The notes beneath the pieces were generated by a model. The model ran no database searches. It saw nothing but the letters and a program-made list of their open reading frames with translations, and was not told the DNA's origin. From Fidelibacterota bacterium (lineage in GTDB: Bacteria > Fidelibacterota > Marinisomatia > Marinisomatales > TCS55), in contig JASLML010000006.1 of the NCBI GenBank assembly GCA_030746535.1, positions 1-48,920 on the forward strand: 48,920 nucleotides of DNA, written 5' to 3'. Made by a program: the position numbers and the translations under genes. Below are positions 1 through 48,920 of this stretch, in pieces. Numbering within the stretch: position 1 is the stretch's first letter; each line of letters begins with the position of its first letter.

Positions 1-2255
1 AGGATCAGCAGAATACTCTCATCGGTGACAGTTTAATGTCCGATGCTATCAGCATGAAGATCAATTTTGGACTTGCAGAAACAAGCGCACAGACTGTAAC
101 CATCGCTGCCGGAGATTCTGTCCAAATCAATGTTCAGATTGCCCTTAAGATCACGGCATTTGACTCCGCCCGTGTGCAGATGTCGGATTATGCACTGATC
201 GACAGTACGATTGGTGTCCCTTTTCAGCAAAATGAGGATTCCTCAGGTGTATCCATTTATGGCGGAACATTCGCATCACCGGATAATATTTTGATCAACC
301 ATATAAATATCACCGGCCTTCAGAGCACGTACCCGTTCGATATGGGATTTTATTTAAAGTTTGAAAATTTTGTCTCTTCGGACGGCACAGATTCGGTCAA
401 AATTGACACAACACTGAATACATCAACAGCTGCTATCACTGAAAATACAAAAATTGACGGTTGGAATTTCGTCAATCCAAAAGGGGATTCTGTGGCACTA
501 GACAGTATGACCATCAAGCTCAGAGCATCGATTAGTGCCCAATCAGCTTCCATTCCACTGGATGGTTCTGCGCTTGGCGGGCTGACGATGGGTATTACGG
601 TAGATCAACTGAATTTTGCTACGATTGATGCAAATATATTAACACCGCTTCCTTCAACCGAAGAAAATATCGATAATATGCCAACAGGATTTGAAGGCAT
701 GGCTTTTACAGATGTAAAAATAGAATTTGAAATCATGAATTCCATTTCACTGCCGATTGATCTAAATCTGGATATAAAAGGTGTCCCTCAGTTTGCTGAT
801 ACGGTGACAGTGGAGGTGAGAAGCCAAATAGATACAACCGGAATTTCAGTTTATGATTCCGCTAAAACACTGATTCAGCTACACCGTAACGGAACGACTA
901 CCTATTATTTTGCGCAACCGACAGATTCGATTCCCAACGATTCGGTTGTAACAGCGGTTGAATCTGGGAAAAGTACGATTGTTGATTTGCTGAGTTCCAA
1001 CCCCCAGAAAATGATCATTAAATCAATGGCTGCGATTAACGGCCGCGGACAGATCACCACGAGCGGCGCCATCAAGCTCGGATATAAAATGATAGCACCT
1101 TTCCGCGTAACGATGGAACCGATGACATTTGTTTCAGCAAACGAGTCCCCAATCGAAGAAATGGACCATGATACACGTAATAAATTAAGAAACTCCCTCT
1201 TTGGGGCGAGCCTTGTTACTGATGTTATCAACCGCTTGCCGGTAGGAGGGCAGATCAATGTACTGCTTTCCAACCAGCCTTATTTTCCTCTTGATACGAC
1301 TGCCGAGATGCTGAATGTTTTTCGTGATACGATGGTATCGCAGTACGGTTGGAATGCGACCGATGAATTGTACACTGTCACTAATTGTGCTGCTCTCAGC
1401 CCTGCCATTGACAGCATACATATTTTTAATGTATTAACCGACTCATCGGAATGTGTGGATGGTTTGCTGTATTTGGTGAAGCGAACAGGGTCTGGAACCG
1501 ATACACTCATATCCTATATTGATACACTTATGACTGTCATTCTTCCTGAACCGGATTCGCTCTATACAGCAGCAGATTCTAACCAAGTGCTCGGATCGGT
1601 TAAAACTCCGGGAACAATCACATTTTCCAGCGAGATTGATACAACCAAGATCAGGCTTCTTTCCGATCCGGGGAATCATTACACCGCTTCCCGATTTAAA
1701 CTGAACGGAACTAATGGAAATGAGGTGTATTTATCATCAACAGACTATATAGAAATAAATGCAATGATGACAGTGAGGCTCAGCAGCACAGGCCTTGAAG
1801 CGACGGCACCGAATGAATTGGTAATTACAAGCCCAAATGGGGGAGAGACGCTTCCGAAAAATCAGCAGACACAAATAACGTGGAAATCGTACGGAGATGA
1901 AATAACAAATGTAGATATTGCGTACGCAAAAGGAACGAACCCAGATATTTCGGATGATGCACAATGGGTAACCATTGCCGCTGGAGAAGCAAACGACGGA
2001 TCGTACGATTGGACTCCTGAAAATACGACTGGAATCTCTGACCAACTGCTGCTGTCCACCCAAAAAGACAGCCTCAGAATCCGCATCATTAAAACCGATG
2101 GAACCATTAAAGATATCAACGGCTGGTATTTCGGAATATCCGGCAATGTGTCCCGGCCTTCAGGCAAAGACGGATCCATCCTGTCTGGTGGATCATCTCA
2201 GTCAACTTCAGCACCGGCAGCACGTCCGCGCGGTTCAAGCGGGATGATTCGATGA
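1..2255 (+). CDS. Secreted/cell-envelope multidomain protein with a C-terminal Kre9/KNH-like (Ser-Thr-rich GPI-anchored-type) Ig-like domain; 5' end truncated by window
   Basis: ORF 36..2255, but the frame stays open upstream to the window edge (DQQNTLIGDSL-M...), so the N-terminus is outside. Beta-rich repetitive sequence; the segment ELVITSPNGGETLPKNQQTQITWKS...GSYDWTPENT...LRIRI fits the Kre9/KNH domain pattern; Ser/Gly/Pro-rich tail. Confidence 0.6.
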   Translation, partial: DQQNTLIGDSLMSDAISMKINFGLAETSAQTVTIAAGDSVQINVQIALKITAFDSARVQMSDYALIDSTIGVPFQQNEDSSGVSIYGGTFASPDNILINHINITGLQSTYPFDMGFYLKFENFVSSDGTDSVKIDTTLNTSTAAITENTKIDGWNFVNPKGDSVALDSMTIKLRASISAQSASIPLDGSALGGLTMGITVDQLNFATIDANILTPLPSTEENIDNMPTGFEGMAFTDVKIEFEIMNSISLPIDLNLDIKGVPQFADTVTVEVRSQIDTTGISVYDSAKTLIQLHRNGTTTYYFAQPTDSIPNDSVVTAVESGKSTIVDLLSSNPQKMIIKSMAAINGRGQITTSGAIKLGYKMIAPFRVTMEPMTFVSANESPIEEMDHDTRNKLRNSLFGASLVTDVINRLPVGGQINVLLSNQPYFPLDTTAEMLNVFRDTMVSQYGWNATDELYTVTNCAALSPAIDSIHIFNVLTDSSECVDGLLYLVKRTGSGTDTLISYIDTLMTVILPEPDSLYTAADSNQVLGSVKTPGTITFSSEIDTTKIRLLSDPGNHYTASRFKLNGTNGNEVYLSSTDYIEINAMMTVRLSSTGLEATAPNELVITSPNGGETLPKNQQTQITWKSYGDEITNVDIAYAKGTNPDISDDAQWVTIAAGEANDGSYDWTPENTTGISDQLLLSTQKDSLRIRIIKTDGTIKDINGWYFGISGNVSRPSGKDGSILSGGSSQSTSAPAARPRGSSGMIR

Positions 2256-3760
2256 AGATCAAAATCCTGATTATTGTACTGAGCCTTTCAACAGTTTTCG
2301 GGCAGTCCAAGCGCGATCCAAGAGCAGTGGCCATGGCCGGTGCATATACAACGATCGCCGATGGCATCTTCGCTGTCGGATACAATCCGGCAATGCTTGC
2401 TTACCAGAAGGCCAAGCCCTTTCAGCTGATGGCATTCGGAACCGATTTTGGTTTTGCCGGCAATTACATATCTTTATCTAATCTAAATGCATTGAGCGGC
2501 GATACTATTCAGCAAGATCAGAAAGATCAATTGTTCCGCTATCTGGATAATTCCGGCGGGCTCGCGTTTTTTACAGATATGCATATACCGCTACCATTTC
2601 TGAATTATTCTTCGGGGAATATGGCAATTACATCCAATATGATCGTGATGGGAGATTTCAAGCTTCCCACCGGCTTATTGCGGCTGATGCTGGAAGGAAA
2701 CGCCAATAATCCTTCCATTGATATGACTTTGAAATACGAAGTCATGGCTGTCAATGAATTTGGATTTTCCTTCGCAATTCCGTTTGACGCATTTGCGCTG
2801 GGAGTGACGGCAAAATATCTGCAGGGACTCTTTTATCTTGGTGTTGATCCGGATTCCAGCAAAGCAAGCCTTGAAACAAGTGTTCTCGCAATGTACGGAA
2901 CCGGTAATTATCTGCTTAGGCAGGGAATCGGCGGAAGCGGCCTTGGAATGGATCTCGGATTTATTACGTCGGAATACAACGGTTGGCGCGCTGGTTTGTC
3001 CGTGATCAATGCGTTTGGAAGCATCACATGGAATAAACCCAGCGTCATGAAGGATATTTTGGCAGGATCCGACAATATTTACGGAAACGAGGATGACCTC
3101 TTCCATTTTACATGGAGCGGCGAAACGCTCAACGATAGTATGGCGATAAATTATACTTACACGATAGATTCTATTTCCGCAACAAATCTCAGTTCAGATT
3201 CTTTGTTCAAGAGTGAATCTAAACTTGTGAAGAATTTAGGCCCGGATGGGAAACTCAAGGATTTTACGATCAATTATCCGGCCATGTTCAGGGTCGGCGT
3301 ATCAAAGCGTACGGATGATTACATTATTTCTTCTGATTTAGTTGCGAGTTTTGAGGACAGGTTTTTCGCACGGCAGGGATGGAAATGGTCCATTGGATTT
3401 GAGATCCACCGCTTTCCCGCGGTACCGCTTAGGATCGGATTTTCCTGGGGCGGAGCTGACCTGTTGGAGCTTGGGCTGGGTTTTGGATTTCATAAAGGGC
3501 CGATCATTTTTGACATGGGATTTGCATTCCGTAACGGATTATGGATCCATACTATGAAGGGGTTCAATTTGTCTACGGGACTCACGATCACCGGCCTTGG
3601 CGGAAGGTCGACTGGAGACGAAGCACTTACCGGCCCGGCGCCTCCTGTACCGGAAGAATCAGACAGTGATGACCTTGAGAACGGAGATAAACCGGAAGAG
3701 TCAGATGCACTTGAAAAAGAAGCCGATTCCAAGGAATCACTTCCTGGCAAGGAAGAGTAA
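2252..3760 (+). CDS. PorV/FadL-like outer-membrane beta-barrel protein
   Basis: Signal peptide MKIKILIIVLSLSTVFGQ, then RDPRAVAMAGAYTTIADGIFAVGYNPAMLA, typical of PorV/FadL-like barrels; alternating aromatic/glycine-rich beta strands; acidic C-terminal tail. ATGA overlap with the preceding gene. Confidence 0.6.
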   Translation: MKIKILIIVLSLSTVFGQSKRDPRAVAMAGAYTTIADGIFAVGYNPAMLAYQKAKPFQLMAFGTDFGFAGNYISLSNLNALSGDTIQQDQKDQLFRYLDNSGGLAFFTDMHIPLPFLNYSSGNMAITSNMIVMGDFKLPTGLLRLMLEGNANNPSIDMTLKYEVMAVNEFGFSFAIPFDAFALGVTAKYLQGLFYLGVDPDSSKASLETSVLAMYGTGNYLLRQGIGGSGLGMDLGFITSEYNGWRAGLSVINAFGSITWNKPSVMKDILAGSDNIYGNEDDLFHFTWSGETLNDSMAINYTYTIDSISATNLSSDSLFKSESKLVKNLGPDGKLKDFTINYPAMFRVGVSKRTDDYIISSDLVASFEDRFFARQGWKWSIGFEIHRFPAVPLRIGFSWGGADLLELGLGFGFHKGPIIFDMGFAFRNGLWIHTMKGFNLSTGLTITGLGGRSTGDEALTGPAPPVPEESDSDDLENGDKPEESDALEKEADSKESLPGKEE

Positions 3761-4828
3761 AGCTAAGCCGCCGATACAAAATACGATATTTCCCAGCCAC
3801 GCTGCTAATATCGGATCCATCATTCCTTTATACCCGAGCGACAGCCCGAATTTGATAAAGGCGTAATACACAAAAATCACCAGGATCCCCACTCCGGCGC
3901 CGAACGTCAGTCCGCCTGTTGGGCGCATCGTAACAAGCGGAATTCCGAAAAGGACAATAATCAGATTTGTAAATGCGAAGGACACCTTAAAATAGCGGTC
4001 CACTTCCCACCGCCGTGTATTAACACCGTTTTCGTTTAATTTTTCTATCTGCTGGCTGAGTTCACCAAAATTCATTTCTTCCGTAGACTTTGATTTTTGA
4101 ATGATATCTTGCGGTGTAACATCCAGTGTCATCACCGTATCCTTTCTGGATAATTCTACAATCGTTTCAAGGCCCGAATCATCGAACTTTCGGAAGGAAA
4201 AGGAAGCAATATTCCATGTGGATGATGAGTCGTTCCACGACATATATTTGGCATCAAGCCGTTCGCGGACAAGTGCATCTTCCAAAATAAAAAATGTAAT
4301 GCCTTCCGCTTTATTGAGGTTGACCATATACTTTTCTACGGCAATATGCACTCGCTCCTTCTTTTGAATAAAGACGTTGTGTAATACGCTTTTTTTCATC
4401 TTTTTGCTTCTAGAGGTCATGTATTGTTTTTCGATCTCGTAGCGCTTTTCATGTCCACGGCTTACTATTCCATTATCAAACTGGAAAGAGAGCAAGCTGA
4501 TAATTGATGCAACAAACAGAATAGGCAATACGATTCGATATAAACTGATGCCTGACGATTTCATTGCCGTAAGTTCATTGCGCTTTGCGATCATGCCGAC
4601 GCTGAATACGGAAGATATAAGCATAGACATGGGTAGCCCTATATTGATGTACCAGGGAATGGAGTTGAGGTAATAATCCACAACGATTGTAAATGGAACC
4701 TTATTGTCTATGAATTTGTCCATATTCTCGATCACATCCACAACAAGGATCAGCAGCACGAATCCTGCCAGCGTGAGACAAAGGATCGCCAGGAACTGGC
4801 GAACCAGATAAAGGTCGAGCTTCTTCAT
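3737..4828 (-). CDS. lptG: LptF/LptG family (YjgP/YjgQ) LPS export permease
   Basis: N-terminal LDLYLVRQFL... with TM helices, GLPMSMLISSVFSVGMIAKRNELTAMKSSGISLYRI motif, C-terminal TM block; 363 aa. Confidence 0.85.
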   Translation of the reverse strand: MKKLDLYLVRQFLAILCLTLAGFVLLILVVDVIENMDKFIDNKVPFTIVVDYYLNSIPWYINIGLPMSMLISSVFSVGMIAKRNELTAMKSSGISLYRIVLPILFVASIISLLSFQFDNGIVSRGHEKRYEIEKQYMTSRSKKMKKSVLHNVFIQKKERVHIAVEKYMVNLNKAEGITFFILEDALVRERLDAKYMSWNDSSSTWNIASFSFRKFDDSGLETIVELSRKDTVMTLDVTPQDIIQKSKSTEEMNFGELSQQIEKLNENGVNTRRWEVDRYFKVSFAFTNLIIVLFGIPLVTMRPTGGLTFGAGVGILVIFVYYAFIKFGLSLGYKGMMDPILAAWLGNIVFCIGGLALLFLARK

Positions 4829-4882
4829 GAAAGGGAATTTAAGGGATGTAATGTGTGAGCGTGTGTATATTTTGAATTCAAA

Positions 4883-6277
4883 TTGAAAGGAAAATTCTGG
4901 TTGAAATCTGGAAATTTAGCTCTACTTGAACGTCTGGAAGCGCTTACAGTTTCATTGGTGGATATTGTCTGGGGTACACCGTTGGTGGTCCTGCTGGTTG
5001 GCGGCGGTTTCTTTTTTATGCTCTACAGCAGATTTATTCCGTTTCGCCATTTTGGTCACGGACTTGCAATACTTTCAGGTAAATTCGACGACCCCGATGA
5101 TCCGGGACAAATAAACCATTTTCAGGCACTATCCAGCGCCTTGGCCAGCACCGTCGGCATGGGAAATATCGGGGGCGTGGCGATTGCGATTCATACCGGA
5201 GGTCCCGGAGCGCTGTTTTGGATGTGGGTCAGCGCAATTGTCGGAATGGCTACCAAATTTTTTACCTGCACACTTTCGATCATGTACAGAGGCAAAGATG
5301 ACAAAGGCGAAGTGCAGGGAGGTCCGATGTATGTTATTGAGGAAGGTCTCGGAAAAGCGTACAAACCGCTGGCAATACTGTTCAGCGTTGCTGGTCTTGT
5401 TGGTTGTATGGTCTTATTTCAGGCAAACCAGCTTTCCCAACTTGTTCGGGATCTAATATATGTACCGAACGGACTTTTTTCGGATAACATTCTTTTGGGA
5501 AACTTTACAACAGGAATGACAGCTGCTGTCATCGTATCTCTCGTTATTTTCGGCGGCATCAAACGTATCGGGCTTGTGGCATCCCGGCTTGTACCGTTTA
5601 TGGTGGCAATTTATCTATATGCGGCACTGATTATACTTTTTCAAAATCTTGGACAGGTGCCGGCTATTGTTTCTTCAGTCTTAAAGGATGCATTTACGGG
5701 CGATGCTGTTTTAGGAGGATCATTGGGTGCAATCATAGTTATCGGCATTAAACGCGCAGCTTTTTCGAATGAAGCGGGAATCGGTACCGAAGCAATGGCG
5801 CACGGCGCTGCAAAAACAAAAGAACCTGTCAGGGAAGGGCTCGTTGCAATGGTCGGCCCGTTTATTGATACCATTGTGGTTTGTACGATTACCGCCTTTG
5901 TGATTTTGGTGTCCGGAGTTCATGCGTCTGATGCAAACGGTGTGACACTCACCGCAATGGCTTTTGAAACGGAATTGGGAAATGCTGGTCAAATGATGAT
6001 CATTCTTGCCGTATTGTGTTTCAGCCTCTCAACTATGTTCGGATATTCCTATTACGGACGGAAATGCACATCGTATCTCTTCGGAACGAAATGGAAATCA
6101 TCTTACAACGTCATATATGTGGCGACCATTGTACTGGCAGCGATGGTGTCCATTGATATTGCCATCAATATTGTAGATATCATGTTTGCGCTGATGGCGA
6201 TACCAACTATGATTTCGGCTTTACTTCTTTCGCCAAAAGTGATGGTCGAAACTAAACGGTATTTTTCGTCGCGGTGA
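4883..6277 (+). CDS. Sodium:alanine symporter (AGCS family)
   Basis: IVWGTPLVVLLVGGGFFFMLYSRFIPFRHFGHGLAIL, ALSSALASTVGMGNIGGVAIAIHTGGPGALFWMWVSAIVGMATKF, RAAFSNEAGIGTEAMAHGAAKT: diagnostic AGCS motifs. Start (TTG) uncertain. Confidence 0.93.
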   Translation: MKGKFWLKSGNLALLERLEALTVSLVDIVWGTPLVVLLVGGGFFFMLYSRFIPFRHFGHGLAILSGKFDDPDDPGQINHFQALSSALASTVGMGNIGGVAIAIHTGGPGALFWMWVSAIVGMATKFFTCTLSIMYRGKDDKGEVQGGPMYVIEEGLGKAYKPLAILFSVAGLVGCMVLFQANQLSQLVRDLIYVPNGLFSDNILLGNFTTGMTAAVIVSLVIFGGIKRIGLVASRLVPFMVAIYLYAALIILFQNLGQVPAIVSSVLKDAFTGDAVLGGSLGAIIVIGIKRAAFSNEAGIGTEAMAHGAAKTKEPVREGLVAMVGPFIDTIVVCTITAFVILVSGVHASDANGVTLTAMAFETELGNAGQMMIILAVLCFSLSTMFGYSYYGRKCTSYLFGTKWKSSYNVIYVATIVLAAMVSIDIAINIVDIMFALMAIPTMISALLLSPKVMVETKRYFSSR

Positions 6278-7179
6278 CAAAATCAGAAAAAACCAGAGCG
6301 GATCTCACCACGGAAAAGCAGAATCCGGGAAGCATTAACCTTGATGCCATGTCTGTCCGGGCAATGCTTACCTTTATCAATTCTGAGGATCAAATCGTTG
6401 CGGAAAAAGTAGCCGATGCAATATCGGACATTGAAAAGACCGTCGAACTCACGACCGATGCCCTTCGTAACGGAAACAGAATATATTACATCGGCGCCGG
6501 CACCAGCGGACGGCTTGGTGTTCTGGACGCATCTGAAATGCCGCCGACCTTTTCTGTACCCAGTGACTGGTTCACCGGAATTATCGCGGGCGGTGATGAA
6601 GCGCTAAGGAAATCCATTGAAGGAGCAGAGGATAAGCCAGAAAATGCTGAAAAGGATCTCAACAATGCAGGTCTGTCTTCCGGAGATGTGCTGATAGGTA
6701 TCAGCACCAGTGGTGCCGCCACTTATGTAAAGGCAGCAATCGAATATGCCAAAATGCAACAAGCTTCAACTGTTTATCTGATCTGCAATCCGGAGCCCTA
6801 TCTTAAAGCAGATGCCGATATAGTGATTCGAGTAGATGTGGGCCCGGAAGTAATCACGGGATCTACGCGAATGAAATCGGGCACGGCAACCAAGCTAGTA
6901 TTGAATATGATTTCGACAGCAACCATGGTGGCGCTGGGAAAAGTATACAGAAACCTGATGGTTGATCTGATGGCGGTCAATGAAAAATTGGTGGATCGCG
7001 GCACACGCATCATTGTTCAGCTTACCGGCCTGCAGTATACTGATGCACTGGAGGCGCTGAAAAATGCTGATATGTCTGTGAAAAAAGCCGTGGTGATGGT
7101 AAAGGACAATTGTTCGGGGAAGGATGCGGATGCACTGTTGAAAAAAAAAGGAGGAATACTGAGGGATATCTTAGACTAA
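6274..7179 (+). CDS. murQ: N-acetylmuramic acid 6-phosphate etherase
   Basis: SIS domain with YIGAGTSGRLGVLDASEMPPTFS, GGDEAL, VITGSTRMKSGTATKLVLNMIST, C-terminal LLKKKGGILRDIL; 301 aa; GTG start overlapping the AGCS stop. Confidence 0.95.
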   Translation: MTKSEKTRADLTTEKQNPGSINLDAMSVRAMLTFINSEDQIVAEKVADAISDIEKTVELTTDALRNGNRIYYIGAGTSGRLGVLDASEMPPTFSVPSDWFTGIIAGGDEALRKSIEGAEDKPENAEKDLNNAGLSSGDVLIGISTSGAATYVKAAIEYAKMQQASTVYLICNPEPYLKADADIVIRVDVGPEVITGSTRMKSGTATKLVLNMISTATMVALGKVYRNLMVDLMAVNEKLVDRGTRIIVQLTGLQYTDALEALKNADMSVKKAVVMVKDNCSGKDADALLKKKGGILRDILD

Positions 7180-7250
7180 CGGAAAAAATCTGACCCGTTG
7201 CATCGAATCCGTTTCATCCTTCATCAATTTAACCGAAATTCAAACCTGAT

Positions 7251-8621
7251 ATGATCAATCCATACGTCTTTAGAGAATACGACATCCGTGGAAAGGTGGC
7301 GGATGATTTTCCACCTGATGTTGTTGAACTGCTCGGAAAAGGTTTCGGTACGCTTGTTCTGCGAAACGGCGGAAGAGAAATTACCCTGAGCGGGGATATT
7401 CGACTGACTACACCCGACCTTGTCGCAACGTTCAAAAAAGGTGTCCTTTCCACCGGGCTGGACGTCATAAACATCGGTACGCTTCCGACGCCGGCAAACT
7501 ATTATTCCATGTTCAAGCTGGATGTTGGCGGATCATGCCAAATCACCGGCAGCCACAATCCGCCGGAATTCAACGGATTTAAGCTATCCATGGGGAAGCG
7601 CCCGGTTTACGGCGAAAAAATTCAGCAGATAAGGAAATGGATCGAAGCGGATGATTTTGAAAAGGGAGAAGGCAGCGAAGCATCGTACAATATCAGGAAC
7701 GATTATATCAGTATGATTACAGAAAAGATCAATCTCGACCGAACAATGCATGTTGTGATGGACTGCGGAAATGCAGCAGCATGTATCGCGGCGCCTGACA
7801 TCTTCAGGAAATTGGATGTAGAGCTCACCGAACTCTACTGCGATGTGGACGGCACGTTTCCGAATCACCATCCGGATCCAACCGTGAAAGAAAATCTTGA
7901 AGATTTAATTCAGCATATGAAAAGCGGTCAATACGATGTCGGAGTCGCTTTTGACGGCGACGCGGACAGGGTCGGCGTTGTGGATGACACCGGTGAAATC
8001 GTATGGGCGGATCAGCTGATGTCGCTTTTTCTTCCGGAAATAATTGAAGACGGTGAGGATATACTCTATGACGTGAAATGTTCACAGGGACTGGAAGAAA
8101 TGATAGAAAAGCACGGCGGAAACCCTGTAATGTGGATGACCGGCCATTCGCTGATCAAACAAAAAATGGCGGAATTGGACTGCAAATTCGGCGGTGAAAT
8201 GAGCGGACATATTTTTTTTGCGGATGATTACTTCGGCTATGATGACGGTATTTATGTTGCCGCCCGAACTGTGCAGATGCTCTCGCGCACAGATAAGAAA
8301 TTATCCGAACTGATGGCGGAACTTCCTCAATATGTATCTACCCCTGAGATGCGGTTGGCTGCGGAATCGGACGAAGAAAAATTTCGAATCGCTGATGAGG
8401 CTGTTGCGTATTTCACAAAAAACTTCGAATGCAGCACCGTGGACGGTGTACGCATTCGTTTCGGTGACGGCTGGGGATTGGTGAGATCATCAAACACACA
8501 GCCGGTCATTGTCTGTAGATTTGAGGCAAATACGAAGGAACGCATGGAAGAATTGAAAGATCTGGTACTCGCAAAACTGCAGGAATTCGGCAGCTTGGAA
8601 TTGGAAGTTGGGCACACCTGA
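7251..8621 (+). CDS. Phosphomannomutase/phosphoglucomutase (AlgC/ManB-like)
   Basis: NPYVFREYDIRGKV start, QITGSHNPPEFNGFK (phosphoserine loop TGSHNP), FDGDADRVGVVD metal loop, GEMSGHIFF, VRSSNTQPVIVCRFEA. Confidence 0.93.
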   Translation: MINPYVFREYDIRGKVADDFPPDVVELLGKGFGTLVLRNGGREITLSGDIRLTTPDLVATFKKGVLSTGLDVINIGTLPTPANYYSMFKLDVGGSCQITGSHNPPEFNGFKLSMGKRPVYGEKIQQIRKWIEADDFEKGEGSEASYNIRNDYISMITEKINLDRTMHVVMDCGNAAACIAAPDIFRKLDVELTELYCDVDGTFPNHHPDPTVKENLEDLIQHMKSGQYDVGVAFDGDADRVGVVDDTGEIVWADQLMSLFLPEIIEDGEDILYDVKCSQGLEEMIEKHGGNPVMWMTGHSLIKQKMAELDCKFGGEMSGHIFFADDYFGYDDGIYVAARTVQMLSRTDKKLSELMAELPQYVSTPEMRLAAESDEEKFRIADEAVAYFTKNFECSTVDGVRIRFGDGWGLVRSSNTQPVIVCRFEANTKERMEELKDLVLAKLQEFGSLELEVGHT

Positions 8622-9582
8622 TTTTATCGAACATTTAGATTTCCTGAGGAAGGAAATAGACAAGGCGCTAAAAAAGCTTCCAATCAAAAAAAATTCTTCC
8701 GAATTCGAAGCGCCTATCATGTACGCGCTCAAAGGAAAAGGGAAACGCATTCGTCCGATTCTTACGCATCTAGCCGGAAAAGCCTTTGAAGCCGATCCCG
8801 AAGATTTGATAAACGCAGGGATTGCCGTGGAACTTCTGCACAATTTCACTCTCGTTCATGATGATATAATGGACGGCGACCTCATCCGCCATGGACAGGA
8901 CGCCGTTCATGTAAAGTGGGATGAGCCCGCTGCCATTCTTGCCGGCGACGGCATATTTGTTCTTGCCCAGCTATCTTTGGGAAGAATAAGGGAAGGAACC
9001 TTAAAAGCCCATCGTTGTTTCAATGAGTCCGCACTCGAAGTGTGCGAAGGACAGGCAATGGATTTGAATTTTGCATCAGACTCAGAAATTGGATTAAACG
9101 ATTATCTCGAAATGATCGAAAAGAAAACAGGAAGTTTGCTTGGGTGTGCGGCTCAGTTGGGCGGCATCCTCGGAAGTCAAGATGAAAAGACATGTGAAAG
9201 CTTGAAATCCTACGGACGCAATTTGGGAAAGGCATTTCAGATCCAGGATGATATTCTCGAAATTTTCAGTGATCCGGAATCTATGGGGAAAAGTCTCGGA
9301 AGTGATGTTCTAACAGAAAAACAGACGGTGCTCACATTAATCGCAAAAAAGGATAATGCCACCGAATGGAAAAAAAAATCAGCTGAAGCAAGAAAGCTGC
9401 AGATTGATGACCGTCTTTCTTTTTTACGTGAATATTTTGAACAAAATGGAATCCGGATGAAAGCATCGCTGCTGGCGGAACAAACAGCCGAGGAAGCCCG
9501 AACCTCTCTCGGTGTTGTACCGGAATCACGCAGGAATGAACTGGAAGCGTTTACATCAATGATTTTAGAAAGGAAGAATTAA
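8608..9582 (+). CDS. Polyprenyl diphosphate synthase (trans-isoprenyl synthetase family)
   Basis: GKRIRPILTHLAGKA, LLHNFTLVHDDIMDGD first Asp-rich motif, QIQDDILEIFSD second Asp-rich motif; 324 aa; TTG start inside the end of the preceding ORF. Confidence 0.92.
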   Translation: MGTPDFIEHLDFLRKEIDKALKKLPIKKNSSEFEAPIMYALKGKGKRIRPILTHLAGKAFEADPEDLINAGIAVELLHNFTLVHDDIMDGDLIRHGQDAVHVKWDEPAAILAGDGIFVLAQLSLGRIREGTLKAHRCFNESALEVCEGQAMDLNFASDSEIGLNDYLEMIEKKTGSLLGCAAQLGGILGSQDEKTCESLKSYGRNLGKAFQIQDDILEIFSDPESMGKSLGSDVLTEKQTVLTLIAKKDNATEWKKKSAEARKLQIDDRLSFLREYFEQNGIRMKASLLAEQTAEEARTSLGVVPESRRNELEAFTSMILERKN

Positions 9583-9584
9583 TC

Positions 9585-10628
9585 ATGCCGGAAAGCATTA
9601 TTGACACAAGTGACATGCACGGAGCCATTTATGCTTTTCCTGAGCAATTGGATCAGGCAATGGCTATCGGAACGTCCATTGTGCTGAACAAAAAATACGA
9701 AAATGTGAACGGGATCGTTGTGGCCGGCATGGGCGGTTCCGCAATCGGAGGGGATGTAACGCGAGTTTTGGTTTCCAGTGAATTGAAAATACCGATGGCT
9801 GTTTCAAGAGATTACGCCTTACCTAATTGGGCAGATAAAAATACAGTTGTGATTTGTTCATCCTATTCAGGCAATACTGAAGAAACCTTATCCGCTTTTG
9901 CAGATGCCATAAAAAAACAATGTTACATCATTGGAATTTCCACAGGAGGATCTTTAACAGAAAGACTGAATGAAAATGGATTGGACGTCGTCAAAATCCC
10001 AAGCGGACTCCAGCCGCGGGCAGCACTGGCGTTCTCTTTTGTACCGATGCTTTATATCCTGAAAAACATCGGTATCATCGAATCTGATTTTGAATCCGTA
10101 CTTGCATCTGCGGTAGGCTTGCTTAAAGAGCAAAGAGATTTATGGGGATCGGAAAGCAACGAAAACCAGTCGCGTTCGATTGCCAAAAAGATTTACAATA
10201 CGCTGCCAATTTTATATTCGGATTCCGATCTGTCGGAAGTTGCAGCTATCCGGCTGAAAGGACAGCTCAATGAGAATGCCAATATGCATGCGTGGTGCAG
10301 CAGGCTTCCGGAATTGAATCATAATGAAATTGTCGGATGGGAAAACAATAAAGGCATCTTAAAACAGATTAGCCTGATTTGGATGACGGATCATCATTGC
10401 CATAATAAAACGAAGTCCAGAAGGAACATAACCAGCGAAATCATTAGAAAGTTTCCGGCAAATGAGGTAGTGCTAAATGCGGAAAATGAAACATCTGTGG
10501 GGCAGCTATTGGAATTGATTCATAAGGGAGACTGGATAAGCTATTGGTGTGCGCTGGAGCATGGTACGGACCCCACACCTGTGGATAAAATTGATCAGCT
10601 TAAGAATGCATTGTCAAAATTAAATTGA
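9585..10628 (+). CDS. Bifunctional phosphoglucose/phosphomannose isomerase (SIS domain)
   Basis: GMGGSAIGGDVTRVL, CSSYSGNTEETLSAF, PSGLQPRAALAFSF, RLKGQLNENANMHAWCSRLPELNHNEIVGWE. Confidence 0.85.
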   Translation: MPESIIDTSDMHGAIYAFPEQLDQAMAIGTSIVLNKKYENVNGIVVAGMGGSAIGGDVTRVLVSSELKIPMAVSRDYALPNWADKNTVVICSSYSGNTEETLSAFADAIKKQCYIIGISTGGSLTERLNENGLDVVKIPSGLQPRAALAFSFVPMLYILKNIGIIESDFESVLASAVGLLKEQRDLWGSESNENQSRSIAKKIYNTLPILYSDSDLSEVAAIRLKGQLNENANMHAWCSRLPELNHNEIVGWENNKGILKQISLIWMTDHHCHNKTKSRRNITSEIIRKFPANEVVLNAENETSVGQLLELIHKGDWISYWCALEHGTDPTPVDKIDQLKNALSKLN

Positions 10629-10677
10629 AAAATATTGAAACAGCGTTATGCACTCACTAAATTAACTACATCCTGTT

Positions 10678-11220
10678 ATGATGATTCCTGTCCAAGTCGA
10701 AAAAATCACCTACCATCCCCCAAGCCGCAGCTACGCTGTAATTCTAAAAGAGATTGATGGAGACAGGCAATTACCCGTAATTGTCGGGACCTTTGAGGCA
10801 CAATCTATCGCCCTGGCTATGGAATACATGGATACACCGCGCCCCCTGACGCATGATTTGATTGGAAATATTTTTAGAGAAATTGATGCAAAATTAAATG
10901 CGGTAAAAATCACCGAATTAAAAGACGGTATTTTCTATGCATCACTCGAACTCAAAGGAAAAACCATTCAGGATGCGGTCGTTGATTCCCGCCCCAGTGA
11001 TGCGCTTGCTGTTGCCCTCAGGCTGGAAGCACCGATTCTAGTAAAAATGGAAGTAATGAATGAAGCAGCGGTTATGGATGAAGGAGAAACTTTGGAAGGG
11101 ATTCAGGAAGAGCCGGAATTGAATTTGCTGGAACAGCAGCTGGAAAAAGCCATAGAAGAGGAAGAATATGAGCGCGCTGCCAGACTGCGGGATAAAATTA
11201 AGGATATACAGACAAGCTAA
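10678..11220 (+). CDS. Bifunctional nuclease (DUF151) family protein with C-terminal UVR motif
   Basis: LPVIVGTFEAQSIALAME...RPLTHDLIGNI...DSRPSDALAVALRLEAPI matches the DUF151/BFN family; C-terminal LEKAIEEEEYERAARLRDKIKDI matches the UVR motif. Confidence 0.9.
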   Translation: MMIPVQVEKITYHPPSRSYAVILKEIDGDRQLPVIVGTFEAQSIALAMEYMDTPRPLTHDLIGNIFREIDAKLNAVKITELKDGIFYASLELKGKTIQDAVVDSRPSDALAVALRLEAPILVKMEVMNEAAVMDEGETLEGIQEEPELNLLEQQLEKAIEEEEYERAARLRDKIKDIQTS

Positions 11221-11924
11221 CTGCTAAGTGCTTCCAAGGCATATTGAGCGGCGGATTGTTCTGCCGCTTTTTTATTTGTACCGATTCCGCTTGGAAACAG
11301 GTCATCTTTTATTTTTACATGCACCTCAAAAAGTTTCTGATGATCTGGGCCTGAAACATTGGTAACCAAAAACCGGGGATTTCCGATATCAAGAGTGTGG
11401 CACAGTTCAATCAGCTGTCCCTTATAATTGATGGCTTTCCAAGCTTCCTGCCGGTTCATCCAAATTGTTTTGAGAATCAGTTTTTTTGCCGGCTTAAGGC
11501 CTCCATCCAGAAATACAGCTCCTATCAGCGCCTCGTACATATTTGCTGCCTGGCGTTCTGCTATTTTTTCCTGTTTTAGGTCAACCGTAGATTCAATATC
11601 CAGATGGGCCAATAGATTCAATTTTCTGCCCATTGATCCCAAAAAAGATTTTTGTACCAAAGATGATCTTTTTTGGGTTAACAGTCCTTCATCGCCATCC
11701 TTGAACTCCCTCATTAATTCTCTACTGATGATGATATCAATTACAGCATCGCCCAGAAATTCAAGACGCTCATAATTTTGTTTTGGAACTGCTGTTATGG
11801 ACCTGTGGGTAAGAGCCTGTTTCAGCAGTGCTTTATTGGAAAAGATATATCCCGAATGTTTTTCTACAGGATGGGAGGTATTAGGGGATGATGGTTTTCC
11901 GAGGAACCGTTTAAGTAGGTTCAC
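11217..11924 (-). CDS. rnc: Ribonuclease III
   Basis: ALTHRSITAVPKQNYERLEFLGDAVIDIIIS signature, NMYEALIGAVFLDGG, C-terminal dsRBD (GIGTNKKAAEQSAAQYALEAL); located after fabF as is common. Confidence 0.95.
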   Translation of the reverse strand: MNLLKRFLGKPSSPNTSHPVEKHSGYIFSNKALLKQALTHRSITAVPKQNYERLEFLGDAVIDIIISRELMREFKDGDEGLLTQKRSSLVQKSFLGSMGRKLNLLAHLDIESTVDLKQEKIAERQAANMYEALIGAVFLDGGLKPAKKLILKTIWMNRQEAWKAINYKGQLIELCHTLDIGNPRFLVTNVSGPDHQKLFEVHVKIKDDLFPSGIGTNKKAAEQSAAQYALEALSS

Positions 11925-13165
11925 TCGTTCCAGTTCCTTATCGATATAACAGCGTTATGGCCCCCAAAACCAAATGTATTGGAAAGCACGCAGGATAGCT
12001 TTGTTTCGAATGCTTCGTTCGGTGTGTAATCCAGTGTACAATCCGGATCTGGCGTATTATAGTTGATTGTCGGCGGAACGGTTTGTTCCTGAATTGCCAT
12101 AACAGAAGCAACCGCTTCGATGCCGCCAGCGCCTCCTAGAAGATGTCCAGTCATTGATTTTGTCGAACTCAGTTTCAGCGTCGAAGCATGTTCAGCAAAC
12201 AGGGATGCAATAGCTGCCGATTCATTTTTATCGTTGAAAGGTGTGGATGTGCCGTGCGCATTGATGTAATCAATATCAGAAAGTTCCATTCCTCCATCCT
12301 TGACTGCAAGACGCATGGCTTCCATTGCACCTGTTCCGCCGTCTGCAGGCTGCGTAATGTGGAAAGCATCATCTGTTGCGCCATAGCCGGCAAGTTCAGC
12401 GAGGATTTCCGCACCTCTTGCTTCGGCGTGTTCCTTGGATTCTAAAACAAGAATTCCTGCACCTTCGCCCAAAACGAATCCGTCCCTGTCCAAATCAAAC
12501 GGTCTGCTGGCTTTTTCCGGTTCATCATTTCTCCTGGACAGAGCCTTCATATTCCCGAATCCGGCGATCGTCAAATCCGTGATGGATGCTTCCGTTCCTC
12601 CGGAAATGACAACATCTGCGTCACCGTACTGGATGGTCCTGAGGGCAGTGCCGAGTGCATCGGTTGCTGAAGCGCATGCGGACACAATCGTCTTGTTGGG
12701 ACCCTTAAATCCGTATTCAATTGCGATGTGTCCCGCAGCAATGTTGGCGATCATTTTCGGAACAAAAAATGGTGAAACGCGCCGGTTCCCGCGTGTGTGG
12801 ATTTTCACTTTTTCATCCTCAAACGTGTTCACTCCGCCAATTCCAGTTCCGATGACTACTCCGACCCTGCTTAGGTCTGTTTTGTCGACGTCAAGATTTG
12901 CCTGTTTCACAGCTTCCCGTGTTGTCACAAGCGCGTAGACGGAAAATAGATCCAGTTTTCTCATTTCCTTGCGATCAAAATGATCTTCCGGGCTGAAACC
13001 GGAAAGTTCTCCGGCAATCTTTACAGGAAATTCCGATGCGTCGAAATAGGAGATAGGCGCTATCCCGCTTTTGCCTGCGCATAGGGCTGACCAAAATTCA
13101 GGTACGGAATTTCCATTGGGAGCTAGCACTCCCATTCCGGTGATGACTACCCGTTTAGGGGACAT
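11921..13165 (-). CDS. fabF: 3-oxoacyl-ACP synthase II
   Basis: MSPKRVVITGMGVLAPNG, VSACASATDALGTALRTI (active Cys), NAHGTSTPFNDKNE, STKSMTGHLLGGAGGIEA, SNTFGFGGHNA. Confidence 0.96.
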   Translation of the reverse strand: MSPKRVVITGMGVLAPNGNSVPEFWSALCAGKSGIAPISYFDASEFPVKIAGELSGFSPEDHFDRKEMRKLDLFSVYALVTTREAVKQANLDVDKTDLSRVGVVIGTGIGGVNTFEDEKVKIHTRGNRRVSPFFVPKMIANIAAGHIAIEYGFKGPNKTIVSACASATDALGTALRTIQYGDADVVISGGTEASITDLTIAGFGNMKALSRRNDEPEKASRPFDLDRDGFVLGEGAGILVLESKEHAEARGAEILAELAGYGATDDAFHITQPADGGTGAMEAMRLAVKDGGMELSDIDYINAHGTSTPFNDKNESAAIASLFAEHASTLKLSSTKSMTGHLLGGAGGIEAVASVMAIQEQTVPPTINYNTPDPDCTLDYTPNEAFETKLSCVLSNTFGFGGHNAVISIRNWNE

Positions 13166-13171
13166 AATTTG

Positions 13172-13402
13172 TTAAGAACTGCTATCTATATAATCTACGA
13201 CGGAACCGACGGTAGTTAGATTTTCAGCATCTTCATCCGGGATTTCAAGGCTGAATTCTTCTTCCAGTTCCATGATGAGTTCAACGGTATCGAGCGAGTC
13301 CGCACCTAAGTCATCCACGAATGATGCTTCGTTAACGATTTTATCTTCCTCAACTCCAAGTTTATCAATAATCACCTCTTTTACTTTGTCGAATGTTGAC
13401 AT
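13172..13402 (-). CDS. acpP: Acyl carrier protein
   Basis: 76 aa, [21 protein letters not shown] phosphopantetheine site; GGAG Shine-Dalgarno upstream. Confidence 0.96.
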
Positions 13403-13416
13403 GTTCTTCTCCTTGG

Positions 13417-14163
13417 TTAGTTCATGACCATACCGCCGTCAACCGTGATGGTTTGCCCGGTGATATATTCAGCTTCGTTCGAACTAAGGAAGAGCGCCAT
13501 CGCGGCGACTTCCTCCGGTTTCCCAATTCTCCCGAGCGGTATTTGTTTCATAATATCTTCTTTTACTTTTGCAGAAAGCTCATCCGTCATGTCGGTTTCA
13601 ATATATCCCGGAGCAATGCAGTTCACGGTTATTCCCCGTGGAGCGAGTTCCTGCGCCATGGACTTTGTAAGTCCGACAAGGCCCGCTTTCGAAGCAGAAT
13701 AATTGGCCTGACCCGCGTTTCCGGTTAATCCTACGACTGATGATATATTGATGATGCGCCCGCTTCGCTGTTTCATCATTGGCCTCGTGACTGCTTTAAT
13801 GGTATGATACGCACCTTTCAAATTTATGCCTAAAACAGTATCCCAATCATCATCGGACATTCGCATGATCAATCCGTCCCGTGTTATTCCTGCATTATTA
13901 ACAAGTATATCAATAGAACCGAACTTTTCCTGCACTTGCTTGATCAGATCATTGACATTGGCAGCATCCGACACATCACACGGCATGCCGGTTGCGGATC
14001 CGCCGCTGGAAACGATTCCCTCAGCAACGGACTTCACGGCGTCTGCGGTTCGGCTTACGCACACTACATTTGCACCGTATGATCCTAAAATTTCGGAAAT
14101 GCTTTTTCCGATGCCGCGGGATGCGCCGGTTACAATTGCCGTTTTTCCGGTTAAATCATACAT
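13417..14163 (-). CDS. fabG: 3-oxoacyl-ACP reductase
   Basis: SDR with [81 protein letters not shown]. Confidence 0.95.
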
Positions 14164-15073
14164 GATAATTATTTACGTCTTCAAAAGAAGACACTCCTGA
14201 AGAAACGGAGGTACGGTCAATTCTGCGGTTGAGTCCCTGCAGCACGCGCCCGGGACCTATTTCCAGAAACGAATCAGCACCATCCGATATCATATTGGTA
14301 ACCGATGAATGCCAGCGGACGGGATGATCAAGCTGCTTTATAAGTGCATCTCGAATATCATCTGCCGAGTTGATTGGTTTTGCACTGTAATTCACGTAAA
14401 CAGGGAATTGCGTGTCCTGAATTTCCGTGGAACGAAGTTTCTCTGCAAGTGCTTCTCGCGCCGGTACCATCAGGGGAGAATGAAAGGCGCCGCTGACGTT
14501 TAAAGGAATCACCTTTGAAGCGCCTGATTCTTTTGCTGATTCCATTGCCGTATTTACGGCATTCGTTTCTCCGGAAATAACCACTTGTCCGGGGGCGTTA
14601 AAATTTGCTGCAACGACCGTTCCGGTGGAAACGGACGTACAGATTTCTTCAACCACAACATCATCCAAACCCAGAACTGCTGCCATGGTTCCTTCCGTTT
14701 CATTTCCGGTTTTTTGCATGCTTTCCGCTCTGAGTTTTACAAGGGAAAGCCCGGTCTCGAAATCAAACGCGCCGGCAGCGGTAAAAGCGGAATATTCTCC
14801 GAGACTGTGCCCAGCGGCGGAAGATGCATTCAATCTTTTTTCTGCGAGCAATTCGGACAATATGACACTTACAATATAAATGGCAGGCTGGGTGAATTGG
14901 GTTTGTCTCAATTCTTCTTCTGTTCCATCAAAAATGAGTCTGGAAATGTTTGTTCCCATAATCTCATTTGCCTGATCAAATCTCTTTTTTCCGATGTCCG
15001 TATTTTCAAATAGATCCAATCCCATTCCGATTTTTTGAGAGCCTTGCCCGGGATAAAGCAGCGCTAAACTCAT
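14156..15073 (-). CDS. fabD: Malonyl CoA-acyl carrier protein transacylase
   Basis: LLYPGQGSQKIGMGLDL, AAGHSLGEYSAFTAAGA active-site GHSLG, SGAFHSPLM, EIGPGRVLQGLNRR. Confidence 0.95.
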   Translation of the reverse strand: MSLALLYPGQGSQKIGMGLDLFENTDIGKKRFDQANEIMGTNISRLIFDGTEEELRQTQFTQPAIYIVSVILSELLAEKRLNASSAAGHSLGEYSAFTAAGAFDFETGLSLVKLRAESMQKTGNETEGTMAAVLGLDDVVVEEICTSVSTGTVVAANFNAPGQVVISGETNAVNTAMESAKESGASKVIPLNVSGAFHSPLMVPAREALAEKLRSTEIQDTQFPVYVNYSAKPINSADDIRDALIKQLDHPVRWHSSVTNMISDGADSFLEIGPGRVLQGLNRRIDRTSVSSGVSSFEDVNNYHV

Positions 15074-16059
15074 GGTGAATCATTCCACCGCAATAAAACG
15101 CTTCCCCAAGTGTAGCCTCCGCCGAATGCCGACAAAAGTACGAGATCACCGTTCTTTATCCGTTTATTCTCAACAGCTTCATCAAGTCCAATCGGAATAG
15201 TTCCTCCGGTTGTATTACCGTATTTCTCAATATTGATCAACACTTGGTCCTCAGACAAATTGCATCTTTTTGCCGCTGCATCAATGATTCTCTTATTCGC
15301 CTGATGGGGGATGAAAAGGGACAGGTCTTTTCCTTCAAATCCGTTTTTTTTCAGGATTTTTTCACTGACATCCGCCATGTTTTTTACGGCAAATTTGAAA
15401 ACAGTTTTTCCATCCTGGTAAACGTAGTGCATCCGGTTTTCAACTGTTTCCTTTGATGCTGGATGGAGGCTTCCGCCTGCCGGGACCTTTAGCGAATCTC
15501 TTCCGCTGCCGTCTGCGTACAAAATTGAATCCAAAATTCCGCTATCCGATTCTGTTGGCTCCAAAAGTGCGCCGCCTGCACCGTCGCCAAAAATAACACA
15601 TGTATTGCGGTCGGTATAATCAATGATGGAACTCATAGCATCAGCGCCGATAACAATGACATTTTTGTATTGACCGGAACTCACAAGTTTGGCACCTGTC
15701 TCGAGGCCGTACAAGAAACCTGAGCATGCGGCCGTCAAATCAAATCCCCATGCATTGGTTGCACCCACTTTATCCTGAACAATCGCAGCCGTGGCGACAA
15801 CAAGCATATCCGGCGTTATTGTGGCTACAATAATTAGGTCAATATCTTCGGGTTTTTTCCCGGATTTCTCGAGCAGCTGATTTACAACGGAAGCACACAT
15901 ATCCGATGTTGCTTCACCTTCAGCTACCAACCGTCTTTCATTGATTCCGGTTCTGGTTCGGATCCATTCATCGGAAGTATCCACCATTTTTTCGAGATCG
16001 AAATTGGTTAATACTCTGTCTGGAAGGTAGCGGGCAGTTGCTGTAATTGTTGCGTTCAT
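15070..16059 (-). CDS. fabH: 3-oxoacyl-ACP synthase III
   Basis: DTSDEWIRTRTGINERR, DLTAACSGFLYGLETG, FIPHQANKRIIDAAAKR, EKYGNTTGGTIPIGLDEA, SAFGGGYTWGSVLLRW. Confidence 0.96.
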   Translation of the reverse strand: MNATITATARYLPDRVLTNFDLEKMVDTSDEWIRTRTGINERRLVAEGEATSDMCASVVNQLLEKSGKKPEDIDLIIVATITPDMLVVATAAIVQDKVGATNAWGFDLTAACSGFLYGLETGAKLVSSGQYKNVIVIGADAMSSIIDYTDRNTCVIFGDGAGGALLEPTESDSGILDSILYADGSGRDSLKVPAGGSLHPASKETVENRMHYVYQDGKTVFKFAVKNMADVSEKILKKNGFEGKDLSLFIPHQANKRIIDAAAKRCNLSEDQVLINIEKYGNTTGGTIPIGLDEAVENKRIKNGDLVLLSAFGGGYTWGSVLLRWNDSP

Positions 16060-16131
16060 TCGAATGCTAAAAAACCGTAATTATTTAATGACCGCATCCA
16101 TTTATCAATTGCGCGATCAGAACCACGCTGT

Positions 16132-16314
16132 TTAACTGTCAGTTGCTGAAATGACCGGACGCCCTCTGTAATACCCGCAGTTAGGACATGCGCGGTGAGG
16201 CATTTTTTTCTGACTGCATTGCGGACAGTCCGTCAAACTTAATTGACGCGCTTTATAATGTGTGCGGCGTTTCCGTCCGCGTGCTTTTGACTGCTTTCGT
16301 TTTGGTAAAGCCAT
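16132..16314 (-). CDS. rpmF: 50S ribosomal protein L32
   Basis: 60 aa MALPKRKQSKARGRKRRTHYKA... with CPQC...CPNCGYYRGR zinc ribbon. Confidence 0.95.
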   Translation of the reverse strand: MALPKRKQSKARGRKRRTHYKARQLSLTDCPQCSQKKMPHRACPNCGYYRGRPVISATDS

Positions 16315-16334
16315 TTTTTCTCCTGAATTTTTAA

Positions 16335-16826
16335 TTACATCTGTTTGAGTGCATCCAAGGGTGAATTGGAATCATCCTCAGCGCAGCTGCATTCTCCGGA
16401 ATTCTTATTAATTCCGCAGGATGGACAAAGGCCCTTGCAATCTTCTCTGCAGAGGCGTTTGAAGGATTCTTCCAGAAGGATTGCATCTCTGAAGATTGTT
16501 CCCAAGTCAACTTCATGGTCAGCTCCCGTAAAAAGTATCACCTCAGGATCTGATTCATCAATCAGCTCTTTATTCGGGGTCAAAATGCATGTGATGGCTG
16601 ATGTGTGCTCATCCACGAAAGAATCCAGACATCTGTCGCAGGATTCCATATATCGGATGGTGATGGACCCTGAGATTTTGAATCCTTCAGGGATAGCTTC
16701 AGCAGATAGAATGCATTCCATATTGCCGCCTTCAACTTGGACTTCCTGGAGCTGCAGCCCTTCAGCAGGTATGTCAAACAACTTGTTTTGAAAACCACGC
16801 TCCAATTCGGAACGATTTAGCTTCAT
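16335..16826 (-). CDS. YceD/DUF177 family protein
   Basis: CDRCLDSF...VDLGTIFRDAILLEESFKRLCREDCKGLCPSCGINKNSGEC; immediately upstream of rpmF, the canonical DUF177 location. Confidence 0.88.
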   Translation of the reverse strand: MKLNRSELERGFQNKLFDIPAEGLQLQEVQVEGGNMECILSAEAIPEGFKISGSITIRYMESCDRCLDSFVDEHTSAITCILTPNKELIDESDPEVILFTGADHEVDLGTIFRDAILLEESFKRLCREDCKGLCPSCGINKNSGECSCAEDDSNSPLDALKQM

Positions 16827-16848
16827 AATAAACCCGGGAAAGTACTTA

Positions 16849-16875
16849 TTTATAGAGATGCGAACAAAGCTACAA
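16849..16875 (-). promoter_or_regulatory. Possible sigma70-like promoter upstream of yceD-rpmF-fab
   Basis: Minus strand TTGTAG-N15-TATAAA in the 59-nt gap before yceD; spacing is short and only a partial -35 match. Confidence 0.25.
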
Positions 16876-16885
16876 GTTGCGGCTT

Positions 16886-18019
16886 TTATTCATCCTCGGA
16901 ACTTAATTCCTCCGGACTTTTTTCCTGTTCGGAAGCTTCAGTTTCCGTTAATTCTTCGAGGTCATTTTCTTCATCTTCCTCCTCAATTTCTTCTTCATCT
17001 TTTCTCTCAAGAATGTTGTCTCCATCGGATTTATTCTTGAAAATGATGAACATCAATGTTTCACCCACAGATAGGATGGAAAGGCCGTATCCGATCACCG
17101 CCAGCATCAGAAGAAAGAAGAAGAATGCCAGTATCACAGATGAAACACATTCGGTAGCGGATAAGGATCCAAAAGAGCCGTACGCGAACATGGGAGGGCA
17201 TACTGCAGAAACAGCAGCATCTACGATTTTTTCTAGCTTGCCCCCCATTACATAACCGAAAACATGGTTAACGAATTCGAAAGAAAGTTGAAAAAATCCG
17301 TAAAAAATAAACGATCCAAGCGAAAATAAGGGTAGTAAAATCAAATGATAGGCGATCACTCTCCAGGGCTGAGACCAAGTGATCACATAGGATTGGAATA
17401 CGGTGCCCATCGTATCCTCTTCATAGGCTGCCACAATAACAGGGATATAGATTCCGGCCGTAATCAGAACAACGGCAGAATACACAGTGAATAAAGCTCC
17501 AAAAAAGTAGAGGGGGTAGGGAATGGCGAACAATAGTTCGCCGATGTATGGAATTTTTCCCAGCAAGGCAAAAACAAGTGCCATCAGAATAAAAAATGCA
17601 ATAATTAAACCTATTGAGAGAAAGGTAAAAACGACAGGGTGCCAGTGTTTTCTGATGTAGGCCCAGGCATCTCCTGATGAATAAAAATCATTTCCTTTGA
17701 GCTGTTTGTAGGTAATACGTGAAACGGCGGAGCAGGAGAGGGTTAGCATAATCAGAGCAAAAAGAACTGCCGAGCCGTAAATCAGGAAGGAATACCAGGG
17801 AATTCCGAAGCCGATCAACATCGGATACAGCCCGAACATGTCCCAGCTCTGTGCAAGGGAAGTGCCGGCTGTAAGTAGAGCAATATTGGTCAAGATAAAA
17901 TAGCCTATGTACCCGATTAGATTGCCTACAACATAAGTCCAAATCTTTTTGCCGCTTAGCGCCATCCTCGGTGCACGAAATATATCCCTATAATCGAAAT
18001 GCAGTTTTACTGGGTCCAT
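16886..18019 (-). CDS. Polytopic membrane protein with highly acidic C-terminal tail, function unknown
   Basis: Multiple hydrophobic segments (e.g. VVGNLIGYIGYFILTNIALL, VVFTFLSIGLIIAFFILMALVFALL, VSSVILAFFFFLLMLAVIGYGLSIL) and an Asp/Glu-rich tail DEEEIEEEDEENDLEELTETEASEQEKSPEELSSEDE. Confidence 0.65.
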   Translation of the reverse strand: MDPVKLHFDYRDIFRAPRMALSGKKIWTYVVGNLIGYIGYFILTNIALLTAGTSLAQSWDMFGLYPMLIGFGIPWYSFLIYGSAVLFALIMLTLSCSAVSRITYKQLKGNDFYSSGDAWAYIRKHWHPVVFTFLSIGLIIAFFILMALVFALLGKIPYIGELLFAIPYPLYFFGALFTVYSAVVLITAGIYIPVIVAAYEEDTMGTVFQSYVITWSQPWRVIAYHLILLPLFSLGSFIFYGFFQLSFEFVNHVFGYVMGGKLEKIVDAAVSAVCPPMFAYGSFGSLSATECVSSVILAFFFFLLMLAVIGYGLSILSVGETLMFIIFKNKSDGDNILERKDEEEIEEEDEENDLEELTETEASEQEKSPEELSSEDE

Positions 18020-18040
18020 CTTATTTCTCCTTTATTTTTT

Positions 18041-18850
18041 TTATTCTTCGTAGCGGACAAAATCAACCCAAGCGGGTTCTGTCATGATTTCGGATACTGC
18101 TGCCGCTACCTTTATTGCCTGTTCGCGGTCATTGTAGCTTCCTACCCGAACGCGGAACCAAACGGCATCGGTTTCTTCGAAATACGCTTTTTGGATGTAA
18201 GCATCAAATCCGTCTTTGATCAGATTAGCTGCAACGCGCTTGGCATCGTCAAGATTCTTTTTGGAGGCTACCTGAATGGTAAATCTGCCTGCATCAAACG
18301 GAATGTTTTGTCCAAGAATAGGTTTTTTCGGTTTTGGCTTCGGCTTTGCTTTCACAACGGTTTCTACGACCTGCACTTCCGGTTCCTCTTCCACTAAAAC
18401 AGGTTCAGCCGGTTCCGGTGCAGGCTCCGGATCATCAGCCGAAACGGTTTCCGAAATAGGCTCGGATTTCGGCGGATCTTCATCTTTGTCTGCGGTAGGA
18501 AGCATATCCTGTTCGGGCCGGAATCCGTCATCGATAACGTCAAATGAAAAGGATTGGGAAGCAATTTCATCGTTATACTGGAAGATTTTGACTTCAAACA
18601 GGTAAGCGCCTTCGGCGTCGGGTACAAATGTCATGTGAGCGAAATCATCAGTAAAATCAAAATCGTTGTATTTGAGTGCACTTTCCTGCGGTTTTTCCAC
18701 AACATCCCAGACGAAATCCATATCCGGACTGTCTTCCGGAATATCAACAGAAACGGTGTACGCTTTGCCGACAAACCCCGGAATGGCTTCCTTGGTGCAT
18801 CCTCCCAAGATAAGAAGGTGAAATAGGCTTATGGTTACGATTTGCTTCAT
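18041..18850 (-). CDS. SPOR-domain lipoprotein
   Basis: Lipobox-like LLILGGC, P/E-rich linker, KPKPKPKKP stretch, C-terminal SPOR-like segment FTIQVASKKNLDDAKRVAANLIKDGFDAYIQKAYFEETDAVWFRVRVGSYNDREQAIKVAAAV. Confidence 0.82.
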   Translation of the reverse strand: MKQIVTISLFHLLILGGCTKEAIPGFVGKAYTVSVDIPEDSPDMDFVWDVVEKPQESALKYNDFDFTDDFAHMTFVPDAEGAYLFEVKIFQYNDEIASQSFSFDVIDDGFRPEQDMLPTADKDEDPPKSEPISETVSADDPEPAPEPAEPVLVEEEPEVQVVETVVKAKPKPKPKKPILGQNIPFDAGRFTIQVASKKNLDDAKRVAANLIKDGFDAYIQKAYFEETDAVWFRVRVGSYNDREQAIKVAAAVSEIMTEPAWVDFVRYEE

Positions 18851-18876
18851 TTATGGTTTCGGAATGGTCTAATCTG

Positions 18877-19299
18877 TCAGGATTGGTGAATTTCATCGGG
18901 TGTGAAGAAAAATGCAATTTCTTTTTCAGCATTCTCATCCGAGTCAGAACCGTGCACTGCATTGTTTTGGACGCTTTCAGCGAAATCTTTCCGAATGGTG
19001 CCTTCATCGGCTTCCGCCGGATTTGTGGCCCCGATGAGGGTACGAAAAGCGTTTACGGCGCCTTCATGCTCTAGAGCCATCGGCATGCATGGGCCGGATG
19101 TCATGAAATCCACGAGATCGTTGAAAAAAGGCCGCTCTTTATGCACGGCATAAAATCCTTCAGCCTTTTCACGGGTAAGGTACACCAACCGTGCACCAAG
19201 GATAGTAAATCCATCTGAAATTATTCTGTCCATAATTTTTCCGGTATGTCCTTTTCCGACAGCGTCCGGTTTAATGATTGCTAATGTTCTGTTACCCAT
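18877..19299 (-). CDS. ndk: Nucleoside diphosphate kinase
   Basis: [44 protein letters not shown] active-site His motif; 140 aa. Confidence 0.96.
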
Positions 19300-19316
19300 G
19301 TCTTCTCCTGAATTGT

Positions 19317-20189
19317 TTATGAAATGATTTCTTTCATTGTCGATCCAATGCCGGCAGGACTGTCCACAACGTGTATCCCGGCAGCTGTAAGCGCAGATTT
19401 CTTATCTTCTGCTGTGCCTTTTCCGCCGGCGATGATGGCGCCTGCATGCCCCATTCGTCTTCCGGGCGGCGCGGTTGCACCTGCAATAAATGCGACTATT
19501 GGTTTATCAAAATTGTTTAGTACTACCCAGTCTGCCGCTTCTTCTTCTGCCGTACCGCCAATTTCACCGATGAGAACTACACCGTTTGTTTCATCATCAT
19601 TCGCGAATAATTTCAACGCATCAATAAAGGTGGTTCCGATAATGGGATCGCCTCCGATTCCGAGGGAAGTGGATTGTCCGAACCCTGCTTGGCATAATTG
19701 GTGTACAGCTTCATATGTCAGAGTCCCGGATCGTGAAATAACACCGATAGATCCCGGCTTATGGATAAATCCCGGCATAATGCCAATTTTGCATTTACCC
19801 GGTGAAATAAGGCCGGGACAATTGGGCCCCACCATACGTGTTTCGCTTTTTTCTAGGGCTGCATTGACCATTACCATGTCTTTTGTCGGAATACCTTCGG
19901 TGATGCAAATAATCAATCCAATTTCGGCTTCGATCGCTTCAATAACAGCGCCGGCTGCAAAGGCAGGCGGCACAAACACCACTGTTGCGTTGGCCTCCGT
20001 GCTCTCTACGGCTTCCTGCACAGAATTATAAACAGGAACACCAAGTGCTTGCTGGCCGCCTTTTCCGGGCGTTACTCCTGCAACTACATTGGTGCCGTAT
20101 TCCTGCATTTGCTGACCGTGAAAGGAACCTTCTGTTCCTGTGATTCCCTGAATGAGAAGCCGTGTATGTTGATCAATAAGGATACTCAT
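19317..20189 (-). CDS. sucD: Succinyl-CoA synthetase alpha subunit
   Basis: [70 protein letters not shown]. Confidence 0.96.
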
Positions 20190-21394
20190 GATGCACCTCC
20201 GGCAGCCGACACGGCTTTTTCCGCCGCATATCCTAAGCTGTCAGCCACGATAAAATCAAAATTCGCATCACTCAGCAATTGGGAGGCTTCCTTGGAATTA
20301 GTTCCTTCCAGCCGAACTACAACAGGCACTTCTACTTTTTCTGTTTCCATAGCTTCTATTACACCCTGAGCTACGCGGTCGCAGCGGACGATCCCTCCGA
20401 AGATGTTGATTAGGATAGATTGTACGTTCGGATCTGACAGAATGATTTTAAATCCGTTCGCGACAGTTTCTGCATTTGCGACTCCGCCGACATCCAAAAA
20501 GTTTGCCGGTTCGCCGCCGTAGAGTTTGATGATGTCCATTGTACCCATCGCGAGTCCCGCGCCATTTACCATGCAGCCGACATTTCCATCCAGCTTGATA
20601 TAGTTGAGATGGTATTTTGATGCTTCAGCCTCAGCAGGATCTTCCTCGCTGGGATCATTTAGTTCCTTCAGCTCTGGGTGCCGAAAAAGCCCGTTATCAT
20701 CGATATTTATTTTAGCATCCAGCGCCATCACTTTGTCTGATCCAGTAACAACCAGAGGATTTACCTCCATCAGGGAACAATCGTTTTCTGAAAACGCGGT
20801 CCACAGAGCAGAAAAAATTGCTACAGCTGATCCAATTTGATCGCCTGTTAAGTTCAATGCTTCGGCAAGAGATTCCGCCTGGTTTGGGGTAAGCCCCTGC
20901 TCCGGATCGATCCATTGTTTTACAATCTTTTCGGGCGTTTTGCTGGCAACAGTTTCGATATCCATTCCCCCTTCGGTAGAGACCATAAACACAAATTTTC
21001 TTTGGGCCCTGTCCAGCACGATTCCAGCATACATTTCGCGCTTAATATCAACGGCTGATTCAATCAGAAGTTGCTGTACTTCTTTGCCTTCCGGCCCTGT
21101 TTGGTGCGTAATCAGAATGTGCCCCAGCATTGTTTGCGCAAATTTTTCAACTTCTTCTTTTGAACGGGCCAGATGTACGCCGCCCTCTAGCAGCTTTTCA
21201 CCGGAATCGGGACAATACAGATTTCCTTTTCCGCGCCCACCGGCATGGATTTGAGATTTGACGACCACTGTTTCGCTGCCGAGTTTGCCGTAGGTGTCCA
21301 ATGCAGATTCAACCGAATCAGCGGCCTTGCCTTCCGGGATAGCCACTCCGTATCTAGCAAACAGTTCTTTGGCTTGGTATTCGTGAATTTTCAT
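20186..21394 (-). CDS. sucC: Succinyl-CoA synthetase beta subunit
   Basis: [78 protein letters not shown]. Confidence 0.96.
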
Positions 21395-22350
21395 TCATTA
21401 TCCTGGTTTGATTTATAAATAGTTGTTCCCGCATTTCCTTTGATCGCATGCCGAATGTTGGCTATGGAAGTAATCACAACTTTTTCTCCGTGGTGTTTTA
21501 AAAAATAAATCGCAGAACGAATCTTTGGCCCCATGCTTCCTTTTTGAAAATGTCCGGCTTCCATGTACGCTTTCGCTTCGGCATCACTCATTTTCCGAAT
21601 CGGTTCCTGTTTCGGAGTGTTGAAATTTAAATACACTTCATCGATATCGGTAATGATCCAATATTCTTTTGCCCGGATAACCCGACCTAATTTTGCAGCA
21701 GTCAGATCCTTGTCAATCACTGCATCGAGGCCTTCCATTTTTCCGTCATCTGTATTGTAAACGGGAATACCTCCGCCGCCGGCTGCCAGCACGATGGTGC
21801 CGTGTTCCACAAGCGTTCGAATGCTGATGCCGTGCAGAACAAAATCAGGATCGGGGCTCGGGACAACCCGCCGCCACTCACCGGGATCCTGTTCTTTTAT
21901 CGACCATCCAAATTGATCGGCAAGTTCCTGTGCTTTTTCCTGATCATATCTTTCGCCAATATATTTTGACGGATTTTCGATAGACGGATCATCTGCATGA
22001 ACCATCACCTGCGTGACAAGCGTTACAACTTCTCGGTCCACCTTTTCGACGCGAAGGGCATTCTGCATGCATTGCTGAATCATGTAGCCGATGGTTCCCT
22101 GCGTTCCTGCGACACATACGCCAAGTGGAAGCGGAGGAACCCTGTCGTGCGTTAGATCCATGCGTAAAAGTTCATCGCCGACTTGAGGACCGTTGCCGTG
22201 CGTTACGCAGATATTATAATCCGCATTCACAAAATGCATAATCTGTTCTGCCGTTTTCCGGGTGTGAGAAAACTGATCCTGGATTGTTCCGGCGTCACCT
22301 TTGGGAGATAGTGCATTGCCTCCGAGTGCAATGATGGCTGTGGTATCCAT
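21391..22350 (-). CDS. arcC: Carbamate kinase
   Basis: IIALGGNALSPKGDAGTIQDQF, VTHGNGPQVGDELLR, GTQGTIGYMIQQ, VLAAGGGGIPVY, DKDLTAAKLG. Start placed at 22350 (MDTTAIIALGGN; TAATG overlap with arcA) rather than at the longer track ORF start 22383. Confidence 0.93.
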   Translation of the reverse strand: MDTTAIIALGGNALSPKGDAGTIQDQFSHTRKTAEQIMHFVNADYNICVTHGNGPQVGDELLRMDLTHDRVPPLPLGVCVAGTQGTIGYMIQQCMQNALRVEKVDREVVTLVTQVMVHADDPSIENPSKYIGERYDQEKAQELADQFGWSIKEQDPGEWRRVVPSPDPDFVLHGISIRTLVEHGTIVLAAGGGGIPVYNTDDGKMEGLDAVIDKDLTAAKLGRVIRAKEYWIITDIDEVYLNFNTPKQEPIRKMSDAEAKAYMEAGHFQKGSMGPKIRSAIYFLKHHGEKVVITSIANIRHAIKGNAGTTIYKSNQDNE

Positions 22351-23633
22351 TAGTTTGCTCGGTCCAATGGAAGGGTTAGGCACCTTGGTCCGCCTCGCCC
22401 GCGCGGAAGTTCGTGGCTGGCAAGACTGATTACCCAGTTTTCATCAGACGATATATGCGTATCAGGATCAGCCAAATATTCTTCATCGGATAAAATTGCG
22501 TAACCGACTTTTTTCAATTCTTCCAACGTTTTTGTATTTCGGGAGTAACTTATAATTTTTCCGGAATCCAGCGCAAAGGCATTGGCACCGTCCGTCCATT
22601 GCTCTCTGTCCTGGTGAACAGAATCGGTCCCTCCGCAAAAAATTGCGTTTAATGAGAAACCGTATTCCGTAAAAACCGATTCAAGAGACGTTTGCGCCGG
22701 GCTTACATCCGAAAGCAATTGTCCGGATTCCGCTCTGTATACGGAAATAGGATATCCTTTTAATTCCGTACCGGAATAGAGCGGAGGGTAAATAAGCACA
22801 TCCTTTTCACTAATGCGGGTGAAGATGGTGTCCAAATGCATCACGGTTCGGGATTTCGGAAGGTCAATGACGAAAACAGTTTCAAATCCTTCAGAGTAAG
22901 CGGTTGGAAGAAAAGCGTCAATTGATTCTTTTGAATTGCGCTCGCTGAGACCGACGAACAGGGTTTTTGAATCAAATACCATGATGTCCCCGCCTTCTAA
23001 TGCATGGCCGGGATGATTGGAATGAAAATCAACCGTTGTTAAATCCTTGAAGTTCGGGTGATGCATAAACACATATTTTGCGAGAATCATTTCCCGCTTC
23101 CGAACATTTCGTTTTGCCCAAGTCAGAAAAAGCGTGTTTCCAACCATTGCCGCAATATCCCGGGAGAAAATCAGGTTTGGGATCGGCCAGGAAAAAACAG
23201 ACTGTCCTGAAGGATGTTTCCCGGTGAGAAATGTTTCCGCTGCGTCATCCAAGCTGCTGTCTATTATGATATCCGGACTTGCATTCGGGAAATGGGTGGG
23301 GAAGGACACCTCATCTGTTTCCAAACATTCGGCGGCAAGTTCAGACCTTGTATCTGGATTATCCAATATATCTTTCAGTAAATCGGTAAAATAAAATGTA
23401 TGATCAGAGCCTGCTACGGAAGCAATGATCGAAGATAGATTTTCGTGTTCCCGTGCCATTGTTCCCGGATCAACCAAATCGTCAAAGAGGAGGTAATCCG
23501 GGTTGCGTACCATTCGCCCGTTATCGTCCGGAATCCATTCGTGGATATTTTCCGGCGTAAAATGATGGTGTTCCGGTCCCGGCCGGTGCACCACGATTTG
23601 CTGAAGTTTTCCTATCTCAGATCGGATAGACAT
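22350..23633 (-). CDS. arcA: Arginine deiminase
   Basis: NLIFSRDIAAMVGN, ALEGGDIMVF, VMHLDTIFTRI, EQWTDGANAFALD, ELPRGRGGPRCLTLPL containing the catalytic Cys. Confidence 0.93.
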   Translation of the reverse strand: MSIRSEIGKLQQIVVHRPGPEHHHFTPENIHEWIPDDNGRMVRNPDYLLFDDLVDPGTMAREHENLSSIIASVAGSDHTFYFTDLLKDILDNPDTRSELAAECLETDEVSFPTHFPNASPDIIIDSSLDDAAETFLTGKHPSGQSVFSWPIPNLIFSRDIAAMVGNTLFLTWAKRNVRKREMILAKYVFMHHPNFKDLTTVDFHSNHPGHALEGGDIMVFDSKTLFVGLSERNSKESIDAFLPTAYSEGFETVFVIDLPKSRTVMHLDTIFTRISEKDVLIYPPLYSGTELKGYPISVYRAESGQLLSDVSPAQTSLESVFTEYGFSLNAIFCGGTDSVHQDREQWTDGANAFALDSGKIISYSRNTKTLEELKKVGYAILSDEEYLADPDTHISSDENWVISLASHELPRGRGGPRCLTLPLDRAN

Positions 23634-23644
23634 TGCATTCGGTT

Positions 23645-25276
23645 TTATTCTTCAGCCAAAAACGGATAGCGGTAATCTGTGGGCGGATCAAAATTCTCTT
23701 TGATCGTCCGCTGGGAAACCCAGCGCTGCAGATTCAGCATTGACCCGGCCTTGTCATTGGTGCCCGAAGCGCGCCCGCCGCCAAAAGGCTGTTGTCCGAC
23801 AACGGCGCCGGTCGGCTTATCGTTGATGTAAAAATTCCCTGCCGAATGTGTCAGCGCTTCGCGAGCTTCCTGAACGGCAGATGCATCTTCGGCTATCACG
23901 CAGCCGGTGAGAGCATACGGCGATGTTTTATCCACAAGGTCAAACATATCAGTCCAATCGTCAGGCTCATAGACATACACCGTCAGGACAGGACCGAAAA
24001 TTTCCTCTTCCATTGTTTTGAAATGCGGATCCGATGTGAGTATGACCGTAGGCTCGATAAAAAATCCCGTGCTATCGTCCCCATTCCCTCCGGCAAGTAT
24101 TTCTGCATCCTGATGATCTTTGGCATAATTCACATATTCCATGATGGAATCATAGGCGGGCTTATCGATCACGGCATTCATAAAATTGGAAAAATCCTGC
24201 ACGTCGCCGACGGTTATGGATTTTACTTCGCTCAGAAAATTGTCTTTGATGCCGTCCCAAAGTGAATACGGAACATATGCACGGGAGAGAGCGGAACATT
24301 TCTGACCCTGAAATTCAAATGCACCGCGGACCATGGCGGCAACGGCTGCATCCGGATCGGCGGACGAATGCACAAGTGCAAAATCTTTACCGCCCGTTTC
24401 ACCGACAATCCTCGGATAGCTTTTATAGTTTGCGATATTTTCGCCGATGGTTTTCCACATCCCCTGAAAAACAGCCGTGGAACCTGTAAAATGCACTCCT
24501 GCGAAATCCGGATGGGGAATAACAAGCGGACCAAGAGTTGATCCCGACCCCGGAATGAAATTGATCACTCCGTCCGGCAAGCCTGCTTCTTTCAGGATTT
24601 TCATAACGAAATACGCAGGATACACCGCACTGGAAGCAGGTTTCCAAAGGCATACGTTCCCCATCAGAGCAGGAGAGGTTGGAAGGTTTCCTCCAATACT
24701 GATAAAATTAAACGGGGTTACTGCAAATACGAATCCTTCGAGCGGACGGTGTTCTGAGGAATTTTGTGTTCCTTCAGGTGAATACATGGGATTCTGATTA
24801 TGGATTTCCTGCGCATAATAGGGATTGAATCGCCAGAAATCGATCAATTCGCACGCAGCGTCAATTTCCGCCTGAAACGCATTTTTGCTCATATTGAGCA
24901 TGGTTGCCGCATTCATGATGTCCCGCCACGGTCCCGACAAAAGGTCTGCCGCTTTCAGTAAAATATCCGCACGTTCCTGCAAACTTGTTTTGGACCAGGA
25001 TTTCCATGCTTCAAGAGAAGATTTAATCGCGAGGTTGACTTCCTTTTCCCCGGCCATATGAAAACGGGCTAAAACGTGTCCGTGATCATGTGGCATAACA
25101 CAGGTTCCTAATTTTCCGGTTTTGATCTCTTTCCCACCGATAATGAGAGGAATTTCAATTTCTTTACCGCTTAATTCAGCAAGTTTTGCTTTCAGGGATT
25201 GTTTCTCCGGCGATCCCGGTGTGTAATCCAGGATAGGCTCATTTACAGGTGTTGGTATGGACATTGGGTTCCTCAA
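23645..25276 (-). CDS. pruA: L-glutamate gamma-semialdehyde (delta-1-pyrroline-5-carboxylate) dehydrogenase, ALDH4-type
   Basis: NEPILDYTPGSPE...LKAADLLSGPWR...QAEIDAACELIDFWRFN...LEGFVFAVTPFNFISIGGNLPTSPALMGNVCLWKP...GETGGKDFALVH...FEFQGQKCSALSRAYVP resembles the monofunctional ALDH4A1-type P5CDH. Confidence 0.9.
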   Translation of the reverse strand: MRNPMSIPTPVNEPILDYTPGSPEKQSLKAKLAELSGKEIEIPLIIGGKEIKTGKLGTCVMPHDHGHVLARFHMAGEKEVNLAIKSSLEAWKSWSKTSLQERADILLKAADLLSGPWRDIMNAATMLNMSKNAFQAEIDAACELIDFWRFNPYYAQEIHNQNPMYSPEGTQNSSEHRPLEGFVFAVTPFNFISIGGNLPTSPALMGNVCLWKPASSAVYPAYFVMKILKEAGLPDGVINFIPGSGSTLGPLVIPHPDFAGVHFTGSTAVFQGMWKTIGENIANYKSYPRIVGETGGKDFALVHSSADPDAAVAAMVRGAFEFQGQKCSALSRAYVPYSLWDGIKDNFLSEVKSITVGDVQDFSNFMNAVIDKPAYDSIMEYVNYAKDHQDAEILAGGNGDDSTGFFIEPTVILTSDPHFKTMEEEIFGPVLTVYVYEPDDWTDMFDLVDKTSPYALTGCVIAEDASAVQEAREALTHSAGNFYINDKPTGAVVGQQPFGGGRASGTNDKAGSMLNLQRWVSQRTIKENFDPPTDYRYPFLAEE

Positions 25277-25332
25277 AAAGTGTAATTGGTTTGAAAAAAG
25301 CCCGAGAATTTAGGTTCTGGGATGATACGGAA

Positions 25333-26334
25333 TCAAGAAGCTCGAAGCAGTTCTGCGTTGTTGTTACGCAGACGTTCCTCAGTTCCGCTGAGCAGAGCAA
25401 ACATATCCGAATGGTCTTTTGCTGTAACCAGCGACTGGCGCAGGGGAGCAGCGCCCGGGAATCCTTTGATATACCATCCGAAATGTTTTCGCATGAGATT
25501 CGTTCCCGTTCGCTCGCCTCTGGTTTGAATCAGCAGATCAAGATGCCGTTTGCATGTTTGTATTTTATCTTCGCTCGATGGATGTTTTAAAATCTCTTTC
25601 CCTTTCAAAATTCTGTTTGCCTGTTCAAAGAACCACGGATTTCCCAGTGCTGCCCGCGCGACCATTACGGCATCGCATCCCGTGTCTTCCACCATCCGCA
25701 ATATATCTTCCGGCGTTTTAATATCACCGTTTCCGATCACCGGAACGGTTACGGCTTCTTTTAATTCTCTGATCAAATTCCAATTTGCGGCTCCTTTATA
25801 GGATTGCTTAGTTGTCCTCGGATGGAGGGCAATAGCTTTTACGCCGATCTTTTCCAGCCTGGGCCCAGCTTCGGTGGACACAATACTATTTTTATCCCAT
25901 CCTGCACGCATTTTTACCGTTACCGGAATCTCAGGCACAGCTTCGACGACGGCAGCAGTAATGTCGTCCATGAGGCAAAGGTCTTTAAGCGCTGCCGAAC
26001 CTGCGCCTTTTTTGGTGATCTTGGGTACCGGACAGCCGTAATTAATGTCAATCAGGTCCGGGTTGAATTTTTCATACACCGCACGTGCAGCCTGCGACAT
26101 GACCTCAGGTGTATCTCCAAAAATTTGAATGCCGATTGGGCGTTCTTCCTCCACAAAGCGGATCATATCGAGGGTCTTTTCGTTTTCGTGAATTATTCCG
26201 TGAGCGGATACAAATTCGGAATACACGAGTCCGGCGCCTTTTTCTTTGCAAAGAATGCGGAAGGAATGATCCGTAACACCTGCCATCGGCGCGAGGAAAA
26301 CGGGAAAATCAATATTCAGATTTCCGATGTTCAT
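25333..26334 (-). CDS. dusB: tRNA-dihydrouridine synthase (DusB-like)
   Basis: VFLAPMAGVTDHSFRILCKEKGAGLVYSEFVSA, DINYGCPVPKITKKGAGSALK-like motif, VTVKMRAGWD, ALHPRTTKQSYKGAANW, VPVIGNGDIKTPED, DAVMVARAALGNPWFF. Confidence 0.93.
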   Translation of the reverse strand: MNIGNLNIDFPVFLAPMAGVTDHSFRILCKEKGAGLVYSEFVSAHGIIHENEKTLDMIRFVEEERPIGIQIFGDTPEVMSQAARAVYEKFNPDLIDINYGCPVPKITKKGAGSAALKDLCLMDDITAAVVEAVPEIPVTVKMRAGWDKNSIVSTEAGPRLEKIGVKAIALHPRTTKQSYKGAANWNLIRELKEAVTVPVIGNGDIKTPEDILRMVEDTGCDAVMVARAALGNPWFFEQANRILKGKEILKHPSSEDKIQTCKRHLDLLIQTRGERTGTNLMRKHFGWYIKGFPGAAPLRQSLVTAKDHSDMFALLSGTEERLRNNNAELLRAS

Positions 26335-26783
26335 TTCGACCAGTCTTCCTCAAACAAAACATAATGAGAATCTTCCATTCCCATTTTTTTATATACTTCT
26401 TTTGCGGCGGAATTATTTTTATCCACGTAGAGACGCATCCCACAGACATTTCCGTCCCGTTTGGCCATTTGGGCCACATATTCATGCATATTCCGATATA
26501 CGCCCTTTGTTCGGTATTCTGGTAGAACATAGACAGACTGAATCCACCAGAAATCGCCGTTTCGCCAGTCGGACCATTCTTTGGTAATCATAAGCTGGCC
26601 TATGATTTCCGAGTTTTCTTCCGCAAGAACGTAAAATCCTTTGTATGGATCTTCCAGCAAAGCAAGCACTCCGGAACGGATGGTATCCGGATCAAGAACT
26701 TTCCCTTCGGTTTCTTCCGCCATGGAAATATTGAAGGAAACTATGGTGGGGAGATCGCCTGAATTATGGATACGAATATTCAT
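26331..26783 (-). CDS. GNAT family N-acetyltransferase
   Basis: IRIHNSGDLPTIVSFNISMAEETEGKVLD, WIQSVYVLPEYRTKGVYRNMHEYV, RLYVDKNNSAAKEVYKKMGMEDSHYVLFEEDW: acetyl-CoA binding motif and C-terminal GNAT signature. Confidence 0.88.
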   Translation of the reverse strand: MNIRIHNSGDLPTIVSFNISMAEETEGKVLDPDTIRSGVLALLEDPYKGFYVLAEENSEIIGQLMITKEWSDWRNGDFWWIQSVYVLPEYRTKGVYRNMHEYVAQMAKRDGNVCGMRLYVDKNNSAAKEVYKKMGMEDSHYVLFEEDWSK

Positions 26784-26870
26784 ATTTAAATTTAAGCTTT
26801 CCTTTTGTCAATTGCATACCAGCCTTTAAATTCGCCCGCATTTTTTAACAGGTAAAAACAAATTAGAATT

Positions 26871-27107
26871 ATGAGTAGAGTTTGCGACGTAACAGGAAAG
26901 AAACCGATGTTCGGGAACAATGTGAGCCACGCCCACAACAAATCCCGCCGCCGGTTTAATATTAACCTGCAAAAGAAAAAATTCTGGCTGGCGGACGAGA
27001 AGCGTTACATCACGCTGAATGTGTCCACCCATGGGCTTCGTATCATTGATAAGCGCGGCATTCGCAAGGTTGTCAATGAAATGCGCGCTCGCGGCCAAAA
27101 GGTTTAA
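26871..27107 (+). CDS. rpmB: 50S ribosomal protein L28
   Basis: 78 aa [39 protein letters not shown]...[14 protein letters not shown]. Confidence 0.95.
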
Positions 27108-27124
27108 CGTATAACGAACCCTCC

Positions 27125-27159
27125 AAAAAAAGCCCCTCGGGTTACCGAGGGGCTTTTTG
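27125..27159. terminator. Bidirectional Rho-independent terminator between convergent rpmB and ftsZ
   Basis: AAAAAA-AGCCCCTCGG-gtta-CCGAGGGGCT-TTTT: perfect 10-bp GC-rich stem (27131-27140 / 27145-27154), A-tract on one side and T-tract on the other. Confidence 0.95.
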
Positions 27160-27188
27160 TTTATACAGCAGTAGTTGGTGGCTTGATC

Positions 27189-28388
27189 TTATTCGTGCTG
27201 CCTGCGGATGAAGGCCGGAATATCCAAGTCGTTTCCGTAAATCACTGTTTCATCCGGCGTTTCTTTCGCTGCCTGAGGCGGAGCGGGTGCAGGAATTGGT
27301 TCGGACGCCGATTGATCCTCTTCTTTTTTGTGAAGCGGAACATTCATCTGCTCTGAAAGAATATGCGTTTCTTTCCTTCTTGGCGGATCCTCATCGATAA
27401 CCAGTTCGCGGGTTTTTTCCGCTACTTTCCTTTGATTGAAACCGGTAGCGATCACCGTTACACGGATTTCATCTGACAGCGTTGGATCGATGACAGCGCC
27501 GAAAATGAGGTTTACGCCTTGTCCCGCTTCCTCAAAGATGATGCCTGATGCATCGTCTACTTCCATCAGCGTCAGATCGGGGCCGCCGGTAATGTTGACC
27601 AATACACCTTGAGCACCGCTGATCGTGGCATCATCCAGTAGCGGGCTCGAGATCGCCTGCTGAGCTGCGAGCACTGCGCGCTCTTCTCCGCTGGCCTGTC
27701 CCGTGCCCATAATGGCATCGCCCATATTTTTCATGATGGTTTCCACATCGGCAAAGTCAAGATTGATCAGTCCGTGGACATTGATCAGATCCGATATCCC
27801 TTTTGTTGCCTGATTCAGAATGGAATCTGCAAGCTGGAAAGCTTCCACAACGGTTGTGCTCTTATCGACGATGGACATCAGTTTTTGGTTGGGAATTCCG
27901 ATAACTGTGTCACAGGTTTTCCTGAGTTCCTCTACGCCGTTTAGTGCACGGTTCATACGTTTAGGCCCTTCAAAATTAAAAGGGACGGTAATGATTCCGA
28001 CGGTCAGTATTCCAAGTTCTTTGGAAATTTGAGCGATGATGGGTGCTGCCCCGGTACCTGTTCCGCCGCCCATTCCGGCGGTTATGAATACCATATCTGA
28101 CCCTTCCAGCAAGGCAGTAATGGCTTCTTTGTCGGCTTCCATAGCGGCTTTGCCAATATCAGCCTTGGCACCGGCACCGAGGCCTTTGGTTAGGTTTTTT
28201 CCGATTTGGATCTTCTGCTCTGCGGCATTGTTCTCCAGATCCTGCGCATCGGTATTTATCGCAATGAAGTCAACGCCCCGCATTCCGGATTGTATCATCC
28301 TGTTTACGGCGTTTCCCCCTGCTCCGCCTACTCCTACGACTCTCAGTTTTGCCTGTTGATCGGCATTTGGATCGAATTCAAATAACAT
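27189..28388 (-). CDS. ftsZ: Cell division protein FtsZ
   Basis: RVVGVGGAGGNAVNRMIQSGMRGVDFIAINTDAQ, ITAGMGGGTGTGAAPIIAQ tubulin signature, C-terminal LDIPAFIRRQHE. Confidence 0.98.
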   Translation of the reverse strand: MLFEFDPNADQQAKLRVVGVGGAGGNAVNRMIQSGMRGVDFIAINTDAQDLENNAAEQKIQIGKNLTKGLGAGAKADIGKAAMEADKEAITALLEGSDMVFITAGMGGGTGTGAAPIIAQISKELGILTVGIITVPFNFEGPKRMNRALNGVEELRKTCDTVIGIPNQKLMSIVDKSTTVVEAFQLADSILNQATKGISDLINVHGLINLDFADVETIMKNMGDAIMGTGQASGEERAVLAAQQAISSPLLDDATISGAQGVLVNITGGPDLTLMEVDDASGIIFEEAGQGVNLIFGAVIDPTLSDEIRVTVIATGFNQRKVAEKTRELVIDEDPPRRKETHILSEQMNVPLHKKEEDQSASEPIPAPAPPQAAKETPDETVIYGNDLDIPAFIRRQHE

Positions 28389-28430
28389 GGTGGTCTCCTT
28401 TGGTTTGGTATGCTGTTGTGGTATGTTTCA

Positions 28431-29702
28431 TTAAAAAAAGTCTTTGAACCATCTGAATATATGCTTGAAGGTCTGTTTTACCGGAGATTCTGCATGATAA
28501 TCCGAAAACATTTCGTCCGGCTGGTAGCACCAGATTCCCAGACCGACGGCTGCTGAAAAAGCCGGATCGGATGCCATGCCAACAGTATCCTGAACGCCTT
28601 TTGGCTTTCCAATACGAACCGGCATTTCCAGTATTTCTTCTGCCAGGCCACTTATATTCTTGAGGTTTGCCCCTCCGCCGGTAAGCACGACACCGTAGGT
28701 CAGGTTTTCGATCAGTCCGGCACGGATAATCTCGCGCTTTACCAGGCGCAGGATCTCTTCCGTCCGTGCTTCCACGTAGCGGGATAATTCATGTTCGGAA
28801 ATGCGCCGGGCAATGCCGCCGTTCTTAACCGGCAAATCAAATTCAAGTTCGGGAGAGGAGAGCGATGCTTTTGCCGATCCATAGGTGCGCTTGATCGATT
28901 CCGCTTCTTCCATGCCAACCTGCAGCATAACTCCGATATCATTGGTGATGCTTCCGGAACCAATGCCCAAGACAGAGGCATGGCGTATGCCGTCATCATG
29001 ATAGATCGAGAGGTCCGTTGTTCCTTCGCCGAAATCGACCAAAGCAACGCCGTGATCTTTCTCATCTTTGTCCAGAACGGCAGTACCGGACGCTAGTCCT
29101 TGGAAAACGAGGCCGTCAACGGTAATCCCAAGTTCCTGTGCACAGTTTGCGATATTGGTAGCGGCAGTGGTGCTGACAGTGATCAAATGCACGTGCGCTT
29201 CCAGGCGGTGCCCAGACATTCCAACGGGATCTTTGATCTTTTCCATTGTATCAATCATGAATTCCTGCGGTAGCACATGCAAGATATCTCTGTCAATCGG
29301 GAGAGAAATTCCTTTCGCAAGGTCTACCACGCGCTGGACATCAGATTCCGTGATCTCATGCTGGATCGGAACATTGTTCATCTGGTTTTTCTGAATCGCA
29401 ATGGCTCCCTGCGTATTAATGCCGCGAATCTGTTCGGATGAAATGCTGACTATTGCGGAAGACACTTTTGCGTCCGCCATCATTTCAGCTTCTTTAATTG
29501 CAGCTTCCATTTCCGAGATGAGATTTTCCCGATGGGTAATGGATCCGATTTTTACACCGGTGGAAGGGCTGGATCCGATTCCCAGCAGCTGCAGCGTTCC
29601 TTCAATTGGATCAATGGTGGAAATCGAACAGCAGATTTTTGAAGATCCGACATCAATGCCGACGTAGATGTTCTTTTCCTTCGGAAGCGAAAAATTCTTC
29701 AT
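28431..29702 (-). CDS. ftsA: Cell division protein FtsA
   Basis: IYVGIDVGSSKICCSIS, ALVDFGEGTTDLSIY, VVLTGGGANLKNISGLAEEIL, C-terminal amphipathic FKHIFRWFKDFF. Confidence 0.95.
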   Translation of the reverse strand: MKNFSLPKEKNIYVGIDVGSSKICCSISTIDPIEGTLQLLGIGSSPSTGVKIGSITHRENLISEMEAAIKEAEMMADAKVSSAIVSISSEQIRGINTQGAIAIQKNQMNNVPIQHEITESDVQRVVDLAKGISLPIDRDILHVLPQEFMIDTMEKIKDPVGMSGHRLEAHVHLITVSTTAATNIANCAQELGITVDGLVFQGLASGTAVLDKDEKDHGVALVDFGEGTTDLSIYHDDGIRHASVLGIGSGSITNDIGVMLQVGMEEAESIKRTYGSAKASLSSPELEFDLPVKNGGIARRISEHELSRYVEARTEEILRLVKREIIRAGLIENLTYGVVLTGGGANLKNISGLAEEILEMPVRIGKPKGVQDTVGMASDPAFSAAVGLGIWCYQPDEMFSDYHAESPVKQTFKHIFRWFKDFF

Positions 29703-30454
29703 GACCAGGCTCTCGTAACGATTTGTTTCTTATGGCGCAAATCAATGTGTTTAAACATCGTCATTCCCTGCGGCTGGTTCAGCGCTGATTCAAATTCACG
29801 AAGCACCTCCAGTTTTTTCCACGGCTCATTTTTTCCAAGGATGATCTTTGTCGGGCGTTCGGATAAAATAAAAATATATTCATCATTGCCGCTGAGCGTC
29901 ACTTCTGAAATATTTTCATAAAGCGAAGCATATTCATTTCTGATTCTGGAAATGATATTTACTGCCTCGCGTACCTTTTGCGAAAGCGTTTCGTGTCCGG
30001 CCGGATACAGCTCAATATCCGGATTGAATTTTGAGAAAAATGGTATATCAAAATGGTCCGCAATACCATCGGCAGGGAGGACCACGCCGTGGCTGTCCAC
30101 CATGATAAGCGGTTTCATATTGATAAATGCCACGGGATTTCTTTCCACGATGTCCACGCGGATGGTTCCGGGGTACTGTTTGCTCACGCGGACCGCCTCC
30201 ACGAAAGGATGCGATTCAAACGCGAGAAGTATATCTGCCGGGCGGACATCCCTTGTTGTCAGCCCTTCCCAGTCACCGATGACTGTTACATATTCTTCCT
30301 TATCTATTACAGTTTTACCGTTGATCTCAATTTGCTGAATGCGGAACAGTCCCGTTTCCTGAGACCAATAAATGGATGCCCAGGACAACCCTGCAAATCC
30401 GATCACTCCGGCAGCAGCAATAAGTTTTGCGATGATTTGTTTTTTCTTCTTCAT
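29699..30454 (-). CDS. ftsQ: Cell division protein FtsQ (POTRA domain)
   Basis: N-terminal basic plus TM segment, FRIQQIEINGKTVIDKEEYV POTRA, FVEAVRVSKQYPGTIRVDIVERNPVAFI; located between murB and ftsA. Confidence 0.88.
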   Translation of the reverse strand: MKKKKQIIAKLIAAAGVIGFAGLSWASIYWSQETGLFRIQQIEINGKTVIDKEEYVTVIGDWEGLTTRDVRPADILLAFESHPFVEAVRVSKQYPGTIRVDIVERNPVAFINMKPLIMVDSHGVVLPADGIADHFDIPFFSKFNPDIELYPAGHETLSQKVREAVNIISRIRNEYASLYENISEVTLSGNDEYIFILSERPTKIILGKNEPWKKLEVLREFESALNQPQGMTMFKHIDLRHKKQIVTRAWS

Positions 30455-31371
30455 GGTGTAAATGCGCCTTCTTTGAACCCCAGCGTTTTAATTTCCAAAT
30501 CAAGCATGATGCCAAATTGATCCATCACTTCTTTTCTGGCAATCCTTATGAGGTGGGCAATGTCTTCCGCTTTTGCTTCACCGTGATTGATGAAAAAATT
30601 TGCGTGGTGTTCGGAAATTTCCGCGTCGCCGATTCTGGTTCCTTTAAGCCCCGCTTTGTCTATCAGGTAGCCTGCAGCTTTTTCGCCTTCAGGATTTTTG
30701 AACACGCTTCCCGCAGAGCGAAACCGAAGCGGCTGCGTTTTTTTCCGGCCTTCGCTTGCTTTCGATTTTTCCGACTGAATGCTATCGGGATCAGCTTCCA
30801 AAAGCTCGAATTCGGCACCTAATATGATTTCATCATCCCTGAAAGTGGAATGCCGGTAGCTGAAGGAAATATCTTCAGCAGAATAATTTTTCAGATTTCC
30901 TTCCATGGTCATGACTTCAACGGATGTAAGATAATTCGAAATTTCCCCTCCGAAGGCACCGGCATTCATCACAAGCGCGCCGCCGAGCGTACCGGGAACG
31001 CCGACCAGGCTTTCCAATCCGGTGAGATTTCTTTTCGTTGCTTCTTTCACCATTTTTCCGAGCATAACACCGGATTCGGCAAAAACCTTATTCTGATCGA
31101 ATTCAAGATTGACAAATGATTTCCCCAGCGTAAATACAAGGCCATCGATACCTTTATCGCTGACAAGAAGATTCGATCCGGATCCAACAAAAAATACCGG
31201 AATGCTGTGCTTATGCGCGCATTGAAGCGCCGATGCAAGGTCTTGCTTATCCGCCGGTGTAATGTAAGCTGCAGCCGGTCCGCCTATGCCGTAAGTTGTA
31301 TGTTTCGCCATTGGCTCATTTTCAAGAAATGTTCCCTGTACCGTATTTCTTAACTGCGTCATAGCATCCAC
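30451..31371 (-). CDS. murB: UDP-N-acetylenolpyruvoylglucosamine reductase
   Basis: KHTTYGIGGPAAAYI, VGSGSNLLVSDKGIDGLVF, LVGVPGTLGGALVMNAGAFGGEI, SAGSVFKNPEGEKAAGYLIDKAGLKG. Confidence 0.96.
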   Translation of the reverse strand: MDAMTQLRNTVQGTFLENEPMAKHTTYGIGGPAAAYITPADKQDLASALQCAHKHSIPVFFVGSGSNLLVSDKGIDGLVFTLGKSFVNLEFDQNKVFAESGVMLGKMVKEATKRNLTGLESLVGVPGTLGGALVMNAGAFGGEISNYLTSVEVMTMEGNLKNYSAEDISFSYRHSTFRDDEIILGAEFELLEADPDSIQSEKSKASEGRKKTQPLRFRSAGSVFKNPEGEKAAGYLIDKAGLKGTRIGDAEISEHHANFFINHGEAKAEDIAHLIRIARKEVMDQFGIMLDLEIKTLGFKEGAFTP

Positions 31372-31372
31372 C

Positions 31373-32764
31373 TCAGGCTGCGGCCTCCTCTACATTTTTC
31401 AGGTGAGAATAATATCCATCGCTGTACCTCCAGATCGTTCCTGCGCCCATAGTCAATACCATGTCTCCGGGCTGTGCGGTTTGGTCCAGTATTTGGTTCA
31501 GTCCGTCCAAGTCTGGGATAAAGGTGACTTGCGGATGTCCCGCTTTTTCGGCGGCTTCAGCCACAAGCGAACCGGTAATTCCTTCGATAGGTTCTTCACG
31601 AGCGGGATAGATTTCAGTAACGATAAGCACATCGCTTGCGAGAAAAGCGTGGGCGAACTCCATGAAAAAATCCCGCGTCCGGGAAAACAAATGGGGCTGA
31701 AAAACAGCGACGATTCTTCTGTCCCATCCGCTTTTGGCTGCCTGAAGGGTTGCCTTTACTTCGGTGGGATGATGGGCATAATCATCCACAACCATAATGT
31801 CATTCACGGTTCCTTTTATTTCGAATCTCCGCCGCACTCCCTTGTATGCTTCCAATCCTTTGATGATGTCATCAGTTGAAAGTCCGAGCTCAATTCCAAT
31901 GCACGCGGCGCCGAGCGCATTCATTATATTATGTTCTCCCGGCACATGAAGCCGGACCGAGCCCAACTCGGATTCGTTTTGAAACAGAATAAAAGACGAG
32001 CTGTTATTTTCGTATGAAATATGTTCCGCCCGTATGTCGGCATCCGATCCTAAGCCGTATGTCATAACAGGGCGGCGGATGTCAGGAAGGATTTGTTTTA
32101 CATGTTTCGAATCCGCACAAACCGCCACAGCTCCGTAAAATGGAACCGAATTGCAAAACTGCAGAAATGCCTTTTTCATGTCCTCAAGGTCAGAATAAAT
32201 ATCCGTGTGCTCGAGCTCAATATTGGTCACGAGGGCGAGCGTCGGGTTCAATGCAAGAAAACTGCGGTCGTATTCGTCGGCTTCTACAACGATCACATCT
32301 CCTGAACCAAGCATGGAATTAGTTCCAATACTTTGAACAAGTCCGCCTACCACTAGGGTCGGATCTAAACTTGCTTCAGCCAATACTGACCCAACCATCG
32401 AAGATGTGGATGTCTTCCCGTGAGTTCCTCCGACAGCAACGGATGTTTCCTTTACATCTATAAGTTCTCCCAGCATTTCAGCCCTTCGAATGACGGGAAT
32501 ATTCCTTTGGCGTGCTGCCATTATTTCGGGATTATCATCTTTAACGGCACTGGAGTAAATCAGGACTTCCGCATCCCCCACGTTTTGTTCATCGTGTCCG
32601 ATGAAAATTTTCGCGCCTTTCTTCATTAAATTTTGGATAATATCAGATTCTGCGATATCAGAACCTGTGACCTCAAATTCGAGGTTAATAAGCAGTTCAG
32701 CAATGCCGCTCATACCGATGCCGCCAATTCCGACAAAATGCAGTTTTTTTACTTTTCTAAACAT
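31373..32764 (-). CDS. murC: UDP-N-acetylmuramate--L-alanine ligase
   Basis: KLHFVGIGGIGMSGIAELL, VAVGGTHGKTSTSSMV, VVEADEYDRSFL, VVDDYAHHPTEVKATL. Confidence 0.97.
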   Translation of the reverse strand: MFRKVKKLHFVGIGGIGMSGIAELLINLEFEVTGSDIAESDIIQNLMKKGAKIFIGHDEQNVGDAEVLIYSSAVKDDNPEIMAARQRNIPVIRRAEMLGELIDVKETSVAVGGTHGKTSTSSMVGSVLAEASLDPTLVVGGLVQSIGTNSMLGSGDVIVVEADEYDRSFLALNPTLALVTNIELEHTDIYSDLEDMKKAFLQFCNSVPFYGAVAVCADSKHVKQILPDIRRPVMTYGLGSDADIRAEHISYENNSSSFILFQNESELGSVRLHVPGEHNIMNALGAACIGIELGLSTDDIIKGLEAYKGVRRRFEIKGTVNDIMVVDDYAHHPTEVKATLQAAKSGWDRRIVAVFQPHLFSRTRDFFMEFAHAFLASDVLIVTEIYPAREEPIEGITGSLVAEAAEKAGHPQVTFIPDLDGLNQILDQTAQPGDMVLTMGAGTIWRYSDGYYSHLKNVEEAAA

Positions 32765-33321
32765 TAGCCTGCTAATTCCAAAATGTGCTCTGTGATTTCT
32801 CTGACCGCATCCGGTTTTGCGAGACTTTTCGATTTTCTGCTCATTTCTGAGAGACGGTTCGAATCTTTCATCAATTCGCTTACTTTGTTCACCAAAACGG
32901 ACGGCGATAATTCACTTTCCCTGCATACCACGGCAGCACCTTCATTTTCCATTACGGACGCGTTTTTTTGCTGATGATCACCTGCAGCAGAAGCAAGGGG
33001 GACAAAAAATGCCGGAAGGCCGCATAGCGCGAGTTCAGAAACGGTGAGTGCGCCGGCACGGCAAAACACAAGATCGGAGAGAGCATACGCACTTCCCATA
33101 TCATCAATAAACGGCAGGACCCTTGTTGAAGCGGATTCAAATGATCGGATAGAACTATATTGGTTAATGCCGGTTTGCCACAGCACCTGGATTCCGTATT
33201 GTTCGAGATCAATAACACTTTCACGCATGACTTTATTTAACGGAACGGATCCTTGACTTCCGCCAAACATGAGCAGCGTCTTTTTTTCGGGATCAAGATT
33301 GAATTGCTGTGCAGCGGTCAT
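32764..33321 (-). pseudogene. murG: MurG C-terminal (UDP-GlcNAc-binding) portion, split from the N-terminal portion by a frameshift
   Basis: LLMFGGSQGSVPLNKVM, DLVFCRAGALTVSELALCGLPAFFVPLASAAGDHQQKNA: MurG C-domain; frame opens upstream through ...KKTLFVTGNPVREGIQNGDK-M. Confidence 0.88.
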
Positions 33322-33863
33322 TTTATCACCGTTCTGTATGCCTTCCCGAACCGGGTTCCCCGTGACAAATAAAGTTTTTTTTTGAGATGATTTTTTGCTT
33401 CTTCAAACGCGATGCAGATTTTATCCGCTTTCTCAGCGAACCATCTGGTCGTAATTCCGGGAAATGAATTCTGTTCCTGAATGAGAACAGGAATCTTTCT
33501 GTTAACTGCTTCTCGAAGCGGCAGTGCAGCCGCGTACCCGCCTGTCCCTACAACTACATCGGGATGAAACCTGTTAAATACACGCCGTGTCTTTCTCATG
33601 GAATTCAAAATCCGAAACGGAAGAAGCAGATTTTTCCCAATGCTTTCCGGGCTGAAGCTTCGCTGAAGTCCCCGAATCGGAATCAATGTGTGGTCAAGAT
33701 TTTTTACGGGTAATACCTGCGCTTCGATTCCAAAGGTTGATCCCATGAAGTAAACGCTGGAATTTGGCTTGTCCGAAAGAATCTGTTCTCCGAGTGCAAG
33801 GGCAGGGAAGAGGTGTCCGCCGGTTCCGCCTCCGGCAATCAGGATGCGTGGATGGTCAGCCAT
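33318..33863 (-). pseudogene. murG: MurG N-terminal (lipid I-binding) portion ending prematurely after an A9 tract; may be expressed via slippage
   Basis: ILIAGGGTGGHLFPALALGEQI, VVVGTGGYAAALPLREAV, PVLIQEQNSFPGITTRW; after the A9 run the protein ends in a non-MurG tail LYLSRGTRFGKAYRTVIK. Confidence 0.88.
33375..33383 (-). other. A9 homopolymer (T9 on + strand): frameshift/slippage point within murG
   Basis: Minus strand CTC AAA AAA AAA CTT; reading one A twice, or A10, gives KKK-TLFVTGNPVREG, the expected MurG sequence. Confidence 0.85.
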
Positions 33864-35010
33864 TGATTCTTGGACTCCATCCTTTGCTGTGTGTTACGGA
33901 CCGTTTTCCCTGACTGATATTGAGTAATATGCCAAGGCTTGCCATATTTACTACCAATCCGGATCCGCCGAAACTCACCAGCGGCATTGGCAGCCCTGTT
34001 GTCGGAACAAGGTTCGTAACAACCGCCGCGTTTGTAAAAGCATACAGTATAAAACTGAATGAAATACCAAGAGCAACCATAACGCCGAACGGATCGGTGG
34101 TTTCTTTCGCAACTTTTATTCCGCGCTGAAAAAGGAAAAGAAAGAGGGTCAAAACAGCAACCGTTCCCAGAAAACCGATTTCTTCTCCAATGATTGCAAA
34201 AATAAAATCTGTGTGCGGTGTTGGAAGAAATAAATTCTTTTCAAGGCTGTTTCCGAGTCCCATCCCGAACAGTCCGCCGTTCCCCAGCGAAATCAGGGAT
34301 TGATTGATTTGCAGCATGGCATCGCTGGAAGCCGTTTCCGGACTCCACCACGTTTCCCATCTGGAAACCCGATAGCCTCTAGCTAATCCTGCCGGAATGA
34401 GTACAGCAATTGCTCCGGCTGTTGTTGCCATAATGTGCGGAAATCGGGCACCGCCGAAAAACAGCATAGCCATTCCAATAACGGAAAGAAGAACGGCCGT
34501 ACTGAAATCCGGCTGAATAATGATCAGTGCTGCAATTATGCTAATCACGATAAGCGGAGGTGCAAATCCGGTGTAATAATCCTGAATCTTGTCGCGTTTC
34601 CTGTCGATGTAGGATGCTAGAAAAAGAATCAGTGAAAACCTTGCAACATCGGATGTTTGGACGGTCATAAGTCCAAGGTTGAGCCAGCGGGCCGGGAAGG
34701 TGTTTCCCTGGATGACATAGATAATTTTTGTGATGAGCAGCAGTCCGATGGATATCACAATCGCTGCCGGCGCAATTCGTTTGAGATGCCGGTAATCCAC
34801 CACAACAAACAGAAACATCGCGATTACACCGATAAGCAGCCGCTTCAAATGAAGCTGAAGGTACATGGTGTTTGTTATGCCGTCCGTAAAGTTGAGAGAA
34901 CGGGATGTACTTGCGCTGTAGAGCATAACCGTTCCAATGACGCACAGTGCAAATATGCCGATCATGAGCGGCTTGTCGTATTTTTTAATGATGATGTTTA
35001 GCTGCGTCAT
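33856..35010 (-). CDS. ftsW: Peptidoglycan polymerase / lipid II flippase-type SEDS protein FtsW
   Basis: Polytopic protein; IGTVMLYSASTSRS, AIIIIQPDFSTAVLLSVIGMAMLFFGGAR-type segment, HTDFIFAIIGEEIGFLG, TNLVPTTGLPMPLVSFGGSGLV. Confidence 0.95.
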   Translation of the reverse strand: MTQLNIIIKKYDKPLMIGIFALCVIGTVMLYSASTSRSLNFTDGITNTMYLQLHLKRLLIGVIAMFLFVVVDYRHLKRIAPAAIVISIGLLLITKIIYVIQGNTFPARWLNLGLMTVQTSDVARFSLILFLASYIDRKRDKIQDYYTGFAPPLIVISIIAALIIIQPDFSTAVLLSVIGMAMLFFGGARFPHIMATTAGAIAVLIPAGLARGYRVSRWETWWSPETASSDAMLQINQSLISLGNGGLFGMGLGNSLEKNLFLPTPHTDFIFAIIGEEIGFLGTVAVLTLFLFLFQRGIKVAKETTDPFGVMVALGISFSFILYAFTNAAVVTNLVPTTGLPMPLVSFGGSGLVVNMASLGILLNISQGKRSVTHSKGWSPRING

Positions 35011-36386
35011 TCCGAATCCACCAATGCTGCCACTGCTTTCTTAAATGTTCTTCCGCGTTCTTCAAAGTTATTGAATTGGTCAAAGCTCGAACATCCGGGC
35101 GATAACAGGACCGTCCATCCGTTTTCAGCATGCTCACTGCTCACTGAAACAGCATCCATGAGATTATCAACGGATGTGAATCTCACCGCATCCTCGATGG
35201 CTGTTTGAATCTGGTTTCGCGCCTGCCCGAAGGCGATTACCTCTTGTATGTGGTTGTGGGTATGTGGAAGGGTTGTGAAATCACCGCCTTTATCGATGCC
35301 TCCGAGGATTAGGATGGTTGGCGTGCTGAGACTCTCAAGTGCAACATTGACCGCATCCACATTCGTGGCTTTTGAGTCGTTGATGAATGTTACACCGTTG
35401 ATATCCATCACTTTTTCGAGACGGTGTTCCACACCAGCAAACGTTTCCATCACCCGGGAAATGTGGTTGTGGTCCACACCCAGGAGATGGGCAGCCGAAG
35501 CTGCAGCAAGCTGGTTGGCGAGGTTGTGCCTGCCGGGCAGGGCGATTTGATCCAGATCGATGAGGGTGGCGTGCTCTTCATCGAAAATTTTCGTTTCATT
35601 AACACCAAATATTTTTCCGTCTGGGCCCAAAGTGAACGGAATTGCGGCAGCTGTGGCCGTGGAAAAAATATCAGATAAAATTGCATCATCCATATTATAG
35701 ACTATGAAATCTCCGGAACCCTGATTTGATGCTAGTTTCATTTTCATGCTGATGTATTCATCCATATCCGCATGCCGGTCTAAATGATCCGGAGAAATAT
35801 TCAAAAATATGGACACATGCGGATGGAAATGGTTCGTGAACTCCATCTGGAAGCTCGATATTTCCAAAACATAAACTCTGTTTTCTGTTGGCGCATTCAG
35901 ATCATTTTTTACGGCCTCGGCAAAAGGAAATCCGATATTCCCCGCAAGTGTGCTGGTCATCGAATCTGTGCTGCACATTTCGTGGAGCAAATGAACGGTG
36001 GTGGTTTTCCCGTTGGACCCTGTTACTGCTGCAATGGCTACATCCGTGAACCAACTTGCAAATTCAATTTCTCCGACTATCGGGACGCCGGATTGTTCAG
36101 CTTCCCTTATGACTTCTGAAGTTTTCGGAATTCCGGGTGAAACTACAATCAAGTCCGATTCCTGAATACGGTCTGAATGATTACCGGCTTCACCTTCAAT
36201 ACCGTATTCCTTTAATTCCGAGAGGGAATGCTGAATTTTATCTGAATCATTGATGTCGCTGATAAACATTTCCGCTCCCAACTCTTTTCCAAGTTTTGCG
36301 GCTGCGGTTCCGCTTCTTCCTATGCCTAGCACCGCGATGGATTTCCCGGAAATATCAATTGCAGATCTATCTGAAATATCTATCAT
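35007..36386 (-). CDS. murD: UDP-N-acetylmuramoylalanine--D-glutamate ligase
   Basis: [74 protein letters not shown]. Start placed at 36386 (MIDISDRSAI; ATGA overlap with mraY). Confidence 0.96.
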   Translation of the reverse strand: MIDISDRSAIDISGKSIAVLGIGRSGTAAAKLGKELGAEMFISDINDSDKIQHSLSELKEYGIEGEAGNHSDRIQESDLIVVSPGIPKTSEVIREAEQSGVPIVGEIEFASWFTDVAIAAVTGSNGKTTTVHLLHEMCSTDSMTSTLAGNIGFPFAEAVKNDLNAPTENRVYVLEISSFQMEFTNHFHPHVSIFLNISPDHLDRHADMDEYISMKMKLASNQGSGDFIVYNMDDAILSDIFSTATAAAIPFTLGPDGKIFGVNETKIFDEEHATLIDLDQIALPGRHNLANQLAAASAAHLLGVDHNHISRVMETFAGVEHRLEKVMDINGVTFINDSKATNVDAVNVALESLSTPTILILGGIDKGGDFTTLPHTHNHIQEVIAFGQARNQIQTAIEDAVRFTSVDNLMDAVSVSSEHAENGWTVLLSPGCSSFDQFNNFEERGRTFKKAVAALVDSE

Positions 36387-37486
36387 CGGATCTTGAAAGT
36401 TGTGAGTGAAAAGAGAGCGAGCAGAATTCCAATGATCCAAAAGCGGATAACAACTCGAGACTCAGGCCAGCCTTTTAATTCAAAGTGATGGTGAATCGGC
36501 GCCATGAGAAAAAGCCTCTTCCCTTCGCCGGTTGCTTTTTTTGTCCATCGAAAATATCCGACTTGGAGCATGACAGAGACTGCTTCCCAAACAAAGACGC
36601 CTCCAATGATCAGAAGTAGAAATTCTTTTTTAAGCAAAATGGCCATGGATCCCAATGCAGCACCGGTTGAAAGTGAACCGACATCGCCCATAAAAACTTC
36701 TGCCGGAGCAGCGTTGAACCATAAATATCCTAAACATGCGCCTGCAATGGCGGCAGCAAAAACGGTTAATTCTCCAGCACCGGGAAGGTATAGAATATTG
36801 AGGTAATCTGAAAAATCAACCCTGCCGGTAATGTAAGCGATTGCACCAAACACACCGAAAGCAATGGCCAATAATCCTGCCGCCAGACCGTCAAGTCCGT
36901 CAGTGAGGTTTACTGCATTTGAGGTTCCTGTAATAACAAGGATGACAAATAAGGGATACAATATTCCAAAATTGATTTCGACGTTTTTCAGGAACGGAAC
37001 GGAGGTCATGCTCCAAACATCCTTGAATTCCGGCGTGTATTGAATCCAAATTGCCACGAGTAGGCCAAGCAAAATTTGTCCGACCATTTTATACCGTGCG
37101 ACAAGGCCCTTTTTCATTTTTTTGACCACCTTCAGGTAATCATCCAAAAAGCCGATCAATCCCATCCAAATGACGGTTACCAAAATGATTTGAACGAACG
37201 GATTCTGAAGGTTGGCGAACAAGAATGTGGGTAGCAGAACCGCGAACAAAATGATAAGTCCGCCCATGGTTGGCGTGCCCTTTTTTACCAAGTGCGTTTC
37301 TGGTCCGTCTTCACGGATTTCTTCTCCGATCTGCCGGTCTCGGAGCATGCGGATAATTTTCGGCCCGAGAAAAAAGCAGATCACAAGCGCAAGCATTGCA
37401 GCAGATGCTGAACGGAACGTGATATACTGAAAAAGGTTGAACGGTGAAAATTGATCTCGAAGCGGAAATAGGATTTCGTACAGCAT
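36383..37486 (-). CDS. mraY: Phospho-N-acetylmuramoyl-pentapeptide-transferase
   Basis: KKGTPTMGGLIILF, WMGLIGFLDDYLKVVKK, NAVNLTDGLDGLAAG, EVFMGDVGSLSTGAALGSMAI, APIHHHFELKGWPESRVVIRFWI. Confidence 0.98.
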   Translation of the reverse strand: MLYEILFPLRDQFSPFNLFQYITFRSASAAMLALVICFFLGPKIIRMLRDRQIGEEIREDGPETHLVKKGTPTMGGLIILFAVLLPTFLFANLQNPFVQIILVTVIWMGLIGFLDDYLKVVKKMKKGLVARYKMVGQILLGLLVAIWIQYTPEFKDVWSMTSVPFLKNVEINFGILYPLFVILVITGTSNAVNLTDGLDGLAAGLLAIAFGVFGAIAYITGRVDFSDYLNILYLPGAGELTVFAAAIAGACLGYLWFNAAPAEVFMGDVGSLSTGAALGSMAILLKKEFLLLIIGGVFVWEAVSVMLQVGYFRWTKKATGEGKRLFLMAPIHHHFELKGWPESRVVIRFWIIGILLALFSLTTFKIR

Positions 37487-38814
37487 CAGGCAGCTACCAA
37501 TTCTTCAATGACGGTTTCCATTTCCATGCCGCGCGACCCTTTCACCAAAAGATGATCTCCCGATTTCACGGAATCTTTTAATGCTTCCGCCAATGCTTCT
37601 TTTGAATCAAAATGCTGATGGAAAGGGAGGAGAGAAGCGGCAGCATCCGTGTGGATAGTCTCCTGTCCTACGGTAAAGAGAGCGTCTAATTGAGCATTGA
37701 TGCATTTTTCTCCGACTTTACGGTGCTGTTCTTGAGAACTGTCACCCAATTCAAACATATCGCCGAAAACCAGCATGCGCCTGCCGCCGCCGCTGAATGC
37801 CGCTAAATAATCTATGGCGGCTTCCGTGGATTCTAAGTTGGCATTATATGTATCATCAATAATCGTGATGTCATTAAAGAGCCGCACCTGACACCTTCCT
37901 TTTGGCGGCATAAATGTTTGGATCGCTTTTCGAAATTGATCCCAGTTCAAACCTAGCGTTACCGCAAGTGCAGCCGATGCGATGACATTTTTCGCAAAGG
38001 ACAGATTTTGAGAACCAGTGGGAACCTCCTCTGAATCAACCGTGAGTGTAATAGTGCCGTCTTCTTCGTGGTGAATGTCGGCTGGAAAATCGCAGTCCGG
38101 TGTAATCCCAAAAGTGATTTTTTCATTCGGAATCGGCAGTGTTACGATTCGCGGATCGGCAGCATTGACAAAGGCGGTGCCTTCCGTAAGTGCTCGGAAC
38201 ATGGCAGCTTTTGTTTCCGCCACTGCTTCGATGGTACCGAATCCTTCCAGGTGAGCAGGAGCGATATTAGTGATAAGTCCGTGTGTCGGCTGAGAAATAT
38301 CACAGAGAATTTTGATATCTCCGGGCTGGTTGGCTCCCATTTCCAACACGGCGACCGTTGTGTCTTTCGGCATGGAAAGAAGGGTTAGCGGAAGTCCGAT
38401 GGATGTATTGAAATTTCCTTCTGTTGCATAAACAGTTTCTGAATCTGACAGAGCGTGCGCTAATAAATCCTTCGTTGTTGTTTTCCCGTTTGATCCTGTT
38501 ATACCGATAATCGGAATGTCAAACTGGCGTCTCCATTCATTCGCCATTTCTCCCAAAGCGGTCAATGGATCATCGACTATAATTTCTTTGGATGAACCGG
38601 AAGCGCGGTCTCTTGCAACAAGTGCAGCCGAAGCACACTGTTCAAAAGCGTTTGAAACAAATTCGTGCCCGTCCATTCGCTCGCCTGTTAATGCGATATA
38701 AAGGTCACCTTCCCTGCATTCCCGTGAATCGGTGGCAATCCCCGTTAAACCTTCGGGAAGGTTCGGATTTGCCAGCGAAGCAAAATCGGTTGGATGCGGA
38801 AGGTTAATCCTCAA
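37486..38814 (-). CDS. murF: UDP-N-acetylmuramoyl-tripeptide--D-alanyl-D-alanine ligase
   Basis: [90 protein letters not shown]. Confidence 0.96.
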
Positions 38815-40261
38815 TGGAATGCTCCATTATTATTTCAAAATCAGAATACGGCACTTTTTCACCGGCAATTTCCTGATATTCTTCCCGCCCTTTTCCGAGA
38901 ACAATAACAACATCATTTCCGCCGGCATCCGAAAAAGCCGTGCGCAGAGCTTCTCCGCGGTCTTCAAATACGGTGCAGCAATTGGATGAAAACCCCTTCA
39001 GAATATCCGCATTGATTTTTGCGATACTTTCGGTTCGCGGATTATCCGGTGTTATAAAACAGCGGTCTGTGTAGGTTTCCGCTGCTGCTGCCATCAGCGG
39101 CCGTTTTTGCTGATCCCGATCGCCGCCGCATCCAAAAATCACGGTTATCCTTGCGCCGGAATCTCCCGAAGATTTAATGGTAGACAGCACCTTTTCATAT
39201 GCGTCCGGTGTGTGGGCATAATCCATAATCACCACCCCGCCATTCGCCAGCTGAAACCGTTCCATTCGCCCCTCAATCGCAGTACAGCTGTTGATTCCTT
39301 CCGAAATATGTTTTTCGGAAATGCCCAGTGTGATCGCGCCTGCCGCAGCAGACAAAATGTTTTCCGCATTAAACGTTCCGATCAATGAGGAAGCAACAGG
39401 AATGCGAAGGTCTCCTGCTTTTATCAGACCGCGAATGCCGTTCAAATCGCTTTCAATTTCTTTGAAGGATACGTCCGTACCATTCATTAGGGCAGTGGTA
39501 ATAACAGGGGCTGTACTTTCTTTCTGAAAGCGAATGCCCGACTTATCATCCATATTGACAATGGAAGTGCCTGTGATAGGGAGAGATTTAAAAAGCCTTG
39601 CTTTTGCACGGAAGTAATCTTCCATCGATTCGTGGTAATCCAAATGCTCAGGAGTGAGGTTTGTGTAGATAGCGGTATTAAATGCAACGTCAGCTACGCG
39701 GTGCTGATGGAGCGAATGGGAGGAAACCTCCATCACAATATGGGTAAAACCTTCCGCTTTGAGATCGGCCAGCAAACTGTGCAGTGAAATCGGATCGGGT
39801 GTTGTCAGAGATTTTTCTCTCGGGAAACCATCCGCAAACACTCCCAGCGTACCGAGCTGTGCCGTTTTATAATTTGCTTTTGTAAGAATAGACTTAAGAA
39901 TAGTTGCAACCGTGGTTTTTCCGTTGGTACCGGTTATGCCCGTAATGTGAAGCGATTTTGACGGATGCCCATAGTATTCCGCTGCTACGATTGACACTGC
40001 TTTCCGGGGATTCCCCACCTTGATTTGCGGAACGGGAAGATCGCCTAAATCTCTGCCGTTGCTGATGACTGCAGCAGCTCCGTTGTCAAGCGCCTGCGGA
40101 ACAAAATCATGTCCATCGGCAACGGTGCCGTGCACCGCAATGAACAGGTTGCCGCTCCGAACTTTATCCGCATGCGTTTCAATTCCGGTGATGGGAGTTG
40201 GAGGTACATCGCCGTTTTGGTACACAAGACCGCTAATGAGTTTATTGAGAGGAAAATTCAT
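38804..40261 (-). CDS. murE: UDP-N-acetylmuramoyl-tripeptide synthetase
   Basis: [103 protein letters not shown]. Start placed at 40261 (MNFPLNK; ATGA overlap with ftsI). Confidence 0.96.
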
Positions 40262-42258
40262 TTTAATCCTATCTTGCATATAGCACCTTCAGAGAGGATT
40301 GTTCCCGGTTCGGGATATTGCCAAATAACCTGCCCGGACCCTTCCGCCATTACCTTTAGACCTCTTTTTTTCAGGATTCGCTTAGCTTTTTTCAGACTCA
40401 TCCCGCGCACGTTCGGAACAAAGGAACGGCCGCTGCCGGATTGAACGTTCTCAAAATTCTGTGTTGCAAGGACAATTGGACTGACCGGTTTGGATGATTT
40501 CTTTAGCATGCTGGGATCCTCGGCAAGAATAGGTTCAGGTTCGCGGTTATATTTTTGAGGTACACGTTTAAACGAATCATCCATATTAATAATCCTCTGC
40601 ATCACCTTGCGGAAGACAGGAGCCGCTCCTTGTCCGCCCCAATGGAAACCGTGCGCCGGCTCATCAAGAATAACAACGGCTAGAAGCTGAGGATTTTCGG
40701 CAGGAAAAAATCCGACAAAATTTGAAATGAATTTTTTATCCGAATATTTTCCGTCAATGAATTTTTGCGCGGTTCCGGTTTTTCCGGCAACGGACCATCC
40801 GGGAATTGCGGCATTCATTCCGGTGCCCCGATCAACAGCCTTTACCAAAATATCGCGCATAGTTTTCGAGACGGATTCGGGCATTACTTTCCTGATGATT
40901 TCCGGGCGTTCGGCATACACAACAGTCTGCTTTCCATTTGTATTGGTCTGCATGATTTGATTCACAATCCTCGGTTTTATCAGGAATCCGCCGTTCGCTA
41001 CGGAAGCATATGCTAAGGCAAGCTGCAGAGCTGTTACGCCGACTTCGTGTCCAAGAGATAATTCAGCAAGCGTAATCCCAGACCAGTCTTTCGGTGCTTT
41101 AAGAATTCCCGGTACTTCGCCGGGCAGTGAAATAGATGTGGACATACCGAATCCAAAATCTCTTGCATAGCGGTGCAGTGTGTTTGGCCCGAGCCTGTCA
41201 GCAACCTTTATGACTCCCACATTGCTAGACTGCTCCATGACCTGCGAAAAAGTGAGAAGTCCGAAGTCTTCCCAGTCCTTAATAGTTTGCCCGGCATACA
41301 AAAAGCTTCCGTTCTCACAGTTGAATTCTTCCAAAAGGCTAACTGCATTTCGGTCTAGCGCCGCGGAAGCAGGTACAATTTTAAATGTAGATCCGGGTTC
41401 AAATTGATCCGTAATGGATCGGTTTTTCTGATTTTCAATTGGAGCAAGCCCGGGTCGGTTGGGGTCGAAGTCCGGAAGAGAAGCCATTGCCAAAATGGAA
41501 CCGGTCTGCGGATTCAAAATGATCCCCGTTGCACCTACTGCCTTTGCGCGGTCTATTTGGGACAAAAGTTCCGCCTGCAGGATAGCCTGATAATCCAGAT
41601 CAATTGTCAGCTGAATATTTTTCCCGTCCACCGGTTGTTTGCTCGGAAATCCGTTCTTCGGGTTCAGAGCGCCGCCGTTTGTCTTTTGCTTAACGATCCA
41701 TCCGTTTTCACCGGTTAAGTAGGATTCAAACTGCATTTCAATCCCGGCAATGCCTATGTCATCTACGTTTGTTAGCCCCAAGATTTGAGAAGCGATGTTC
41801 AGGTGGGGATAATACCTACGAGGATTTCTGAGGGTGATGAGCCCTTCCGGAGGATTTTGCAAAATAGAAATACAGTCCTGCCGTTTTACATTTCGTTCCA
41901 AATATGTGAATTTTGATGCATGTAAAATTTTGTTCTTATAATAATCATCAGATCGGTTTCCAATCCCACTCAGAGCTGTCGCGATTTCTTCAGGATTTAC
42001 TTTCGGGTTTGGAACATAAGCGAAAGAATATTGGATAATGTTTTTTGTCAGCGACCTGTTTTTCCTGTCATAAATATTCCCCCGCACAAATGGTATGGGT
42101 TCGGTTTTTTTCGCCTGGGCCATTCCTTTTTCACGGTAACCATCGCCGTCAACGATCATAATTTGAAACAGCCGCATAGAAAGCACCACCCATGTGATAA
42201 TCACGAAACTGGACACAACGGTCACACGGGATCGGTATTTCATAAATGTTTTAGTCAT
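40258..42258 (-). CDS. ftsI: Peptidoglycan D,D-transpeptidase FtsI/PBP3 with C-terminal PASTA domain
   Basis: [33 protein letters not shown] (SxxK-type STFK), [14 protein letters not shown] (SSN), [12 protein letters not shown] (KTG), C-terminal [44 protein letters not shown]. Start likely 42258 ([11 protein letters not shown]), not track start 42384. Confidence 0.95.
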
Positions 42259-42595
42259 CTGCGTCCAGTATTTCTGACGGATCAATATAAACGGCCACCG
42301 TTTCAGGATGAGCGACAACCATATCCAGTTTTTCTTTTGCCAATGAAGTAATTCGATCCACACGGGATAAGCGAGCAATTTCACTGTTCAATTCTTCGAT
42401 TGAATTTCTAAGTTCATTTACGGTGCCGTTTTGCACCTCAATGCTGACGAGGGTTTCATCAATTTCTGTATAAACCCATAGGTATACGAGAAGGCCAGCA
42501 ATGGAAAGGGTTGTAATTCCAAAGAATAGCAATGTGTGTAAAAATTCTTTTTGCCGTTTCAGTTTCTGGCGTTTTGATTTTGGCGAAGGCATCAT
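42251..42595 (-). CDS. ftsL: FtsL-like division protein
   Basis: 114 aa; basic N-terminus, one TM (LLFFGITTLSIAGLLVYLWVY), coiled coil NELRNSIEELNSEIARLSRVDRITSLAKEKLDMV; lies between rsmH and ftsI. Confidence 0.8.
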   Translation of the reverse strand: MMPSPKSKRQKLKRQKEFLHTLLFFGITTLSIAGLLVYLWVYTEIDETLVSIEVQNGTVNELRNSIEELNSEIARLSRVDRITSLAKEKLDMVVAHPETVAVYIDPSEILDADD

Positions 42596-43491
42596 GCAAT
42601 CCGTTCTGCCGCGCGGAGCTTTGCGCTCCTTGAACGGCTGTTTTCCTGCTGTTCCTGTTCAGATGCAATAGCCGGTTTTTTCGTAAGAATCATCAGTTTA
42701 TCCTGCTGTTTTAGAGATTTGAATGCATGCTTCACCATTCTGTCTTCAAGCGAATGATAGCTCATTATCACAATTCTGCCGCCGATTGCCATTGCACTCA
42801 TGAATTGCTCAAGAAAGGATGAAAGCTTTTCCAATTCACCGTTGACCGCAATTCTCAATGCTTGGAAAATGCGTGCCAATGTCCGGTCTCTGTTTGAAGG
42901 CGGCGTGCTTCTTCTAATGGCTTCCCGCAAATCATCTGTGGATGTGATGCTGCCCATTTTTTTAATCTTTTTAGCGATTTGCCGTGCGCGCCGCTCTTCT
43001 CCGAAATCCCGAAATATTTCGGTGAGTTTATCCGCTGATGAATGTTCAATGAGGTCAGCCGCAGTTTTTCCGGCGGATGCATCAAAACGAAGATCCAGCG
43101 CTGAAGAATGGCGAAAAGAAAATCCTCGACGGGGTGAATCAAGTTGGAGGGAGGAAAGGCCAAGATCCAGAAGTAAGCCGTTCAATTGATCCACCCCCAG
43201 ATGATCGAGGATAGGTTGAAATGTGTCGTAGGACCCGTGGTGCAGGGACAAGGTTGAAGAGGCGTCTGAGAACCGTTTCCGGCAGATGTCCAAAGCCTCT
43301 TCATCGCGGTCAATCCCGATCAGCTTTCCGCTGGTTCCGATCTCCGCAAGAATGTGAGACGCATGGCCTCCCGCACCGACAGTTCCGTCCAGATAAATCC
43401 CATCCGGGCGAATGTCCAGATATTCCAATACTTCCGACACCATCACAGGAATATGGGGCTGCCCGGTTTCCTGCGGTGAATTCAAATGCAT
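42592..43491 (-). CDS. rsmH: 16S rRNA (cytosine(1402)-N(4))-methyltransferase
   Basis: HIPVMVSEVLEYLDIRPDGIYLDGTVGAGGHASHIL, GLLLDLGLSSLQLDSPRRGFSF, IFQALRIAVNGELEKL, IMSYHSLEDRMVKHAFK. Confidence 0.97.
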   Translation of the reverse strand: MHLNSPQETGQPHIPVMVSEVLEYLDIRPDGIYLDGTVGAGGHASHILAEIGTSGKLIGIDRDEEALDICRKRFSDASSTLSLHHGSYDTFQPILDHLGVDQLNGLLLDLGLSSLQLDSPRRGFSFRHSSALDLRFDASAGKTAADLIEHSSADKLTEIFRDFGEERRARQIAKKIKKMGSITSTDDLREAIRRSTPPSNRDRTLARIFQALRIAVNGELEKLSSFLEQFMSAMAIGGRIVIMSYHSLEDRMVKHAFKSLKQQDKLMILTKKPAIASEQEQQENSRSRSAKLRAAERIA

Positions 43492-43955
43492 CAGAGAATA
43501 ATTTTTTCCGCAAGTGTGTCATAATCTGCTGAATCAATCTCAAGATTCGCTTTTTCCATTTTCTTTAAAATGACAGGATCCCAAATCTCTATCTTGTTCA
43601 CCATCCCGATGATAAGAGTGGATTTTTTCAATCCTGCAAATTCTACCAGGGACGGAGTGATTTGAATCCGTCCCTGTTTGTCGTATGTGACCGGCGTGGC
43701 GTACCGAGTTGTATTTCTTATAAATGTTCTGTGAAGAGAAGCGAGGGATGACAGTTCCCTTAATTCCGATTCAATGAATTTCCATTCCGTGAGCGGATAT
43801 ACCCACACGCAGCGGTCCATTCCGCGGGTGATAACGAAAGTATTATCGCTTTCCGCAGAAAGAGCCTGACGGAATTTGGCCGGAATGTTGACCCTTCCTT
43901 TGGCATCGATCGAATATGAATATTCGCCTGAAAATGTGTTTTCTGTTAGTGTCAT
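43491..43955 (-). CDS. mraZ: Transcriptional regulator MraZ
   Basis: FSGEYSYSIDAKGRVNIPAKFRQAL and second AbrB-like repeat TRYATPVTYDKQGRIQITPSLVEFAGL. Start placed at 43955 (MTLTENTF), preceded by a GAGG SD; the track start at 43997 lies in the operator region. Confidence 0.94.
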   Translation of the reverse strand: MTLTENTFSGEYSYSIDAKGRVNIPAKFRQALSAESDNTFVITRGMDRCVWVYPLTEWKFIESELRELSSLASLHRTFIRNTTRYATPVTYDKQGRIQITPSLVEFAGLKKSTLIIGMVNKIEIWDPVILKKMEKANLEIDSADYDTLAEKIIL

Positions 43956-43982
43956 TGCCTCAAATTTGATTAGGGATGATTC

Positions 43983-44027
43983 CCCATAACTACCCACAAT
44001 CTATTTACTATTCCCCACACTTGTCAA
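43983..44027 (-). promoter_or_regulatory. Putative mraZ/dcw promoter with MraZ-box-like TGGG repeats
   Basis: Minus strand TTGACA (44027-44022), N18, TAGATT (44003-43998), with TGGG(G) motifs starting at 44017, 43996 and 43986 (spacing 21 and 10 nt) directly upstream of mraZ. Confidence 0.6.
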
Positions 44028-44119
44028 CATTTATTTATCAAATAACTTGAAATATTTGCGGTATTTACCCGCGGAAGGATGAAATGAGGCGTATTAGTTA
44101 AAGGAAAGGGTGAGGTATT

Positions 44120-44944
44120 TTACTTCGGAACGAAGTATTCGGTCTTCCACGTTTGTGAAGAAGAATCCGCATTAAAATAGACGCGGACAGGATGGGAATG
44201 ATCTTTGAGGGTTGGTTTCGATTCTCCGCTGATCTGAATGTTAATTCCGTCGGATTTATTAAGAAGGATCATCAATTCGTTCGCAAAGGGATGGATGTGA
44301 TAATCGCCCGCAGCCATTGTCTTGTAATCCAATGCATTCTGGTCGGACTTAACCGAATACAGCAATTTATCAATGGAGCTGATTTTTACCTCAAAAGGCG
44401 GCTCTGTCTCTAATTTTCCCTCGTCTGATGATTCCCATGCAAAAAGATGCATTAAATCATTTTCGGTAAGAAAATCTTCCTGAACGGTTTCAACCGGTCC
44501 GGTTTCATCGATGGTGAGAAGCGTTTTTTCGGTATTGATTTTTCGAATGATAAAAATGGCAAAGAGGAAAATTGCCAGAAGAGACAGGCCTTTGGTAATG
44601 TCGGATCGAACCTTTTTCGGTGACCGTGAATCCGGCTGGATTGGCTCTTCATGTTCAATATCCGGAATGGCCGTTTGGGCAGCCGCAGGTTTTGATACTG
44701 GTTTATTGTCCCGCGCTGCAAGCATTTGCTCGAGCTGATTCAGAGATTTCTCCGGTTCGCCCCCAATTTCGATGGTATAGGCTTTTAGAAAAAGGCGGAT
44801 ATACGGCTTTGGAAGAATATCAAACTGGCCGTCCTCGATAGCTCTCAAATAGTCGAGATTTATCTTTGTCTTCTTGTGGATTTCCTCAAGATCAATTTGC
44901 TTTTGTTCGCGAAGTGCTTTGAGTTCTTTGTAAAATTCTGCCAT
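44120..44944 (-). CDS. rodZ: RodZ-like HTH / single-TM morphogenesis protein
   Basis: MAEFYKELKALREQKQIDLEEIHKKTKINLDYLRAIEDGQFDILPKPYIRLFLKAYTIEIG (HTH_25), single TM GLSLLAIFLFAIFII, C-terminal beta domain resembling DUF4115. Start placed at 44944. Confidence 0.85.
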   Translation of the reverse strand: MAEFYKELKALREQKQIDLEEIHKKTKINLDYLRAIEDGQFDILPKPYIRLFLKAYTIEIGGEPEKSLNQLEQMLAARDNKPVSKPAAAQTAIPDIEHEEPIQPDSRSPKKVRSDITKGLSLLAIFLFAIFIIRKINTEKTLLTIDETGPVETVQEDFLTENDLMHLFAWESSDEGKLETEPPFEVKISSIDKLLYSVKSDQNALDYKTMAAGDYHIHPFANELMILLNKSDGINIQISGESKPTLKDHSHPVRVYFNADSSSQTWKTEYFVPK

Positions 44945-44957
44945 AGCGCTCGGAAAA

Positions 44958-45581
44958 TTAACGGGATAAATCCTTGCCGCCAACAGTATTCGGACGATTA
45001 TTTTCAATGCCATTCATGATGCTCGTATACCGCTCGTAAAAAGCAGACAGGGGGAAGCCCATAACATTGAAAAAGCATCCTTCAATGTGATCAATCCAAA
45101 CAGAAAACCGATCCTGAATCCCATAACTCCCTGCTTTATCATACGGCTTGTAAGTATCAATATATTCGTAGATATCTGAATCGCCTAATTCAACGAATGA
45201 TACAATTGTCGCTTCATGAAAGAGTTCGGAAATGTCATGGTGCAGCGATCGGATGGAAACGGCCGTAATCACCTTGTGCTTCTGTCCAGATAAGCAGGAT
45301 AAAATGCGGTAAGCGTCATCCCGGTCCGCTGGTTTTCCGAGAATTTGATCTTTATGTACAACAATTGTGTCTGCACCGATGACAAGAGCATCCGGAAATT
45401 GTTTTGATACAGCTGCGGATTTTGCAGAGGCAAGTTCAGAGGCATATTGCTCGGGAGACTGCCCATTATGTTTTTCCTCGTGTATACCGGACGGTTCAAC
45501 GGTAAAAGCCAGATCTATTTGTTCCAGTAGCTGTTTGCGCCGAGGTGAATGGGATGCTAATATGATTGGAATATCGGTCAT
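44958..45581 (-). CDS. maf: Maf-like nucleotide pyrophosphatase
   Basis: IILASHSPRRKQLLEQIDLAFTVEPSGIHE, VIGADTIVVHKDQILGKPADRDDAYRIL, YKPYDKAGSYGIQDRFSVWIDHIEGCFFNVMGFPLSAF. Confidence 0.95.
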   Translation of the reverse strand: MTDIPIILASHSPRRKQLLEQIDLAFTVEPSGIHEEKHNGQSPEQYASELASAKSAAVSKQFPDALVIGADTIVVHKDQILGKPADRDDAYRILSCLSGQKHKVITAVSIRSLHHDISELFHEATIVSFVELGDSDIYEYIDTYKPYDKAGSYGIQDRFSVWIDHIEGCFFNVMGFPLSAFYERYTSIMNGIENNRPNTVGGKDLSR

Positions 45582-48500
45582 TGAAATTTTGCCGCTGTTT
45601 TTATTTCAGATACTTTCCGCTCACCGGTTTCAGCGGTTATTTCATAAATATAGGATCCGTTTGCGATGCGGTGCCCGAATGCATCTCTACCGTCCCAGTC
45701 TATAGAATGATATCCTGCGCTGAAGTAGTTTTCAATAGATTTGATTTTTCTTCCGCCGAGGGTATAAATGGAAATGGTTACATCTGCGGCTGCCGTTATT
45801 TCGAATGTGAACTGAGTGCTGGTTGAAAAAGGATTCGGGAAATTTAGGACATGGTAAAGATGCAGCTTGTCGGAATCGGAAAGAGAAAGCCGAAGTTCTG
45901 TCTCAGACGGATTGTTGGCATTGTCCCAGGCTTTTACGCTGATAGACAATCCATCAGTAAAATCTGAGAGATTTATTTCCGCGGTACCTGTTTGAATCTG
46001 GTCCAAATCATAGACAAATCCTGATGTCAGGTCTTTTGATGTTTCGGATGCAAGATTGGTGAGTTTAATCTCATGTCCAACTTCGCCCGTGAGGTTTATT
46101 CCCAAAGGATCGGAAATCCTGACAAAAAGTTCATCTTCCTTATATAAATGATCTCCTGACCGAAGCACACGGCGGTTATTTGTTTCAAAGGATATAATCG
46201 GTCCGGTGTTATCAGCCGATTCCGTTCCGCCTGCAAGATGGATATTCGAGAAATAACCGAGCGCCCCTTCGCTGACATCATCACTGGATAAATATATGCG
46301 AAGCAGTCCGGTATTGTCGGAATAGGAAATATCCTTCGGAACCCGAAGCGATCCGCTGAATGATCCGTCGGCCAGCGAAAAACTTCCTCTAAACAATGTT
46401 GCTCCCGGCAGGGAGTAGGTCAATTCCTGTGTTGAGGAAAGAAAATTATACTGCCGAGTTACCGACCGTTTCGCATCCAGCAGAGTCGCGTACCCGGATG
46501 CCGCTGCGCTAGTCTGTCCAGGCCATTGCCCGGAGAATGTGCCTGTTTCGAGCGTTTTGAGCGTGTCCGGAGAAACGGAAGAAATGGCTGCTGTATCCGA
46601 TGGAATGGGAATAGATAGTGCAGGATCACCAAACAGGTGAAACAGCTCACCCGAAGATGCACCTGTTTTTACGGACTGAAGAATGTTTCCGATGGATTGG
46701 TCTGTCACTGTCCCGCTCGGGAATAAGGCATTGAAAATTGCTTCAAGATACACTTGGTTCGAAAAGACGGAAATTGCCCGTGAAGTGGTAATGATTGCAG
46801 CTGCACCGTTCATATTGAGCCGGATTATTTCCTCCGAAAATGATTCGGAGTCCAGCTGATCGAAATGACCCCAGGAACACGTTCCAGCAATCCAGAGCGG
46901 CAGTTTCATTCCGGTATCTATGGATTGCAGGTCGCGGCTTTGGATGATAAGAGATTCCTGTGCCCACTGGCTGCTGGATCCATGCCCAATATAGTTGATA
47001 ATGGCTGTTCCGTCATTCAATGTCTGAAAGAGCGCATCCGTAGCATCCGGCTTGGAAACACCGTACGTGGAAGCATCGCTGACTTCCGGATATTCCAGCA
47101 TATACAATTTCTGCACTTCCACACCTGCAGGCACAATATCATCCAAATCCTCAGAATTATTGGTGTGGCTTTTGCCGGTTGATATTTCATTGAGATCATT
47201 TTCCGGCCGCGCTCCGTCATCGGCAACAAGGGTGACCCTTTGGCGCCACAATCCGGGTACGGGGTTTGACTCATATGAAATCACTTTGGCGATATAATCG
47301 ATAACTTCCGTTTCTGACTGTGCAGGAAATCTCCCGAGCGCAACTTCCGGCATGGTTCCATAAATGGTAGCAAGCCTGTCATCCGTTGCGCGGCTTGACG
47401 AAGACGATCCAACCTGAATGGTCGGCACTTTATTTTTAGATTCCCCGCTGATATTTCGATAATCATAATCCGCATCGCCCAGCAGAAAAATCTGGCTTGG
47501 CTTTGTCGTCCAATTTTCCTGCGTCCATTGGATAAAGAATTTGATAGCGACTGGATCAGCATTCCTGCCGGTAAATTCTGCATAAATATCCTCAAGATTG
47601 ACATACATCGAACTTGCTCTATGGTTTACCAAATCGGCTGCCTCTTCGGCAAACATTTCCGGTCCTATAATAACATGATTCGCGCCTGCGTTCTGCAAAC
47701 GCAGCGATCCAAACGGACTTTCCGTTTTCAATGTTAGATCGGCGACTTCCGTTATGTCATCCAAATCAATGGCAAGAAACCGATGCGTGGTATCAGATGC
47801 AAGGTCAAGCGTAATGGATCCGCCGCCGCCTGCTGAAGCGACCAATAAATTTTCAGGATTAGAAGCATCTGTGATATCCCATACCATGTCCGGCAAGGCA
47901 TCAAACGAAAAGGTGATGGCATTGCCGTCAAGCGGTGCAAAAAATTCATACGATTCGGATGATGTCAATTCCATTCCATAAGATAAATTTATGTAATCCA
48001 CGTATGGTTTTGAATTGGATGATGAAGCTTCATTTTTCAGAAAGAATGTATTGGTTCCTGTACTTAGCGCTGCTGCTGAAAATTCGCCAGTTCTGGAACC
48101 GAGTCCGGACCACGACAGAGATCCCAGTGCTGTGCCGGATGTTGATCCTTGATAAAGCCGAATAAGATGAGATGTATTGGAATTGGAAGTGGAAGATGCT
48201 TCTCCGCCGTAGAGCCCGATATTTATGGATGCAGAAACGGATGTATTTGGTGTGCCAAGAGCAAATGCCCTTGAGTAGGACGTTCCATTTGCAATGGAAG
48301 ATCCAACCCATGCGAGCCCGGATTCAAATGGGTTTAGAAGGTCATATTCGGAATGTTTGACTACAAGTCCGTATGATAAACTCACAACCGATGAAGGTGC
48401 CGATGTTTGAGAATCCATTCGCAAACCGCGCTCGGAAGAGTCATCCGGAATGAACAGCCAGTATGTGTTTTCCGTAAAATATAAATTTTGATGATATTCA

Positions 48501-48920
48501 ACTTCATTGCCGTCATTATCAAATCCGCTCGCACCGCGGCCGTAAAAGAAAAGCGTATCCGAAGCGTCAAGCGTACCGTCATCCTCGCCGCTGAATGTTA
48601 CCGCAATTTCCGAAAGGTTTTCGGGCACCGTTCGTTCCGATTGCGTTCCCTGTGTGATGGCATACGTATAATCTCTTCCCAAACCTGACCCCGTGAATAA
48701 TTGAAAAGACTGCGGATTCAAGGATGAGCTTATGCCGGAGAGCGATAAAATTGTACTGCCCGTGAGAAAATAAATATCATCATTTTTCACAGAGAATGAT
48801 ACCCAGTTTCCCGTTGTTAAAACAGACGATTTTCGCTTTTTAGGAAAAGATCTTGGTGTAAACCAGTTTTTTGCAACATTCCAATTCAGAATTCTTCCGG
48901 ATAAAAAATTTGTCTGGACC
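45578..48920 (-). CDS. porU: PorU-like type IX secretion sortase (C25 gingipain-family peptidase); N-terminus beyond the window
   Basis: QIFLLGDADYDYR, MPEVALGRFPAQSETEVIDYIAKVI, AIINYIGHGSSSQWAQE (catalytic His), LPLWIAGTCSWGHFDQ (catalytic Cys), C-terminal FPNPFSTSTQFTFEITAAADVTISIYTLGGRKIKS...DGRDAFGHRIANGSYIYEI. The frame stays open from 48790 to the right edge. Confidence 0.88.
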   Translation of the reverse strand, partial: VQTNFLSGRILNWNVAKNWFTPRSFPKKRKSSVLTTGNWVSFSVKNDDIYFLTGSTILSLSGISSSLNPQSFQLFTGSGLGRDYTYAITQGTQSERTVPENLSEIAVTFSGEDDGTLDASDTLFFYGRGASGFDNDGNEVEYHQNLYFTENTYWLFIPDDSSERGLRMDSQTSAPSSVVSLSYGLVVKHSEYDLLNPFESGLAWVGSSIANGTSYSRAFALGTPNTSVSASINIGLYGGEASSTSNSNTSHLIRLYQGSTSGTALGSLSWSGLGSRTGEFSAAALSTGTNTFFLKNEASSSNSKPYVDYINLSYGMELTSSESYEFFAPLDGNAITFSFDALPDMVWDITDASNPENLLVASAGGGGSITLDLASDTTHRFLAIDLDDITEVADLTLKTESPFGSLRLQNAGANHVIIGPEMFAEEAADLVNHRASSMYVNLEDIYAEFTGRNADPVAIKFFIQWTQENWTTKPSQIFLLGDADYDYRNISGESKNKVPTIQVGSSSSSRATDDRLATIYGTMPEVALGRFPAQSETEVIDYIAKVISYESNPVPGLWRQRVTLVADDGARPENDLNEISTGKSHTNNSEDLDDIVPAGVEVQKLYMLEYPEVSDASTYGVSKPDATDALFQTLNDGTAIINYIGHGSSSQWAQESLIIQSRDLQSIDTGMKLPLWIAGTCSWGHFDQLDSESFSEEIIRLNMNGAAAIITTSRAISVFSNQVYLEAIFNALFPSGTVTDQSIGNILQSVKTGASSGELFHLFGDPALSIPIPSDTAAISSVSPDTLKTLETGTFSGQWPGQTSAAASGYATLLDAKRSVTRQYNFLSSTQELTYSLPGATLFRGSFSLADGSFSGSLRVPKDISYSDNTGLLRIYLSSDDVSEGALGYFSNIHLAGGTESADNTGPIISFETNNRRVLRSGDHLYKEDELFVRISDPLGINLTGEVGHEIKLTNLASETSKDLTSGFVYDLDQIQTGTAEINLSDFTDGLSISVKAWDNANNPSETELRLSLSDSDKLHLYHVLNFPNPFSTSTQFTFEITAAADVTISIYTLGGRKIKSIENYFSAGYHSIDWDGRDAFGHRIANGSYIYEITAETGERKVSEIKTAAKFQ

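Follow-up and report, generated by a model that had tools for sequence, protein, structure and literature searches.

The murG gene of a Fidelibacterota bacterium is divided between two overlapping open reading frames (ORFs) that meet at a run of nine A residues. We consider it likely that this two-ORF gene is genuine and that full-length MurG arises by a -1 slip in a run of A9 to A11. Sequence comparisons indicate that the break is real, old, and maintained, and the patterns of conservation reported here give good support to a frame change at the A run as the source of full-length MurG. The slippage itself, its level, and its stage, together with translational restart at the second ORF and the role of that restart, we infer from the same comparisons.

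Organization of the murG locus

The window, i.e., the whole stretch of 48,920 nucleotides that was analyzed, has a GC content of 46% and belongs to a draft bin of 1.47 Mb in 74 contigs, 85% complete. The nearest named relatives of its murG come from Candidatus Neomarinimicrobiota, which is Fidelibacterota in the present NCBI taxonomy and is also called Marinimicrobia or SAR406. On the minus strand, ftsW, murG, and murC follow one another in that order with overlapping ends, and the features of the locus are as follows.

33856..35010, minus strand: ftsW, from the ORF list (TIGR02614, 314 bits), the upstream neighbor, whose end overlaps the murG start by 8 bases
33318..33863, minus strand: murG ORF1, 0 frame, 181 aa, N-terminal MurG domain (TIGR01133 positions 5-157)
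33375..33383, minus strand: A9 tract at the MurG interdomain hinge, with 0-frame codons AAA AAA AAA and a homologous A9-A11 tract in 35 other genomes
33322..33375, minus strand: transframe segment, TLFVTGNPVREGIQNGDK when read in the -1 frame, whose codon-position differences show conservation as protein in that frame
33346..33360, minus strand: GNPVR, the first motif of the C-domain, which precedes the restart codon and aligns with TGNPVR of the solved MurG structures 3s2u and 7d1i
33325..33330, minus strand: Shine-Dalgarno (SD)-like GGTGAT, read from the sequence, 3 nt upstream of the restart codon
33318..33321, minus strand: ATGA, in which the 0-frame stop of ORF1 (TGA) and the start of ORF2 (ATG) overlap, read from the sequence and from stop/start adjacency in relatives
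32764..33321, minus strand: murG ORF2, 185 aa, C-terminal UDP-GlcNAc-binding MurG domain (TIGR01133 positions 174-352, 151 bits; PDB MurG matches)
32762..32766, minus strand: TAATG, overlap of the murG stop with the murC start, read from the sequence
31373..32764, minus strand: murC (TIGR01082, 535 bits), the downstream neighbor, whose start overlaps the murG stop

The initial annotation, made from the sequence alone, had proposed that murG is split at the A9 tract, and the two ORFs indeed match the two halves of TIGR01133, with the A9 tract at 33375-33383. Together the halves cover the model, while each alone scores below its curated cutoff of 250 bits. As had also been proposed, ORF1 is a MurG N-domain up to the A run, followed by an unrelated tail: 163 codons reach the end of the Lys run, and the 0-frame reading then passes from NHLKKK into 18 residues unlike MurG, LYLSRGTRFGKAYRTVIK. 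PDB matches to MurG span the C half, including its GGSQG and RAGALTVSE sequences. At the junction, CTC AAA AAA AAA CTT, the -1-frame reading across the run is KK-TLFVTGNPVREGIQNGDK-M. The GNPVR motif lies upstream of the ATG of ORF2, as the annotation had claimed, and in the murG of the window it is reachable solely via the frame change. The A9 tract is thus the putative site of a -1 shift or of A9-to-A10 transcript slippage, and KKKTLFVTGNPVR is the type of peptide that would span the frame junction of the full-length product. Overlap of the murG stop with the murC start was found at 28 of 30 split loci (family f3 has TGATATT) and at many intact loci as well. An Rfam scan of the region gave no match.

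Distribution and history of the split gene

Split murG genes were sought by a survey of the order, class, and phylum, followed by DNA inspection of candidate loci. The same -1 break, within an A run at the domain hinge, was present in 36 inspected genomes from 16 genera and 10 families, a recurrence much too frequent for chance. Six of these families belong to the order of the window (f1, with genera g1, g2, and g3; f3; f4; f5; f8; and f10), two to the same class (f16 and f19), and two lie elsewhere in the phylum (f24 and f25). Close relatives, where the initial annotation had suggested comparing orthologs, carry the identical break in both other genomes of the genus (G001 and G002). Split loci include high-completeness bins and contigs of up to 330 kb. 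A likely 37th case, G158, lies at contig ends. In other families of the phylum, murG was intact wherever the whole gene was visible; none of the 80 nearest named loci, mostly from Bacteroidota, had a split murG, and viral contigs yielded distant relatives only.

The A run is a constant feature of the split loci. It is always read as AAA AAA AAA in the 0 frame, with at least nine A's, and every split locus inspected contains an in-phase A_AAA_AAA. Over the 36 loci, the run is A9 in 9, A10 in 25, and A11 in 2; the first 30 loci contribute 9, 19, and 2 of these, respectively, and all 6 loci of f24 and f25 have A10. No break of the +1 type occurred among the 36. The LKKK codons and GNPVR are equally far apart in all of the first 30 loci, which indicates that the site is homologous; in f24 and f25 the spacing differs by a residue or two.

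Some relatives have an intact frame, which the initial annotation had not recognized. On the MurG tree and on a tree of the flanking FtsW and MurC, at least eight changes between split and intact states were required in each case (f24 and f25 cases not included). This pattern is compatible with a single ancient origin followed by many repairs and equally with repeated origins at one Lys-rich hinge. Two close pairs show that the split state is easily changed. In genus g15, one species has an A9 run and a split gene (L062 in G088), and another has A10 and an intact gene (L045 in G043). In f25, both members of a close pair have A10; one is split, with a GTG near the stop (L194 in G195), and the other is intact (L200 in G194) because of a neighboring indel just after the run. 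G043 and G194 thus read the same A10 run in frame, with no shift needed. The intact murG genes of f1 genera g4 to g8 and of f6, f7, f9, and f13 have a hinge one residue shorter than that of outgroups, which fits repair by loss of two further bases and is only suggestive.

This history invites a neutral explanation, to which we give slightly less than an even chance: a chance deletion in the A run was rescued by slippage, and the gene then became stuck in this state without regulatory benefit. The scattered occurrence of the split, with its eight or more changes on two trees, the frame-restored relatives of split genomes (G043, in the genus of G088, and G194, beside G195), and the slippage-corrected genes known in endosymbionts (PMC5009743) all agree with it. 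The clade-varied stop/start pairing, the better SD sequences, and the avoidance of early stops described below instead show added selection on the arrangement. A neutral ratchet addresses why the arrangement exists and is compatible with a -1 slip in the A run as the account of how MurG is made.

Fidelibacter multiformis, the cultured member of the phylum, does not synthesize its own peptidoglycan and imports muropeptides of other bacteria, a reliance that its authors traced to ancestors of the phylum (PMC11652737). A lowered need for MurG could have helped the split state to last. Eight bins gave no murG match (G018, G037, G046, G090, G091, G190, G203, and G226), five of them rated at least 89% complete. 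Their lack of murG could be a real loss, which would fit the muropeptide dependence of the phylum, or could reflect missing contigs. The window itself includes murQ, a muropeptide-recycling gene, by the call of the initial annotation.

Selection on the -1 frame across the junction

Substitutions between the run and the 0-frame stop were counted for pairs within genera. Differences at -1-frame codon positions 1, 2, and 3 numbered 89, 22, and 177, respectively, and with one pair per genus, 18, 8, and 42. A 0-frame reading would make the second codon position the most variable, unlike coding sequence. Likewise, 165 of the differences were synonymous and 123 nonsynonymous in the -1 frame, compared with 72 and 192 in the 0 frame. 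The codon-position pattern shows purifying selection on the -1 frame downstream of the run and indicates that the junction-spanning peptide is used. The earlier proposal that selection acts on a continuous MurG frame is supported both by this pattern in the transframe segment and by conservation of the break. In 27 of 30 loci, the stretch from the run to GNPVR contains no ATG, GTG, or TTG.

A pseudogene was considered as a separate possibility and rejected; the C half is open in all split loci and is under constraint.

The A run and the stage of the proposed slippage

Runs of A9 are scarce in these genomes. The 1.47-Mb genome has seven, none longer, and that of murG is the only one at a frame break. 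Three of the seven lie within the 49-kb window (7141-7149, 9370-9378, and 33375-33383). The first two are inside intact frames, murQ and a polyprenyl synthase by the initial annotation, whose statement that these runs keep frame holds. Most other split genomes have a few to a few dozen A9 sites (G055 has 5 windows in 2.1 Mb); G010 and G039 are exceptions with many. In G039, overlapping A9 windows come from poly-A stretches of about 50 bases (C18:7638-7690 and C23:35190-35244), which are possibly assembly artifacts. By raw site counts, A9 runs appear to be avoided in these genomes, as is expected of slippage-prone sequence. Runs of A9 to A11 have lengths at which slippage is efficient and are avoided in many bacterial genomes (PMC1088944, PMC5009743). 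Transcript slippage at such lengths has precedents in dnaX and in endosymbiont cell wall genes (PMC5009743) and, at A11, in tssM (PMC4256274).

The Lys codons of the run are three AAA codons and never AAG in all 13 genera tested. Given each genus's own Lys codon use, an all-AAA outcome would have a probability of about 10^-7 under independence of the genera, an assumption that does not hold. Recoding signals around the run were also sought. Pseudoknot-free downstream structure was not detected, with mean z scores of -0.01 for split and -0.12 for intact genes and no covarying fold. An upstream SD stimulator showed no excess either (-3.12 for split versus -3.18 for intact genes). The failure to find RNA structure or an upstream SD stimulator, and the absence of AAG in place of AAA, lead us to favor, somewhat, slippage by RNA polymerase over ribosomal -1 frameshifting.

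Ribosomal frameshifting, in which tandem tRNA-Lys slippage on A_AAA_AAA would make full-length MurG, is a less probable but still credible source of the product. All split loci have a properly phased heptamer and break in the -1 direction, a constancy of direction that was treated as a hint of ribosomal frameshifting in the GeneTack study (PMC3711429). Constant direction is equally expected from shared ancestry, however. Against this mechanism, the searches above were negative for conserved downstream structure and an upstream SD, stimulators that are frequent though not universal; nine contiguous A's are retained where seven would suffice; and AAG, the third codon in the Escherichia coli dnaX site (A_AAA_AAG), is never used as the third Lys codon. 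The initial annotation had left the shift to either the ribosome or the polymerase. The sequence evidence leans somewhat toward polymerase slippage.

A stop/start element at the second ORF

A second conserved element, absent from the initial annotation, is the coupling of the 0-frame stop to a start codon in the second frame. In 29 of 30 split loci, an ATG or GTG of that frame is found no more than 8 nt from the stop, compared with 2 of 63 intact loci scored by the same rule, and the pairing is also seen in f25 and in G152. It takes the form of ATGA in the window and elsewhere of TAATG, TGATG, GTGA, or a gap of a few nucleotides. The restart codon lies 8, 9, 10, or 13 codons after GNP, depending on the clade, and before GNP in f25. 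This variation in position among clades suggests that a working start has evolved more than once. The SD duplex energy before the restart codon is -6.9 kcal/mol in split loci and -3.6 kcal/mol in intact loci at equal offsets.

Early 0-frame stops were examined by synonymous shuffling, with the restart codon as the endpoint and intact genes as the control. Such stops were absent in 11 of 13 split genera, compared with 5.3 expected (P = 7e-4; because of nonindependence among genera, the P values given here make the evidence look stronger than it is). Among the intact genes, 9 of 35 lacked an early stop, compared with 10.2 expected. When coupling was scored on independent pairs, the expected direction was found in 4 to 5 of 6, with none opposed (sign test, ~0.06). 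Together, these features suggest that the restart element probably keeps the second half of murG and the overlapping murC translated.

The same element raises the alternative that MurG is a two-subunit enzyme, its N and C chains being made by coupled restart and assembling with no frame change. Stop/start coupling and the SD sequence at the restart codon would suit this arrangement. In f25, moreover, the restart ATG or GTG is ahead of GNPIR, so the C chain would be nearly complete and the halves could in principle be made without a frame change there. In nearly all of the 30 aligned loci, by contrast, the restart is beyond GNPVR, and the 27 loci without an ATG, GTG, or TTG from the run to GNPVR offer no earlier start. 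Separate chains would not need the segment from run to restart, yet it is conserved as -1-frame protein, and they would make the A9 run superfluous, yet such runs are otherwise avoided. We regard a two-subunit MurG as improbable.

Improbable alternatives: phase variation and sequencing error

MurG is essential in bacteria that make peptidoglycan, which counts against phase variation, in which gain or loss of an A in the DNA would toggle murG on and off. Genus g15, with its A9 split gene (G088) and A10 intact gene (G043), is what such toggling would produce. In each other split genus, the total hinge length is constant among members; run-length differences there are offset by adjacent bases, so that the frame is unchanged. 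We consider phase variation very improbable. Sequencing or assembly error or a strain-specific lesion, the mundane explanation kept by the initial annotation, has a negligible probability: homopolymer miscounts are common and the bin is a draft, but the break is shared by independent genomes of other genera and families (36 genomes in 10 families, with contigs as long as 330 kb) and the -1 frame is under selection, so that error is refuted.

Discussion

Few bacterial cellular genes are known to require a frame change to make a main product, the standard examples being prfB and dnaX. A core peptidoglycan gene with this requirement in at least 10 families of a widespread, largely uncultured marine phylum, together with a second conserved device at the stop reached when the shift fails, would extend recoding to cell wall synthesis. 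In the mechanism that we propose, RNA polymerase would add an A in a fraction of transcripts, restoring the frame at the hinge between the MurG domains. Ribosomes that are not shifted would read at most about 20 more codons before reaching a stop that overlaps or abuts a start codon. There they would probably be recaptured, and both the second half and murC would stay translated. An extension that we think rather unlikely is that, throughout the phylum, the two-ORF murG regularly yields three products (an N chain, the full-length protein via slippage, and a C chain via restart). The rate of slippage would then determine how much lipid II is synthesized compared with murC and the other genes of the cluster, and this in a phylum that includes members feeding on cell wall fragments of other bacteria.

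Slippage is a known class of mechanism. New relative to the literature searched are its proposed occurrence in murG, its spread through the phylum, and the restart element with which it is paired; no report of a split or frameshifted murG was found among open-licence papers, and an apparent mention of murG in a frameshifting review proved to be the surname Murgola. Relatives with A9, A10, A11, and frame-restored genes would provide a natural series on the gain and loss of such sites. In these genomes, gene callers are likely to report a missing or broken murG. This has consequences for a phylum that is under discussion as partly unable to build its own wall (PMC11652737).

Among known systems, prfB (RF2) resembles murG in being a single-copy cellular gene with a frame change over a wide taxonomic range. 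It differs in its +1 direction, its autoregulatory stop codon site, and its strong SD stimulator. In the orfA/orfB arrangement of IS3-family elements, frameshifting is combined with initiation of orfB near the orfA stop. The likeness to murG is in the A-rich shift site and in the position of the second start, near the stop that ends the first ORF, but the product is the transposase of a mobile element and not a cellular enzyme.

The dnaX genes, with Chlorobi-type two-ORF forms at A7 to A10 (PMC3711429) and slippage at A9 in Thermus (PMC5009743), are like murG in being housekeeping genes with an A run of similar length and in requiring a -1 change at the DNA level for the long product. Unlike murG, dnaX yields two working subunits; the short N product of murG is without the remaining catalytic domain, and a coupled restart codon comes next. 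A dnaX family search of the host genome gave subthreshold matches only. Citrobacter rodentium tssM (A11; PMC4256274) likewise has a poly-A run before a premature stop, with slippage leading to full-length protein. It is a secretion system gene reported from two species, whereas murG is a core cell wall gene with a phylum-wide pattern. In cell wall genes of insect endosymbionts such as Buchnera (reviewed in PMC5009743), a broken frame is fixed in part of the transcripts at a long poly-A run, as proposed here for murG. Those genomes are reduced and more than 70% AT, whereas the window has a GC content of 46%, A9 runs number just seven in the whole genome, and the site is conserved over families.
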